From the NCBI RefSeq assembly GCF_003258835.1, contig NZ_NPEV01000001.1:124001-188000 (forward strand): a DNA stretch of 64,000 nt, given 5' to 3'. Under the pieces are notes generated by a model, which had not been told where the DNA came from, searched no databases, and saw only the letters and a list, made by a program, of their open reading frames with translations. The translations under genes were made by a program, and so were the position numbers. Of the stretch, positions 1 to 64,000 are shown piece by piece. The stretch comes from Rhodobium orientis. GTDB lineage: Bacteria > Pseudomonadota > Alphaproteobacteria > Rhizobiales > Rhodobiaceae. Position 1 is the first letter of the stretch. The number at the start of each line of letters is the position of its first letter.

Positions 1-208
1 CGACGCGGAAGGTGGTCTCGCGCTTGCGGCCGCCGGCGAGGCGCGCGTCGGTGGCCTCGCCCTCAAAAACGATGTCGGCCCTGCCCATGGCGTCGGCCTG
101 GCTCACGCGGCGGCAGGAACAGGCGCTGGCCTCATCGGCGGTCGCGGCGAGCACCGACAGGGCGACAAGGCCGCCGAGGAAGAGCGAAACGTACTTGCCA
201 TCACGCAT
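1..208 (-). CDS. Secreted NTR/TIMP-like protein (3' end cut by window edge)
   Basis: The reading frame starts at an ATG at 206-208 and runs leftward off the window. The N-terminus is a signal peptide (hydrophobic segment LFLGGLVALSVLAA) ending near a CSC pair, followed by an ADIVFEG motif. A Cys-x-Cys just after the cleavage site plus ADxVFxG is typical of bacterial TIMP/netrin-like domains, so the product is probably periplasmic or extracellular. It is a paralog of the gene just upstream at 233-622, which has CICLKEP and EADVVFVG in the same places; the 24-bp gap suggests one transcript. Function is unknown. Only about 69 residues are visible. Confidence 0.7.
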   Translation of the reverse strand, partial: MRDGKYVSLFLGGLVALSVLAATADEASACSCRRVSQADAMGRADIVFEGEATDARLAGGRKRETTFRV

Positions 209-232
209 GACCGTCTCCTGATGTCGCTGCCG

Positions 233-622
233 CTACTGCTTTCGAGAAATGTTCAGCATGATGCAGCTATTGGTGATCAGCCGGCCCTTTTCGTCGAGGA
301 AGGCGGCGACGGTGAAGGGGCCGGTGCCTGGTTTGAAGCGCACGGCGCAGACCGAGGGCGGAATGGAGATTTCCGCGCCGTTGGCGTCGCCCTGCCGACC
401 CTTCAGCCATTTGTCGACGGCAAAGACCGTCGTTTCCCATTCGACGCCGTCCTCGTCGGCTTTGGAGACCTTGGTTGGCTTGCCGACGAAGACCACGTCG
501 GCCTCCTTCAGGATCGTCTCGCGCGGCTCCTTCAGGCAGATGCAGCCGCCGCCCTGGCTTGCTGCCGGGCCGGCCGACACAAGGGCGAGGAAAACAAGCG
601 CCGGGATGAGGCGGTGGACCAT
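233..622 (-). CDS. Secreted NTR/TIMP-like protein
   Basis: 129 residues. A signal peptide (about 1-22, ending SAGPAASQ) precedes a mature protein that begins GGGCICLKEP, followed by EADVVFVGKP and two later cysteines (SVCAVRF, NSCIM). This Cys pattern and the ADVVFxG strand resemble the OB-fold NTR/TIMP domain found in secreted proteins. It lies 24 bp upstream of a paralog on the same strand (1-208), so this is a tandem duplication. No enzyme motif is seen; eukaryotic TIMPs inhibit metalloproteases, but that role cannot be assumed here. Confidence 0.75.
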   Translation of the reverse strand: MVHRLIPALVFLALVSAGPAASQGGGCICLKEPRETILKEADVVFVGKPTKVSKADEDGVEWETTVFAVDKWLKGRQGDANGAEISIPPSVCAVRFKPGTGPFTVAAFLDEKGRLITNSCIMLNISRKQ

Positions 623-666
623 GGCGACAGCCGAAACACCGGGAAACGGATCGGCCCCTGCCTAGC

Positions 667-2604
667 CTATCCGGCGCCCTCATGGAAGAAGTCGTAGACG
701 ATCTGGGCGATGCTTTCGGAAATGCCGGGCACGGATCGCAGGTCGTCGATGCCGGCGCGGCTGACCGCTTTAGCGGTGCCGAAATGGCGCAGAAGCGCGC
801 GCTTGCGGCCGGGGCCGACGCCGCGGATCTCGTCGAGCGGGTTCTTGGTCAGGTCCTTCTTGCGCCGGGCCCGGTGCGAGCCGATGGCGAAGCGGTGGGC
901 CTCGTCGCGCAGGCGCTGGATGAAATAGAGCACCGGATCGCGGGTCGGCAGCATGAAGCTGTCGCGCTCCGGCAGGTAGAAGGTCTCGCGGCCGGCATTG
1001 CGCTCCGGGCCCTTGGCGACGCCGACCAGCGGCAGGTCCTCGATGCCGAGCTCGGCGAGCGTCTCGCGCACCGCGTTGAGCTGGCCGCGGCCGCCGTCGA
1101 TCAGGACGAGGTCCGGCCAGGCGCCGACGGTGTCGCGGTCCTCCTCGCCGTCGCCATTCCCATCGCCGCCGCGCGGTCCGGCCTCCTTCAGCAGGCGCGA
1201 GAAGCGTCGTGTCATTACCTCGCGCATCATGCCGAAGTCGTCGCCGGGCGTGATGTCCGTCGACTTGATGTTGAACTTGCGATACTGGCCCTTCACGAAG
1301 CCTTCGGGACCGGCAACGATCATCCCGCCCACCGCATTGGTGCCCATGATGTGGGAGTTGTCGTAGACCTCGATGCGCCGGGGCATGGCGTCGAGGCCGA
1401 AGACCTCGCCGACGCCTTCCAGCAGCCGCGCCTGGGACGAGGATTCGGCGAGCCGGCGGCCGAGCGCCTCGCGGGCATTGGCATGGGCGTGCTCGACCAG
1501 CTCCTTCTTCTCGCCGCGCTGGGGCACGGAGATCTCCACCTTGCGGCCGGTCTTCTCCGTCAGCGCCGCGGCGAGCAGCTCGCGCTCGGCGAAATCGTGG
1601 GACAGGAGGATCTGCTTCGGGCACGGCTTGTCGTCGTAGAACTGGGCGAGAAAGCTTTCCAGCACCGCGTCGGCCTCAAGGGTCTTGTCGGCCTTCGGGT
1701 AGTAGCAGCGGTTGCCCCAGTTCTGGCCGGTGCGGAAGAAGAACACCTCGATGGCCGTCTGGCCGCCCTCCTGGTGCAGCGCGAAGACGTCGGCCTCCGA
1801 GACAGTCTGCGGGTTGATGCCCTGGTGCGACTGGACGTGGGAAAGGGCGGCGAGGCGGTCGCGGTAGACGGCGGCCTGCTCGAAGTCGAGGCGGTCCGAC
1901 GCCGCCTCCATGGCGCATGCAAGCTCCGCCTTCACCGCCTTGCTCTTGCCGGAGAGGAACGCCGTCGCTTCTTTTACCAGCCGCTCGTAGCCCTCAGCGT
2001 CGATCTCGCCGGTGCAGGGACCCGCGCAGCGCTTGATTTGGTAGAGCAGGCACGGCCGCGTGCGGCTGTCATAGACCGCATCGGAGCAGCTTCGGATCAG
2101 GAACGCCTTCTGCAGCGCGTTGATGGTGCGGTTGACGGCGCCGGCCGAGGCGAAGGGGCCGAAATATCGCCCTTTTCGCTTCTGGGCGCCGCGGTGCTTG
2201 ACGATCTGGGCGGCGTCGTGGTCGCCGGTCAGCAGGATATAGGGGAACGACTTGTCGTCGCGCAGGAGCACGTTGAAGCGCGGCCGGAGGCGCTTGATGA
2301 GGTTCGCTTCAAGAAGCAGCGCCTCGGTCTCGGTCCGCGTCGTGACGAACTCCATCGTCACCGTCGCCTGGATCATCCGGGCGATGCGGTTCGACTGGCC
2401 GGCGAGCTTGGTATAGCTCGTCACGCGCTTCTTCAGGTTCCGCGCCTTGCCAACATAGAGCACATCGCCGTCGCCATTGATCATCCGATAGACGCCCGGC
2501 GCATTCGGCAGGCGCTTGACGAAATCGGCGATCACCTCGACGCCGCGGCGCACGGGGGCTTCGGTTTCTGTCTCTTCCGGCTGTTGTTCGGCTTGTTGTG
2601 TCAC
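667..2604 (-). CDS. uvrC: UvrABC system protein C (excinuclease)
   Basis: UvrC makes both incisions around bulky DNA lesions in nucleotide excision repair. Domains in order: GIY-YIG nuclease (PNAPGVYRM ... [14 protein letters not shown]), central UVR motif ([12 protein letters not shown]) that binds UvrB, RNase H-like 3' nuclease ([21 protein letters not shown]) and a C-terminal helix-hairpin-helix pair ([24 protein letters not shown]). The frame stays open up to a TTG at 2733, but that codon lies in the T-tract of the preceding gene's terminator, so I place the start at the GTG at 2602-2604, giving about 645 residues. No clear ribosome site marks it, so the start is uncertain. The partner gene uvrB is at 18141. 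Confidence 0.93.
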
Positions 2605-2731
2605 GGGCTTGTTGTTCGGGCGATTCGGTTCGCTGCTATTGCTCGCCCCAGATATAGGACATTTCCGGCGCGAAGGAGGAGGGCGGCGGTGGAAGCCGTT
2701 TGGCTGCCGCGCAGCAGGGCCTGGAAATTCC

Positions 2732-2763
2732 AAAAAAAACGGCGGAGCGCGAAGGCTCCGCCG
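2732..2763 (-). terminator. Rho-independent terminator of the chemoreceptor gene
   Basis: A perfect 9-bp stem (2740-2748 with 2755-2763, CGGCGGAGC/GCTCCGCCG) with a 6-nt loop is followed on the minus strand by eight T residues. It lies 47 bp past the stop of the gene at 2810-4954. Confidence 0.9.
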
Positions 2764-2809
2764 GGCAGTCGGGAGGAAGAGCTGGCGGCGGGTGCGCCGC
2801 TGAAGTCCG

Positions 2810-4954
2810 TCAGGCGGCGGCGACGCCGTCTAGGAAGCGGTCGACGGCGACGCGCAGTTCCTCGGCCTGGTCGGCGGCGCTGCGCGAGGTGTCGGCGACG
2901 CTGTCGGCCGAGTCGGAGGTCCTGGAGACGGCCGTGGTGACGCCGGAGACATTGGCGGCCACCTCGCGGGTGCCGGCCGCCGCCTCCTGGACGTTGCGGG
3001 AGATGTCGCCGGTGGCCGCGCCCTGCTGCTCGACCGCGGCGGCAATGGCACTGGTGTAGCCGTTCACCCGTTCCATGATTTCCGAAATCGACTGGATGGC
3101 GCCGACGGCCTCGTCGGTCGAGCCCTGGATCTCGCCGATCTGCTGGGCGATCTGCTCCGTCGCCTTGCTGGTCTGGGAGGCCAGCGTCTTGACCTCCGAG
3201 GCGACGACGGCAAAGCCCTTGCCCATCTCGCCGGCGCGGGCGGCCTCGATGGTCGCGTTGAGGGCGAGGAGGTTGGTCTGGGCGGCGATGTCCTGGATCA
3301 GGTTGACCACCTCGCCGATCCGCTGGGCCGCATCGGCGAGGCCGGAAATGCGCTCGTTGGCGGTGCGCGTGGTGGTGCTGGCCTCCTGGACGACGGCGGT
3401 CGTCTCGCCGACCTGGCGGGCGATCTCGGCAATCGAGGCATCCAGTTCCTCGGCGGCGCTGGCCACCGTCTGGACGTTGACCGAGGCCTCTTCGGAGGAC
3501 GCGGCGGCGCCGGTCGCCTTCTCCGAGGTCTCGTCGGCAACGGCTGACAGGACCCGGGCGGTTTCCTGCATCTCGCCCATGCGGCCGGAGAGCGAACCGA
3601 GGATCGTCTGCGAGCGCGCGCGGAAATCGCCGATCAGCCCCTCGATCCGTGCCTGGCGTTCGGCCCGGTCGGCCTGCTCGACCTTGCGCGTCGCGCGGTT
3701 ATGTTCGCGCTCCACGGCGTTCTGCTTGAACACGATGACGGCCTCGGCCATCTCCTGGATCTCGTCCTTCGTCTCGTAGTCCGGTACCTCGACCTCAAGG
3801 TCGTTGTCGGCGAGCCGGCGCATGGTCCCGGCAAGCCGGGAGATCTTGCGGGTGATGCAGCGCGCCGCCAGGAACGCGACCGCAAGCACGACGAGGAATA
3901 GCGGAATGCAGATCATCAGGAGCGTGCGGCCGAGCGCGGCCACCGGTGCGTTGGCCTCGCCGGTGCCCTGCAGGGCGGCGAGCGCCCATTTCGTGTCGTG
4001 GAAGACGATCGGTGCGGCAACCGCGAGAAACTCCATGTCGCGATAGCCGTCGATCGCGCCGTTGGACGTTTCGCCGGCAACGGCCTCGCTGATGACCGGG
4101 CCCTCGATCCGGGTCGTCAGGATATCGTTGGTGTCGGCGCTCCGCGTGGAATCGTTGCGCATCAGGCCGTTGGCGCCAACGAGGACGGTTTCGCCGGTCT
4201 TGCCGAGGCCTTCCTGGTCGCCCAGGATCGCGTTGAGCTTGTCGATCGGCATCTGCAACACGATGACGCCGATGGTGTTGCCGTCGGCGACGATGGGCGC
4301 GGACAGGAACGCGGCCGGCGCGTCGTTGCTCGGCGCATAGGCCCGGAAGTCGAAGAAGGTGATGCCGTCCGCCGGTGCGCCGAAGCCGCTGCGGAAGGCA
4401 TTGCCGAGGTCGGTGTCCTTCCAGGGGCCGGTGTTCAAATTGGTCGCGTAGTCGAGCTCCTTGAACACCGTGTAGACCAGGTTGCCCTCGGTATCGAACA
4501 GGAAGATGTCGTAGTAGCCGCGGGCGCGCAGCAATTTCCGGAACCACGGGTGATAGGCCGCGTGGACGCCGTCATAGGGTGTCGTTCCGGCGCTGTCCAA
4601 CTCGTCCTTCTTGCCGGTCGGGTGCGGATTGTCCTCGATATAGGCCTTTTGCAGGGCGGCCGTCGGATCCGCGCCGATCTCCCTCCAGCTCTTCGTGAAC
4701 GCCTGCACGGCGTCGATCGTCATCGGGCTCGCGGCAAGCGTCTTCAGATCCTCGTCGACGGCCTCGAGGTAATGGGTCAGCTCCGCCTTGCGCGAGCCGG
4801 CAACGGCCTCGAGCCGTTCCATGGTCATGTCGTGGGCGTTGGTCGAGGCCGCCCAATAGCTGGCAACGCCGACGGCGACGGTGAGGACGAGGGCCGAGAC
4901 CGCAACGAGAGCGGGAATCCGGAAAGCCAGACGCTGGAAGGATGTCGGTATCAA
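2810..4954 (-). CDS. Methyl-accepting chemotaxis protein with Cache sensor
   Basis: Transmembrane chemoreceptor, about 714 residues. TM1 at about 12-33, a large periplasmic dCache-type ligand domain at about 40-335 (including [16 protein letters not shown]), TM2 at about 344-364, HAMP at about 365-415, then a cytoplasmic MCP signalling domain with the conserved tip ([18 protein letters not shown]). The likely start is TTG at 4952-4954, with GGAG eight bases upstream; the open frame continues further without a better start. No che genes are nearby, so it is an orphan receptor. The upstream 250 bp is AT-rich and probably holds its promoter. The ligand cannot be read from sequence. Confidence 0.9.
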
Positions 4955-5204
4955 CGCAGATACTCCAGATCGAACGCGGGGTTTCGGACCTTTTCCAGTA
5001 CTATTGTTGCCGAACCCTTTAATATAACGTTCAAATCCGTTTTTATTCGAAATAAAATTGAGGAAAAGCGAAAATATACTTTTTATACGGCCACCGCCGG
5101 CGTTTTTTTTGCTTACGAGAACGTGCCGTCGCACATTGCCGGCGCAACCGCCGGGGCCCCGTCGCCGAAAGCCTGCGGCGGCCGACGCCGTCCACGCTGG
5201 CGCG

Positions 5205-5573
5205 TCAGCGCCGCGCCTCCATCCGGCAGCCGACCGACTTGCAGTCCGGATAGACGTCGAGCTTGCGCGTCGAGACGGTGGCGGCCAGCACCTCGGGCCG
5301 CGAGAACAGCATCGCCAGGATGTCCCGGCAAAGGGTTTCCTGGAGATTGTAGCGCCGGGTCTGGACGAGGCCGTGGATGCCGTTGCGGATGAAGTCGTAG
5401 TCGAGCACGTGGTCGATCGCATCGCCCTTGGCGCCGTCGACGACCGCATCGACCTCGATGTCGACATTGATCAGCACCCGCTGCGGGGCGCCGATCTCGT
5501 GGTCGTGGATGCCGATGTCGATGGTGACCTCGAAGTCTTCCAGGAAGAGCGCGACGGTTGTTTTTTGTCTCAC
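5205..5573 (-). CDS. folB: Dihydroneopterin aldolase
   Basis: 122 residues, the normal FolB length. FolB converts 7,8-dihydroneopterin to 6-hydroxymethyl-dihydropterin and glycolaldehyde in folate synthesis. Family features: [23 protein letters not shown] near the start split over the first strands, the [11 protein letters not shown] pterin-binding segment and the C-terminal [16 protein letters not shown]. It starts with GTG at 5571-5573 with AAGGA about ten bases upstream. It follows the FolM-like reductase on the same strand, 240 bp away, the gap being filled by a repeat. The usual folK neighbour is absent; a chemoreceptor lies downstream instead. Confidence 0.88.
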
Positions 5574-5658
5574 GGCTGTTCCTTGCTTACGCTCGGGCCG
5601 GCGACGGCGCGGCGCAACGGCGCCGGCGGGCGGGCGGCCTCGCGATCCCTTCGGGCTC
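5560..5658. repeat. Repeat family R1, copy a
   Basis: About 99 bp reading GTTTTTTGTCTCACGGC at the left, GCGGCGCAACGGCGCCGGCGG in the middle and CCCTTCGGGCTC at the right (each quoted piece overlaps the family consensus). It is tandem with copy b and overlaps the folB start codon, so the repeat supplies the folB ribosome-binding region. Confidence 0.8.
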
Positions 5659-5761
5659 GTTTTTTTCGCTCACGGCCGGGCGCTCGCTTGCGCTCGCTGG
5701 CCTCCGCGGGGGCGGCGCATCGGCGCCGGCGGCCGTTCGGCCTTGCGACCCCTTCGGGGCC
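5659..5761. repeat. Repeat family R1, copy b (plus partial third unit to about 5800)
   Basis: About 103 bp, starting GTTTTTTTCGCTCACGGC and carrying GGCGGCGCATCGGCGCCGG and CCTTGCGACCCCTTCGGGG. It abuts copy a; a truncated unit (GTTTGTGAGGATACGGCC...) follows at 5762-5800. On the minus strand the array is open from the folM stop to 5587 and would encode an Ala/Pro/Arg-rich peptide. Confidence 0.8.
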
Positions 5762-5813
5762 GTTTGTGAGGATACGGCCAGGCGCTCGCTGGCCTGCGCC
5801 AGGGTGGAGATGT

Positions 5814-6599
5814 TCATTTCTGCCGCTCGGTCATGAAGGCGACGTCGCGCTCCAGCTTCATCAGCTTCTGGCCGCCGTCGACGGTGATGACTTCGCCGTT
5901 GAGGGTGCGCGATTCCACGATGAAGCGGGCGGTGCGGCAGATGTCCTCCACCTCGATCGCGCGCTTCAGCGGGTTCATCGCCTTGGTCTCCTCATAGTCG
6001 TCGTCACTCTGAACGCCCGAGACGAAGGTCACCCCCGGGGCGATGCCGCAGACCCGCACATGGGGGGCGAGCGCCATCGCCATCAGCTCGGTGGCGCCCA
6101 GGAGCGCGTATTTGGAGATCGAATAGGAAAAATAGTCCGGGTTCGGCGCGAACACCTTGTTGTCGAGCATGTTGACGATGACGCCTTCGCCGCCGCGGTC
6201 GCGGACCAGTTCGGCAAAGCGGCGCGACAACAGGATCGGGGCGGCGGCGTTGACGTGGAAATGCTTTTCCAGCGTCGCCGGCTCGGAGGTCCAGGCCTCG
6301 TCATATTCGAACATGGAGGCGTTGTTGATGAGCGCGGTGAGCGGCGGGCTGTCTGCTGCGAGTTTTTCGAAGAACGCGTCATAGGCGGAAAAATCGGTGA
6401 GATCGAAGGCGAGGATGCGGCCGTCGCCGCCGGCCTTCTTGACCTCTTCCAGCGTATCCGCCGCCTCGCCGAGCGAGGTGTTGACGTGGATGGTGACGAA
6501 CCAGCCGGCCGCGCCGAAGGTCCTGGCGAAGGCACGGCCCATGCGCTTGGCGGCGCCGGTGATCAGGATATGGCCGGGCGTTTTTGCGTCTTCTGCCAT
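5814..6599 (-). CDS. folM: SDR family pteridine reductase (FolM-like)
   Basis: 261 residues, a short-chain dehydrogenase. The cofactor motif is TGAAKRMG, the TGxxxRxG form typical of NADPH-dependent pteridine reductases. NNAS follows, then NMLDN and YSISK, giving the Asp-Tyr-Lys catalytic set of PTR1/FolM rather than the usual Ser-Tyr-Lys. Such enzymes reduce dihydropterins or dihydrofolate, which fits the neighbouring folB. The start chosen is ATG at 6597-6599, after GGGGGGACC; a longer frame to 6650 lacks support. A substrate assay would be needed to tell dihydromonapterin from dihydrofolate reduction. Confidence 0.82.
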   Translation of the reverse strand: MAEDAKTPGHILITGAAKRMGRAFARTFGAAGWFVTIHVNTSLGEAADTLEEVKKAGGDGRILAFDLTDFSAYDAFFEKLAADSPPLTALINNASMFEYDEAWTSEPATLEKHFHVNAAAPILLSRRFAELVRDRGGEGVIVNMLDNKVFAPNPDYFSYSISKYALLGATELMAMALAPHVRVCGIAPGVTFVSGVQSDDDYEETKAMNPLKRAIEVEDICRTARFIVESRTLNGEVITVDGGQKLMKLERDVAFMTERQK

Positions 6600-6678
6600 G
6601 TGGCGGTCCCCCCGAGTAGTGTTCGAGGGTTCTAAAATAAGGGGCGTCACGGCATTATCAATCGCCGGATGCGGCCTC

Positions 6679-7647
6679 TCAGGCGGCGCCGATCTGGAAG
6701 ACGATGACGATGTAAAGCGCGTAGCCGGCGGTCATGGCGATGCCGGTGACGCGGCCGATGGTGGCGGAAAAGGCGGCAAAGAGCAGGATCAGCACGGAGG
6801 TCGCCAGCATCGCCCAGATGTCGAAGCTGACGATCTCGGCCGGCACCGCGATCGGCGCGATGAGCGCGGTGGCGCCGATGATCGCCAGGAGATTGAAGAT
6901 GTTGGAGCCGACGATGTTGCCGACGGCAACGCCGGTGTGACCGCGCACCGCCGACATGAGGGTGGTGGAGAGTTCCGGCAGCGAGGTGCCCAGCGCCACG
7001 ATGGTGAGCGCGATGGCGGTGTCGGAGACGTGCCAGGCGCGGGCGATGGAGACGGCGCCGTTGATCGTCAGTTGCGCGCCGACGGGCAGTGCCGCAAGGC
7101 CGGCGACCAGGAAGAATATGGCGACGGCGAGCCGGCTCGGCACACCGCCGACCTCGTCGTCGATGGCTTCCAGCTCGTTGCGTCGCCGGTCGCGCCGTGC
7201 CTTGCGGGCGACGTTGACGGAAGCGGTGAGGAATATCACGAGGAGGGCGAGGAGCATGACGCCGGCCGCCCGGTCGATAACGCCGAAATAGCAGAACAGC
7301 GCGAACACCAGCGACACGGCGATCATGAAGCTGGCACTGCGGGTGACGCCCTCGTCGCCGCAATAGGTGGCGGCGAGGATCGACGGCAGGCCGAGGACGA
7401 GGAGCACATTGGCGACGTTGGAGCCGACCACGTTGCCGATGGCGATGCCGCCGGCGCCGTCCAGGGCGGCGCGGACCGAAATGACGAATTCCGGGGCCGA
7501 GGTGCCGAAGGCGACGATGGTCAGGCCGATGATCAGCGAGGGAATGCCGAGGCGCTGTGCCAGACTGACGGACCCGCGAACGAGGACGTCGCCGGCGATC
7601 AGGAGGATAGCGAGACCGCCGAAGAGACTGGCAAGATCGAGGAGCAT
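6679..7647 (-). CDS. Calcium/sodium (CaCA family) antiporter
   Basis: Inner-membrane cation exchanger, 322 residues, about ten transmembrane helices in two homologous halves. The two alpha-repeats are easy to see: FGTSAPEF with GNVVGSNVANVLLVLG in the first half and LGTSLPEL with GNIVGSNIFNLLAIIG in the second; their Glu residues and GSN motifs form the ion site. The family exports Ca2+ in exchange for Na+ or H+ (YrbG type). A basic loop (ARKARRDRRRNELEAIDDE) joins the halves. The start is ATG at 7645-7647; longer frames lack hydrophobic or conserved sequence. Confidence 0.9.
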   Translation of the reverse strand: MLLDLASLFGGLAILLIAGDVLVRGSVSLAQRLGIPSLIIGLTIVAFGTSAPEFVISVRAALDGAGGIAIGNVVGSNVANVLLVLGLPSILAATYCGDEGVTRSASFMIAVSLVFALFCYFGVIDRAAGVMLLALLVIFLTASVNVARKARRDRRRNELEAIDDEVGGVPSRLAVAIFFLVAGLAALPVGAQLTINGAVSIARAWHVSDTAIALTIVALGTSLPELSTTLMSAVRGHTGVAVGNIVGSNIFNLLAIIGATALIAPIAVPAEIVSFDIWAMLATSVLILLFAAFSATIGRVTGIAMTAGYALYIVIVFQIGAA

Positions 7648-7887
7648 CAAACCCGTTCGAGCTGTCGCCCCGCATCGGGCCCTGAAGGATGCCGGAGAGG
7701 GTGCGTTTCGTGGATGGCCTGGTAAGCCGGATTGCCCGCCTATATAGGCGCGGCGATGTCGGATAGAAACCACCCGGAGTGCGGTTTCCCGTGCAGGGCT
7801 GCCGTGCAACCGCAGAGCGGGCCGGGCGCGGGACCACGAATGCATCGGCGCTGTTGCGGGCGCGGGGGCTGTGCTATCGCCGGTGCC

Positions 7888-8895
7888 ATGACGGCAAAAG
7901 TCCTTTTCCTCAGCGATTCACGGCCGGGCCATTATCATCAGAGCGAGGGCGCGATCCGCGCGCTGAAGCGGCTGGTTCCGGTCACGGTCGAGCGCGTGCA
8001 GGTGAAAAGCCCCGGCTGGCTGCGCGGGCATCGGCAGCGGCAACTGGTCTCGCTCATGTCGTTTTCGCCGGCGCTTGCGTTGAGGCTTGCCCACGGGCTC
8101 GACCTTGCCGCCATCGCGCGGCCCGACATCATCGTCTCGGCCGGGGCGGAGACGATGGCCGCCAACGCGCTGCTCGCCCGCCATTTCGCAGCCAGGAACA
8201 TCTTCATCGGCTCGCTCAGGGAGATGGCGGAGGACCGGTTTTCGGCGGTGCTCGCCATCTATCCGAGCCAGGCGGTGCGGGCGAACCATATCCTGACCCT
8301 GAAGCCGCCGCCCTTCGAGCCCGACGATCTTCCCGCGCCGCAGCGGCCGAAGGGGACGGATCTCGCAGGGCTCACGGCGGCGCTGTTCGTCGGCGGGCCG
8401 TCGGGCAGCCATTCCTGGGGCGCGGCCGACTGGGAGCGGCTCGAAACCCTTGTCCGGGAAACGGGCAGAGCAGGGCTCTCCTGGACGCTGACCAATTCCC
8501 GGCGCACGCCCCATGCGGCGTCGGACATGCTCCAGCGCCTTGCCGCCGAAGAGCCGTCCGTTGCCGGCTTTGTCGATATCCGCGCGGCGGGAGCCGGCTC
8601 GGCCCATCGGCTCTTTGCCGCCGACATCCTTGCGGTCACGGAGGATTCCGCGACCATGCTGATGGAGGCAGTGGCGGCGCGCCGCCCGGTCGTCGCCCTG
8701 GTGCCGGAGCGCCGGACGGCGACGCGCGACGACGAGGCGATCGATGCCCTTGAAGGCGCGCGGCGCCTGGTGCGCCTGCCGCTCGCCGAGGCCGACGGCG
8801 CGCGGTTCGGGGACGCGGTCCTTGCCGGTGAACCGCTTGCGGAGAATCCGCTCGATGCGCTGGCGGAGAAGCTGAGGCCGGTGCTCGGGCTTTGA
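7888..8895 (+). CDS. ELM1-like (mitochondrial fission ELM1 family) protein
   Basis: 335 residues. The N-terminal SDSRPGHYHQSEG, the central FVGGPSGSHSW and the late VTEDSATMLMEAVAARRPV match the ELM1 family (Pfam Mito_fiss_Elm1), whose bacterial members have a GT-B glycosyltransferase-like fold. In rhizobia a member is linked to lipopolysaccharide core sugar transfer, so a nucleotide-sugar glycosyltransferase is the best guess. The start is ATG at 7888; the frame runs upstream but crosses into the antiporter promoter region. A divergent paralog is at 43129. No membrane helix is seen, so it is probably cytoplasmic or peripheral. Confidence 0.78.
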   Translation: MTAKVLFLSDSRPGHYHQSEGAIRALKRLVPVTVERVQVKSPGWLRGHRQRQLVSLMSFSPALALRLAHGLDLAAIARPDIIVSAGAETMAANALLARHFAARNIFIGSLREMAEDRFSAVLAIYPSQAVRANHILTLKPPPFEPDDLPAPQRPKGTDLAGLTAALFVGGPSGSHSWGAADWERLETLVRETGRAGLSWTLTNSRRTPHAASDMLQRLAAEEPSVAGFVDIRAAGAGSAHRLFAADILAVTEDSATMLMEAVAARRPVVALVPERRTATRDDEAIDALEGARRLVRLPLAEADGARFGDAVLAGEPLAENPLDALAEKLRPVLGL

Positions 8896-8896
8896 G

Positions 8897-8993
8897 GTTT
8901 TTGTCGCTCACGCCGGCTCGCTGCGCTCGCGGCTCCGCGAGGGCGGCGCAACGGCGCCGGCGGCCGGTCGGCCTTGCGAAGCCTGACGGCTTC
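8897..8993. repeat. Repeat family R1, copy c
   Basis: About 97 bp matching the array at 5560-5761 in the same orientation: GTTTTTGTCGCTCACGCC at the left, GGCGGCGCAACGGCGCCGG in the middle and GGCCTTGCGAAGCCTGACGG at the right. It begins one base after the stop of the ELM1-like gene. Confidence 0.78.
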
Positions 8994-9071
8994 GATGGTC
9001 GCTGCTCGGGACAAATCGCACTTCGGCGCGATCTCGTGTTCGTGTTGCTGCGGGCGCGGGGTTTGTAGCTC

Positions 9072-9161
9072 CTGGATTGCCGCGTTGGCCTATCGGCCTC
9101 CTCGCAATGACGTTGAAAGCATTGATAAAACCGTCATTGCGAGCGGAGCGAAGCAATCCAG
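9072..9161. repeat. Repeat family R2, paired inverted copy
   Basis: A left arm (CTGGATTGCCGCG...CTCGCAATGACG) and a right arm (CGTCATTGCGAGCGGAGCG, AAGCAATCCAG) form a long inverted repeat around an AT-rich spacer. Together with R1 copy c it fills most of the gene-free stretch 8896-9269. Confidence 0.8.
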
Positions 9162-9269
9162 TAACGGCCCTTGCGACGACCGCCTGCGTACCGTGTCGAC
9201 AGGGGCAACGGACTACGGCCTTCCGCTTCGCTGCAGCCGGGGTGACGACCGCCCGGTGCCCTGCCGCTC

Positions 9270-10109
9270 CTACTCCGTCCGGCCGGCGAGATTGGCGACG
9301 AGGTCGGGGTCGAGGTCGAAGATGTTGTTGGCTTCCAGCAGCGTCTTCTGGTCGAGCGGGCGGGGGCCGAGTTCGACGTCCTTGGCGAGCTTCTGGCAGA
9401 TCGTCGATATGATCTCGATCCGCGCATAGCGCTTGTCGTTGGCGGGCACCAGGTGCCAGGGCGCGATCCTGGTCGAGGTCTTGTCGAGCATCTCCTCGAT
9501 GGCCTCGATATATTCCGGCCAGCGCTTGCGGTTGCGAAAATCCTCGTAGCCGAGCTTCCAGCGCTTGATGGGGTCGCGCAGGCGCTCCTCGAAGCGGCGG
9601 AGCTGCTCCTCCGGCGTGATGTGGAGGAAGAATTTCAGCACCCTGGTGCCGTCCTCGACCAGCAGCCGCTCGAAGTCGTTGATCTCGTCGAAGGCGCGCT
9701 GCCATTCGGTCGTGGTGGCGAAGCCCTCGACCCTCTCGACCATCACCCGTCCGTACCAGGAGCGGTCGAAGATCGAGATCGTGCCCTTCGGCGGCAGGCG
9801 CTCCCAGAAGCGGGTCAGGTAGTGGCGCTCGCGGTAGTAGTCGCGCGGCGCGGCGATCGGCCAGACCTTGACGCCGCGCGGGTCGAGCAGTGCCATCATG
9901 CGGCGGATGGTGCCGCCCTTGCCGGCGGCGTCCCAGCCCTCGAAGACGAGGACGGCGGCGTCGCCGGAAAACAGGTAGGCCTGCTGGATCTGCCGCAGTT
10001 CCTCCTGAAGCTTGCCGAGCTTGTGGTGGTACTTCTTCTTCTTGATCGTCTTCGTCATGTCGAGGGACGCCAGATGTCCCTTGCCGCCGCTGTTTTTCTT
10101 GTTTGCCAT
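9270..10109 (-). CDS. Polyphosphate kinase 2 family protein
   Basis: 279 residues. PPK2 enzymes use polyphosphate to phosphorylate nucleotides. Walker A is GWDAAGKGG (about 58-66), the Walker B/lid region FDRSWYGRVMVERVEG (about 114-129), with the conserved APRDYYRERHYLTRFWERLP before it. The wording of these motifs is closest to the polyphosphate:AMP phosphotransferase branch, but the substrate class cannot be assigned by eye. The N-terminal 30 residues are Lys-rich. The start is ATG at 10107-10109; the frame runs further upstream with no conserved sequence. Confidence 0.88.
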   Translation of the reverse strand: MANKKNSGGKGHLASLDMTKTIKKKKYHHKLGKLQEELRQIQQAYLFSGDAAVLVFEGWDAAGKGGTIRRMMALLDPRGVKVWPIAAPRDYYRERHYLTRFWERLPPKGTISIFDRSWYGRVMVERVEGFATTTEWQRAFDEINDFERLLVEDGTRVLKFFLHITPEEQLRRFEERLRDPIKRWKLGYEDFRNRKRWPEYIEAIEEMLDKTSTRIAPWHLVPANDKRYARIEIISTICQKLAKDVELGPRPLDQKTLLEANNIFDLDPDLVANLAGRTE

Positions 10110-10190
10110 CGTCGGTTCGTACCGCCCCCCGAATGTCTGTGCTGTCGGTGAAATCATCGGGACATTTTGCGCAGGGCGCAAGAGCGTCCG

Positions 10191-11243
10191 CTATTTCGCC
10201 GGATAGACCTTCGGCCAGCCGCCGGGTCCGCCGCTGCCGTTGCAGCGGTTCGGGGCGGAAAACTCCCGCATGGCGAAGGCGTAGTTCTTCCAAACCCAGG
10301 TGCCGGAATGGCCGCAGTCGCCGGCGCCGCGCGCCTTGTAGGCGCTGGTCAGCTCCTTGGTCTCTTCGTTGAAGGCGATGTTGAAGAGGGTGTCGGTGCC
10401 GACCCAGCCGTAATCGCCGTTGAAGGCCGCGAAATAGAGCGGTTCGATGCCGCCGATCTCGCCGGTCTCCACGATGTAGAGCCGGTAGCCGACATTGTTG
10501 CCGCCGGCGGTGCAGGGCAGCGCGTAAAGGGTCGCGGTCTTGGAGACGGCGCCGATGACCGGATCGAAGCCGCTCATGTGTTCGGAGTTCGGGTCCTCGC
10601 AGGTGCTCGCGGCGCGGTGGCGGGCGAGCAGATGCGGCGGCACGCCGAGGCGGGCGATGGCGGCGGCGTTGTCGATCTTCGGCGCCGGGCTCAGATGGTT
10701 GGGCGGGCCGGCAAGGAGCGGGCTGCCGAGCCGCCCCTGGGCCTCGTCGATCCACAGAAGCGCGTCCGCAACGCCGGCGAGCGGGAAATCGACGTCGTGG
10801 GGCGTACCGGAGACGTCGAGGAAGGTGAAGCGCAGGCTCTCGCCGGCGAGCATCTGGCCGATCAGGATGTTGAGCGTTCCGTCGTCGACGATGAAGAAGT
10901 CGTTGACCGTGCCGAAGGGCGCGTAGCCGCGTTCGGGCTTCAGCGTCAGCGGCGGGTTGTCGTCGACGCGGACCTCGGCCGGACGGTCGCGGTCGGCAAG
11001 GACCGCTATCGTGGAGATGGAGATCGTCCAGGCGGAATCCGCCTTGGCGGTGCGGCCGACCCTGAGCGCGAAGCGGGCGTCATAGCCGCCGCTTGCCTTG
11101 CCGACGAGGCTTGAGGCGATGCAGCCGTCTTCCTCTTCGCAGACGGCGGACCAGTCGTCGAAGGTGCTTTCCTCGGCGCCGGCAGGGGAGCCGGCAGTCA
11201 GGATCAACGCCGCAATCGCGGCGGCAAGGTGTGTCTTGGCCAT
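10191..11243 (-). CDS. DUF1176 domain secreted protein
   Basis: 350 residues with a signal peptide (AAAIAALILTAGSPAGAEE). The mature part matches DUF1176: a TFDDWSAVCEEEDGCIA start, a central LLWIDEAQGR and a C-terminal HSGTWVWKNYAFAMREFS, with paired cysteines consistent with a periplasmic disulfide protein. The start is the second of two adjacent ATGs (11241-11243), five bases after AGGAGG. Function of the family is unknown. Confidence 0.8.
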   Translation of the reverse strand: MAKTHLAAAIAALILTAGSPAGAEESTFDDWSAVCEEEDGCIASSLVGKASGGYDARFALRVGRTAKADSAWTISISTIAVLADRDRPAEVRVDDNPPLTLKPERGYAPFGTVNDFFIVDDGTLNILIGQMLAGESLRFTFLDVSGTPHDVDFPLAGVADALLWIDEAQGRLGSPLLAGPPNHLSPAPKIDNAAAIARLGVPPHLLARHRAASTCEDPNSEHMSGFDPVIGAVSKTATLYALPCTAGGNNVGYRLYIVETGEIGGIEPLYFAAFNGDYGWVGTDTLFNIAFNEETKELTSAYKARGAGDCGHSGTWVWKNYAFAMREFSAPNRCNGSGGPGGWPKVYPAK

Positions 11244-11282
11244 CATTGCCTCCTTCCAGGCCCGATCAACGCGCCGGACGGC

Positions 11283-11963
11283 TTAAGGGTTGCGCTTTGC
11301 CGCGTTCCGGCGCGACGGCGGCATGACCACCCGGTCGCGCCGGCAGGCGCGGCGGTCGACGGCGCGGCAGGGCCGGAAGTCAAGCTCGCGGGTCATGCAG
11401 ATGCGGACCTCGCGCAGCCGCCGCCGGTCGCAGGTAACGGCGATGGCGCCGGCTTCAAGCCCTGGATTGGCGGCGCGAAAGGCCTTTTCCACCAGGTCCG
11501 GATCGACCATGCGATAGTCATCGAGATGGACGAGGGCCGGCGGCACGACAACCCGTTTGCGGGCCGCGCGCATGCGCTCCAGGTAGCCGACCGGCGAGAG
11601 GCCCGAACAGGTGCCGTGCTTCTTCCATTCGTGGCGGACGAGGTCGCGGCTCGGCATGATGTCGAGCATGCCGGTCACCTCGTGCTCGGTCAGGCGCCGG
11701 AAGTCACGCATGTGGCAGTAGTCCGGCCAGCCTTTCTCATATTGCGGCCAGAGGCCGTGGACGACGAAGGCATAGGGGCGCTTCGAGCCGCACTGGAAGC
11801 GGTCGGCGCGCGCGCCTTCGGCCTCGCAGTAGCTCGGCGACCAGGACAGCGACAGCACATAGTAGTCGAAGACGCCGGGCCGTCCGTCGGCGAGCGACGG
11901 CACCGGCCGCAGCACCTGGGCGGCGATGACGGCGAGGATTGCGACCGAAAGGGCGCGAAGCAT
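11283..11963 (-). CDS. Ribonuclease T2 family protein
   Basis: 226 residues with a signal peptide (about 1-26), hence periplasmic or secreted. Both active-site blocks are intact: FVVHGLWPQ with His69, and HEWKKHGTC with His111, Glu112 and His116. These enzymes cleave single-stranded RNA through a 2',3'-cyclic intermediate. Six or more cysteines suit disulfides. The C-terminal 30 residues are unusually Arg-rich. The start at ATG 11961-11963 lies 8 bases after the stop of the upstream gene, so translation is probably coupled. Confidence 0.9.
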   Translation of the reverse strand: MLRALSVAILAVIAAQVLRPVPSLADGRPGVFDYYVLSLSWSPSYCEAEGARADRFQCGSKRPYAFVVHGLWPQYEKGWPDYCHMRDFRRLTEHEVTGMLDIMPSRDLVRHEWKKHGTCSGLSPVGYLERMRAARKRVVVPPALVHLDDYRMVDPDLVEKAFRAANPGLEAGAIAVTCDRRRLREVRICMTRELDFRPCRAVDRRACRRDRVVMPPSRRNAAKRNP

Positions 11964-11971
11964 CGGACGGG

Positions 11972-12409
11972 TTATGGCCGTACCGTGCGGCACTTGGCGT
12001 CGTGCACGTACCAGGGATCGAGGCCGCGGATGCAGAATTCGACGCCGCGCCACAGGGCGACGAAGCCGGCCTCCTCCTCGATCATGTAGTACATCGTCCG
12101 GTGGCTGAGGTCGGAGAGGTGGACCCGCGCGCGGCAATAGCGGCGCACCAGCGGGCTCGGCCGGTTGGAGATGAGGGCAAGCTGCTGCACCTGGTCGATC
12201 TCGTCGATGGCCTGGATGCCGCTGTAGAAATCGCGGTCGGCATGGGCGAAGCGATGGGTGATGGAGCGGAAGACGCCGGGGCTGTCGCAGGCCGGCACGT
12301 GGCGGTCCGGATCGGGATCGTTGCTGTGGTTCCAGAAGAAGGCCGAGGCCGGAAGGGCGCCGAGCGCAAGCAGCGCGGCAGCAAGGACAAGGCGGGCGAT
12401 ACGGCTCAT
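11972..12409 (-). CDS. Exported protein of unknown function
   Basis: 145 residues with a signal peptide (LVLAAALLALGALPASAF). The mature part has four cysteines (PACDSPG, RYCRAR, EFCIRG, AKCRTV) and the segment SDLSHRTMYYMIEEEAGF; the spacing suggests a small disulfide-bonded periplasmic protein. I do not recognise the family. It sits 8 bp upstream of the RNase T2 gene on the same strand, so the two may be co-expressed; a chaperone or inhibitor role for the nuclease is only a guess. Confidence 0.7.
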   Translation of the reverse strand: MSRIARLVLAAALLALGALPASAFFWNHSNDPDPDRHVPACDSPGVFRSITHRFAHADRDFYSGIQAIDEIDQVQQLALISNRPSPLVRRYCRARVHLSDLSHRTMYYMIEEEAGFVALWRGVEFCIRGLDPWYVHDAKCRTVRP

Positions 12410-12517
12410 GACGGGCCCCTGGCAAGGTCTTTCCGATTGTGACGCGACGATGGGCCAGCGGCCGCGCGGCGTCAAGCGGAAGGGCTGATATGCGCGCGAA
12501 ATGGCCGGACGGTGTGG

Positions 12518-13366
12518 CTATTCGGGAACGAGCCAGTCGAGGCGGTGGCCGGCGCCGGGGCCCGTGGCCAGCGTCTTCTGCAGCCAGGGCAGCAGCAGCT
12601 TCAGTTCGTCGGCGAGCGTATAGGGCGGATTGACGACGAGGAGGCCGCAGCCGGTGAGCGGGCCGTCCTTGTCGCCGCTCGCGACCTGGAACTCCGCGCG
12701 CAGCACCCGGCGGATGCCGGAGGCTTTGATGTCCTCGTGGAAATGGCGCACCTTCGTCGCGTCCTTGATCGGATACCACAGGAGATAGATACCGGTCGGC
12801 CAGCGGTGGTGGGCCTTTGCCAGCCCGTCGGCGAGCGTTGCGAACTCTTCGGTTTCCTCAAAGGCCGGGTCGACCAGGACGAGGCCGCGCTTTTCCTTCG
12901 GCGGCACGAAGGAGCCCAGCGCCAGCCAGCCATCCAGTTCCACAGCCTTAATGCGTCGGTCGCCGGCATAGAGCGCAAAGAGGGCCTCGTAGTCGCGCGG
13001 GTGCAGTTCGACAAGGGTGAGGCGGTCGTTGCGGCGGGTCAGGCGCCGGGCGATCTCCGGCGAGCCGGGATAGGCGGCAACGGCATCGTCGCTATTGAGG
13101 TCGCGGATCGTCTCGAAATAGGGCTCCAGCAGCGCGGCGATATTTTCCGGGATCTCGGCTTCGATCAGCCGGCCGATGCCGCCCTGCCATTCGCCGGTGC
13201 GCAGGGCCTCGTCGGAAGAAAGGTCGTAGACGCCGAGGCCGGCATGGGTGTCGATGACCCTGAACGCTGCCGGCTTCCGCTTCAGATAGTCGAGGACGCG
13301 GGCGAGCGTTGCGTGTTTGACGACGTCGGCGAAGTTGCCGGCGTGGAAGGCGTGGCGGTAGTTCAT
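12518..13366 (-). CDS. rlmJ: 23S rRNA (adenine-N6) methyltransferase RlmJ
   Basis: 282 residues. RlmJ methylates A2030 of 23S rRNA with S-adenosylmethionine. The family N-terminus (YRHAFHAGNFADVVKHATL) and the SAM-binding VIDTHAGLGVYDL are clear, as is the late LLVVNPPYTL. Odd: motif IV, usually DPPY/DPPF followed by E, reads DPAFEE here, so the second proline of the catalytic loop is replaced by alanine. Whether activity is kept is unknown; the rest of the protein is well conserved. Confidence 0.9.
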   Translation of the reverse strand: MNYRHAFHAGNFADVVKHATLARVLDYLKRKPAAFRVIDTHAGLGVYDLSSDEALRTGEWQGGIGRLIEAEIPENIAALLEPYFETIRDLNSDDAVAAYPGSPEIARRLTRRNDRLTLVELHPRDYEALFALYAGDRRIKAVELDGWLALGSFVPPKEKRGLVLVDPAFEETEEFATLADGLAKAHHRWPTGIYLLWYPIKDATKVRHFHEDIKASGIRRVLRAEFQVASGDKDGPLTGCGLLVVNPPYTLADELKLLLPWLQKTLATGPGAGHRLDWLVPE

Positions 13367-13446
13367 GAAGGGGCCTCTGGTACGGCGTTCCGGCGCCGCG
13401 ATCCGCCCCTACCTGCCGCGCCGCGGCGGCAAATGCAAGCCGATGA

Positions 13447-13728
13447 TCAATCCTCCAGGCGAAGCCCGACGGCCTTGGGGCCACGGCCGCGCCGGTCCGG
13501 CTCGGTCTCGAACGAGATGCGCTGGCCGGAATCGATGGTGCCGAGGCCGGAGCGCTCCACTGCGGAGATATGAACGAAGATGTCGACCTCGCCCATGTCC
13601 GGCTTGATGAAGCCGAAGCCCTTGTCCGCCTTGAAGAATTTCACCGTTCCGAACTGCCGCGGGCCGCGCTCGGCCGGGTCGTCGTCGGGGCGGCGCGACA
13701 TGCGCTCGCTGAATCCGTAGTCGCTCAT
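13447..13728 (-). CDS. Cold-shock domain protein
   Basis: 93 residues. The single cold-shock domain occupies about 25-90, with RNP1 (KGFGFI) and RNP2 (DIFVHIS) intact. It binds single-stranded RNA or DNA. The 25-residue N-terminal extension is charged. The 5' leader contains a stable hairpin, GCCCGCC/GGCGGGC at about 13755-13771, of the kind often seen in cold-shock mRNAs. Confidence 0.88.
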   Translation of the reverse strand: MSDYGFSERMSRRPDDDPAERGPRQFGTVKFFKADKGFGFIKPDMGEVDIFVHISAVERSGLGTIDSGQRISFETEPDRRGRGPKAVGLRLED

Positions 13729-13912
13729 TGTCCTGGTCGCCGTTTTTCGTCTCGCCCGCCGGAGGCGGGCATATCGAGGTCATACGATAGCGGCGCTCTA
13801 TGACCGTTTGGTGAGACCTTGATGGCACCAATGGGGCGGGTGGTGCGCGCCGCTGCCGCATTGTGTATCGTGGCGCCGCCCGACCCCTGCCGCTTTCCCG
13901 AAAGGACCTTTC

Positions 13913-14554
13913 ATGTCGCCCATGAACGCCATCGTCGTGCCCGTCACCGCCTTCCAGCAGAACTGCACGATCCTGTGGTGCACGGCGACGATGAAGGCGG
14001 CGATCATCGATCCGGGCGGCGACGTCGAGGGCATCAAGGAGGTGATCGCGGAAAAGGGCCTGACGCCGGAAAAGGTGCTCCTGACCCACGGCCATCTCGA
14101 CCATGCCGGCGGCGCGGCGGAGCTTGCCGAGGCCTATGGCATTCCCGTCGAGGGCCCGCATGTGGACGACACGTTCCTCTTGGAGAGCCTTGCGACCCAG
14201 GGCCGCGACTTCGGCGTGCCGGCGGAAGGGCGCAACGTCACGCCGGATCGCTGGCTCGGCGACGGCGATACGGTCACCGTCGGCGATCTGACCTTCAAGG
14301 TGCTGCATTGCCCGGGCCATACGCCCGGCCATGTGGTGTTTTTCCTGGAGAGCGGCCGGTTCCTGATCGCCGGCGACGTGCTGTTTCAGGGCTCGATCGG
14401 GCGCACGGATTTTCCGCGCGGCGACCATGCCGCCCTGATTTCCTCAATCAAGGACAAGCTCTATGCGCTCGGCGACGACGTCGCCGTCTTGCCCGGCCAC
14501 GGGCCGATGACCACCATCGGCGAGGAGCGCAAGACCAACCCGTTCCTGCAATAG
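13913..14554 (+). CDS. Metallo-beta-lactamase-fold hydrolase (glyoxalase II-like)
   Basis: 213 residues, the size of YcbL-type small hydrolases. Zinc ligands are visible: [10 protein letters not shown] (HxHxDH), [22 protein letters not shown] and [12 protein letters not shown]. The group hydrolyses thioesters such as S-lactoylglutathione. The ribosome site AAAGGA precedes the ATG at 13913. No operon partner is evident; the next gene starts 81 bp on. Confidence 0.88.
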
Positions 14555-14635
14555 GCGGGTACGGCCGGCTTAGGCGTGGCGTCGGCGCCCATCGGCGCTA
14601 TAGTGGTCTTCGACAATGGATGAAAAGGGCCACGA

Positions 14636-15352
14636 ATGGCAGGCCGGGCGCACAAGATCGCAATCGGGATCGCAGCCATCGCAGTGCTGGCGATGCCGGC
14701 CGGCGCGGCCCCGGTTATGGGCAAGACCGTCTACAAGCACTACGCGGTGCGCGGCGAGACGCCGGCGGAAATCATCGTCGACATCTGGCGCCAGCGGCGG
14801 GTCAATCGCGGCGACTTTTCGATCGCCAGCATCCAGACCTCGGTCGAGCCAAGCGGCCGGCTGCAGTCCGGAAAGACGTGTAAGGTCAAGGATTTCTCGG
14901 TCAAGACAAGCTACGTCATCACGCTGCCGCGGCATGTGGGCGAGCGCCGGCTGAAGAGCCGCACGCGCCGGCTCTACCGCGCCTTCATCAAGAACGCGCG
15001 CAAGCACGAATTGACCCACCGGGCGATCTACGAGAAGTGCATGACGCGGTTCGTGCGCTCGGTCCGGCAGATGACGCCGCAGAGGTCCTGCGCGGCCGCG
15101 CGGCGGGTGATCACGCGGATCGCCAAGCTGGAGAGCCTGCGCTGCCGGGCGGAGAACCTTGCCTTCGACAAGCGCGAATACGCCAAGTCGGCGCGGCTGC
15201 CGCTGCTGCGCCAGGCGCTCGCCGACACCGAGGCGCTAAAGGCGGCGCGGCTGTCCACCGGCCGCATCAACGTCTTTGCCGGCGACGCCGGGGCGTTCTC
15301 CTCCTCCGCCGTGCTGCTGCGCCGCCACAACAGGGCGATGGAGAACAAGTAG
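14636..15352 (+). CDS. DUF922 predicted secreted zinc protease
   Basis: 238 residues with a signal peptide (about 1-25). A strict HExxH zinc motif, HELTH at 124-128, sits in ARKHELTHRAIYEKC, the hallmark of the DUF922 family of putative secreted metalloproteases. The first half contains DFSIASIQTSVEPSGRL, also typical. The C-terminal third is Arg/Ala-rich and has no recognisable domain. Substrate unknown. Confidence 0.78.
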   Translation: MAGRAHKIAIGIAAIAVLAMPAGAAPVMGKTVYKHYAVRGETPAEIIVDIWRQRRVNRGDFSIASIQTSVEPSGRLQSGKTCKVKDFSVKTSYVITLPRHVGERRLKSRTRRLYRAFIKNARKHELTHRAIYEKCMTRFVRSVRQMTPQRSCAAARRVITRIAKLESLRCRAENLAFDKREYAKSARLPLLRQALADTEALKAARLSTGRINVFAGDAGAFSSSAVLLRRHNRAMENK

Positions 15353-15356
15353 ACGG

Positions 15357-15728
15357 CTATTTGGTGCCGGCGGCGCGGGCGACGACGCCCATGCGCAGGC
15401 GCACGGATTTCGGCACCTTCATGTCCGCCAAGAACTGGTCGGTGCGGGTGAAGCCGCACAGGTCGCGCTGGATGACGGTGTACCAGAGCGTCTCGCCGGC
15501 GGCGTCGATGAGGTTCGCGTGCTCTTGCCGGCGCGGGTCGTCCTCGGGGAGGGCGTGCGTGGGAAGGTCCGCCTCGAAGGCTTTGAGCCTCTTCAGGCGC
15601 TTTTCCAACTCCCGCAACAGCCGCCCGAGCGTCCCGGCCTTTTCCTCCATCACCTCCCGGTCGATCGACGCGGTCAGCGGATCGGTCAGGCCCCTGGGGG
15701 CGTAGAGAGAGGGCGGACGGACGGACAT
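15357..15728 (-). CDS. Conserved protein, possibly DUF6665
   Basis: 123 residues, cytoplasmic, without signal peptide or membrane helix. The middle (EKAGTLGRLLRELEKRLKRLKAFE) is a strongly predicted amphipathic or coiled helix; the C-terminus has TLWYTVIQRDLCGFTRTDQFLADMKVP in two conserved-looking parts. I recall similar short rhizobial proteins under DUF6665 but am not sure. It is convergent with the DUF922 gene, 4 bp apart. Confidence 0.65.
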   Translation of the reverse strand: MSVRPPSLYAPRGLTDPLTASIDREVMEEKAGTLGRLLRELEKRLKRLKAFEADLPTHALPEDDPRRQEHANLIDAAGETLWYTVIQRDLCGFTRTDQFLADMKVPKSVRLRMGVVARAAGTK

Positions 15729-16270
15729 GGGGGAAGGATCGGGGGCGGGGGAGGCGAGGTCAAGGGGGAGTTAGGGGTTGGAAGGGCGGGCGGCCCGCCT
15801 CTCCGCCGATGCCGCCCCTGACGCAAGCATGCCACGCCCATAATGCCCGCATCGGCCGCTCCGATTGGGCTTGCGGCATCTGGCTCCGCTGTCCCCCACA
15901 CTCGGCGTCACCACCGTGCTCGACACGGTGGTCCATGATGCCTCGCGGTTGGTAACGACGGGAGCGATTGCAGCCACAGCCTCATGGATTGCCGTGTCAA
16001 GCACGGCAATGACGCCGGGGACGGTGGCATGGGCCGTGCCATCCGGGTTCGTTCCCCGTCATGCGCGGCGCGACATCCGATGCCACTGTCTATTCGGTAT
16101 GTTGGAGAAGGGCGCGACGGCCGTTGCTGGATTGCTTCGCTGCGCTCGCAATGACGGAAAGGGGAAAGCAGGTCCTCAGCGACCGGTAGACGGGCACCGC
16201 TCAGATCATTGACAACCGCGAAAGTGCGCGCACTATCGGCGAAGTTCTATTTCTGGGCGAACCCGTTGGC
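15729..16270. other. Gene-free stretch with short repeats
   Basis: No coding sequence that I trust. It holds inverted-repeat motifs: GGATTGCCGTGTCAAGCACG followed by GCAATGACG at about 15987-16014, and a single R2 arm at 16127-16157. The promoter of the voltage-sensor gene should lie in 16160-16260. Confidence 0.6.
16127..16157. repeat. Repeat family R2, single arm
   Basis: CTGGATTGCTTCGCTGCGC followed by TCGCAATGACGG, the same element as the right arm at 9130-9161 in inverse orientation. Confidence 0.75.
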
Positions 16271-17374
16271 ATGTTGCGTTTCTTCGACAGGGCTCTCAAC
16301 GCTCAAGGAAGTCGGGAATATGTTGTCTTCAACTACATTCTCCTCGTCCTGATATTCCTTTCCATTTTCCTCCTTGTCGTCGAGGTTCGTTACAAGGACG
16401 ACATCGGCCCGCAAATGGCGGTGGTCGTCGACGTGGCCGATTACGTCATCGTCATTGTTTTCGCCGTCGAATATGTCCTCCGGGTCGCGCTAGCAGAGAA
16501 ACCCAAGAAATACGTTTTCAGCTTTTACGGGATCGTCGATTTTCTTGCTGTCTTTCCCTCCCTGCTCATCTTCGCCTTCGGGGGCGTTGTCAGCGTCGGG
16601 TTCTTCCGGGTCCTGCGGTTGTTTCGTCTGTTCCGGATTTTGAAGATCGTCCGGTTCCGGCGCGAGCAGGATCCCTTCTGGAAGGGCGTTCTGGCGCAGA
16701 CGGCTCCCTACATGGCGATCGGCATGGCCTTGAAGATCGTCGTGTTCGCGTTCGAGGACCAGCGATGGGTTCCGGAGATCGGAAACCTCGGTACCGTGAT
16801 TGCGGTGGTTGGTTTCTCGATCGGCGTCCTGCTCGGATCGAAGCTCGGCGTTGCGCAGACCCGTCTGCACAAGTTCGAAGACAGCCTGATCGAAACCATT
16901 GGCCTGTTGGAGAGCATCCAGACGACCGTCGACAGGAGCCTGATCCGGGAATGGACCGCGCAGTTGGAGACCTATTTCCGAACCGGCGAGAATCCGGACG
17001 GTTTCTGGGATGTGCATGATCGGCTCATACTGAAGATGCAGGAAGCGAATATCGGCGCGCCGATCCGGGCATCGATCAATCAGAAGGTCTCGTACATCGT
17101 CTTTCGCATGAAGACCGAAACACCGCGCATCTACGACGAGTTCCTGCAGCGAATTCTGATCTTCTATGCACTGGCCGTCATTATTTCGATTCCGGGCTTT
17201 TTCGGTTTTCTCAGCATCATTTTGATCTGCTACGTGCTTGGGGGCATGTATTTCGTCATCTGCGATATTGACCAGCCGATCTCGCACAGCCGGACGGCGC
17301 AGATCGATGCGGATATCTCGCCATTGCTCGACTACATGAAGCGACTTGGTGTGGAGCCGGGGCTTTCGGCCTGA
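16271..17374 (+). CDS. Voltage-sensor domain fused to a bestrophin/DUF4239-like membrane region
   Basis: 367 residues. The first 131 form a canonical voltage sensor: S1 about 19-38; S2 about 55-76 with Glu67 in VEYVLRV; S3 about 81-101 with YGIVDFLAVFP (Asp90, Pro96); S4 about 112-131 with Arg113, Arg116, Arg119, Arg122, Lys125 and Arg128 at every third position. No potassium filter (TxGYG) follows. Instead there are two helices (about 141-160 and 171-192), a soluble alpha-helical part (about 195-285) and two more helices (about 290-334) ending FVICDIDQPIS, reminiscent of the end of DUF4239/bestrophin-like proteins. Possibly a voltage-gated channel of unusual design; the ion is unknown. GC is lower than in its neighbours. 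Confidence 0.75.
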   Translation: MLRFFDRALNAQGSREYVVFNYILLVLIFLSIFLLVVEVRYKDDIGPQMAVVVDVADYVIVIVFAVEYVLRVALAEKPKKYVFSFYGIVDFLAVFPSLLIFAFGGVVSVGFFRVLRLFRLFRILKIVRFRREQDPFWKGVLAQTAPYMAIGMALKIVVFAFEDQRWVPEIGNLGTVIAVVGFSIGVLLGSKLGVAQTRLHKFEDSLIETIGLLESIQTTVDRSLIREWTAQLETYFRTGENPDGFWDVHDRLILKMQEANIGAPIRASINQKVSYIVFRMKTETPRIYDEFLQRILIFYALAVIISIPGFFGFLSIILICYVLGGMYFVICDIDQPISHSRTAQIDADISPLLDYMKRLGVEPGLSA

Positions 17375-17459
17375 CGATTGGCTGTTGCTTCGAGGCTCCA
17401 ACGGCACGATGGAAATTGAAGTGCTGAATTCACGAAAAGGGAAAGCAAAGATATTGCGC

Positions 17460-17849
17460 TCATATTTTTTTCGAAAAGAGAATGTTGAAAATTAGGAAGG
17501 TGACTATTCCAAAGCCAAAAATCATGAAGTCATTTATGACGAATAAGTTGGTTTCGAAAACCGAAAGTGCCACTCCTATTGCGAAAGCCAAATAGAATAG
17601 AAACGCAGTTGAGCGAATCCAAAAACTCAATTTCGCATAGGAAATCCAAAAGTGAACAATGGACAAGGCCAATGCCGCTAATTGGAAATAGAAAAACTGC
17701 GAATTGCCGACGTTCGTTGGTGCTTCATCATATTTGTATACCCAGAGGGGTGCTATAAGGTTAAGGGCAGGAAATAATATCGCGCTTTGCTCGACGAACT
17801 CTTTTTTCGTGTATAGCGGAGGAGGTTTGCTGGTCTCGCCATCTGTCAT
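17460..17849 (-). CDS. Small AT-rich integral membrane protein
   Basis: 129 residues with about four hydrophobic helices (AILFPALNLIAPLWVY; FFYFQLAALALSIVHFWI; STAFLFYLAFAIGVALSV; DFMIFGFGIVTFLIFNILF). I do not recognise it. Base composition is far more AT-rich than anything around it, and many codons end in A or T, so it was probably acquired by transfer. It is convergent with the voltage-sensor gene, 85 bp apart. Confidence 0.65.
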   Translation of the reverse strand: MTDGETSKPPPLYTKKEFVEQSAILFPALNLIAPLWVYKYDEAPTNVGNSQFFYFQLAALALSIVHFWISYAKLSFWIRSTAFLFYLAFAIGVALSVFETNLFVINDFMIFGFGIVTFLIFNILFSKKI

Positions 17850-18060
17850 TTTTCACCCCTCCGTCTATCAATCTTCTCTCTGCTCAAAAAATCACGACGC
17901 CGCGGCCGGAAAGGCGATCGGCCGTTTCAACCGGCCACTGATCGTCCCGCCGGCCACGCGCTCTGTCAATCAGGAAGCGTGGCTGCGGCAACCGGGCGCA
18001 ACTTTTGATTGGCAGCGATCGTTCCCGGATTGTGCCGGGCCGAGGCGGTCCGACGGCAGG

Positions 18061-18096
18061 AGATCCCGGGTCTGCGCTTCGCTCCGCCCGGGATGA
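18061..18096. repeat. Repeat family R3, hairpin
   Basis: AGATCCCGGGTCTGCGCTTC...CCCGGGATGAC forms a hairpin with ATCCCGGG/CCCGGGAT arms. It resembles the element at 30848-30890. It lies in the 17850-18140 gap, which holds no convincing gene. Confidence 0.6.
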
Positions 18097-18140
18097 CTGG
18101 GAGGCCAGCGGCCAGCCCGGCAGGAGGGGTGACAAGCCCC

Positions 18141-20741
<2,601 letters not shown>

Positions 20742-20842
20742 GAGTCGGACTATGGAAGAAACTCCTCGGGCCGCCAAGTCACATTGTCTCGGGCGCCCGA
20801 CGGAGCCGCGTTGCACTGTATTCGATTTATTCACTTAGACCG

Positions 20843-20848
20843 ATTATA
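20843..20848 (-). promoter_or_regulatory. Candidate -10 box of uvrB
   Basis: A perfect TATAAT on the minus strand, about 100 bp before the uvrB ATG. No good -35 box or LexA site (GTTC-N7-GTTC) is seen next to it. Confidence 0.5.
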
Positions 20849-20961
20849 AGGGGCGGAAATCCGGTCCCGTGTCCGGGTTCGGGTCCTTTGACCCCAAATA
20901 GTGTTCCGCAAGGTTTTTGCACGAGGCGCTCGTTGGGAGCCGAGCAATTCGAAAGGGACAA

Positions 20962-21858
20962 ATGGAAATTCTACTGGCGGAAACGTCTCGGTTGGGGCGA
21001 CGGGTAATTGCAGAGATGCTGGAGCGGCGCGGTGACGTCGTGCATTGCTGTGGCGACGGTCATGAGGCGCTCAGGGAACTGCACGACAACCCCGATATCG
21101 ATGTGCTGCTGACGAGCATCGAGCTGCCCGGCGTGTGCGGTCTGGAACTGTGCTGGGATGCGCGCATCCTGGCCGAGACAAGGGCGCCCATCTACATCAT
21201 CATCATGTCGTCGAGCCGCGAGCGCTCGATGCTGGTGGAGGTGCTGGACAGCGGCGCCAACGACTTCTTCCGCAAGCCGCCGCTGGAGGCGGAACTGCAC
21301 GCGCGGATGCGCTCGGCCGAACGGCTCCTGAAGGCGCAGCGTGAGATCCTCTGGCTGTCGCAGACCGACTCGCTCACCGGCGTGCTCAATCGCCGCCACT
21401 TCTTCAGCCTCTTGGGCGAGGAGATCGAGCGCCTCAGCGGCGACCCCCTGTCGCTGGTCATGCTCGACATCGACCGCTTCAAGGGCATCAACGACCGCTA
21501 TGGCCACGATATCGGCGACAAGGTAATCCAGTCGCTGGCGGCGCAGTTCAACGGTCGGACCGGAATTTTCGGGCGCGTCGGCGGCGAGGAGTTCTGCTGG
21601 GCGCTGCCCGGCTGTCCGCTGTCGCTGGCGGTCGATATGGCCGAGGAGGTCCGCATCGCCATCGAGAGCGGCGTGGTCGCGAGCCCGCTCGGTCCGATCC
21701 GCTTCACCAGCAGCCTCGGCGTTGCCCAGCACCATGCCGGCGATACCGTCGAGGACCTGTCGCGACGCGCCGACGAGGCGCTCTACGACGCCAAGGAGTC
21801 CGGCCGCAACCGGGTCAGCACGCGCCTTGCGAAACCGCCGCAACTGCTGACGGCGTAG
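20962..21858 (+). CDS. Diguanylate cyclase with degenerate receiver domain
   Basis: 298 residues, PleD-like order: receiver domain (about 1-125) then GGDEF domain (about 145-290). The GGDEF active site is GGEEF with an intact nucleotide-binding LDIDRFKGINDRYGHDIGD region, so c-di-GMP synthesis from GTP is likely. The receiver lacks its acidic pocket: the N-terminal Asp pair is AET and the phospho-acceptor Asp is replaced by Ser in LLTSIELPG, though the Lys (FRKPP) remains. No RxxD inhibitory site precedes GGEEF. The start is ATG 20962 after GAAAGGGAC. Confidence 0.87.
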   Translation: MEILLAETSRLGRRVIAEMLERRGDVVHCCGDGHEALRELHDNPDIDVLLTSIELPGVCGLELCWDARILAETRAPIYIIIMSSSRERSMLVEVLDSGANDFFRKPPLEAELHARMRSAERLLKAQREILWLSQTDSLTGVLNRRHFFSLLGEEIERLSGDPLSLVMLDIDRFKGINDRYGHDIGDKVIQSLAAQFNGRTGIFGRVGGEEFCWALPGCPLSLAVDMAEEVRIAIESGVVASPLGPIRFTSSLGVAQHHAGDTVEDLSRRADEALYDAKESGRNRVSTRLAKPPQLLTA

Positions 21859-21864
21859 CTTGCC

Positions 21865-23361
21865 TCACTCCGCCTCGGCCATGTCCGCCTGGATCTGCCG
21901 GCGCTGAAACAGCCAGTATTTGGTGTTGGATTCCACATAGTTCTGCTTGTCGCAGGCGGCATCGAGGCCGTGGATCGCCGGTGCGAGGCGGTTATCGAGG
22001 CGTTCGATGGCGGCCATCCATGCGCCGTCTTCCTTCAGGGCGCGCACCGCGTCCTGTTCGTCGCGGATGAAGTTCTGCCAGGCAAGGCATGGATAGGTCT
22101 TCCGGTCCCGCGCCAGCCGGGTGCGGGCAAACCGCAGCGCGGAGGTCATGCGGCGCTCTGTGAGACTGGAACAGGCGGGCGCGAAGGCCTCAAGGGCCCA
22201 GGACCGGGCCTCTTCCATGGCCAGCATGGCGCGGTAGTGCTTGTCGCTGAGATAGCCCGTGATGGCGTCGCCGAGGGCGTCGGTTTCTTCCAGAACGATG
22301 TGGCAGGCTTCCAGGCCGGAGGTCGCCACGGCGGCGGCTTCCGCGTCGGGCATCTCCGCCGCCTCGCCGCCGCAGACCGCTTCGGTCAGCTTGATGTCGG
22401 CGGCAAGGCGGACGGCGAGGCGGGTGGTCTCGCCAAGGGTCCTGGCTTCCGCAAGGGCGGCGGCGTTCCGGGTGCGCACGGCCAGCCTTTCGGCACACGT
22501 CTCCGCTGGCAGGCCGCCGGGGACAAAGCCGAGAACCTCCTCGGCGGTCTTGCCGATGGGCAGCGGCGGCAAGGCGGTGAGCACGACGAGAGCTTGGCGC
22601 GGCAGGCCGGTGGTCGGGTCCGCCGCCGGGCTGGTGGCGACCGGCGTCGCCGGCACGCCGGGAGCATTGCCGGTCAAAAAGCCGGCGCGGTCCGTCCCCG
22701 CGAGACCGAAACGGGCCAGCCCGTCGGCGCAGAACGCCTCCATCGAGGTGCGGCCGCGGGCCATGGAGGCGGCAAAAGAGCCGTTGCCGCATTCGGCCGC
22801 GAAGTAGCCGCCTTCAGCGCGCAGGTCGGCCCCGGTCTGGCCGGCGAGGCGGGCGCCAAGACCGTCGGAGAGGGCGAGGCCGGAGCAGCTCTTGGCGACC
22901 TGATCGGCATAGCAAAGGTCGCTCGCGATGGCTGCGACCTCGTCCTCCGGCAACATCAGTTTCGGTTTGCCGCGGGGCGCAAGCAGCCCGGCGCGGCGGC
23001 TGCCCGCAGGGCCGAAAAGGGCGAGAACGCCGCTGCACGCTTCGTCGCGGCCGAGCCGTCCCTGGCTGGCGTAGAATTCGGCGTAGCCGGCGCTGCAGGC
23101 GGCCCGGGTCGGGGAATCGTCGCCGCGCAGTCGGGCGCCGGCCTCTTCGGCCAGACGTGCCTCGGTGCCGTCCGGCATGGTGACGGCCTTGCGGCAGCGC
23201 GAGGCGGCGGCAACGGCGTGGCAGAAGTCCCGGGCGATGCCGCCCGGATCGGGCGCTTCGGGCGCCGCAGGGTCCGCCGGAGCGGTCTCCTGCTGCGCGG
23301 CGGCATCGAGCGGCGCGCCAAGGGCGACGACAAGCGCAAGGGCGATCGACAGACGGGTCAC
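21865..23361 (-). CDS. Secreted Cys-rich protein with internal duplication, unknown function
   Basis: 498 residues from the GTG at 23359-23361, which has CTGGAG upstream and gives a clean signal peptide (IALALVVALGAPLDAAAQQ). Two tandem units of about 85 residues lie near 45-130 and 145-230: each runs FCHAV/LCYAD, a GARL segment, AACSAGYAEFYASQGR or AECGNGSFAASMARGR, then EACSGVLALFG or EAFCADGLARFG and RAGLL/RAGFL. The remainder is helical with further cysteines. I do not recognise the family. The protein is probably periplasmic. It is convergent with the diguanylate cyclase gene (6-bp gap). Confidence 0.65.
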   Translation of the reverse strand: MTRLSIALALVVALGAPLDAAAQQETAPADPAAPEAPDPGGIARDFCHAVAAASRCRKAVTMPDGTEARLAEEAGARLRGDDSPTRAACSAGYAEFYASQGRLGRDEACSGVLALFGPAGSRRAGLLAPRGKPKLMLPEDEVAAIASDLCYADQVAKSCSGLALSDGLGARLAGQTGADLRAEGGYFAAECGNGSFAASMARGRTSMEAFCADGLARFGLAGTDRAGFLTGNAPGVPATPVATSPAADPTTGLPRQALVVLTALPPLPIGKTAEEVLGFVPGGLPAETCAERLAVRTRNAAALAEARTLGETTRLAVRLAADIKLTEAVCGGEAAEMPDAEAAAVATSGLEACHIVLEETDALGDAITGYLSDKHYRAMLAMEEARSWALEAFAPACSSLTERRMTSALRFARTRLARDRKTYPCLAWQNFIRDEQDAVRALKEDGAWMAAIERLDNRLAPAIHGLDAACDKQNYVESNTKYWLFQRRQIQADMAEAE

Positions 23362-23473
23362 GGCCGGGCTCCAGAGGGTCAAGGGCAATACGCCAAAGCC
23401 TAAAGCCACGACCGCGAGCTGCAACCTGCAGGCTCGTCCACCCGTTCACGTATCCGTGAGGCGAGCGGCCGCG

Positions 23474-25693
23474 TCAGCCGCCGAAAAGCTGTTCCAGGAG
23501 GCCGGGCGCGCGCTGTTTCTGCGGGATGATTTCCTGGCGCATGCCGGGCCTGCGGCGGGGCGCATCGGTGCCCCAGTCGTTGCCGTCCATGGCGACCGCC
23601 TCGGGCATCGGTTCCGGCGCAGGCCGGTAGCTGCCGGGCAGGTCGACGACGGCGAGCCCCTCGTTGGCGGTCTGCATGGTGCGGGCCCAGATCTTGGCCG
23701 GCAGGTTGCCGCCGGTGGCGCGCCGCGTTGGCGAATTGTCGTCGTTGCCGAGCCAGACGCCGGCCGTGAAGTAGCTGGTGTAACCGATGAACCAGGCGTC
23801 GCGGAAATCCTGGCTGGTGCCGGTCTTGCCGCCGGCCGGCCGGTCGCCGAGGGAGGCCTTGCGGCCGGTACCGCTCAGCACCGTCTCCCGCAGCATGTGG
23901 TTCATCATGCCGACGTCCGCGTCGGAGACCACCCGGCCGGGGCCGGAGCCCTTGCGCTCGTAGAGCAGCTTGTTGCTGGCCGTGCGGATGCGCTTGATGA
24001 CGTGCGGGACGACGCCGAAGCCGCCATTGGAGAACGGCACATAGGCGGCGGTGAGTTCCAGCGGCGTCACCTCTGAGGTGCCGAGCGCGATCGAAGGATT
24101 GGCCTTCAGCTTGGAGGTAATGCCGAGCCGGTTGGCGGTCCTGGCGACGCGCTTCGGCCCGACCTCGTAGGCGAGGCGCGCGGCGACCGTATTCAGCGAC
24201 TTGGAGAGCGCGCGGGTCAGCGACACCGGGCCGCGATATTCCTTGGAGTAGTTCTTCGGCCGCCAGCCCTTGATGGAGACCGGCTCGTCGACGCGGATCG
24301 TCTCCGGCGTCATGCCCTGTTCCAGCGCCGTCAGGTAGACGAAGGGCTTGAAGGCGGAGCCGGGCTGGCGATGGGCGGCGATCGCCCGGTTGAACTGGCT
24401 CTTGCCGTAGTCGCGGCCGCCGACCAGCGCCTTGACCGCGCCGGAGGCGTCGAGCACGACGACTGCTCCTTGCGTGACGCGATATTTCTTGCCGTCTTCG
24501 GAGAGCGTCTGGCGCAGGGACTCCTCGGCGGCGTGTTGCAGGTTCACGTCGATGGCGGTGTCGACGACGATGTCCTCGTCGAGCGAGCCGATGAAGCTCG
24601 GCAACTGGTCCATGACCCAGTCGGCGACATAGTTCTCGCTCGCCGAATTGTGCCGGCTGACGACGGCGGTCGGCGTCGCGATCGCGACCTTCGCCTCACG
24701 GTCCGTGATGAAGCCGGCGTCGCGCATGGCGATCAGCACGGTGTGGGCGCGCTTCTCGGCGCGTTTCGGGTGGCGGTTCGGGGCATAGCGCGACGGTGCC
24801 TTCAGCAGGCCGGCGAGGATCGCCGCCTCGGCCAGCGTCACCTTGCGGGCGGACTTGCCGAAATAGCGCCTGGCGGCGGCATCGACGCCATAGGCGCCGG
24901 CACCGAAATAGACCCGGTTCAGGTACATCTCCAGGATCTGCTCCTTGGAGAATTTCGCCTCCAGCCAGAAGGAGAGCACCACCTCCTGCATCTTGCGCCG
25001 GAACGTGCGTTCCGGCTCCAGGAACAGGTTCTTGGCGAGCTGTTGCGTCAGCGTCGAGCCGCCCTGGACGAGGCCGCCGGCATAGAGATTGGTGGCGATG
25101 GCCCGGGCAAGGCCGATCGGGTCGATGCCGAAATGGTAGTAGAAGCGCCGGTCCTCGATCGCCATCACCGCCTCGGGCAGGTGCGGGGGCAACTGTTCCA
25201 GGCGCACCGATTCGCCGCCGGTGTCGCCGCGATTGGCGAGAAGGCTGCCGTCGGCGGCGACGATCTTGACGTTGGGCGGGCGCTGGGGCACGGCCCATTC
25301 GGAGGTCGGCGGCAGGTGCGCGGCGTAGTAGCCGAGGAGGCCGACGAAGGCGATGGTGCCCCAGATACCGGCAACGACGGTCCAGTAGACGCTGCGGCGC
25401 AGGAACCGGGTGATGCCTCCGCCGCCACCGTTGCCGCCGCCACGCGAACTCTTGCGGCGGCCCTTGCCGCGCCGGCCGGACGCCGGCTTCTTTGCTGCGG
25501 TGCCGCGGGCGGCGGGTGCCTTGGTCTTGCTGCTCGTGTTGCTGTTGGCGGCTTTTTTCTTCGGCCGGGAGCGCGGTTTCGCGCCGCCGCTGCCCGTCGC
25601 GCGGTCACTCTCGTCGAGGCGCAGGTCGAGCGCCGGCGAACGCTCGCCGTCGTCGAATTTCGGTTCGATGCGCTTGGCGCGCCGAGTGGCCAT
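23474..25693 (-). CDS. Penicillin-binding protein 1A family (class A PBP)
   Basis: 739 residues, bifunctional peptidoglycan synthase of the inner membrane. A basic, Gly-rich cytoplasmic N-terminus (1-98), one TM (about 101-123), then a GT51 glycosyltransferase with the catalytic Glu180 in EDRRFYYHFGID and the GGSTLTQQLAKNLFL motif, and a transpeptidase with SAFK (Ser446), SLN (499-501) and KTGT. Everything needed for both activities is present. The start is ATG 25691-25693. The N-terminal tail is longer and more Lys/Arg-rich than in E. coli. Confidence 0.93.
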   Translation of the reverse strand: MATRRAKRIEPKFDDGERSPALDLRLDESDRATGSGGAKPRSRPKKKAANSNTSSKTKAPAARGTAAKKPASGRRGKGRRKSSRGGGNGGGGGITRFLRRSVYWTVVAGIWGTIAFVGLLGYYAAHLPPTSEWAVPQRPPNVKIVAADGSLLANRGDTGGESVRLEQLPPHLPEAVMAIEDRRFYYHFGIDPIGLARAIATNLYAGGLVQGGSTLTQQLAKNLFLEPERTFRRKMQEVVLSFWLEAKFSKEQILEMYLNRVYFGAGAYGVDAAARRYFGKSARKVTLAEAAILAGLLKAPSRYAPNRHPKRAEKRAHTVLIAMRDAGFITDREAKVAIATPTAVVSRHNSASENYVADWVMDQLPSFIGSLDEDIVVDTAIDVNLQHAAEESLRQTLSEDGKKYRVTQGAVVVLDASGAVKALVGGRDYGKSQFNRAIAAHRQPGSAFKPFVYLTALEQGMTPETIRVDEPVSIKGWRPKNYSKEYRGPVSLTRALSKSLNTVAARLAYEVGPKRVARTANRLGITSKLKANPSIALGTSEVTPLELTAAYVPFSNGGFGVVPHVIKRIRTASNKLLYERKGSGPGRVVSDADVGMMNHMLRETVLSGTGRKASLGDRPAGGKTGTSQDFRDAWFIGYTSYFTAGVWLGNDDNSPTRRATGGNLPAKIWARTMQTANEGLAVVDLPGSYRPAPEPMPEAVAMDGNDWGTDAPRRRPGMRQEIIPQKQRAPGLLEQLFGG

Positions 25694-25864
25694 AGTGATC
25701 TTACCCGCGTCCCGTCCGGAACTCCTCTCCGGCACCGACTCCCTCGTTGCAGGCTAAATGCGGCAATTTAAGAGGTGGTAAAGGATTGCCCGTCGCATGC
25801 AGCGTTTGCAGCCTATAAGGCGCAAAATGCGGCAGTTTTTCGGTGAACGGCTTTTTCGGGCGGT

Positions 25865-26161
25865 CTATTGGCCGGGGTTGAAGGCCGAGGCGCAGCGATA
25901 GCCGATCGGGCATTCGGGATCGTCGGCGGTCGGCACGAAGGCCGGGCGCGTCACCTGTTCGCGCGGGCACTGGGCCTCGCTGGAAACGAACCGGTAGTAG
26001 AGAAAGGTGGAGGTGGCGAGCACCACGGCACCGCTCCCGGCGACGAGGGTCTGCGCTTCGGTGCAGGTCATGGCCGTTGTGTTGGCGCGCGGCGCGGCGG
26101 CGGCTCCGGATCCGGCAAGGCAGAAGAGAAACGCGACCATGGCGGCGGCGGCACTGCGCAT
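25865..26161 (-). CDS. Small secreted Cys protein, paralog of next gene
   Basis: 98 residues with a signal peptide (MVAFLFCLAGSGAAAAP). The mature part has the pattern TAMTC...AQC...ECPIGYRC, shared with the protein at 26171-26521 (ITTMSC...GHC...SCFVGYRC). It is separated from that gene by 9 bp on the same strand, so this is a tandem duplication in one operon. Unknown function; four conserved cysteines suggest two disulfides in the periplasm. Confidence 0.68.
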   Translation of the reverse strand: MRSAAAAMVAFLFCLAGSGAAAAPRANTTAMTCTEAQTLVAGSGAVVLATSTFLYYRFVSSEAQCPREQVTRPAFVPTADDPECPIGYRCASAFNPGQ

Positions 26162-26170
26162 CGATTTCTC

Positions 26171-26521
26171 CTAGAACCGCCCGGGGAACCGCATGCGCCG
26201 CTCGCAGCGATAGCCGACGAAGCAGGAGGCCTCGTCGCGCGTCGGCAGGTGTTCGGGGGCAGTGCCCTCGCCGCGCTCGCAATGGCCGCGATGGGTGACG
26301 ATCCGCTTGTAGAGCCGCGGACCGTAATAGACGATGGCCGCACCGGCGGCCTCAACGGCATCGGCTGCCTCGGCGCAGCTCATCGTGGTGATGTCGATGC
26401 GCGGATCGGCGGCGGCAGTGCCGGAAAAAGCGAGGAAAAGGGCCAGGGCGCCGGAGATGGCGGCAGACGCGCGGACCGCCGGGCGTTGCTCGATCCTCCG
26501 CTGGCCCCCGCCGGTCGCCAT
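26171..26521 (-). CDS. Small secreted Cys protein
   Basis: 116 residues. An N-terminal stretch of about 40 residues ends in a signal-type hydrophobic segment (ISGALALFLAFSGTAAAD). The mature part has MSCAEAADAVEAAGAAIVYYG, then cysteines in GHCERG, ASCFVGYRCE. A paralog follows 9 bp downstream. The gene starts 1 bp after the stop of the DUF3775 gene, so all three genes on this strand may share a transcript. I do not recognise the family. Confidence 0.68.
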   Translation of the reverse strand: MATGGGQRRIEQRPAVRASAAISGALALFLAFSGTAAADPRIDITTMSCAEAADAVEAAGAAIVYYGPRLYKRIVTHRGHCERGEGTAPEHLPTRDEASCFVGYRCERRMRFPGRF

Positions 26522-26522
26522 G

Positions 26523-26933
26523 CTAGACGCCGATCGCTTCGAGGCCCTCGTCGAGATAGTCGGCGAGCATCGACATGCCGAGCAGGTAGCGCGCCGTGGA
26601 GCCGACGGCGCGGCCGCGGGCCATGTCGACGGCGTTGTCCCAGTCGGCGACGTCGTAGTCGCCGCGGCCGACCCAGGCGATGGCGACGAGTTCGGCGGAT
26701 TCGTCGACGTTGAGATCCTCGATCAGCGCCTTCAGCTCGTCGCGCGTCATGTTGTCGGCTTCTTCCTCCTGCAGGCCCTCATGGGCATGGGAGTCCGACA
26801 GCGATTCGGGATCGAACTCGACGTCGTGCTCGTGGCCGTCCTCGAAGGAGTCATCGACGGAGGATTCGATCAGCCGCGCCTTCTGGGCGAAAAGCCGGAC
26901 CGTGTCCGGATCGATGTTCAGCTCAACGGCCAT
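26523..26933 (-). CDS. DUF3775 domain protein
   Basis: 136 residues, acidic and cytoplasmic. The N-terminal LNIDPDTVRLFAQKARLIE and the C-terminal ELVAIAWVGRGDYDVADWD and TARYLLGMSMLADYLDEGL match DUF3775, a short rhizobial family of unknown function. Start at ATG 26931-26933, preceded by AAGGAGCTGTGAG. A longer frame to 27284 has no conserved sequence and crosses an R4 repeat. Confidence 0.8.
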   Translation of the reverse strand: MAVELNIDPDTVRLFAQKARLIESSVDDSFEDGHEHDVEFDPESLSDSHAHEGLQEEEADNMTRDELKALIEDLNVDESAELVAIAWVGRGDYDVADWDNAVDMARGRAVGSTARYLLGMSMLADYLDEGLEAIGV

Positions 26934-27431
26934 CTCACAGCTCCTTATCTTTCTCGTTCGGCGGGCTGTTCTGTCGACGTCAGGGCGAGACGTGCCGAGG
27001 GCAAATCCCACTCCCGCTCTAACTTTTTGTTGGAGCATCGGATCTTTTCGAAAACCGGTTCCCACTTTTCGCTCCCGCGGTGTTTCGGTTCGGTTCGACG
27101 CTCTTGTGCCTGCGGTCGTCAAGAATAACGCGAATCCTCTCCTGTGCCTGTTTTTTAGTACGGTTTCCCCGGCTTTTGAAAGTGCCCAGACGTCGCGACG
27201 AAATTCCGTCCCAATCGTGAAGAAGACTTTGCCGATATGGCCCGGCGCGCCCAATATGACGGGACGGGAACGGCGATGGCGCACGGCGGCGCCGAAACCG
27301 CAGGGCGGCTTGTCCCGTCGAAGGGCCCTGAACCGAAACCGACACCGGCATTCATCGCCGGTTCAGTGCCCTCCGGGCATCAACGGCGCGGTCGCCGGGC
27401 GCTGTCCGGCAAGGATTGATCTGGAGGACCG
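26934..27431. other. Gene-free stretch upstream of the DUF1800 gene
   Basis: About 500 bp. I see an R4 repeat at 27032-27074 and no gene. Promoters for the divergent genes at 26933 and 27432 should be here. Confidence 0.5.
27032..27074. repeat. Repeat family R4
   Basis: GAGCATCGGATCTTTTCGAA followed by AACCGGTTCCCACTTTTCGC, a dispersed element frequent in rhizobial genomes. A second, weaker copy is at 50657-50686. Confidence 0.65.
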
Positions 27432-28805
27432 ATGATTTCGAAGGACGCAATCACGGCACTGAAAAGATTCGGCTGCGGCCCGCGTCGCGGCGAAGCGGCC
27501 GGGCTCGCCAGCCCGCGCGAGTGGCTGGTGGCGCAGCTCGACCGTGCCGATGCGGCGCGGATCGACGATGCCGACCTGCCGCGCGCCGATCAGGCCCAGC
27601 GCGACCATGTCGCCTATCGCCGGGAACGCAAGCGGCAGCTTCGCGGCCTCGACAAGGACAACCGGGAGCAGATGGACGATCTGAAGCGGATGATGGGGCC
27701 GCGCCCGGCGGTCGACTACTACAGTCAGGAGATCAACGCCCGGACCCGCCACGCCATCGAAACCGATGCTCCGCTGGTGGAACGGCTGGTCGGCTTCTGG
27801 TCGAATCATTTCTGCATTTCGGCCGCCAAGAACGGCCGGGTGCGGGCGATGGCCGGTGCCTATGAGCGCGAGGCCATCCGGCCCTATGTGCTCGGCCGGT
27901 TCCGCGACATGCTGTTCGCCAGCGCCCAGCATCCGGCGATGCTGCTCTATCTCGACAACGAAAAATCCGCCGGCCCGAACTCGCCGGTCGGGCGCCGGCG
28001 GTCCCGCGGCCTCAACGAGAATCTCGCCCGCGAGATCATGGAGCTGCATACGCTCGGCGTGCATGGCGGCTACACCCAGGAGGACGTCACCAATTTCGCC
28101 CGGATCCTGACCGGCTGGTCCGTCGGCAAGGTGGATTCGCCGCGCGGCGGCGTGTTCGTGTTCCACCGCAGGGTCCACGAGCCCGGCGCCTTCACCGTGC
28201 TCGGCCGGCGCTATGGCGGGCGCGGCGTCGACCAGGGCGAGGCGGTGCTGGAGGACCTGGCGCGCCATCCCGCCACGGCCCGGTTCGTCGCGGGCAAGTT
28301 CGCGCGCCATTTCGTCGGCGACGGCGCGTCCGATGAACTGGTCGGGCGCCTTGCCGCGACCTTCCGCGAGACCGACGGGGACCTGCGCGAGTTGACCTAC
28401 GACCTGATCGCGTCCGACGAGGCCTGGGAGACGCCGGCGCAAAAGCTCCTGCCGCCCTACGATTTCATCGTTGCGACGGCGCGGGCGACCGGCTGGCGGC
28501 CGCAGGAGCGGCAGATGATGAAGGCGCTGAACGCGCTCGGCCACAAGATGTGGGCGCCGCCGTCGCCGGCCGGCTGGCCGGACGAGGACGATGCCTGGGT
28601 GTCGCCCGACGCCATGCTCGAACGGCTCGACTGGGCGCAGCGCATCGCCCGGCGCAAGGCGCCGCGCGAGCCGGTCGACCGGATTGCCGAGGACCTTCTC
28701 GGGCCGGCCCTCGACGACCATTCGCGCCAGGTGATCGCGCGCGCCGAAAACAAGGGCCAGGCCCTGGCTCTCCTTCTCATGACCCCGGGTTTCCAGCGGA
28801 GATAG
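27432..28805 (+). CDS. DUF1800 family protein
   Basis: 457 residues. Typical DUF1800 features: FGCGPRRGE near the start, LVERLVGFWSNHFCIS, GLNENLAREIMELHTLGVHGGYTQEDV (conserved core in two parts) and LTGWSV. The family is always found with a DUF1501 partner, here 4 bp downstream; the pair is presumed to be exported and to handle a surface or polymer substrate, but the activity is unknown. No obvious signal peptide at the ATG chosen. Confidence 0.88.
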   Translation: MISKDAITALKRFGCGPRRGEAAGLASPREWLVAQLDRADAARIDDADLPRADQAQRDHVAYRRERKRQLRGLDKDNREQMDDLKRMMGPRPAVDYYSQEINARTRHAIETDAPLVERLVGFWSNHFCISAAKNGRVRAMAGAYEREAIRPYVLGRFRDMLFASAQHPAMLLYLDNEKSAGPNSPVGRRRSRGLNENLAREIMELHTLGVHGGYTQEDVTNFARILTGWSVGKVDSPRGGVFVFHRRVHEPGAFTVLGRRYGGRGVDQGEAVLEDLARHPATARFVAGKFARHFVGDGASDELVGRLAATFRETDGDLRELTYDLIASDEAWETPAQKLLPPYDFIVATARATGWRPQERQMMKALNALGHKMWAPPSPAGWPDEDDAWVSPDAMLERLDWAQRIARRKAPREPVDRIAEDLLGPALDDHSRQVIARAENKGQALALLLMTPGFQRR

Positions 28806-28809
28806 TTCC

Positions 28810-30039
28810 ATGGTCCTCAGCGATCTTTCCCGGCGCCAGTTCCTGGCCGTCAGCGGCGGCCTCGCCGTCTCGCCGTTCCTGCCCGGCATTGCCGGCGCTT
28901 CCGGCCGCGATCCGCGGTTCCTCACCGGCATTCTGCGCGGCGGCGTCGACGGGCTCGCAGTCGTTGCCCCGGTCGGCGACCCGGACTACCAGAACGTGCG
29001 CGAGGGTCTTGCCTTCGAGCGCTCCGGGCCGAATTCCGGGCTGCGGCTGGACGGCTTCTTCGCGCTCAATCCGAACATGCCGCAACTCGCCGAGCTCTAT
29101 CGCAGCGGCGAGGCGCTGTTCGTCCATGCGGTATCGACGCCCTATCGCGAGCGCTCCCATTTCGACGGTCAGGACGTGCTGGAGAGCGGCTACGGGCGCT
29201 CCGGCGTCGGCGACAGCGGCTGGCTCAACCGGGCGCTGGAAGTCGCCGCGGCGAAAAAGACGATCGACAGCCGCGGCTTTGCCATGGGCGCGCAGTTGCC
29301 GCTGGTGATGCGCGGGTCGGCGCCGGTACTGTCCTGGATGCCGCCGGCCTTCCAGACGGCGAGCACCGACACCCGCCTCCGGCTCCTCGACATCTATACC
29401 CACGCCGATCCGACGCTGGCGGCGGCCATCGCGGAGGGCATGGAACTCGACGATCTCGTCGGCGGCGAGGATTCCGCCCGCGAGGTGATGCGGCAATCGC
29501 GCAAGATGGGCGGCGGCGGCAAGGTGCGCTCCTACCGCACGACCGGCACTGTCGCCGGCAAGGTGATGTCGGATGCCGACGGCCCGCGCGTCGGCGCCTT
29601 CAGCCTCAACGGTTGGGACACCCACGCCAACGAGCGGCCGTTCAAGGGCCGGCTCGGGCGGCAGCTCGAAGCGCTCGATGCCACCATCGGCGCGCTTCGA
29701 ACCGAAATGGGGCCGGTCTGGAGGGACACTGTCGTCGCGCTCGTCACCGAATTCGGCCGCACCGCGCGCATGAACGGCACGTCGGGCACCGACCACGGCA
29801 CCGCGACGCTGGCCATCCTCGTCGGCGGCGCCGTCAATGGCGGGCGCGTGATCGCCGACTGGCCGGGGCTGTCCGACCGCGCCCTCTATGACGGCCGCGA
29901 CCTTGCCCCGACGACGGACCTGAGGGCCATCCTCAAGGGCGTCATCGGCGACCATCTCGGGGTCTCGGAGGCCGCGCTTGGCGAAAAAGTGTTCCCAGGA
30001 AGCCGCGACGTCAGGCCGGTCCGCGACCTCATTGCTTGA
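28810..30039 (+). CDS. DUF1501 family protein with Tat-type signal
   Basis: 409 residues. The N-terminus SRRQFLAVSGG is a twin-arginine signal followed by a hydrophobic stretch, so export folded to the periplasm is likely. DUF1501 motifs: VHAVSTPYRERSHFDGQDVLE, GWDTHANE and TEFGRTARMNGTSGTDHGT; the metal-binding His/Asp pattern resembles the alkaline phosphatase/sulfatase superfamily. Operon with the DUF1800 gene. Substrate unknown. Confidence 0.88.
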   Translation: MVLSDLSRRQFLAVSGGLAVSPFLPGIAGASGRDPRFLTGILRGGVDGLAVVAPVGDPDYQNVREGLAFERSGPNSGLRLDGFFALNPNMPQLAELYRSGEALFVHAVSTPYRERSHFDGQDVLESGYGRSGVGDSGWLNRALEVAAAKKTIDSRGFAMGAQLPLVMRGSAPVLSWMPPAFQTASTDTRLRLLDIYTHADPTLAAAIAEGMELDDLVGGEDSAREVMRQSRKMGGGGKVRSYRTTGTVAGKVMSDADGPRVGAFSLNGWDTHANERPFKGRLGRQLEALDATIGALRTEMGPVWRDTVVALVTEFGRTARMNGTSGTDHGTATLAILVGGAVNGGRVIADWPGLSDRALYDGRDLAPTTDLRAILKGVIGDHLGVSEAALGEKVFPGSRDVRPVRDLIA

Positions 30040-30146
30040 ATTCGCTTGCGAAGTTCCGATATCGGAAAAGAGCTGCCGCAGTCAGAACCGGGGGAAACCG
30101 GGCGCGGCGGCGTCCGATAATCGGAGCAACGAGGGGAAGTTCTAGA

Positions 30147-30752
30147 ATGACAGCGCGATTTGGCCTTTTGGCGGCCGCAGCCCTTGCGGCCGGCCTGGCA
30201 ATGATAGTGCTCGGCGCCCCGGCGCGGGCCGCCGATGGCGGCGGTCCCGCGGGGCCGTCGAGCTGCGGTCCCGGCATGACATGGGATCCGGTTTCGCGGA
30301 TCTGCATCAAGGCCAAGGGCGCCTGCAAGCGCGGCACGGTGCGCGACCGCAAGACCGGCAAGTGCGTGGCGGTGAAGGCGTTCAACGGCGATTCGGAGAC
30401 CCGCTACCAGGTGGCGCGGTTCTACGCCTATGACGGGCGCTTTGAGGATGCCATCGCGCTGCTCGACCCGATCGCCTATGAGCGCGATCCGCGGGTCCTC
30501 AACATGCTGGGGTATTCCAACCGCAAGCTCGGCCATTTCGACACCGGCCTTGCCTATTACCGGCGGGCGCTCGCCATCGATCCCTCCTTCGATCTCGCCC
30601 GGGAATATCTCGGCGAGGGCTATGTGGCGCTCGGCCGGATCGACCTGGCCCGGGAGCAGCTCGGCCATATCGCCCGGAGCTGCGGCACGGGCTGCGAAGA
30701 ATATCGCGCGCTCGACACGGTGATCAAAGGGGCGCTTGCGGCCAAGGGCTGA
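30147..30752 (+). CDS. Secreted TPR protein
   Basis: 201 residues. Signal peptide about 1-26; a Cys-containing stretch (SSCGPGMTWDPVSRICIKAKGACKRG, seen in parts) follows, then about three TPR units from residue 80 (RYQVARFYAYDGRFEDAIAL; LNMLGYSNRKLGHFDTGLAY; AREYLGEGYVALGRIDLARE). TPRs mediate protein contacts, probably in the periplasm. Start at ATG 30147 after GAGGGGAAG. Confidence 0.8.
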   Translation: MTARFGLLAAAALAAGLAMIVLGAPARAADGGGPAGPSSCGPGMTWDPVSRICIKAKGACKRGTVRDRKTGKCVAVKAFNGDSETRYQVARFYAYDGRFEDAIALLDPIAYERDPRVLNMLGYSNRKLGHFDTGLAYYRRALAIDPSFDLAREYLGEGYVALGRIDLAREQLGHIARSCGTGCEEYRALDTVIKGALAAKG

Positions 30753-30779
30753 GCGGAGTTATCGTTTCAGGAGAGCGAG

Positions 30780-30809
30780 CGGCCGGGCGTTAATCGCCCG
30801 GCCGTTTTT
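30780..30809 (+). terminator. Rho-independent terminator after the TPR gene
   Basis: A perfect 10-bp stem CGGCCGGGCG/CGCCCGGCCG with loop TTAAT, followed by TTTTT, 27 bp past the TPR gene stop. Confidence 0.92.
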
Positions 30810-30847
30810 GTTCGCGACGTTGCGCTTCGTGTTCCGACAAACTTCCG

Positions 30848-30890
30848 TCGTCATCCCGGCCGTAGCGAAGCGGATAGCCGGGATCCATTG
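30848..30890. repeat. Repeat family R3
   Basis: CGTCATCCCGGCCGTAGCG then AAGCGGATAGCCGGGATCC; the arms ATCCCGGC and GCCGGGAT pair. It lies in the gene-free stretch 30753-31289 with an R2 pair. Confidence 0.7.
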
Positions 30891-31073
30891 CCCGTATCAA
30901 TAAAGTGGCCCGTTGGAGAGTACGGACGCGGTTCGCCGATGTCCCAATCGACACCTTACGGCATCCCGTGTGGAGAGGGGCATTAGACCCGGGCTCGGGG
31001 TCTGGGTGGCGGTTGAGGATCGGGCGGGCGGCATTGCGTTCCCGGATTGGCCGGTCGTGCCGCCGATGCCGAA

Positions 31074-31171
31074 TGGATTGCCGCGTCGGCCTGGCGGCCT
31101 CCTCGCAATGACGTTGAAATTGTTGGGAAAATCATAAACGTCGTCGTTGCGAGCGGAGCGAAGCAATCCAG
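31074..31171. repeat. Repeat family R2, paired inverted copy
   Basis: Same structure as 9072-9161: TGGATTGCCGCGTCGGCC...CTCGCAATGACG, AT-rich spacer, then CGTTGCGAGCGGAGCGAAGC ending AATCCAG. Confidence 0.8.
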
Positions 31172-31289
31172 TTGCGGCCTTGCCGATTGGCATCGGCGTT
31201 TGCCGTCTGGGTCGGCCAACGGATGCCCGGCCGGGCAGTGTCTTAAGGCCCGGGACGACGCCAGCGAACAGGTGCACCGCCGCGCAGCC

Positions 31290-32441
31290 CTACTCCGCCG
31301 GCGCGACCCGCAACAACTGGCCGTTGGCCTCGTCGGTGAGCAGCCAGATTGCGCCGTCGGGGCCGCTGCGCACGTCGCGAATGCGGCCGAACGCCCCCTC
31401 GAACATGCGCTCTTCACCGACGATCTTGCCGTCCTTCACATCGAGCCGGGCGAGCAACTGGAACTTCAGCGCACCGACGAAGAGGCTTCCTTTCCAGTCC
31501 GGAAAGAGGTCGCCGTCATAGAAGGCAGCGCCGGAGGGGGCGATCGAGGGATCCCAGTAATAGACCGGCTGCTCCATGCCCTCCTTGTGGGTGCCGACGC
31601 CGATCCTGGCGCCGGAATAGTGGCGGCCGTAGGAGATCACCGGCCAGCCATAATTGCGGCCGGACATCGGGATATTGACCTCGTCGCCGCCGCGGGCGCC
31701 GTGCGCCACGGTCCACAGCTCGCCGGTCTCGGGGTGCAGCGTCGCCCCTTGCGGGTTGCGGTGACCGTAGGACCAGATCTCCGGGCGGGCACCGTCCGTG
31801 CCGACGAAGGGATTGTCGTTGGGAACGCTGCCGTCCGGGGCGATGCGCACGACCTTGCCGTTATGGGTGGAAAGGTCCTGGGCGAGAGGGCGCTGGCCGC
31901 GCTCGCCTAGGGTGGCGAAGAGATTGCCATCCCGCGCAAAGACGAGGCGCGAGCCGAAGTGGTGGCTGGTGGTGGTCTTCGGCTGCTGGCGGAAGATCAC
32001 CTCGACGTCTTCCAGCCGCGCCGATGAGCCCTCGCGTACCAGCCGGGCACGGGCAACTGCCGTGCCGGCGCCGCCGTCGCCCCGCTCGGCATAGCTCATG
32101 TAGATCAGGTTGCTGTCGGCGAAGTCGGGCGAGGGGACGACGTCGAGGAGGCCGCCCTGGCCGCTGGCGTAAACCTTCGGCACGCCGGAGACCGGGGCAT
32201 CGACCAGCGAGCCGTCGAGCACAAGCCGCAGCCGGCCGGGCCGTTCGGTGACCAGCATCGCGCCGTCCGGCAGGAAGGCGAGCGACCACGGATGCTCAAG
32301 GCCGGAGGCGACGGCCGTAACGTCGACGGCATAGTCGTCGGTCCGGAAAGTTTTGGCGGCGACCGGCGCCGCACTGACGGCGAGGGCGAGTGCAGCCACT
32401 ACGGCTTGGCGGCGAGCGGTTCGGGGCAGGGTCTTGATCAT
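31290..32441 (-). CDS. PQQ-dependent aldose sugar dehydrogenase family protein
   Basis: 383 residues with a signal peptide (about 1-28), hence periplasmic. Six-bladed propeller of the soluble glucose/aldose dehydrogenase (YliI-like) family: GLEHPWSLAFLPDG, SHHFGSRLVFARDG (catalytic His region), GHRNPQG, HGARGGDEVN and YGWPVISYG. Such enzymes oxidise aldoses using PQQ. No PQQ synthesis genes are seen here. The start is ATG 32439-32441. Confidence 0.9.
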   Translation of the reverse strand: MIKTLPRTARRQAVVAALALAVSAAPVAAKTFRTDDYAVDVTAVASGLEHPWSLAFLPDGAMLVTERPGRLRLVLDGSLVDAPVSGVPKVYASGQGGLLDVVPSPDFADSNLIYMSYAERGDGGAGTAVARARLVREGSSARLEDVEVIFRQQPKTTTSHHFGSRLVFARDGNLFATLGERGQRPLAQDLSTHNGKVVRIAPDGSVPNDNPFVGTDGARPEIWSYGHRNPQGATLHPETGELWTVAHGARGGDEVNIPMSGRNYGWPVISYGRHYSGARIGVGTHKEGMEQPVYYWDPSIAPSGAAFYDGDLFPDWKGSLFVGALKFQLLARLDVKDGKIVGEERMFEGAFGRIRDVRSGPDGAIWLLTDEANGQLLRVAPAE

Positions 32442-32538
32442 CGGGTCGGCCTCCTCATTGCAGCTAACCGGAAGGAGCCCGGCTGCCGGCAGGGGGAATG
32501 TCGACCTCTAGACATAGGCAACGGAAACGGCAAAACGA

Positions 32539-32563
32539 GAGCCGCGCCGGCCTGGCGCGGCTC
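32539..32563 (-). terminator. Terminator of the DUF2892 gene
   Basis: A 10-bp stem GAGCCGCGCC/GGCGCGGCTC with 5-nt loop, followed on the minus strand by TCGTTTTG, 35 bp beyond the stop of the gene at 32599. Confidence 0.75.
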
Positions 32564-32598
32564 ACAATCATGGCATCGCCCGAAAGACCGGCGTCGCC

Positions 32599-32799
32599 CT
32601 AGAACGCCGCGCCCGGGGTCACGCCGAAGCGCTTCAGGATCATCGCCAGCGGACAGAAGCCGGTGAAGGCCGACTGCAGGAGGTTGGCGCCGACGAAGGC
32701 CGTCAGCCACAGGAAATAGGGGCTGACAGTGACGGCCAGCAGCAGCGAGACGAGGATGACGATGCCGGCGAAGGCCAGCACCATGCGGTCGATGGACAT
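32599..32799 (-). CDS. DUF2892 small membrane protein
   Basis: 66 residues with two helices. The pattern [34 protein letters not shown] and ILKRFGV is that of DUF2892, the YgaP-type membrane module often tied to rhodanese and persulfide handling. Here it is free-standing. An ATTAG-N6-CTAAT palindrome in its leader (32817-32832) hints at control by an ArsR-type repressor such as BigR. Confidence 0.85.
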
Positions 32800-32816
32800 G
32801 GGGAAATCTCCGTTAC

Positions 32817-32832
32817 ATTAGTTTTGTCTAAT
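32817..32832 (-). promoter_or_regulatory. Inverted repeat upstream of the DUF2892 gene
   Basis: ATTAGTTTTGTCTAAT: a perfect 5-bp inverted repeat with 6-bp spacer, 18 bp before the ATG, in an otherwise AT-poor context. The placement suits a repressor site; ArsR/BigR-type control is inferred from similar DUF2892 operons. Confidence 0.5.
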
Positions 32833-33013
32833 TTAAAAGCCAATCTACAGATCGGGACCCCGTCGCGCAAGGGTTTGGAAACTAAGTCTTTACCTGTGTT
32901 AACGCCGCCACATTCTCGCCCAGAAATGACTTGGCCATTGCCCAAAAGGAAGCAAACCCCGGTCGAATTTGTCCGGCTCTATCATGCTTAATGAAAACGG
33001 GGATTTGCGGGTC

Positions 33014-33466
33014 ATGATTGAACGGATTTCACAACGGTCCGACAAGCATTGGCGCACTGACAAGCCGATGCGGTCGACCACCTGGCGCCGGCGCGCCGGA
33101 CGGCTGAAAGCGGCGGCCTTTGCGGCCATGCTGGCGCTCTCGGCGGTCCCGCTTGCCGGCTCCGTCACCGCCGAAGCCTCGCCGCAGATCGCGGCCGAGA
33201 CGCTGCACGGCCCGGCGGCCCTGGCGCTCGCGCCCTCCGTCGTCATCGGTCCCGTGCTCAACGGGACGTCCGGCACGGCGCCGGGCCGCATCGCGGCGAT
33301 TCCGAAATCCGACCGCCTGCCTCTGACCAAGCCGGAGCAGAAGATCGTCACCGGGCTCAACGCGATCCTCTTCTCCGCAATGCTGTTCGTCGTCCTCGTC
33401 ATGTGGCGGCACCTGGCGCGCTCGTTCAGCCGCGACCGCCGCTCGACCTGGGAGGACTGGCAATGA
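33014..33466 (+). CDS. Membrane protein of unknown function
   Basis: About 150 residues from the ATG at 33014 (other in-frame ATGs lie at 32969 and 32984). One signal-like helix (LKAAAFAAMLALSAVPLAGSV) and a C-terminal helix (TGLNAILFSAMLFVVLVMW) followed by a basic tail, so two membrane segments with a periplasmic Ala/Pro-rich loop. The stop overlaps the next start (ATGA at 33463-33466), implying coupled translation. Family not recognised. Confidence 0.6.
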   Translation: MIERISQRSDKHWRTDKPMRSTTWRRRAGRLKAAAFAAMLALSAVPLAGSVTAEASPQIAAETLHGPAALALAPSVVIGPVLNGTSGTAPGRIAAIPKSDRLPLTKPEQKIVTGLNAILFSAMLFVVLVMWRHLARSFSRDRRSTWEDWQ

Positions 33467-33705
33467 CCGGCCCGAAGAACGACTTCCGCGAACGCGCGAT
33501 GCTGGAGCGGATGGCGATCGTTGCCGTCGTCCTGTCGGCGCTGGCCGGCGTCGGCCTGATCAGCCAGGGCCTCTTCATGAAGGCCGGCTCGACGCTCGGC
33601 GACATGCTGGGCGCTGCGGCCCCGGCGCCGGTGGAGCAGGTCGTGGAGCCCGTCTCGGGCGATGCCAGGACGTCGCTTCCCCCGCTGCCCGACCGGCCGT
33701 CCTAA
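33463..33705 (+). CDS. Small membrane protein of unknown function
   Basis: 80 residues with one helix (MAIVAVVLSALAGVGLISQGL) after a charged N-terminus, and a Pro-rich C-terminus (SLPPLPDRP). It begins inside the stop codon of the previous gene, so the two products are probably made in a fixed ratio and may form a complex. Family not recognised. Confidence 0.6.
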   Translation: MTGPKNDFRERAMLERMAIVAVVLSALAGVGLISQGLFMKAGSTLGDMLGAAAPAPVEQVVEPVSGDARTSLPPLPDRPS

Positions 33706-33814
33706 GACCTTTCGGCGGCCCGGCGAAATCGTCGCAAGTTCTTGGCTCAGTGGCGGGAAATCCCCATTTCTGTGGTGTCGAATCCAACCACGGAAATTGC
33801 GGGAGGAACCGAAA

Positions 33815-34138
33815 ATGCTTCGCCGTCTCGCCGCTCTTCTGGCCTTTCTGCTGCTTGCCGTGCCGCCGGCTGCGGGCGCGGGCGGTGACGAGGTCAAGGG
33901 CCTCATCGCCGACCGCTGCGCCGACTGCCACCTCGTCGCCGGCTACGAGAGCCGCGCCGCCGATGTGGGCGCGCCGAGCTTTGCCGTCATCGCCGCCGAC
34001 AAGGCGACCTACACGGAGGGTCGCCTGCGGGCCTATCTGCAGGATCCGCACTGGCCGATGGAGCAGTTCGTGCTGTCGCGCTCGGACATCGACCACATCG
34101 TCGCCTATTTCGCAGCCCGCGGGAATCAGGCCGAATAG
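33815..34138 (+). CDS. Small c-type cytochrome
   Basis: 107 residues. Signal peptide (LAALLAFLLLAVPPAAGA), a single heme site CADCH, and a probable Met axial ligand in DPHWPMEQFVLS, then the terminal helix SDIDHIVAYFAA; class I cytochrome c layout in miniature. Periplasmic electron carrier; partner unknown. RBS GGGAGGAAC lies six bases before the ATG at 33815. Confidence 0.85.
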   Translation: MLRRLAALLAFLLLAVPPAAGAGGDEVKGLIADRCADCHLVAGYESRAADVGAPSFAVIAADKATYTEGRLRAYLQDPHWPMEQFVLSRSDIDHIVAYFAARGNQAE

Positions 34139-35461
<1,323 letters not shown>

Positions 35462-35515
35462 GGCTGCTGGTGCGGCTCCGCTCCCGCATACGATTTATGC
35501 ATTGGACAATCACCG

Positions 35516-35541
35516 CCGCCGGGTCCGAAAGGGCCCGGCGG
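35516..35541 (+). terminator. Terminator of aatA
   Basis: An 11-bp stem CCGCCGGGTCC/GGGCCCGGCGG (one G-T pair) with GAAA loop, followed by TTGTCGTTT. Confidence 0.8.
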
Positions 35542-35747
35542 TTGTCGTTTCAACGCGGTTTGACATGGCTCATCCCGGCGGCTCTCGAAATGTCGGAAAA
35601 TGCGAGACGTTTTTTGCGCTGCGGCAGTTGATTCCCTTGCGTCGCGCCGTTGGTGCTGAGACGATGCAAAGTTAAGCGGCGCCCTGCGCCACAACCGCGA
35701 CCCGTCCGGCGATCGCGGGATAACCAGCCGAAAATAGGAGAGTGATC

Positions 35748-37799
35748 ATGGGAGACGGCAACGGCAGAGAAACGGGGCCCCGGTGCATTGCGCTGGTCGG
35801 CCCGTTCGGAAGCGGCAAAACCACTCTGTTCGAGGCCATTCTCGCGCGCACGGGGGCCATTGACCGGCAGGGAACGGTGGCTGAGGGCAACACGGTGGGC
35901 GATGCCTCGCCGGAGGCCCGCGCCCACGCCATGAGCGTGGAGGCGAACGTCGCCGAACTGAGCTTCATGGATGAAAGCTACACGCTGATCGACTGTCCGG
36001 GCTCGGTGGAATTCCTGCACGAGACCGATGCGATCCTGCCCGGCATCGACCTTGCGATCGTCGTCGCCGAGCCGGATGAGAAGAAGGTGCCGGCGCTGCA
36101 GCTCATCATGAAGGCGCTGGAAGACCGCGGCGTGCCGCGGGTGCTGTTCGTCAACAAGCTCGACAAGGCCGAGGGCTCGGTCCGCGAGAACCTCAACTAT
36201 CTGCAGACCGCCAGTTCCGTGCCGCTGGTGCTGCGCCAGATCCCGATCCGCACGGACGGTGCCGTTTCCGGCTTCATCGACCTCGCCCTGGAGCGCGCCT
36301 ACATCTATCACGACCATGCGCCGAGCGAGATGATCGAGATCCCGGACGACGAGCGCGCCCGCGAGGTCGAGGCGCGGTTCTCCATGCTGGAAAAGATCGC
36401 CGACTATGACGACGACCTGATGGAACAGCTCCTGGAGGACGTCGAGCCGAAGCGCGACACGGTGTTCCATGATCTCGTCCAGGAACTGCAGGACGGCGTC
36501 ATCTGTCCGGTGTTCATCGGTTCGGCCGAGGGCGGCAACGGCATCTTCCGGCTCCTGAAGGCGCTGCGCCACGAGGCGCCGGGGATCGATGCGACCTGCG
36601 GGCGGCTCGGCGTCGAGCCGGGCAGCAATGCCGTGCTGCAGGTCATGAAGACCTTCCATACGCCCCATGGCGGCAAGATGTCTGTGGCGCGGGTGCTTTC
36701 CGGCTCCGTTTCCGACGGCGACGTCATCTATCGCGGCGACGGCAATGACGACCGGATTTCGGCGATCTACACCCTGATGGGCCAGCAGACGACGAAGCAT
36801 CCCAAGGCCGTGCGCGGCGAGACGGTGGCGCTCGGCAAGGTCGACATGGCAAAGACCGGCGATACGCTGACCGACGCCAAGGGCGGCACGGCGAACCTCG
36901 TCACCCTGGAAGCGGCCGACCCGGTGCTGGCGATCGCCATCCGGCCGACCGAGCACAAGGACGACGTCAAGCTCTCCGCCTCGCTCGCCAAGATCGTCGA
37001 GGAAGACCCCTCGCTGAAGGTCTCGCACAACCAGGACACCGGCGAGACGCTGCTGGAAGGCCAGGGCGAGATGCACCTTCGCGTCGTCATCGAGCGGCTC
37101 ACCGCGAAATACGGCATTTCGGTCGAGCGCCTCGATCCGGAGATTCCCTACAAGGAGACTATCCGCGGCTCGGTCACCCAGCGCGGCCGGCACAAGAAGC
37201 AGTCCGGCGGCCACGGCCAGTTCGGCGACGTGGTGCTCGACATCAAGCCGTTGCCGCGCGGCGAGGGCTTCGTCTTTTCCGACACCATCACCGGCGGCGT
37301 CGTGCCGAAGCAGTACATCCCGTCGGTGCAGGCGGGCGTGGAGGAATATCTGGCCACCGGGCCACTCGGCTTTCCGGTCGTCGACGTTGCGGTGACGCTG
37401 ACGGACGGCTCCTACCACTCGGTGGACTCCTCCGACCAGGCGTTCAAGATGGCGGCCCAGATCGGCATGCGCGAGGGTATGGCCGAGTGCAAGCCGGTGC
37501 TGCTTGAGCCGATCCTGGAGGTATCCGTTGTCTGTCCGTCCGATGCGACGGCCAAGGTCAACGCCATCGTCTCCGGCCGCAGAGGCCAGCTCCTCGGCTT
37601 CGATGCGCGGCCGGGATGGCCGGGCTGGGACGAGGTCAAGGCGATGATGCCCCAGGCCGAGATCCAGGACCTGATCATCGAACTCAGGTCCGCAACCCAG
37701 GGCGTTGCCAGCTATACGGCGCGCTTCGACCACCTGCAGGAGCTGACCGGCCGGCTCGCCGAGCAGGTGCTGGAGCGGCACGGCAAGCAGGCGGCCTGA
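35748..37799 (+). CDS. Elongation factor G-like protein
   Basis: 683 residues with the five-domain EF-G layout: G domain (P-loop GPFGSGKT, NKLD), domain II, domain III (SLKVSHNQDTGETLLEGQGEMHL in parts), domain IV and domain V. It differs from translocating EF-G in switch II: the usual PGH is PGS (IDCPGSVEF), so the catalytic His is replaced by Ser. This is the EF-G-like group seen in alphaproteobacteria, whose role is not settled. The start is ATG 35748, seven bases after GGAG; a GTG at 35742 is also in frame. Terminator at 37841. Confidence 0.9.
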   Translation: MGDGNGRETGPRCIALVGPFGSGKTTLFEAILARTGAIDRQGTVAEGNTVGDASPEARAHAMSVEANVAELSFMDESYTLIDCPGSVEFLHETDAILPGIDLAIVVAEPDEKKVPALQLIMKALEDRGVPRVLFVNKLDKAEGSVRENLNYLQTASSVPLVLRQIPIRTDGAVSGFIDLALERAYIYHDHAPSEMIEIPDDERAREVEARFSMLEKIADYDDDLMEQLLEDVEPKRDTVFHDLVQELQDGVICPVFIGSAEGGNGIFRLLKALRHEAPGIDATCGRLGVEPGSNAVLQVMKTFHTPHGGKMSVARVLSGSVSDGDVIYRGDGNDDRISAIYTLMGQQTTKHPKAVRGETVALGKVDMAKTGDTLTDAKGGTANLVTLEAADPVLAIAIRPTEHKDDVKLSASLAKIVEEDPSLKVSHNQDTGETLLEGQGEMHLRVVIERLTAKYGISVERLDPEIPYKETIRGSVTQRGRHKKQSGGHGQFGDVVLDIKPLPRGEGFVFSDTITGGVVPKQYIPSVQAGVEEYLATGPLGFPVVDVAVTLTDGSYHSVDSSDQAFKMAAQIGMREGMAECKPVLLEPILEVSVVCPSDATAKVNAIVSGRRGQLLGFDARPGWPGWDEVKAMMPQAEIQDLIIELRSATQGVASYTARFDHLQELTGRLAEQVLERHGKQAA

Positions 37800-37840
37800 C
37801 CGACGGGTCGTCTCGCGGCTTCATCGACGAACGAAATCGA

Positions 37841-37869
37841 CCGGCGGCAGCGATGCCGCCGGTTTTTTT
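37841..37869 (+). terminator. Terminator of the EF-G-like gene
   Basis: A perfect 9-bp stem CCGGCGGCA/TGCCGCCGG with loop GCGA and seven T residues. Confidence 0.93.
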
Positions 37870-38024
37870 GTGCTTTAGAAGGCAGCGATGTCCGCTCCGA
37901 TGCGCCTTGCCTCACGGTCGGCACACCCGGCTGTGATTTGATTTTGTAGAGCCGTCTCGCCCACATTCGCGGGCAAGTGCCCTCAACGGGCCCCCCTTAC
38001 ACGTCCCCGACCAAAGGCAAACTC

Positions 38025-39017
38025 ATGCTCATCAAACGCACGCGCTCCTGGGAGCTTCCGGAATCCCTGGTGACGCCGGAAGCGGTGTTCCTCAACCGCC
38101 GCAAGTTCCTCGTCTCCTCCGGCCTGCTGATGGCGACCGCCGCGCTCGGCGGCTGCGAGGAGAGCGAAGAGGTGGTCGGCCTTGCCGGCAAGGGCAAGGG
38201 TGCGGGCGAGGACCCGAGCGCTGCACGCTATCCGGTCGACCGCAACGAGGCGTTCACGGTGGAGCGGCCGATGACGCCGGAAAAGACGGCGTCGAGCTAC
38301 AATAATTTCTACGAATTCGGCTCGCACAAGAGCATTGCCTCGGCGGCGCAGGCGCTGCCGATCCGGCCCTGGGAGATCACAATCGATGGCGAGGTGGAAA
38401 AGCCGCTCACCTTCGACATCGACGATCTCCTTGCCCGCGTGCCGCTGGAAGAGCGCCTCTACCGGCTGCGCTGCGTGGAGGCCTGGGCGATGGTCATACC
38501 CTGGACCGGGTTCCCGCTGAAGGCGCTCGTCGACTACGCCAAGCCGACGTCGAAGGCGAAGTATCTCAGGATGGAGACCTTCCTCGATCCGGCCGTGGCG
38601 ACCGGCCAGAAGCAGAGCTGGTATCCCTGGCCCTATGTGGAGGGGCTGACCATGGCCGAGGCGACCAACGAGCTCGCCTTCATGGTCACCGGTGCCTATG
38701 GCAAGCCGCTCCTGAAGCAGTACGGGGCGCCGCTGCGGCTGGCGACGCCATGGAAATATGGCTTCAAGTCGGTCAAGTCGATCGTCCGCTTCTCGTTCGT
38801 TGCCGAACGCCCGGTCAGCTTCTGGGAAAAGATCAATCCGAACGAGTACGGCTTCTGGGCCAACGTCAATCCGGAGGTGCCGCATCCGCGCTGGTCGCAG
38901 GCCACGGAAAGGCTGCTGCCGTCCGGGGAGGTCTATCCGACGAAGATCTACAACGGCTATGGCGATCAGGTCGCCGGCATCTATGCCGGTCTTACGGACC
39001 AAAAGCTGTTCATGTGA
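38025..39017 (+). CDS. msrP: Protein-methionine-sulfoxide reductase catalytic subunit MsrP
   Basis: 330 residues (E. coli MsrP is 334). A twin-arginine signal (NRRKFLVSSGLL) exports the folded molybdoenzyme; the Mo ligand is Cys150 in YRLRCVEAWAM. It repairs oxidised methionines in periplasmic proteins. The membrane heme partner msrQ, usually adjacent, is not next to it here. Start at ATG 38025; an upstream in-frame ATG at 37977 gives no better signal. Confidence 0.93.
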   Translation: MLIKRTRSWELPESLVTPEAVFLNRRKFLVSSGLLMATAALGGCEESEEVVGLAGKGKGAGEDPSAARYPVDRNEAFTVERPMTPEKTASSYNNFYEFGSHKSIASAAQALPIRPWEITIDGEVEKPLTFDIDDLLARVPLEERLYRLRCVEAWAMVIPWTGFPLKALVDYAKPTSKAKYLRMETFLDPAVATGQKQSWYPWPYVEGLTMAEATNELAFMVTGAYGKPLLKQYGAPLRLATPWKYGFKSVKSIVRFSFVAERPVSFWEKINPNEYGFWANVNPEVPHPRWSQATERLLPSGEVYPTKIYNGYGDQVAGIYAGLTDQKLFM

Positions 39018-39152
39018 GGATGGGGTGACCGGCCTTTTCCCCTGGCGTCTGCCGGTTGGTAATTGTTCGCAATGACGCTTTAAATGGAGTCGGTCACTTT
39101 CCGGTTGAAGGCCGTGCGAGGCCTCCCGGAAGGAATCGATTTTTCGAGCCGG

Positions 39153-39290
39153 AAAAGAAAAATGCCGGACCCGGGTTACGGGTCCGGCAGTTATCCATCA
39201 CGTTGTCGGACGCGATGAAATCACCTTCCAGAGGGGAACAGCTGCACGCAAAAGGATCACGGGGAGGTGTGAGCTCGATTGCCATCAGCT
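39153..39290 (-). ncRNA. Candidate AbcR-type (alpha-r15) small RNA
   Basis: No protein is convincing in 39018-39651. On the minus strand, the segment contains unpaired pyrimidine-rich stretches ACACCTCCCCGTG (about 39260-39272) and TGTTCCCCTCTGG, which could pair with ribosome-binding sites, and ends in a strong terminator at 39163-39189. A TATAAA box near 39297-39302 suggests the 5' end, but this is uncertain (a second CTCCCA lies further upstream, about 39310-39315). Location supports the call: in rhizobia the AbcR1/AbcR2 RNAs lie beside lsrB/vtlR, followed by trxB, as here. AbcR RNAs repress ABC-transporter mRNAs with Hfq. Confidence 0.45.
39163..39189 (-). terminator. Strong terminator of a minus-strand transcript
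   Basis: A perfect 11-bp stem TGCCGGACCCG/CGGGTCCGGCA with 5-nt loop, followed on the minus strand by TTTTTCTTTTCC. No protein gene ends just before it. Confidence 0.88.
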
Positions 39291-39651
39291 GATTGTTTAT
39301 ATGACCGATGGGAGATGCCTTTTCTATAGGCAGCCCGGCATGCCAGTTATGCAGATTTCGCATGATTAATATTCAGACCATGCAGAACTATGATGAAAAA
39401 TCGGGCAGCGAAGCGGGAAAACGCTTTTCCGTCAATGGGTGAATAATCCCGTGACAGGGGATGCACCGGAATCCGGTTTATTTCCTTGCCGGGCGCCGTG
39501 CATGGCGCGCCGCAATGCTGCGACAGAATGGCCAAAGAAAAGCCTTGATCGGACCGGCGGGCAAGGCGCTGCGGCATTGGTATTTCTGCCAAAAGGCAGT
39601 GCCGTCTTTCCACTTTTTGGAGACTGCCAGGCGTGATTCGGTTTTGCCGGA

Positions 39652-40542
39652 TCAGTAGATCCAGCGCTCGGCCTTGGTCAGCAGGAAGTCCCGGAACGCC
39701 GTGATGCGGGCGGTGTTGCGCAGCTCGGACGGGTAGACGAAATAGGTGTCGAAGGTCGGCACGTCGGCGCCGGGGATGAGCTGCACCAGGCGGGACTCCG
39801 CCTCGATCACATAGTCCGGCAGCATGGCGACGCCGATGCCGTACTGCACCGCCCGCTTCATGGCGAAGATGTTGTTGATCCTGAGCGCCGGCGTGCGCGG
39901 ATTGTCGGAGGAACGGCCGGCGGTCTCCAGCCAGTTGACGTCACGCAGGTAGGACGGCGGCCGCGAGCCGAAGGTGATGATCCGGTGGTGGTCGAGGTCG
40001 GCGACTGTCTTGGGACTGCCGAAGCGCTCCAGATAGGCCTTGGAGGCGTAGAGGTGGAAGTGGACGGTGAACAGCTTGCGCTGAATCAGGTCCGGCTGCA
40101 CCGGCTGGCGCAGGCGGATGGCGACGTCGGCCTCGCGCATGGACAGATCGAGTTCGGTGTCGGACAGCATGATGTCGAGCTCGATCTCCGGATAGTGGTC
40201 GACGAACTCGTTGAGGCGGGCGGCGAGCCAGGTCGAGCCGAGGCCGACCGTGGTCGTCACGCGCAGGGTGCCGGACGGCCGCTGCTTGGTGTCGGACAGC
40301 CGCGACTTGGCGGCTTCCAGCTTCATGTAGACGTCGCGGGCGGTGCGGAACAGGTGCTCGCCCTGCTCGGTCAGGATGAGGCCGCGGGCGTGGCGGTGGA
40401 ACAGGGCGATGCCGAGTTCGGCCTCCAGCGCGGAGACCTGGCGGCTGACGGCCGACTGGCTCATATTGAGCTCTTCACCCGCATGGGTGAAGCTGCCGGC
40501 GCTGGCGGCGGCATGGAATATCCGAAGCTTGTCCCAATCCAT
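39652..40542 (-). CDS. lsrB: LysR-family regulator, LsrB/VtlR type
   Basis: 296 residues. N-terminal winged HTH (FHAAASAGSFTHAGEELNMS, QSAVSRQVSALE) and a LysR substrate-binding domain (about 90-290). The assignment to LsrB/VtlR rests on the neighbourhood: trxB lies directly upstream on the same strand and a candidate AbcR RNA lies downstream, the arrangement known from Sinorhizobium and Agrobacterium, where LsrB governs envelope and oxidative-stress genes and VtlR controls abcR2 in Brucella. Start at ATG 40540-40542. Confidence 0.83.
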   Translation of the reverse strand: MDWDKLRIFHAAASAGSFTHAGEELNMSQSAVSRQVSALEAELGIALFHRHARGLILTEQGEHLFRTARDVYMKLEAAKSRLSDTKQRPSGTLRVTTTVGLGSTWLAARLNEFVDHYPEIELDIMLSDTELDLSMREADVAIRLRQPVQPDLIQRKLFTVHFHLYASKAYLERFGSPKTVADLDHHRIITFGSRPPSYLRDVNWLETAGRSSDNPRTPALRINNIFAMKRAVQYGIGVAMLPDYVIEAESRLVQLIPGADVPTFDTYFVYPSELRNTARITAFRDFLLTKAERWIY

Positions 40543-40664
40543 TGCGCTCTCAGCGTCCTTCCATCCGGGGCGGGACCCCTGCCTCCGGCAGCGGCGGTCG
40601 CGGGCAGGGCGGATTGGCCCGAAAGGCCGCCGCCCGATTGAACCTAATACAAACGCAAGAAGGG

Positions 40665-41627
40665 TTACTGGGCGGCTTCCACGGCCGGCAGCGCCGCCAG
40701 GTGCCGTTCGGCCTCCAGCGCCGCCATGCAGCCCATGCCGGCCGCGGTGACGGCCTGGCGGAAGATGTCGTCGGTGACGTCGCCGGCGGCGAAGACGCCC
40801 GGAACGCTCGTTTCGGTCGAATCGGGAGCGGTCCAGATGTAGCCGTTCGGCTTCAGCTTGACCTCGTCGCGGAACACCTCCACGGCGGGGGCGTGGCCGA
40901 TGGCGATGAAGATGCCGTCGACGGGGAAGTCGGTGACCTCGCCGGTCTTGACGTTCTTCAGGCGGGCGCCGTTGGCGGACGGCGGGAAGCCGTCGGTGCC
41001 GGTCACCTCCTCCAGAACGCTGTCCCAGATGACGTCGACCTTGTCGTGCGCCATCAGCCGCTGCTCCAGGATCTTCTCGCAGCGTAGTTCGCCCCGGCGA
41101 TGGACCAGGGTGACGCGGTCGGCGTGGTGGGTGAGGTAGAGCGCCTCCTCGACCGCGGAGTTGCCGCCGCCGACGACCAGCACGTGCTTGCCGCGGTAGA
41201 AGAAGCCGTCGCAGGTGGCGCAGGCGGAGACGCCGAAGCCCTTGAACTTTTCTTCCGAGGGAAGCCCGAGCCATTTGGCCTGTGCGCCGGTGGCGATGAT
41301 GATAGTGTCGCCGGCATAGGTGTCGCCGCTGTCGCCGACGAGCCGGAACGGGCGCTTGGAAAAGTCGGCGGAGACGATATGGTCGCTGATCATCGTCGTG
41401 CCGACATTCTCGGCCTGCTTGCGCATCTCGTCCATCAGCCACGGGCCCTGCACCGGCTCGGCAAAGCCCGGATAGTTCTCCACGTCGGTGGTGATGGTGA
41501 GCTGGCCGCCCGGCTGGATGCCGGCGACGAGGATCGGTTCCAGCATGGCGCGCGCGGCATAGATCGCCGCCGTGTAGCCGGCCGGGCCCGAGCCGACGAT
41601 CAGAACCTTGCTGCTGTGCGTTGCCAT
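40665..41627 (-). CDS. trxB: Thioredoxin-disulfide reductase
   Basis: 320 residues. FAD-binding GSGPAGYTAAIYAAR at the N-terminus, redox pair CATC at 136-139, NADPH-binding GGGNSAVEEA, and FAAGDVTDDIFRQAVTAAGMG at the end. It reduces thioredoxin with NADPH. Start at ATG 41625-41627 after GAGGAGAAGGGA; the open frame upstream is a read-through artefact. lsrB follows 122 bp downstream on the same strand. Confidence 0.95.
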   Translation of the reverse strand: MATHSSKVLIVGSGPAGYTAAIYAARAMLEPILVAGIQPGGQLTITTDVENYPGFAEPVQGPWLMDEMRKQAENVGTTMISDHIVSADFSKRPFRLVGDSGDTYAGDTIIIATGAQAKWLGLPSEEKFKGFGVSACATCDGFFYRGKHVLVVGGGNSAVEEALYLTHHADRVTLVHRRGELRCEKILEQRLMAHDKVDVIWDSVLEEVTGTDGFPPSANGARLKNVKTGEVTDFPVDGIFIAIGHAPAVEVFRDEVKLKPNGYIWTAPDSTETSVPGVFAAGDVTDDIFRQAVTAAGMGCMAALEAERHLAALPAVEAAQ

Positions 41628-41825
41628 TCCCTTCTCCTCGGCGTTTTGCGTCCTAGGTTTATCCCAATCGAAACGGTCATGCCAGTATCGGCGGCCGTGC
41701 CCTGGCGGCTCGACAGAGGCCCCGCCATGGCGTATGACGCCGCAACTGAAACCCTGCGGCGTGCCCGCAGGCGCGGGCGCAGCGCGATCGGCGCCGAGCC
41801 GATCAGGATGCGAGCGACATCCCAT

Positions 41826-42485
41826 ATGGCCATTCCGGCAAGCACCGAAAAGACCCTGATTCCCGCGATTCGTGCCGCGGAGCGCCATGCCGCACCCTAT
41901 GCGCACTGGTTCGTCTCGGGCCTGTTCGACGAGGCGACGCTGGCGGGCCTGCAGTCGCTGCCGTTCCCGGCGCCCGAGCTTGGCGGCGTCTCCGGCACCC
42001 GCGAGGCGCACAATGCGACCCGGGTCTATTTCGATGTGGAAAACCGGGCCGAGCACCCGGTGTGCCGCGCAGTGGCGGACGGTTTCCAGGCGCCGGAGAC
42101 GGTAAGGACAATCACAGATGTGTTTGGCGCCGACCTCGACGGCACCTACTTGCGAATCGAATACGGCCAGGATACCGACGGCTTCTGGCTCGGCCCGCAC
42201 ACCGACATCGGCGTCAAGCGCTTCACGATGCTCGCCTATCTCTCCGACATCGCCGGCCATGAAGACCTCGGCACGGACATCTATGCCGACAAGAAGACCT
42301 GGGCGAAGCGGACGCCGTTCCGGCCGAACTTCGCAATGGTGTTCGTGCCGTCCGACCGGAGCTGGCACGGCTTCGAGCCGCGGCCGATCCCTGGCGTGCG
42401 CAAGTCTCTGATCATCAATTTCGTCACCGACGACTGGCGCGCGCGGGAGCAACTCGCGTTCCCCGAGGCGCCGGTCCGGCTCTAG
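41826..42485 (+). CDS. 2OG-Fe(II) oxygenase-type protein
   Basis: 219 residues from the ATG at 41826 (an ATG at 41808 is also possible; neither has a clear RBS). The iron site is GPHTDIGVKRFTMLAYLSD (His-x-Asp) with distal His in RSWHGFEPRPIPGVRKSL, where the Arg/Lys would hold 2-oxoglutarate. Substrate unknown. Its stop codon shares the four bases CTAG with the stop of the convergent gene at 42482, which encodes another member of the same fold. Upstream of the ATG is 200 bp shared with the trxB promoter. Confidence 0.72.
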   Translation: MAIPASTEKTLIPAIRAAERHAAPYAHWFVSGLFDEATLAGLQSLPFPAPELGGVSGTREAHNATRVYFDVENRAEHPVCRAVADGFQAPETVRTITDVFGADLDGTYLRIEYGQDTDGFWLGPHTDIGVKRFTMLAYLSDIAGHEDLGTDIYADKKTWAKRTPFRPNFAMVFVPSDRSWHGFEPRPIPGVRKSLIINFVTDDWRAREQLAFPEAPVRL

Positions 42486-43114
42486 CCTGCCGGCTGGAAC
42501 GGGTTCAGCTTCTTCAATCGCGTGGAAAGGCGGTGGCGGCGCTGTTCGTGGGCGACGACGGCGGCGTCGGTCACCCAGTTCATCTGGATCGCGCGCCGGC
42601 GGCCCTCGAACGGCTCGTGGCCGTGCCAGGAGGTGTCGGAGCGGCGGAAGGCGAGCAGGGTGCCGCCATGGGGCGGGACCTCGGCGGCGGCGTCGTTGAG
42701 GTCGGTGCCGCTCCTCAGGATCCTCAGCCGGCCGCCCTCTGCCTCCCATTCCTCGTTGAGGTAGAGAAGGACGGTGATGATCTTGGTCCTGGAGTCCGGG
42801 TGGATGTTGCCGTCCTTCAGGCGGCAGAAGCCGCGGACGGTGAACATGGTCGGCCGGCCGGCAAGGTCGATCGAGAATTTCTCTTCAACCGCGCGGCGGA
42901 ACGGTTCGGCATCCATTTCCGACAAGAGGTCGGCGAACGCGCCCTTGATCTTCAACAGGCTGGGCGGATGCGAGCCCGGTCCGGGGACGGACGGGAAGTC
43001 TTCGATGATTCCGGAAAGATTTTCGGGCGGCACGAAACGCGGCACGACAAGATAGTCGAAGGGATCGGTCTCAAGCGGCGTCGCTCGGAACGCCCCCAGG
43101 TCGATCGTGCTCAT
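42482..43114 (-). CDS. 2OG-Fe(II) oxygenase-type protein
   Basis: 210 residues. HPDSRTKIITVLLYLN supplies His-x-Asp, TSWHGHEPFEGRRRAIQMNW the distal His and the 2OG-binding Arg, typical of a prolyl-4-hydroxylase-like dioxygenase. It shares the WHGxEP motif with its convergent neighbour. It lies 14 bp downstream of the ELM1-like gene on the same strand, so it probably acts in the same, likely surface-glycan, pathway. Start at ATG 43112-43114 after GGGAAGGAC. Confidence 0.78.
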   Translation of the reverse strand: MSTIDLGAFRATPLETDPFDYLVVPRFVPPENLSGIIEDFPSVPGPGSHPPSLLKIKGAFADLLSEMDAEPFRRAVEEKFSIDLAGRPTMFTVRGFCRLKDGNIHPDSRTKIITVLLYLNEEWEAEGGRLRILRSGTDLNDAAAEVPPHGGTLLAFRRSDTSWHGHEPFEGRRRAIQMNWVTDAAVVAHEQRRHRLSTRLKKLNPFQPAG

Positions 43115-43128
43115 CCGGATGTCCTTCC

Positions 43129-44115
43129 CTATTCGATCGGTCTTCTGCCGTTTCTTTCCATGTAACGCGAAACGATCTCGTCGGCTACATACCGGGTGGC
43201 ATCGAGGGGCGCGTAGTCCCAGGTCTCGCAAGTGCCGTCGAACCAGTGGATGGCGCCGTGGGCGATCAGGTCCTTGTGGAAGGCGCCGATCTTGTCGCTG
43301 GTGCCGGGCAGGCGCCAGGCGTGGATCGGCTTGCCCGTATAGGCGGCCTCGCCCAGCATGTTGACGGAATCGCAGGTGACCACCAGCCGCTCGGCGATAC
43401 CGAGAATGCCGAAATAGGGATTGTCGCCGGTGCCGTCCCAGACCCAGGAGGGAACGCCGGAAAGCTTGTCGCGGACGATGTTGGTGTTGGTCTTGCCGGT
43501 GCGCCGCGACGGCGTGACGGCGACGGAAAAGCCGTGCTCGGCGGCGAATTTCGCCAGCGCCTCGCCAAGCGCTTCGGCTTCGACGGCGCGGAACTGGTAG
43601 AACCGGCTGGAGCCGCCGATGACGACGCCGAGCACCCGGTCCGTGAGGACCGGCGCGTGGGTGCGCAGGGCGGCGGCGCCGTCCTTCAGCCGGGCGACAT
43701 TGACCCGGTTCGGGGTGGTGACGGTGCGGATGACGTTGTCGCCGCAAAGGGCGTCGTGCTCGTTGACCCAGACGAGGTCGAAGCCGTTGATGCCGGCGAC
43801 AGGGTTCTGCAGCACCGCCGTGAAGGTGCGCCCGCCCGAGCGCTTGCGGATGGCACGGGCGTAAGGAATGCTCTGGCGACCGGAGACCAGCACGACGTCC
43901 GGCCAGGGCGCGGCGATCTTGGGATGGCGGGCGGCCGGGCCGTAGGGGGCGAGAAAGCGGAACGGGGCGCCGGGCGCGACGCGGATCACCTTCGGCCGGA
44001 TCCCCATCGCCTCGAAGACGCCGATCGCCGGCTCCTGGTGGCCGGCATTGCCGCTGGTCACCACCCAGCCGGTTTCGGGGATCCTGATGTTCTCGGCTCG
44101 GGTCATCTCGGCCAT
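43129..44115 (-). CDS. ELM1-like family protein, second copy
   Basis: 328 residues. Family marks: TSGNAGHQEPAIGVFEAMG near the N-terminus, VVIGGSSRFYQF in the middle and VTCDSVNMLGEAAYTGKPIHAW near the C-terminus, as in the copy at 7888 (SRPGHYHQSEG, FVGGPSGSHSW, VTEDSATMLMEA). The GT-B-like fold suggests sugar transfer. It heads a unit with the dioxygenase at 42482 and is divergent from the Lrp gene. The start is taken at 44113-44115; an ATG at 44106 is equally possible. Confidence 0.78.
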   Translation of the reverse strand: MAEMTRAENIRIPETGWVVTSGNAGHQEPAIGVFEAMGIRPKVIRVAPGAPFRFLAPYGPAARHPKIAAPWPDVVLVSGRQSIPYARAIRKRSGGRTFTAVLQNPVAGINGFDLVWVNEHDALCGDNVIRTVTTPNRVNVARLKDGAAALRTHAPVLTDRVLGVVIGGSSRFYQFRAVEAEALGEALAKFAAEHGFSVAVTPSRRTGKTNTNIVRDKLSGVPSWVWDGTGDNPYFGILGIAERLVVTCDSVNMLGEAAYTGKPIHAWRLPGTSDKIGAFHKDLIAHGAIHWFDGTCETWDYAPLDATRYVADEIVSRYMERNGRRPIE

Positions 44116-44259
44116 TTTCCTTGCATGCACAGCGTTTGCCGCGGTCCAGTGCGAGCGTGCGCGCGACGTACGATTCCTGCTCGTTTCGATTATTTTATTG
44201 CGAAATTGGGCATTTATTGTACGCAAGAGACGGTTGCGTCCCTTGCTGGAGAGTTCGCG

Positions 44260-44733
44260 GTGAAATTACGGTTGGACGACGTCGATTGGAAGATCCTGTC
44301 CGAGCTGCAGGCCGACGGTCGCATCACCAATGTCGAGCTGGCGCGCCGTGTCGGCATCTCGGCGCCGCCGTGCCTGCGCCGCGTGCGCGCGCTGGAACAG
44401 GCCGGCGTCATTCGCGGATACCGGACGCTGCTGGAGGAAAAAACGCTCGGCTTCGACGTCACGGCCTTTGCCATGGTCGGGCTGGCCTCCCAGGCGGAAG
44501 CCGATCTCGTGGCGTTCGAGGAACTGGTGCGCGGCTGGGGCATCGTGCGCGACTGCTGGATGCTGTCCGGCGAGATCGACTTCATGCTGCTCTGTGTCGC
44601 GCCGGACCTGCAGTCGTTCCAGAACTTCATCATCGGTGAACTGACCAAGGCGCCGCAGGTCGACAGCGTGCGCACGGCACTGACCATCCGCCACAGCAAG
44701 GATGCCGGCGGCGCGCCGCTGGAACTGCTGTAG
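44260..44733 (+). CDS. Lrp/AsnC family transcriptional regulator
   Basis: 157 residues. HTH region DDVDWKILSELQADGRITNVELA and RRVGISAPPCLRRVRALE, linker, then the RAM domain for ligand binding and assembly (RDCWMLSGEIDFMLLC). A GTG start at 44260-44262 follows GGAGA. Divergent from the ELM1-like gene; the 145-bp gap is AT-rich and probably carries both promoters. It may control the flanking genes, but no site was identified. Confidence 0.9.
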   Translation: MKLRLDDVDWKILSELQADGRITNVELARRVGISAPPCLRRVRALEQAGVIRGYRTLLEEKTLGFDVTAFAMVGLASQAEADLVAFEELVRGWGIVRDCWMLSGEIDFMLLCVAPDLQSFQNFIIGELTKAPQVDSVRTALTIRHSKDAGGAPLELL

Positions 44734-44751
44734 CCCCGGCGAATCCGATTT

Positions 44752-45225
44752 CTAGATGAATTTGACCGCGAGGATCTCGTAGGCGCGGGCGCCGCCCGGG
44801 GCCGCGACCTCGATCGAATCACCGACGGTCTTGCCGATCATGGCGCGGGCGATGGGCGAGGAGATGGAGATCTTGCCGGACTTCACGTCGGCCTCGATGT
44901 CGCCGACGATCTTGTAGGTCTTTTCCTCGTCGGTGTCCTCGTCGACGATGGTGACGGTGGCGCCGAACTTGACGGTGTCGCCGCCGAGCTTGGTCGGATC
45001 GATGATGTTGGCGCGCGAGAGCTGGTCCTCGATCTCGGCGATGCGGCCCTCATTGTGGCTCTGCTGTTCCTTGGCGGCATGGTATTCCGCGTTTTCCGAC
45101 AGGTCACCATGGGCGCGGGCTTCAGAAATCGCCTGGATGATGCGCGGACGCTCCTCGACGGTGCGCCGTTTGAACTCCGCCTCGAGCGCTTGATGCCCCT
45201 CGATGGTCATCGGAATCTTGTCCAT
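44752..45225 (-). CDS. greA: Transcription elongation factor GreA
   Basis: 157 residues. N-terminal coiled coil with the tip acidic pair ([20 protein letters not shown], in parts) and C-terminal domain ([23 protein letters not shown]). It stimulates RNA polymerase to cleave backtracked transcripts. Downstream of carB on the same strand, the usual rhizobial order; convergent with the Lrp gene (18 bp). Confidence 0.95.
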
Positions 45226-45353
45226 GGGTCAACGACCTCTTCATGTCTTCAATGCGGCCTGTGTATATCGCGCATCCCGGCGCGAAACCGCACACAGATG
45301 AACCCCCGCCCGGATACCGCGGCTTTTTGCGCGGAGCCGGAACGGGCGGAAAA

Positions 45354-48872
<3,519 letters not shown>

Positions 48873-49018
48873 GTGCTCTCGCAAGGGGGCCCGTGGGCCC
48901 GCGGGATTCGAACACTGAAAGTGCGTGGATGGCTATGCGAAGCCGCGCCGGGTTCTACACGATAGGATTGGCGATGGCCAGCCAAATCCGGCCAACATGA
49001 CGCAGGTGCGCGCCACAC

Positions 49019-49396
49019 CTACCCGGCGTTTTTGCCGGCATCGAGGGGCGTTTCCACGGCGATGCCGTCGGCCTTTTGCGCATCGGCGGCGAGTTCCGGC
49101 TCGAGCGGGCCGGAATGGGCCTCCAGGTCGCCGCCCGGTGCGACCGCGACGACCAGTTCGCCATCGAAATCGGTGACGCCCTTGGACAGCGCATAACAGG
49201 CGAGGCGGACGGATTTGGGGATCGTCACCTTCTTGCCGTCGCGTCTGCCCTTTTCGTAGTACTGGATCATCCGCTTTTTCAGGCCGAGTGCGTCTGCGGC
49301 GTCCTTCTGCTTCCAGCCGAGGGCCCTGCGCCAGGCGCGGAATTTCTCCGGGCTCATCGGGATATCGTCGTCGCCGGATTTTTCAGCTTTTTTCAT
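49019..49396 (-). CDS. XRE-type HTH regulator
   Basis: 125 residues from the ATG at 49396 (in-frame starts also at 49438 and 49480). HTH at about 14-75: FRAWRRALGWKQKDAADALG, KKRMIQYYEKGRRDGKKV, followed by an acidic Ala/Gly-rich tail with no known domain. A GCAC-N3-GTGC palindrome lies 35 bp in front of this start, and further copies precede the small-protein genes on the other strand, so this protein is the natural candidate to bind them and to control itself. Binding has not been shown. Confidence 0.75.
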   Translation of the reverse strand: MKKAEKSGDDDIPMSPEKFRAWRRALGWKQKDAADALGLKKRMIQYYEKGRRDGKKVTIPKSVRLACYALSKGVTDFDGELVVAVAPGGDLEAHSGPLEPELAADAQKADGIAVETPLDAGKNAG

Positions 49397-49430
49397 GGAA
49401 ACGCGCAATTCGGAATCGGATGCGGCATCA

Positions 49431-49494
49431 GCGCACATTGTGCACCCTGGGCGTTGACAGAGGCGCACCGAGTACGCCAACGTGCACTCAGTGC
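49431..49494 (+). promoter_or_regulatory. Left operator cluster and promoter of small gene A
   Basis: Palindromic cores GCAC-ATT-GTGC at 49433-49443 and GCAC-TCA-GTGC at 49484-49494, plus a one-mismatch copy GCAC-CGA-GTAC at 49465-49475. A consensus -35 box TTGACA at 49454-49459 sits 21 bp after the first core start and 11 bp before the degenerate one, exactly as in the right cluster. The -10 position (49477-49482) is poor. Confidence 0.6.
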
Positions 49495-49566
49495 TAGTGA
49501 AGTCCGAATGGGCCTACGGAGTCAATAGAGTCTCCGCAAACGTCGTGGGTTCGCAGCGGGGGCGCA

Positions 49567-49580
49567 GGCTCGAACGAGCC
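49567..49580 (+). promoter_or_regulatory. Hairpin abutting the ribosome site of small gene A
   Basis: GGCTC-GAAC-GAGCC, directly followed by GGGAGG and the ATG of gene A seven bases later. It could affect translation. Confidence 0.4.
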
Positions 49581-49593
49581 GGGAGGAACGCAA

Positions 49594-49719
49594 ATGCTAG
49601 CTGACCTCATCATAGGACGGGCGATGGTCGCTCCGCACGGGATCGATGTCCATCGGCATGCGACATTTTCCTGCAGCATGGCGCGCCTGATCCGCAAGGT
49701 ACTGAATTTCGGCGCCTGA
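49594..49719 (+). CDS. Small basic protein A of a three-member paralogous cluster
   Basis: 41 residues, found by eye. Start ATG 49594 with a strong RBS (GGGAGG, seven bases away); stop TGA 49717-49719. It aligns without gaps over its whole length with protein B at 50121 (also 41 residues): shared M1, R9, D18-V19-H20, A23, C27 and A41, with like residues elsewhere (LIIG/ILVA, LIRKV/FKRIR). This is the most diverged copy. The centre is hydrophobic with a basic C-terminal helix. No known family comes to mind. Confidence 0.6.
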   Translation: MLADLIIGRAMVAPHGIDVHRHATFSCSMARLIRKVLNFGA

Positions 49720-49976
49720 CGGCCGCGTCCCGCGGTCGGGCGCCCGGCACAGGTTTCCCGCATTTGCCGGCGTGCGACATGCCGGTTTTCCATCCTTTTC
49801 GATCCGCTCGGACGGCCGCCGGCGTGGCGCGCCGCCGCCGGCCCGGTGAGTCGCGGCGCGGACCCTTCTCAAGGCCGCCAATCCGCCAGGGTGTGCGGTT
49901 TCCATCCTCCAATGCCTGATTGTGAAGCGGCGGCCGCGGGAAACGCGGGAACCATTTACCGTGTTCGGCGCTAATT

Positions 49977-50052
49977 GCGCACAGTGTGCATTTTTTAACT
50001 TGAAATAGTGGCACTCTGTGCGTATCTATCGTTTCGAAGATGCACCAAGTGC
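49977..50052 (+). promoter_or_regulatory. Right operator cluster before small gene B
   Basis: Three perfect GCAC-N3-GTGC cores at 49979-49989 (AGT), 50011-50021 (TCT) and 50042-50052 (CAA). Start-to-start spacings are 32 and 31 bp, three helical turns, so all face the same side of the DNA. The middle one lies between the -35 and -10 boxes and the last lies just after the predicted mRNA start, the usual places for repressor binding. Confidence 0.7.
50000..50028 (+). promoter_or_regulatory. Candidate promoter of small gene B
   Basis: TTGAAA at 50000-50005, a 17-bp spacer that holds an operator, and TATCTA at 50023-50028. It predicts a leader of about 85 nt. Confidence 0.5.
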
Positions 50053-50067
50053 ACCCGAGAACGACAA

Positions 50068-50101
50068 CCTCCCCTCAAGAGGGAGGCCCGGCGACGCCGG
50101 G
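50068..50101 (+). promoter_or_regulatory. Two stacked hairpins in the gene B leader
   Basis: CCTCCC...GGGAGG (50068-50073 with 50081-50086) and CCCGGC-GAC-GCCGGG (50087-50101) lie just before the ribosome site AAGGAG at 50108-50113. Gene A has a hairpin in the equivalent place. Confidence 0.5.
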
Positions 50102-50120
50102 AGACACAAGGAGAAGAAAA

Positions 50121-50246
50121 ATGGCCGTCAACATTCTTGTTGCGCGCAGCTATATGGGGCACCGCAAGGTGGACGTTCACACGTCCGCGCTGGTCTGGTG
50201 CAAGCTGAATGCCGCCTTCAAGCGGATCCGCGGGCTGTTCGCCTGA
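50121..50246 (+). CDS. Small basic protein B
   Basis: 41 residues. Start ATG 50121 with AAGGAG eight bases upstream. Pattern NILVARSYMGHRKVDVHTSA then WCKLNAAFKRIR, shared almost fully with protein C at 50453 (NILVARSYFGQRKINLHNTA, WCKLTSAYKRIR). Predicted amphipathic, positively charged and too short for a signal peptide. The promoter is overlaid by operators (49977-50052) and a terminator follows at 50271, so it is a one-gene transcript. Function unknown; I cannot place it in a described family. Options include a membrane-active, nucleic-acid-binding or regulator-binding microprotein. Confidence 0.75.
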   Translation: MAVNILVARSYMGHRKVDVHTSALVWCKLNAAFKRIRGLFA

Positions 50247-50270
50247 CACGACGCGAACCTTGACCTGTGA

Positions 50271-50304
50271 ACGAAAGGGCGCGGCCTCGGCTGCGCCCTT
50301 TCGT
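50271..50304 (+). terminator. Terminator of small gene B
   Basis: A 12-bp stem, ACGAAAGGGCGC/GCGCCCTTTCGT, loop GGCCTCGGCT-like, then TGTTT. The loop sequence is shared with the terminator of gene C. Confidence 0.82.
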
Positions 50305-50452
50305 TGTTTCCACGGGGAGGCCCATGCGACGGGGCGGCAGGCGCGGGGCCGAAATCGTCACGGTAAGCGCGCGCTAACCTAACATATGCACGAATTCACA
50401 ACTTCAAGATTGTATTTTGCGGATGACCACCGGCAGACACGAGGATGAGCAG

Positions 50453-50602
50453 ATGGCTCTCAACATTCTGGTTGCCCGCAGCTATTTCGGACAGCGCAAG
50501 ATCAACTTGCACAACACCGCAGTGGCCTGGTGCAAGCTGACCTCCGCCTATAAGCGTATCCGTCGGACCTTCGCCTGGCGGCTCCCAATTTCCGATGCAT
50601 GA
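50453..50602 (+). CDS. Small basic protein C
   Basis: 49 residues. ATG 50453 after GAGGATGAGCAG. About 25 of the first 40 positions equal protein B; it has an extra C-terminal tail WRLPISDA. The core residues R9, H20, A23, W26, C27, K28, L29 and KRIR are kept. Upstream there is only a half-operator (TGCAC at 50387-50391), so its control may differ from that of A and B. Its terminator starts two bases past the stop. Confidence 0.72.
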   Translation: MALNILVARSYFGQRKINLHNTAVAWCKLTSAYKRIRRTFAWRLPISDA

Positions 50603-50604
50603 GC

Positions 50605-50643
50605 GACAAGGGCGTGGCCTCGGCCGCGCCCTTTCGTCGTTTT
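50605..50643 (+). terminator. Terminator of small gene C
   Basis: AAGGGCG (50608-50614) pairs with CGCCCTT (50627-50633), extended by GAC/GTC, then CGTTTTC. The GTGGCCTCGGCCG loop matches that of the gene B terminator, so gene and terminator were duplicated together. Confidence 0.75.
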
Positions 50644-50656
50644 CGGGCTCTCTGCC

Positions 50657-50686
50657 GTCTTCGCCAAAACCGGTTCCCACTTCCGG
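50657..50686. repeat. Repeat family R4, second copy
   Basis: GTCTTCGCCAAAACCGGTTC then CCACTTCCGG, similar to 27041-27070. Confidence 0.6.
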
Positions 50687-50752
50687 CGGTCACGCGCTAT
50701 TGTCGCGCATCGCGGCCCGTTGCGTGGCCGAGCCACCGATAGGGAGACGGCG

Positions 50753-51613
50753 ATGCGCTGGCGGGGACGACGGCAGAGTTCCAATATCGAAGACCGGCGC
50801 GGGTCGGGCGGGCGCGTGGTGCGCCGGGCCGGCGGCGGCAGCATTCTTTTCGTTCTCATCGCCATCGGCGCCTCGCTCCTCTTCGGCATCGATCCGCGGC
50901 AGGTCCTGGGGATTCTGGAAGGCGGCCAGACCGTCTCGCAGCAACGCCAGACGGCGCCGGCGGGCGGGCGCAACGACGAGGGCAGGGCGTTCGTCGGTGT
51001 CATCCTCGCCGACACCGAGGACGTCTGGAACCGGATCTTTTCCGCCAACGACCGGAAATACGAGGAGCCGGCGCTGGTGCTGTTTTCCGGCCGTGCCCGC
51101 TCGGCCTGCGGCTTTGCCAGCGCCGCGAGCGGGCCGTTCTACTGTCCCGGCGACCGCAAGGTCTATATCGACCTCGCCTTCTATGAGGAGCTCCGCCGGC
51201 GCTTCAAGGCACCGGGCGATTTCGCGCAGGCTTATGTGATCGCCCACGAGGTCGGCCACCACGTCCAGAACCTCACCGGCGTCCTGCCGGAGTTCAACCG
51301 GCGCCGCCAGACGCTGTCGGAGCGCGAGGCCAACCAGCTTTCCGTCCGCGTCGAACTGCAGGCCGACTGCTATGCCGGGGTCTGGGCGCACTTCACCCAG
51401 CAAAAGGGGCTGCTGGAGGCCGGCGACATCGAGGAGGCGCTGAACGCGGCGCATCAGATCGGCGACGACGCGATCCAGAAACGAACGCAGGGCTATGTGG
51501 TGCCGGACGCCTTCAACCACGGCTCCTCGGAACAGCGCGCGCGCTGGTTCCGGCGCGGGCTGTCGTCGGGCAAGGTCTCGGACTGCGATACGTTTTCCGG
51601 ACGGCGGGTGTAG
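50753..51613 (+). CDS. Neutral zinc metallopeptidase, YpfJ family
   Basis: 286 residues. A short cytoplasmic N-terminus, one membrane anchor (about 30-50, GSILFVLIAIGASLLFG), then a periplasmic peptidase domain with HEVGHHVQNLTG and downstream Glu/Asp (QADCYAGVWAH). Cys pairs (SACGFAS, PFYCPGD) fit the family. Substrate unknown. Start at ATG 50753 after AGGGAGACGGCG. Confidence 0.88.
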   Translation: MRWRGRRQSSNIEDRRGSGGRVVRRAGGGSILFVLIAIGASLLFGIDPRQVLGILEGGQTVSQQRQTAPAGGRNDEGRAFVGVILADTEDVWNRIFSANDRKYEEPALVLFSGRARSACGFASAASGPFYCPGDRKVYIDLAFYEELRRRFKAPGDFAQAYVIAHEVGHHVQNLTGVLPEFNRRRQTLSEREANQLSVRVELQADCYAGVWAHFTQQKGLLEAGDIEEALNAAHQIGDDAIQKRTQGYVVPDAFNHGSSEQRARWFRRGLSSGKVSDCDTFSGRRV

Positions 51614-51622
51614 CGGCTCGGG

Positions 51623-52207
51623 CTAGTCGGCGCCTTTCCGCGCGACGTCCGGCAGGCCGGCCTGGATGTAGCTGATCAGCTTCCAGCGCTCGTCGGCCGT
51701 CAACACGTCCTTGAAGGCCGGCATGTCGGTGCCGAGCTTCTCGCCGCCCTCCGTCACGGTCCACATCAAGAAACCGTCGGAGCGGAAGATCCGCATCATC
51801 GCCATGCGGCGCGGGCCCATGCCGCCACCAGGGCCCATGCCCATACCGCGACCCATACCCATGCCGCGGCCCATGCCGCGCCCGGGTCCCATCATATCGG
51901 CCGTGATCGGCGCCAGCACCGGTGGCGGCGGGGTCAGGTCCGTGCCGCCCTCGCCGTCGCCCATGCCCCTCGGGCCGTGGCAGGTGGCGCAGTTGTCGGC
52001 ATAGAGCTCGGCGCCTTCGGCAAGGACGCTGCGGTCGCCGGCATAGGGATTCCGGACCGCTTCATAGCCGGGCGGCAGGCCGTTCCAGCGGATGATGCGG
52101 TGTCTGGTGGGATTGTGGATCGTTCCGGCCGCAAAAGCCCAGCCGAAGGTGCCGGCGATCAAGGCGCCGGCGGCAAGGGCGAAGAGGGCGTGGCGTTTGA
52201 CGGACAT
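51623..52207 (-). CDS. c-type cytochrome with Met/Gly-rich insert
   Basis: 194 residues. Signal or anchor helix (ALFALAAGALIAGTFGWAFA), heme site CATCHGPRGMGDG, and a late TDMPAFKDVLTADERWKLISYIQ supplying the Met ligand and last helix of a class I cytochrome c. Between them is a run GMGRGMGMGRGMGMG flanked by more Met and Gly, about 35 residues, resembling copper-binding Met motifs. Possible partner in copper handling or oxidase electron flow; no neighbour confirms this. It is convergent with the peptidase gene. Confidence 0.82.
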   Translation of the reverse strand: MSVKRHALFALAAGALIAGTFGWAFAAGTIHNPTRHRIIRWNGLPPGYEAVRNPYAGDRSVLAEGAELYADNCATCHGPRGMGDGEGGTDLTPPPPVLAPITADMMGPGRGMGRGMGMGRGMGMGPGGGMGPRRMAMMRIFRSDGFLMWTVTEGGEKLGTDMPAFKDVLTADERWKLISYIQAGLPDVARKGAD

Positions 52208-52344
52208 GATCGGCCTCCCTCGTGCGGGCAGCAAATCACTTCCCGGGGCAGGGTCTGTCCCAGGTGGTATAGACCTTGCGGATTTCCGATAACAGGCCGC
52301 GCCTGCTCTGGCGGATGCGGCAGGTTGCTGCGGCAGCCGGCAAG

Positions 52345-53568
52345 TTACCCCGCGGCGCGGGCTTCGCCCGGTGCCGGGCGCTCGGCGACGGTCGCCTCGT
52401 TCTTGCGCTCACGAATGAGGTTGACGAAGCGGGTCATCAAATAGTGGCTGTCCTGCGGGCCGGGGGAGGCCTCCGGGTGGTACTGGACGGAGAATACCGG
52501 CCGGTCCTTCAGCTTCAGCCCGCAATTGGACCCGTCGAACAGCGAGACATGGGTCTCCTCCACGTCCGCCGGCAGGCTGTCGCGGTCGACGGCGAAGCCG
52601 TGGTTCATGGAGGTGATCTCCACCTTGCCGGTGGTGTGGTCCTTGACCGGATGGTTGGCGCCGTGGTGGCCCTGGTGCATCTTCTTGGTGGCGCCGCCGA
52701 GGGCAAGCGCCAGCATCTGGTGGCCGAGGCAGATGCCGAAGACCGGCAGGCCGCTGTCGACGAGCTTCTTGATTTCCGGCACGGCATATTCACCCGTCGC
52801 CGCCGGATCGCCCGGACCGTTGGACAGGAACACGCCGTCCGGGTTGAGGGCGAGGATGTCGTCCGCCTTGGTCTCGGCCGGCACCACCGTCAGCTTGCAG
52901 CCTTCGCCGGCGAGCAGGCGCAGGATGTTGCGCTTGATGCCGTAGTCGACGGCGACGACGTGGTGGACCGGCTCTTCCATGCGCCCAAAACCCTTGCCGA
53001 ATTCCCAGGGCGTCTCGTCCCAGGAAAAGCGCTGGGCGGAGGTCACCATCGGCACCAGGTCCATGCCCTCAAGGCCCGGCCAGGCGGCGGCCTCGGCCTT
53101 CAGCCGCTCGAGGTCGAACTTGCCGTCCGGGGCGTGGGCGATGACCGCGTTCGGCATGCCGGCCTCGCGGATGAGTGCGGTGAGGGCGCGGGTGTCGATG
53201 CCGGCAAGGCCGACGATGTCGCGGGCTTTCAGCCAGGCGTCGAGGTGCTTGCCGGCGCGCCAGTTGGACGGGTCGGTGACCTCGGTCTTGGTGATGCAGC
53301 CGCGCACGCCGGAGGATCCGGCCATGCTGACCGTCTCGATGTCCTCGTCGTTGGTGCCGACATTGCCGATATGGGGGAAGGTGAAGGTGATGATCTGTCC
53401 GGCATAGGAGGGATCGGTCATGATCTCCTGGTAGCCGGTCATCGCCGTGTTGAAGCAGACCTCGCCGACGGCCTCGCCGACGGCGCCGTAGCCGATCCCC
53501 TCAATCACGGTTCCGTCTGCGAGCACGAGCACCCCGGTCGGGCGCGGGTCTTGCCATGGGTCGGTCAT
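52345..53568 (-). CDS. carA: Carbamoyl-phosphate synthase small subunit
   Basis: 407 residues. N-terminal CarA domain (LVLADGTVIEGIGYGAVG, FNTAMTGYQEIMTDPSYAGQ), then class I glutamine amidotransferase with nucleophile Cys in FGICLGHQMLALALGG and His-Glu in SVQYHPEASPGP. It hydrolyses glutamine and passes ammonia to CarB. Start at ATG 53566-53568; the frame runs further upstream without support. Divergent from yqeY. Confidence 0.96.
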   Translation of the reverse strand: MTDPWQDPRPTGVLVLADGTVIEGIGYGAVGEAVGEVCFNTAMTGYQEIMTDPSYAGQIITFTFPHIGNVGTNDEDIETVSMAGSSGVRGCITKTEVTDPSNWRAGKHLDAWLKARDIVGLAGIDTRALTALIREAGMPNAVIAHAPDGKFDLERLKAEAAAWPGLEGMDLVPMVTSAQRFSWDETPWEFGKGFGRMEEPVHHVVAVDYGIKRNILRLLAGEGCKLTVVPAETKADDILALNPDGVFLSNGPGDPAATGEYAVPEIKKLVDSGLPVFGICLGHQMLALALGGATKKMHQGHHGANHPVKDHTTGKVEITSMNHGFAVDRDSLPADVEETHVSLFDGSNCGLKLKDRPVFSVQYHPEASPGPQDSHYLMTRFVNLIRERKNEATVAERPAPGEARAAG

Positions 53569-53887
53569 GATGCTGATTTTCCGTCCGAAACTGTTGTCTT
53601 GACTGCCGCCGCGCCGCGCGCCAGGCGCGCAATCGCTCTCACCAAGAGCTTCCTTGCCGCGGAACTCCCTTGCGATGGCTGGCGTTACCGTGATGACAGA
53701 TGGGGTTCGCCCGCCCGGACTCAAGGCGTTCGAGCGCCAGAGACTAGGCCAAGGCGAATCTCTCGTCAATAGGCGCGAAAAATAAAAGCTGTATATAAAT
53801 CAAACAGTTAATCCAGGGGAAGCTTGCCAGGACGGGGTTTTTCGGTGTAATTTCCAAAACTCGGTCCACGACATCCCGAGGTGGGTC
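53569..53887. other. carA-yqeY divergent promoter region
   Basis: No gene. An AT-rich core at about 53778-53812 (AAAATAAAAGCTGTATATAA, then ATCAAACAGTTAATCC) is the likely site of both promoters. Confidence 0.5.
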
Positions 53888-54337
53888 ATGAGAGAAGCCA
53901 TTCAGGCTGCGTTGAAGGATGCGATGAAATCGCAGCAGAAGCGACGGGTCGCGACGCTGCGGCTCATCAGTGCTGCGATCAAGGATCGCGATATTGCCGC
54001 CCGCAGCCAGGGCAAGGATGCCGTCGGCGACGACGAGATCCTGCAGATCCTCGCCAAGATGGTGAAACAGCGCGAGGAGTCCGCCCGCATCTATGAGGAA
54101 GCGGGGCGGCTGGAACTGTCCGAGGAAGAGCGCGAGGAAATCGAGATCATCTCCGAGTTCCTGCCGCGCCAGCTCTCCGAGGAGGAGACCCGCGCCGTCT
54201 GCGCCGGGGTGATCGCGGAGATCGGCGCGAGCGGATTGCGCGACATGGGCAAGACCATGTCGGCCCTGAAGGAGCGCTATCCCGGCCAGATGGACTTTTC
54301 CAAGGCCAGCGGCATCGTCAAGGAACAGCTTCAGTAG
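53888..54337 (+). CDS. yqeY: GatB/YqeY domain protein
   Basis: 149 residues: helical domain with REAIQAALKDAMKSQQKRR, LRLISAAIKD and ISEFLPRQLSEEE, KASGIVKEQL. YqeY proteins resemble the tail of GatB, which contacts tRNA, but the role of the free form is unknown. It stands before dnaG-rpoD, as in many alphaproteobacteria, here with brnTA inserted between. Confidence 0.9.
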   Translation: MREAIQAALKDAMKSQQKRRVATLRLISAAIKDRDIAARSQGKDAVGDDEILQILAKMVKQREESARIYEEAGRLELSEEEREEIEIISEFLPRQLSEEETRAVCAGVIAEIGASGLRDMGKTMSALKERYPGQMDFSKASGIVKEQLQ

Positions 54338-54361
54338 GTTTGGTGAGGGGAGGGCGCCCGG

Positions 54362-54679
54362 TCAGGCGTCCTCGGCCTCGTTCTTGCGATGCTCCATATA
54401 GGAGCGCAGCACCTGATTGATGCGGGTCTGATAGCCGCGTCCCTCCTGCTTGAAGAAATCGAGCACATCGGCGTCGAGGCGGATGGACACCGCCTTCTTG
54501 GGCGCCGGGACGACCAGCACGGCCTTCGACCAGTCTATGTCGAGCAGCCCCTCCCAGTCGGGATCCTCGCGGGCGGCGCGCTCGATCTCCTCATCGGTCA
54601 GGTTTTTGACCCGTTCCCAATCGGTCTTGCCCTTCACCTTCGAGCCAGCGGATCGCCTGATGATATGCTCGTCGTTCAT
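54362..54679 (-). CDS. brnA: BrnA-type antitoxin
   Basis: 105 residues. Acidic middle (TDEEIERAAREDPDWEGL) and C-terminal DNA-binding module VSIRLDADVLDFFKQEGRGY, QTRINQVLRSYMEHR. It neutralises BrnT and represses the operon. Its start lies inside brnT: the frames overlap by 89 bp, far more than usual. Confidence 0.88.
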   Translation of the reverse strand: MNDEHIIRRSAGSKVKGKTDWERVKNLTDEEIERAAREDPDWEGLLDIDWSKAVLVVPAPKKAVSIRLDADVLDFFKQEGRGYQTRINQVLRSYMEHRKNEAEDA

Positions 54680-54938
54680 TTTTTCGTGCCCTTCGTGCCG
54701 AGATCACACGACAGTTTTGGTTGCGGATGGTGTAGATGACAGCGATCTCCACCCCCTCGAGAAGGCCGATAGCAAGGAGGCGTTCTTCGTCGGGAAAATC
54801 GCAAGGATCAACGAGGTGCGGTTGCTCGAATACCGAGATCGCATCGTCAAAATCGAAGCCGTGCTTTTCCAGATTGGATTCGCTTTTGCGCTCATTCCAC
54901 TCAAATTCTGGAAATTCTTGGCTCTCCAAAAATCTCAT
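54591..54938 (-). CDS. brnT: BrnT-type toxin (RelE-fold ribonuclease)
   Basis: 115 residues; BrnT is normally about 90. Family motifs: FEWNERKSESNLEKHGFDFDDA, ERLLAIGLLEG and RVISARRARKNERRAYHQ with the catalytic Arg/Glu residues of this RelE-like RNase. The extra C-terminal 20 residues (after RAYHQAIRWLEG) come from reading into brnA in another frame. brnT precedes brnA, the normal order. An AT-rich palindrome sits 35 bp upstream. Confidence 0.87.
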   Translation of the reverse strand: MRFLESQEFPEFEWNERKSESNLEKHGFDFDDAISVFEQPHLVDPCDFPDEERLLAIGLLEGVEIAVIYTIRNQNCRVISARRARKNERRAYHQAIRWLEGEGQDRLGTGQKPDR

Positions 54939-54972
54939 TTTAGTTGCTCTCGGAATCTATAAAATATACGTT

Positions 54973-54984
54973 TTGTATATACAA
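54973..54984 (-). promoter_or_regulatory. Palindrome in the brnTA promoter
   Basis: TTGTATATACAA, a perfect 12-bp palindrome in a very AT-rich segment (54940-55000) upstream of brnT. Most likely the BrnA/BrnT-BrnA autoregulation site. Confidence 0.6.
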
Positions 54985-55070
54985 TATTATTGCGCTTGTC
55001 AACATTTTTCGTGCTGCCCAGCGCCGATCTCCGATGACGCCCGTTCCCGCATTGGCCTATAGTCGCCGCC

Positions 55071-57041
55071 ATGCGGTTCACCACCTCCTTTCTCGATGAA
55101 ATCCGCGCTCGGCTGCCGATCTCGGAGGTCGTTGCGCCGCGCGTTGCCTGGGACCGGCGCAAGTCGCAGCCGGCCAAGGGCGACTTCTGGGCGTGCTGCC
55201 CGTTTCATCAGGAAAAGACGCCGAGCTTCCATGCCGACGACCGGCGCGGCCGCTATCACTGCTTTTCCTGCGGCGCTTCCGGCGACCATTTCCGCTTCCT
55301 GGTGGAGACCGAGGGGGTCAGCTTTCCGGAAGCCGTGGAGCGGCTGGCCGGCCAGGCCGGGGTGCCGATGCCCGCACCGGACCCGCAGGCTGAAAAGCGC
55401 GAGGCTCGGCGCAAGAGCCTCGGCGAGGTGGTCGAGCTCGCCTGCCGCTATTTTGAGGAGATGCTGCGGCTGCCGAGTTCGCAAGCCGCGCGGGACTACG
55501 TCGCCAGGCGCCGGCTCAGGAAGGAGACCATTTCCGAGTTCCGCATCGGCTATGCGCCGGACGCGCGCGACGGGCTGAAGAAGCACCTGCTGGCGCAGGG
55601 AATCGATGAGGCCTCGATGATCGAGGCCGGGCTGATCCTGAAGCCGGAGGACGGGCGCGAGAGCTACGACCGGTTCCGCAACCGTCTGATCGTGCCGATC
55701 GAGGACGAGCGGGGCCGGGTCGTCGCCTTCGGTGGACGGACCATCGACCCGCACCGCGAGCCGAAATATCTCAACTCGCCGGAAACGCCGCTGTTCTACA
55801 AGAGCGCCGTGCTCTTCAACCTGCACCGGGCGCGCAAGCCGGCCCACGACACCGGCTCCGTCGTCGTCGTCGAAGGTTATCTCGACGCCATCGCCGTCTA
55901 TCAGTCCGGCATTTCCTCTGTCGTGGCGACCCTCGGCACGGCGTTTACCGAGGAGCAGATGACGCGGCTATGGCGGCTGGCGTCCGAACCCGTCGTCTGT
56001 TTCGATGGCGATGCCGCGGGCACGGCCGCCGCCCACCGGTCCATCGACCGCATCCTGCCGCTTCTGAAGAGCGGGCTCTCCTTCAACTTTGCCTTCCTGC
56101 CGCCGGGCATGGACCCGGACGACCTCGTCGCCAAGGGCGGCCGCGAGGCCCTGATGGGGGAACTCCAAAAAGCGCTGCCGTTGTTCGACGTTCTTTGGGA
56201 GCGCGAGACGACGACGGCGCGGATCGACACGCCGGAGCGCAAGGCGGCGCTGGAAAAGCGCATCGAGGATCTGGTCGCGACGATAGCCGACGGTCTCGTC
56301 TCGCGGCGCTATCGCCAGGCTTACCGGGTGCGGCTGTCGGAGCTGTTCTGGCAGCAGACGCGGGGAGCGTCCGGCCGGCGCGACAGCCGGCCGCGGCGGG
56401 CGGGCCGGGACGGCGACGAGACGCCGGCACTCACCAGGGTGCCCGGTTTCAAGGTCGAAGAGGCGACGACGCTGGAGCGCGCCGTTCTCGGCCTTTGCGT
56501 CTCCTTTCCGCAGCTTTTCGAGCAGCACTATGAGCGGCTGCAGGCGATCCCCTTCGTCAGCGGCGATTTCGACAGCTTCAAGGAGGAGCTGCACCGGGTC
56601 GTCATCGACCGGGACAGCGACGCGGTCTCGGCGCTTTATGAAGACCTCGACCCGAAATTCTTCGACGTCCTGCACGAGGTGCATGCCAGCGTGCTCTCGC
56701 GGGTCCGCGATAATGCAGAACGGCGGCGCAGCCTATGGGCCGACCAGCCGATCCTTAAATTCCATCCGCCGGAGCACTTCGTCGATTCCTACCTGGAACT
56801 GTTGCTCGACCATCTGGAACTGAGGTCCATGCGCAACGAGCTCAACCACGAGGTGGCGACCGCCGACGGCGATATCGATCCGGCGACGGAGGGGCGGATC
56901 CTGGAGTTGTCACGGGAGGTCAACCGGCGCTCCGAGGAGGTCGCCCGCCGGGAGCGCGACCTGGCTGAGGCGGCACGGATCATCCGGCTGGAATTCGAGA
57001 CGGCGACGGGCGGCGAGGCGGCTGATCGCACGGCCGTCTGA
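55071..57041 (+). CDS. dnaG: DNA primase
   Basis: 656 residues. CHC2 zinc finger (Cys43, His46, Cys64, Cys67 in CCPFHQEKTPSF and YHCFSCGASGD), Toprim catalytic core (VVVVEGYLDAIAVYQ, CFDGDAAG) and C-terminal helicase-binding domain with Arg-rich linker near 430-460. It makes RNA primers at the replication fork. Upstream of rpoD, as in most proteobacteria. Confidence 0.96.
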   Translation: MRFTTSFLDEIRARLPISEVVAPRVAWDRRKSQPAKGDFWACCPFHQEKTPSFHADDRRGRYHCFSCGASGDHFRFLVETEGVSFPEAVERLAGQAGVPMPAPDPQAEKREARRKSLGEVVELACRYFEEMLRLPSSQAARDYVARRRLRKETISEFRIGYAPDARDGLKKHLLAQGIDEASMIEAGLILKPEDGRESYDRFRNRLIVPIEDERGRVVAFGGRTIDPHREPKYLNSPETPLFYKSAVLFNLHRARKPAHDTGSVVVVEGYLDAIAVYQSGISSVVATLGTAFTEEQMTRLWRLASEPVVCFDGDAAGTAAAHRSIDRILPLLKSGLSFNFAFLPPGMDPDDLVAKGGREALMGELQKALPLFDVLWERETTTARIDTPERKAALEKRIEDLVATIADGLVSRRYRQAYRVRLSELFWQQTRGASGRRDSRPRRAGRDGDETPALTRVPGFKVEEATTLERAVLGLCVSFPQLFEQHYERLQAIPFVSGDFDSFKEELHRVVIDRDSDAVSALYEDLDPKFFDVLHEVHASVLSRVRDNAERRRSLWADQPILKFHPPEHFVDSYLELLLDHLELRSMRNELNHEVATADGDIDPATEGRILELSREVNRRSEEVARRERDLAEAARIIRLEFETATGGEAADRTAV

Positions 57042-57646
57042 CGGCAGCATCCGGACGACTCGCCGGGGCCAAATTCGCGAGTCTCCCGAATAACTTCGCC
57101 GTCTGGCGCGAATCGACCTTGCGCAATGGCCCACCCGCATTACATAACACGGTCGAGCGGAGGATCAGCGCCCAACGCATCGGCGACGAAAGCATCTCAG
57201 ACCCGCTCGACAATCCGGATCGCGAGGCCGAAAGGGACCGGCAACGGTTTTCTTTTGTCGCCCGACACCGTATGACAGTTTTTTTGACCCTCATGCGGCA
57301 AAGAAATTTCGGTTAAACGGGAGTTAAGAGAGTTCCTCTACCGTTTACCGACGACGAGATTTTTGGCGTGGGCGCAACACGACACATGCATTCGGGGCGA
57401 GACGAAATGACGCGCGGCCGGGGAGGGACGTGCTGTCGCCCGGCGGGCGGTGTTCTGCCGTTCGCGGCCCTGTCGCGCCCTTTCGCCTCTGCCGCAGACA
57501 CCGATATCACCGTGCCGACGACGGACCAGACCGCGACCACCAGGACTTCGAGACGATCCTAATGCGCGCCCGCCGGGCTCCCGCCGCATGCGGGCGTCCG
57601 GCCGCCGGCGCCGACAGTTGAAGCGCGCAAGCGAGGCAAGACGACC
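57042..57646. other. rpoD upstream region
   Basis: 605 bp with no credible gene. A TTGACC at 57284-57289 follows a T-run and is a possible -35 box, but no -10 box lies at 17 bp. I cannot define the rpoD promoter. Confidence 0.45.
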
Positions 57647-59676
<2,030 letters not shown>

Positions 59677-59686
<10 letters not shown>

Positions 59687-59698
59687 GCTTAGCTATCC
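59677..59698. other. Palindrome spanning two convergent stop codons
   Basis: GGATAGCTA-GGCT-TAGCTATCC: a perfect 9-bp stem that encodes the last codons and stop of both rpoD and the gene at 59689. No T-run follows on either side, so its terminator strength is uncertain. Confidence 0.6.
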
Positions 59699-59904
59699 TT
59701 GATCGTCGTGGACGGGTGCTTTTTTGCGTACCCGTCCGTGACGAATTTTCCTGTTCTGGAACTCCGGTGCGTGCCGCCGGTGCTTCCGCCGCCACGCGTT
59801 TCCCCCAGCGTGGTTACGGGATGGGAATTCGCAAATTTCTTCGTCACAAACTGACCTGATTTCGCACTGCGGTAGTTCTTACCGCTGCCGCCTGATTTGG
59901 CCAT
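59689..59904 (-). CDS. Small repeat protein of unknown function
   Basis: 71 residues made of two copies of one motif: YRSAKSGQFVTKKFANSHP at about 11-29 and HRSSRTGKFVTDGYAKKHP at about 46-64, each followed by TT. The SGxFVTxxYAxxHPxTT motif recurs in small bacterial proteins of unknown role. Lys, Ser and Gly rich; no signal or membrane helix. Convergent with rpoD. Confidence 0.75.
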   Translation of the reverse strand: MAKSGGSGKNYRSAKSGQFVTKKFANSHPVTTLGETRGGGSTGGTHRSSRTGKFVTDGYAKKHPSTTIKDS

Positions 59905-60125
59905 TGGACCAGTCCTATCGGTTACGGATCGCGACTCGTCGCGGTCAACACGGGGATAATATCAGGTTCCTTGTTTGTTCCGCAAGGATGGCGGGAACTT
60001 CTGTAGCAATAGCTCGGGAAAATCCCCGCGCATGACATCTTCTCCGTAACCAAAGCTACAGAACGCTTCGGTCGTCTCCGCTATGTCGCGAGGGCTTTCG
60101 TTTCCTATCGACAGGAGCCGCGTCC

Positions 60126-61412
60126 GTGACCGTCGCATTGCTTTTGCCGCTCCTGGCCGTTTGCGGCCTTGGCGTGCTGTTTCTCGTGTCCGGCGAGCTT
60201 TCCCGGCGCATCGGCGTGGCATCGCCCGGCCGGATCGGGCTTGCTGCGCTCCTTGGCTTCGGCATTCTCGCCATGTCGATCAAGGCCGTGGTGCTCCTCT
60301 CCCTGCAGCCGACGGGCGCGTTGGCCGCCGTTGCGGCCGCCGCGCGCGCCATCGACCCTGCGCCTGCGGGGCGGGACGGACGCTCGGCCGGTCCCGGCCT
60401 TTCCTTGGGAACTTCGTCGATGCGGTTCTCCGTTCGCAACAAGGCCTGGAAAGCCCTGCCGCGCACCACCGATCTGCCGGATGCGGCGCTGGTCGATCTG
60501 GGGCGCAGGCTTTTCTTCGACAAACGGCTTTCCGCCGACGGGACGGTCTCTTGCGCGTCCTGCCACGACATCGCCGCCGGCGGCGATGACGGGCGCCGAA
60601 CCGCCGTCGGTATTGCCGGAGCGAGGGGCGCGCGCAATGCGCCGACGGTCCTCAATGCCGGGTTCCTCCGGCGCCTGTTCTGGGACGGGCGCGCCGCCTC
60701 GCTTGAGGAGCAGGCGCTTGGACCGCTCCTCAACCCGGTGGAGATGGGCCTGTCGTCGATGGCGCGCGCGGTGGCGATCGTTTCCGGCGACGCCGACTAC
60801 CGGGCGCGTTTCGCCGAGGCGCTGTCCGCGCCCGCCACCGCCGGGGGCATCGTTCGCGCGATCGCCGCCTTCGAGCGCACCCTGGTGACGCCCGCATCGC
60901 CCTATGACAGCTTCGTTCTGGGGGACGACGACGCCCTCAGCGCAAGCCAGAAGCGCGGCCTGTTTCTCTTCGACGACGTCGGCTGCCGGACCTGCCATGC
61001 CGATCCGTGGTTCACGATTGCAGCCGACCGGCGCTCCTCGCCCTACCGGATTTTTCCCGTCTTCCGGACGGGCCCGCTGCTGGCGCGCTTCGACCTGACG
61101 GCGGACGGGGGGCGCCACGGGGCAGATGTGTGGCGGGTGCCGTCCTTGCGAAACGTGGCGCTGACGGCGCCCTATTTCCACAACGGATCGGTCGACACGC
61201 TCGAAGACGCCGTGCGGATCATGGCCGAGGCTCAGCTTGGCCGCCCGACGGCGGGGGATCCGTTCGGCACGACGTCGATCGTGCGCGACCGAAGCGGGCG
61301 GCCGTTCGTTGCGCGCGGGCGCACGCTTACCCAAACGGATGTCTCCGATATCGCGGCCTTCCTGCGGTCGCTGACCGGCAGCATTCCCGTCGTCCGGGCG
61401 CCGTCTTTCTGA
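60126..61412 (+). CDS. Di-heme cytochrome c peroxidase/MauG family with membrane anchor
   Basis: 428 residues. Two N-terminal helices (about 3-22 and 36-58) precede a linker and the di-heme peroxidase domain: first heme CASCH in DGTVSCASCHD, second CRTCH in GCRTCHADP, and a final PSLRNVALTAPYFHNG motif, which carries the Met/His region. Periplasmic enzyme that reduces peroxide or oxidises a protein partner. Having two N-terminal helices is uncommon for the family. GTG start at 60126 with AGGAG eight bases upstream. Confidence 0.85.
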   Translation: MTVALLLPLLAVCGLGVLFLVSGELSRRIGVASPGRIGLAALLGFGILAMSIKAVVLLSLQPTGALAAVAAAARAIDPAPAGRDGRSAGPGLSLGTSSMRFSVRNKAWKALPRTTDLPDAALVDLGRRLFFDKRLSADGTVSCASCHDIAAGGDDGRRTAVGIAGARGARNAPTVLNAGFLRRLFWDGRAASLEEQALGPLLNPVEMGLSSMARAVAIVSGDADYRARFAEALSAPATAGGIVRAIAAFERTLVTPASPYDSFVLGDDDALSASQKRGLFLFDDVGCRTCHADPWFTIAADRRSSPYRIFPVFRTGPLLARFDLTADGGRHGADVWRVPSLRNVALTAPYFHNGSVDTLEDAVRIMAEAQLGRPTAGDPFGTTSIVRDRSGRPFVARGRTLTQTDVSDIAAFLRSLTGSIPVVRAPSF

Positions 61413-61578
61413 GGCCGGGGCGCGATTGCCCTTGTCCCCGCATCGACGACATGGCTGCCCATCACCCAAGCGTGACGGATTGCGACTGGCGATTTCCTGG
61501 CAAAGGACCATATTCCGTTCGTGACGCGGAGGAAGACGCTTCTTCCGCGCCCGTTGCTTCTTTTTCTCATCTGCCAGG

Positions 61579-62832
61579 ATGTCCCGCGCCGTGAACGTTG
61601 TCGATCTTCCGACCCCGGAATTCACCAAGACCAAGCCGCTGCCCCAGGAGCGGTGGCTGAAGACCAAGGCCGCGATCGGCTGGCTGCTCGGCGACGGCCG
61701 CCGGGCGACCAACGGCGCCGACTTCATCGAGGGCCTGTGCGCCCATGCCCGGGCCACCGGCCTTCCCGTAGAACGGGCGGCGATCGCCATCCGGCTCCTG
61801 CATTCCGAATATGCCGGCCTCGGCTTTCACTGGCAGCTCGGCCAGCAGGCAACCGTCAACCCTTATGCCTATACGCCCGGCCCCTCGCCGGCTTACGACA
61901 ACAGCCCCTACAAGGCCGCCCACGACACCGGCGAATGGGTCATGCTGTGGCTGGCCGATACGCCCGACGACGCCTATGGCATCGTGCCGGAGCTGAAGGC
62001 GGGCGGCTACACCCACTATATCTGCATCCCGTTTTCCTCCCGCTTCGGCCTTTCCAATGGGCTGACGCTGGCGACCCGCGATCCCGGCGGCTTTTCCGAC
62101 GACGATCTGATGGTCATCGCGATGCTGGCGCCGGCGGTCGCGGCGGCGGCGGAGATCCTGTCCCTCGACCGCATGCTCGACGATCTTTTGCGGATCTATC
62201 TCGGCGACGAGCCGCACCGGCGGGTGCTGGAGGGCAATGTCCATCGCGGCGAGGTCACGCGCGTGCGCGCGGCGATCCTTTTCGCCGACATGCGCCATTT
62301 CACGACCCTGTCGCTCGACATGTCGGCCGAGGCCGTCACCGGGCTCCTCAACCGCTATTACGACTGCGTGGTGCCCGCGGTGGAGGAGCGGGGCGGGGAG
62401 ATCCTGAAATTCATCGGCGACGGGGTGCTGGCCATGTTCCCGGCCGAGGAAGGGGCGAGCGACGATGCCTGCCAGGCGGCCTATGCGGCGGCCAAGGACG
62501 TGCAGAAGCGGGCGGCGCGGATCGGCGGCGAGGCCGAGCCCGGCTTTTCCGTCGGCGTGGCGCTGCATTTCGGCCGCGTCGCCTATGGCAATGTGGGCTC
62601 CGGCCACCGGCTCGACTTCACCATGATCGGCCGCGACGTCAACGCGGCGAGCCGGATCGCCAGCCTGTGCGGCGAACTGCAGCGCAAGATCCTGATGTCG
62701 AAGGATTTCGCCGGCCGCCTGAAAGACGATCCGACGCGCTATCTCGGCGCCTATCCCTTGCGCGGCATTCCGGGCCTGCAGGAGATCCACGAGGTCGCCT
62801 GCGGCCCCGATCCGTGCGTCCCGCCGGCCTGA
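61579..62832 (+). CDS. Class III adenylate cyclase
   Basis: 417 residues. The C-terminal cyclase domain (about 230-400) has both metal Asp residues (LFADMRHF, Asp237; FIGDGVLAMF, Asp281), the adenine-selecting Lys277 (EILKFIGDG), and the transition-state Asn/Arg in NAASRI, so it should make cAMP from ATP. The N-terminal 200 residues lack membrane helices and resemble the globular sensor region found in similar rhizobial cyclases. No neighbour suggests its input. Confidence 0.9.
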   Translation: MSRAVNVVDLPTPEFTKTKPLPQERWLKTKAAIGWLLGDGRRATNGADFIEGLCAHARATGLPVERAAIAIRLLHSEYAGLGFHWQLGQQATVNPYAYTPGPSPAYDNSPYKAAHDTGEWVMLWLADTPDDAYGIVPELKAGGYTHYICIPFSSRFGLSNGLTLATRDPGGFSDDDLMVIAMLAPAVAAAAEILSLDRMLDDLLRIYLGDEPHRRVLEGNVHRGEVTRVRAAILFADMRHFTTLSLDMSAEAVTGLLNRYYDCVVPAVEERGGEILKFIGDGVLAMFPAEEGASDDACQAAYAAAKDVQKRAARIGGEAEPGFSVGVALHFGRVAYGNVGSGHRLDFTMIGRDVNAASRIASLCGELQRKILMSKDFAGRLKDDPTRYLGAYPLRGIPGLQEIHEVACGPDPCVPPA

Positions 62833-62974
62833 GCGGCGCGGTCGTCCGAACCTTCCCTAAAGCCCGAGACACGACGCACCGGCCCGAGGCAACCTGGCTC
62901 AACCCGCCCCTTCGGCCCGGGCTTGCGGCGCCGGGCTCACATGCTATAGGGGACGGGCGCTCCAAGCGATGCGT

Positions 62975-63051
62975 GGGCCCGTAGCTCAATTGGTTAGAGC
63001 CGACCGCTCATAACGGTCTGGTTGCAGGTTCGAGTCCTGCCGGGCCTACCA
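62975..63051 (+). tRNA. tRNA with CAT anticodon (tRNA-Met, or tRNA-Ile2)
   Basis: 77 nt including encoded CCA. Acceptor GGGCCCG pairs with CGGGCCT (first pair G-T); D arm AGCTCAATTGGTTAGAGC; anticodon stem GACCG/CGGTC around loop CTCATAA (anticodon 63009-63011); T arm GCAGG-TTCGAGT-CCTGC. The CAT anticodon fits elongator Met or, if the C is lysidine-modified, Ile; sequence alone does not settle it here. It is not the initiator, which lacks pair 1-72 and has three G-C pairs in the anticodon stem. Confidence 0.92.
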
Positions 63052-63144
63052 CAAAGTCCCTCGGATTTGCCGGATACGACTTGCCGTTCCCGCCGGCTTC
63101 AACCCGGCCGCCGGGAATTGCAGTTTCTGTTTTTGGGGCCCGCG

Positions 63145-64000
63145 CTAAGCGGCCCGCTCCCGGCCGGCGAGCGACAGGAAGACGTCCGCGGCCCGGTCGA
63201 TATCGTCCTCGCTGATATGGCGATGGGTGACGCAGCGGAGCAGGGCGGGATTGACGGTGCGTGTCAGAACGCCGTTGGCGGTCAGGGCGTCGACCCATTC
63301 AAAGCTCGTGCGGCCGGTTTTCGAAACGTCGACCTGGACGATGTTGGTTTCAGGCGCGCTCGCCCTCAGCGTGGTCCCTGCCGCGTTGAGGGCCTTGCTG
63401 AAGCGGGCGGCGCGGGCATGGTCCTCGCCGAGCCGGTGTCGCATGACCTCGATGGCCTCGATGCCCGCCGCCGCAAGGACGCCGATCTGCCGCTGCGTGC
63501 CGCCTAGCAGCTTGCGCATCTGTCGCGCCTGCCGGATCGTCTCGGCAGGGCCGGCCAGGACGGCTCCGGCCGGCGCGCTCAGTCCCTTGGACAGGCAGAT
63601 GGCGACGGTGTCGGCATGGGACGCAATCCGGTCGGGGGCGATATCGAGCGCGACCGCGGCATTGAAGATCCGGGCGCCGTCGACATGGACCCTGATGCCG
63701 TCCTCGTTCGCCAGCTCGCGGATCGCCTGCATGTGCGCCAACGGCAGGACGGTGCCGCCGGCGGCGTTGTGCGAGGTTTCCAGGCAGATCAGCGCGGTCG
63801 CGATGCGGCCGCGGTCGACGGTCAGGATCTCCGCGACCGCGTTGCGGTCCATGGCCCCGGCCGTCCCGGGGACGGCCCTGACGCAAACGCCGGTGAAGAC
63901 CGAGGTGCCCCGCTCCATCCGGAGCATGTGGGCGTTGTCCCCGACCAGGATCTGGTCGGCGCGCTGCGCCTGGACCAGTACCGCGATCAGGTTGGCCATG
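63145..64000 (-). CDS. ltaE: Low-specificity L-threonine aldolase (5' end beyond window)
   Basis: About 285 residues visible; the N-terminus lies past the window edge, as the first visible residues (MANLIAVLVQ) are the internal segment that follows the SGTM motif in this family. PLP lysine in CLSKGLSAPAGAVL; other marks HNAAGGTVLP, RVHVDGARIFNA. It cleaves L-threonine or allo-threonine to glycine and acetaldehyde. It is convergent with the tRNA gene. Confidence 0.88.
   Translation of the reverse strand, partial: MANLIAVLVQAQRADQILVGDNAHMLRMERGTSVFTGVCVRAVPGTAGAMDRNAVAEILTVDRGRIATALICLETSHNAAGGTVLPLAHMQAIRELANEDGIRVHVDGARIFNAAVALDIAPDRIASHADTVAICLSKGLSAPAGAVLAGPAETIRQARQMRKLLGGTQRQIGVLAAAGIEAIEVMRHRLGEDHARAARFSKALNAAGTTLRASAPETNIVQVDVSKTGRTSFEWVDALTANGVLTRTVNPALLRCVTHRHISEDDIDRAADVFLSLAGRERAA

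Follow-up and report, generated by a model that had tools for sequence, protein, structure and literature searches.

What does an XRE-type regulator control when it lies on a bacterial chromosome beside three very small genes and a cluster of palindromes? The question is raised by a 64,000-nucleotide stretch of the Rhodobium orientis genome (the window, always meaning its full length), in which a regulator gene, here called XRE, diverges from the first of three microprotein (MP) genes. Judged from sequence comparisons, the answer is probably a new microprotein family, kept silent by an Aca1-like repressor encoded on the chromosome. The features concerned are given below. The two flanking ORFs are named from their sequence, and we take them to be carB and carA; -35 and -10 boxes come from our own looser promoter scoring; G001 is a genome of the same genus.

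45354–48872, minus strand: presumed carB, lying downstream of XRE and on its strand (ORF)
49019–49396, minus strand: XRE/HTH regulator gene, Aca1-like, 125 aa (ORF, ATG at 49396)
49433–49443: operator core 1 of gene A, GCACATTGTGC (pattern scan; same in G001)
49454–49459, plus strand: -35 box of gene A, TTGACA, with a poor -10
49465–49475: operator core 2 of gene A, one mismatch, GCACCGAGTAC (same in G001)
49484–49494: operator core 3 of gene A, GCACTCAGTGC (pattern scan; same in G001)
49594–49719, plus strand: MP gene A, 41 aa (ORF, divergent from XRE)
49979–49989: operator core 1 of gene B, GCACAGTGTGC (pattern scan)
50000–50005, plus strand: -35 box of gene B, TTGAAA
50011–50021: operator core 2 of gene B, within the -35/-10 spacer, GCACTCTGTGC (pattern scan)
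50023–50028, plus strand: -10 box of gene B, TATCTA
50042–50052: operator core 3 of gene B, GCACCAAGTGC (pattern scan)
50121–50246, plus strand: MP gene B, 41 aa (ORF)
50270–50305, plus strand: terminator-like hairpin 3' of gene B, recurring 3' of gene C
50453–50602, plus strand: MP gene C, 49 aa (ORF, tandem copy of gene B)
52345–53769, minus strand: presumed carA (ORF, taken from the first possible start)

Genes and operator cores in the window

The original prediction described one XRE regulator that represses itself and a family of small paralogous proteins through a shared operator code. Its observations are confirmed; its interpretation is partly supported. ORFs of 41, 41 and 49 aa do start at 49594, 50121 and 50453, with B and C close (63% protein identity) and A diverged (only 20% identity to B). 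The duplication that produced gene C from gene B included the hairpin. In the window the stop of gene C lies eight codons further on than in G001, where the gene ends at 41 aa and the eight-residue tail has no counterpart. Gene A differs from G001 by three synonymous changes and one nonsynonymous change. Its placement, divergent from XRE, is the family's usual MP position.

Perfect GCAC-N3-GTGC cores lie at 49433, 49484, 49979, 50011 and 50042, with a one-mismatch copy at 49465, all just as described. The whole window holds seven perfect cores against 1.5 expected, a number reached in 0 of 100 shuffles. Nowhere else in the 5.19-Mb assembly do two perfect cores lie close together (reversed control, 0), and a relaxed core pattern finds the same places only (reversed control, one place). 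A wider regulon in this genome was rejected, since there is no further closely spaced core pair.

In both clusters the -35 box (49454 for gene A, 50000 for gene B) begins 21 bp past the first core, with the next core 11 bp on, as had been noted. The regular spacing holds for the first two cores of A and B and breaks down at the third core of gene A, which begins only 30 bp after the -35 box, not 41–42. The core edge closest to the XRE ATG is 36 bp upstream of it, in agreement with the core reported shortly before the XRE start. These geometry figures come from our own looser scoring script and raw TTGA counts; a stricter generic sigma-70 consensus scan found no promoter at threshold anywhere in the region. 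By the looser scoring, the promoter is canonical at gene B only, the -10 of gene A is poor, and gene C has neither a core nor a good promoter. A code shared by all three genes is not supported, because gene C has no operator. A known RNA element was rejected, as Rfam gave no match at gathering score.

Conservation of the module in Hyphomicrobiales

Proteins and palindromes are both conserved in relatives, in line with the prediction that an MP family lies next to a single XRE regulator and its operator code. We found XRE in 105 of 397 Hyphomicrobiales genomes (E <= 1e-10) and MP in 53 of the 397 (E <= 1e-4); hosts of the MP module include Cohaesibacter, Afifella, Pseudovibrio, Breoghania and Amorphus. 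XRE is present in 51 of the 53 MP genomes, and the neighbour search proposed earlier bore out the pairing, 55 of 57 MP hits lying within 1.3 kb of this XRE type. The genomes with MP and no detected XRE (G157, G040) have no cores. A carB homolog lies downstream in 70 of 80 relatives and a carA homolog inside the fetched flank in 63 of 80; the usual site of the module in Hyphomicrobiales is between two arginine/pyrimidine-pathway genes, near carB. A mobile origin was rejected, as XRE has no plasmid match and only two phage matches, at 36.6% identity; the one of these two phages that we read has no core in 3.2 kb.

By sequence, the MP genes are coding. They are under purifying selection (for example, 19 synonymous versus 4 nonsynonymous differences between L065 and L127), and 55 of 58 have a Shine-Dalgarno-like motif. 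The predicted product is a small helical protein. When 30 members were compared with PHROGs, Pfam and NCBIfam, only chance-level family matches of single members appeared (best E 0.023); PDB sequences gave no match at E <= 1, and one MP query had no match in plasmid and phage records. PADLOC had no model matching the four MPs tested and gave only weak HTH matches for XRE, and a role in anti-phage defence was rejected on these grounds. On sequence criteria, MP is a previously undescribed family of approximately 40-residue proteins with no match to curated models, and the alignments, operators and hosts given here add it as an uncatalogued family.

The predicted operator array accompanies MP. 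Among 79 named XRE loci, two or more relaxed cores occur in 29 of 29 with MP and 0 of 50 without, the relaxed core having been defined only after the Pseudovibrio variants were seen; for strict cores the counts are 24 of 29 and 0 of 50. In 80 loci, core density within the 370 bp at the XRE start is 79-fold that of the remaining sequence. Much of the raw agreement between MP and cores is explained by shared ancestry, as MP state shows no more than four independent contrasts on the carB tree. The predicted promoter geometry recurs as well: core 2 starts 10–12 bp past the best -35 in 25 of the 29 MP loci, commonly falling inside the -35/-10 spacer, core 1 starts 20–21 bp before it in 24, and operators are mostly 30–32 bp apart. 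In the same scan of these 29 loci, the promoter on the XRE strand has no fixed offset to the cores, and the proposed self-repression of XRE is not established. A strict core pair is missing at XRE in 13 MP genomes of the whole-genome set. In Amorphus coralli (G018) and its congener G130 an MP-like ORF with its own core pair lies on another contig than XRE.

Relationship to phage Aca1 and other known systems

The original prediction matched the locus to no known system. That stands for MP, which matches nothing known, and not for the regulator, the core and the geometry, which match phage Aca1 control. XRE scores 30.6 bits against Pfam HTH_3 (cut-off 23), which places it in the XRE superfamily, and in its AF2 model residues 16 to 84 span the helices and strands. 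In hhalign it aligned with JBD30 Aca1 at 96% probability over 58 ungapped columns with 28% identity; HMMER gave E 3e-4, modest in single searches, and Foldseek with the XRE model returned no match below E 0.001. On these alignments XRE is homologous to Aca1, the phage repressor of anti-CRISPR genes, with which it has the recognition helix LGLxxR[MV][IM]xYY in common.

Aca repressors are described in PMC9410906 as working via an inverted repeat inside the core promoter, and the binding of Aca1 to these exact repeats is drawn from that paper, the title of PDB entry 7c0g and the sequences of the phages. All five Aca1 phages that we read, which are close relatives of one another (all Casadabanvirus) with weak -35 boxes, carry a pair of GCAC-N3-GTGC cores in the equivalent promoter; the second core lies 11 bp past the -35, and the spacer is 17 bp, as in the predicted MP promoters. 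Two diverged Aca1 relatives in which the R-x3-YY helix no longer has its first Y are without the core. The promoter layout with which phages control anti-CRISPR genes exists on bacterial chromosomes as well.

Members of the Aca1 family bind palindromic repeats in the promoter they control, one of them in the core promoter; the locus has candidate sites with that geometry, to which XRE may bind. The locus differs from Aca1/acr control in Pseudomonas phages (JBD30; PDB 7c0g, 7fa3) in several respects. Aca1 is encoded downstream of acr in a mobile-element (phage) operon, whereas XRE is chromosomal, divergent from its target and usually beside carB; operators are mostly 30–32 bp apart at XRE loci versus 25 in the phages; core 1 precedes the -35 by 20–21 bp versus 14; and the putative XRE target is an unrelated 40-aa protein with no acr recognised nearby. 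XRE resembles the solo Aca-like regulators of PMC9410906, which are HTH genes longer than phage Aca1 without a known acr beside them. According to that paper, only 386 of 2599 Aca-like homologs (15%) are associated with Acrs, the role of solo Aca is left open, and motifs are not always present in solo promoters, whereas XRE has a conserved putative native target and a predicted operator array. With such a target and operator for an Aca1-like regulator, the solo-Aca role becomes testable. Among solved structures, the best sequence and fold match of XRE is NE0471 (PDB 2auw), a functionally uncharacterized protein of 170 residues in which the match covers the C-terminal part. Exact-string searches of a collection of open-access papers (the N3 motif, the helix, one operator) found no paper, and theme searches gave no title on this module among the matches listed.

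Predicted repression of MP and competing readings

The placement of a core between the -35 and -10 boxes is consistent with repression. In the reading we favor, XRE is a chromosomal Aca1-like HTH repressor, mainly vertically inherited, dimers of which would bind, perhaps cooperatively, to GCAC-N3-GTGC palindromes that recur roughly every three helical turns along a sigma-70-type promoter. The operator copy in the spacer would exclude RNA polymerase and keep the helical MP silent; when free repressor drops on some signal, the promoter would fire and yield a burst of MP. We suggest only tentatively that MP may be a regulatory microprotein that binds a partner protein, with XRE and carbamoyl-phosphate synthase as first candidates.

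Core 1, near -50, could suit activation too, and it is possible, if not what we would expect, that XRE works as a lambda-type dual-mode switch, activating from core 1 when low and repressing via core 2 when high. The upstream core has its own conserved place, since the 20–21 bp spacing recurs without core 2: in 27 of 29 MP-less single-core loci, the core lies at this distance upstream of TTGACA on the XRE strand, where it could serve activation or repression. However, MP -35 boxes are mostly near consensus, and such boxes rarely need an activator; moreover, activators are usually centered near -41 or -61. It is rather unlikely that MP is an anti-repressor of XRE, forming a double-negative switch. 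MP is predicted to be small and helical and is usually encoded opposite XRE, and the PDB title of 9iaq names a small antirepressor of an XRE-fold repressor. Repressors of the SinR-SinI and ImmR type, with which XRE has its fold in common (a SinR/SinI title is among its fold matches), are known to have small regulatory partner proteins; MP, without a PDB sequence match, is a candidate for such a partner. Two genomes nevertheless keep MP without detected XRE, and loci in which MP is not found have a nearly identical XRE domain.

A toxin-antitoxin-like pair, with a toxic MP and XRE as its silencer or antitoxin, seems distinctly unlikely. The XRE fold does resemble the HigA2, HipB and MqsA C-terminal HTH domains, NCBIfam gave weak matches of XRE to antitoxin models, and the ORFs are small, apparently tightly controlled and present in three copies in the window. 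Yet XRE and its 40-aa target are divergent rather than co-operonic, and no toxin of a known family is adjacent to or co-operonic with XRE, the MPs having no match beyond chance-level single hits in Pfam or NCBIfam and none in PADLOC (four MPs); G157 and G040 carry MP and no detected XRE, 54 genomes carry XRE and no detected MP, and the MP query had no plasmid or phage match. That last result also bears on the idea, which Aca1-like control would suggest, that the MPs serve as anti-CRISPR or anti-defence proteins encoded on the chromosome. We regard this as very improbable: operator core and spacer position do match promoters upstream of Aca1-linked phage genes, but MP distribution does not track Cas1 (only 18 of 53 MP genomes have it), and the position of MP near carB is conserved.

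Whether or not XRE represses MP as we favor, it may have other work, since it persists in 54 of 105 genomes without detected MP; at least four of these 54 have a diverged MP beside XRE, and two have one elsewhere. It is a long shot that chromosomal XRE comes from the cellular stock behind phage Aca1, also silences the acr-type promoters of incoming phages by reading the same GCAC-N3-GTGC code (anti-anti-CRISPR) and natively holds down an MP family acting on a host process. XRE relatives occur in 23 of 289 genomes of the class, the window's own counted; of the nine class-level loci that we read, six have one or more cores, strict or relaxed, within 500 bp, and none has a clear MP (one candidate, L202). 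In Roseibium, MP was not detected. In G085 and G261 a core pair adjoins XRE, with no recognizable MP, and there is no MP-like ORF in 5 of the 12 core-pair loci read: L154, L156 (G261), L181, L190 (G085) and L192. At L192, in Roseibium aquae, the core pair lies between trpB and trpA homologs and, judged by eye, seems to be without the -35 geometry.

The locus in the window

On the basis of homology, geometry and co-occurrence, the reading with most support, and quite a probable one, is that XRE, an Aca1-like HTH regulator of 125 aa, reads the palindrome GCAC-N3-GTGC (the core) and silences the promoter of genes for microproteins (MPs) of about 40 residues. The genes in the window are:

49019-49396, minus strand: XRE gene, divergent from gene A
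start at 49594: gene A, MP gene opposite XRE
start at 50121: gene B, MP gene beyond A
50453-50602: gene C, MP gene beyond B, 49 aa

Five perfect cores and one with a single mismatch form two clusters here. Across the whole window, 7 perfect cores were seen against 1.5 expected, a count reached by 0 of 100 shuffles. At no other place in the 5.19-Mb assembly do two perfect cores lie close together (reversed control, 0), and the relaxed pattern GCA[AC]-N3-[GT]TGC marks the same places as the strict pairs (reversed control, 1 place). Gene C repeats gene B in tandem, hairpin included. No core and, by our own promoter scoring, no good promoter was found for gene C, whose stop lies 8 codons beyond that of its copy in G001, a genome of the same genus (49 versus 41 aa); the longer tail is absent in G001. 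Elsewhere in the window (54362-54938, minus strand) are two small ORFs that seem to resemble a BrnT/BrnA toxin-antitoxin pair.

Co-occurrence of regulator, microproteins and cores

In the order Hyphomicrobiales, the XRE profile matched 105 of 397 genomes (E <= 1e-10) and an MP profile built from 30 MPs matched 53 of 397 (E <= 1e-4). XRE is present in 51 of the 53 MP genomes versus 54 of the 344 without a detected MP. A check suggested with the original prediction was whether MPs always neighbour this XRE type; 55 of 57 MP matches lie <=1.3 kb from an XRE match, and two do not. Diverged MPs escape the MP profile, among them ORFs of the MLNHLVLGQSL type next to XRE in G099, G182, G205 and G225. 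Of the 397 genomes, 52 contain close core pairs, against 12 for the reversed control (by our own count), and 52 of 71 listed core-pair places adjoin an XRE; this adjacency comparison covered 67 listed places, four in the repeat-rich genome G334 not being entered. A strict pair lies beside XRE in 41 genomes, 38 of them with a detected MP; among the remaining three, G182 carries a diverged MP, and no MP was found in G085 and G261. The strict pair at XRE is missing in 13 MP genomes. G334 itself has core pairs at nine places (five listed), mostly GCACGAAGTGC...GCACGAAGTGC with a similar spacer throughout, which suggests a repeat scattered through the genome and not linked to the XRE-MP module.

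A contig scan for XRE relatives, from which the best 80 of 151 loci were kept, placed 88 cores in the 370-bp XRE-start regions versus 22 in the other ~584 kb. At least one core occurs in 55 of these 80 loci, and adjacent cores are spaced 28-33 bp apart in 27 of 33 cases. Core number was compared with MP presence in 79 loci, L026 being left out for missing upstream DNA. All 29 MP loci have at least two relaxed cores, while the 50 MP-less loci have one (37) or none (13); at least two strict cores occur in 24 of 29 MP loci versus 0 of 50 MP-less loci. Pseudovibrio variants had already been seen when the relaxed form was set, and the MP profile derives largely from these same loci. A carB tree built on 67 loci requires at least five changes of MP state and offers four supported independent contrasts (p 0.125), too few for significance; a single label stood for both MP and core state, which agree throughout these loci, so the tree is no separate test of the MP-core link.

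Among the same best 80 of 151 loci, 70 have a carB homolog downstream of XRE and in its orientation, and 63 have a carA homolog ahead of it (the names are our own assignment from sequence); in seven, the fetched flanks contain neither, in some cases because of contig ends. The XRE-MP pair looks like the unit, because it stays together in four loci (L021, L039, L064 and L079) with no carA or carB within the fetched flanks. In Roseibium aquae (L192, 1501-1542), two cores 31 bp apart lie upstream of a 70-aa ORF (MARSLFEPV...), between presumed trpB and trpA homologs.

Promoter geometry and likeness to Aca1

Of the 29 MP loci, 24 have their best-scoring -35 box 20-21 bp past core 1; in 25, core 2 begins 10-12 bp past the -35, the distance being exactly 11 in 21 of them. 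TTGACA-17-CATATT is the most frequent pair of boxes, so that core 2 fills the -35/-10 spacer. Promoter weights are our own scoring; raw TTGA counts concur with the scored -35 offsets, and a stricter scan called no promoter in the window region. In the window, gene B conforms to this geometry (21, -11, -42) and gene A does so only in part. An identical scan of the XRE strand in the 29 MP loci found no fixed core/-35 offset; in MP-less single-core loci, TTGACA lies 20-21 bp past the core on that strand in 27 of 29. Stappiaceae loci (e.g., L010) have a conserved TTGACA...TTATTTYTGTCA after the single core upstream of XRE, possibly another inverted repeat.

Against solved structures, the XRE profile matched NE0471 (E 5e-6) and Aca1, the Pseudomonas phage repressor of anti-CRISPR (acr) genes (3e-4). 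In a Foldseek search with XRE, NE0471 came top (E 1.4e-3), C.Kpn2I and HipB followed, Aca1 chains took ranks 6-8, and no match fell under E 0.001; hhalign of XRE with Aca1 of the reference phage JBD30 gave 96% probability over 58 ungapped columns at 28% identity. Seven phage records were examined out of 127 with an Aca1 match. Near-identical Aca1 occurs in JBD5, MP29, R24, JBD30 and D3112, all Casadabanvirus and hence close relatives, each with exactly two cores in the 2.5-3.1 kb fetched, 25 bp apart and upstream of the aca1 operon's first gene. As in MP promoters, the second core begins 11 bp past the best -35. That first gene is annotated as Acr only in D3112; for the other four, we take this to be the acr promoter from its position. 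The core is absent from the records of VB_EV13 and TC7, which have diverged Aca1 relatives. The recognition helix reads LGLSWPGFRNYL in VB_EV13, IGITARALRNYV in TC7, LGLSDRVMRYYL in Aca1 and LGLKKRMIQYYE in XRE, and TC7 (L215) carries the palindrome GGAACAATGTTCC instead; two such GGAACA-type palindromes lie upstream of its gene at 1275, beside the helix-changed Aca1 relative.

All 29 aligned XREs share R42, Q45, Y46 and Y47. Promoter recognition by Aca2 depends on V17, R30, Q33, Y34 and R39, according to one report (PMC9410881); R30, Q33 and Y34 are spaced like XRE R42, Q45 and Y46, and R39 would map to a variable XRE position neighbouring the invariant R52. According to another, Aca proteins repress Aca promoters, which have near-consensus boxes and one inverted repeat within the core promoter, at times with a second alongside (PMC9410906).

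Nature of the microproteins

An SD-like motif precedes 55 of 58 distinct MP genes. Differences summed over 50 pairs of relatives, which are not independent, come to 635 synonymous and 482 nonsynonymous (median pN/pS 0.27); the L065/L127 pair has 19 and 4. Few differences separate the window from G001 (synonymous/nonsynonymous: A 3/1, B 1/1, C 4/3, XRE 22/6); the A-B spacer has diverged, and cores and promoters are almost identical. The predicted MP fold has helices at 2-11 and 19-40, with moderate confidence (pLDDT 74, pTM 0.34). M1 and A23 are the best-kept residues, followed by R9, D18 and C27 (30 aligned). The MPs fit no known family: in PHROGs, Pfam and NCBIfam, scanned with 30 MPs, any family that scored did so with one MP alone (best E 0.023), PADLOC gave nothing for four MPs, and PDB sequences gave nothing at E <= 1.

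XRE appears to work like Aca1, but the operon position and acr association of Aca1 were looked for and not found, which rules out filing it as Aca1. An anti-CRISPR role of the MP is unlikely, because Cas1 occurs in just 18 of 53 MP genomes. A search for MP-like ORFs in G157, G040 and 44 of the 54 XRE-bearing genomes lacking a detected MP gave a match in 18 of the 46. In G157 (L204) and G040 (L205), the ORF adjoins carA or sits between carA and carB, and no XRE (E <= 1e-10) and no cores within 4-4.5 kb were detected; its persistence there therefore counts against the MP being a toxin that must be silenced. In G018 (Amorphus coralli) and G130, of one genus, XRE and an MP-like ORF (MLNELVLGRALY...) are on separate contigs. 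A core pair accompanies the ORF (strict in G018, relaxed in G130), and one core is left at XRE itself in G018 and none in G130; the operator pair therefore travels with the MP. A possible distant MP-like gene from another order is the 50-aa ORF (MLKNMMYWLSFG...) at L202, where two cores spaced 31 bp apart accompany a divergently oriented XRE relative.
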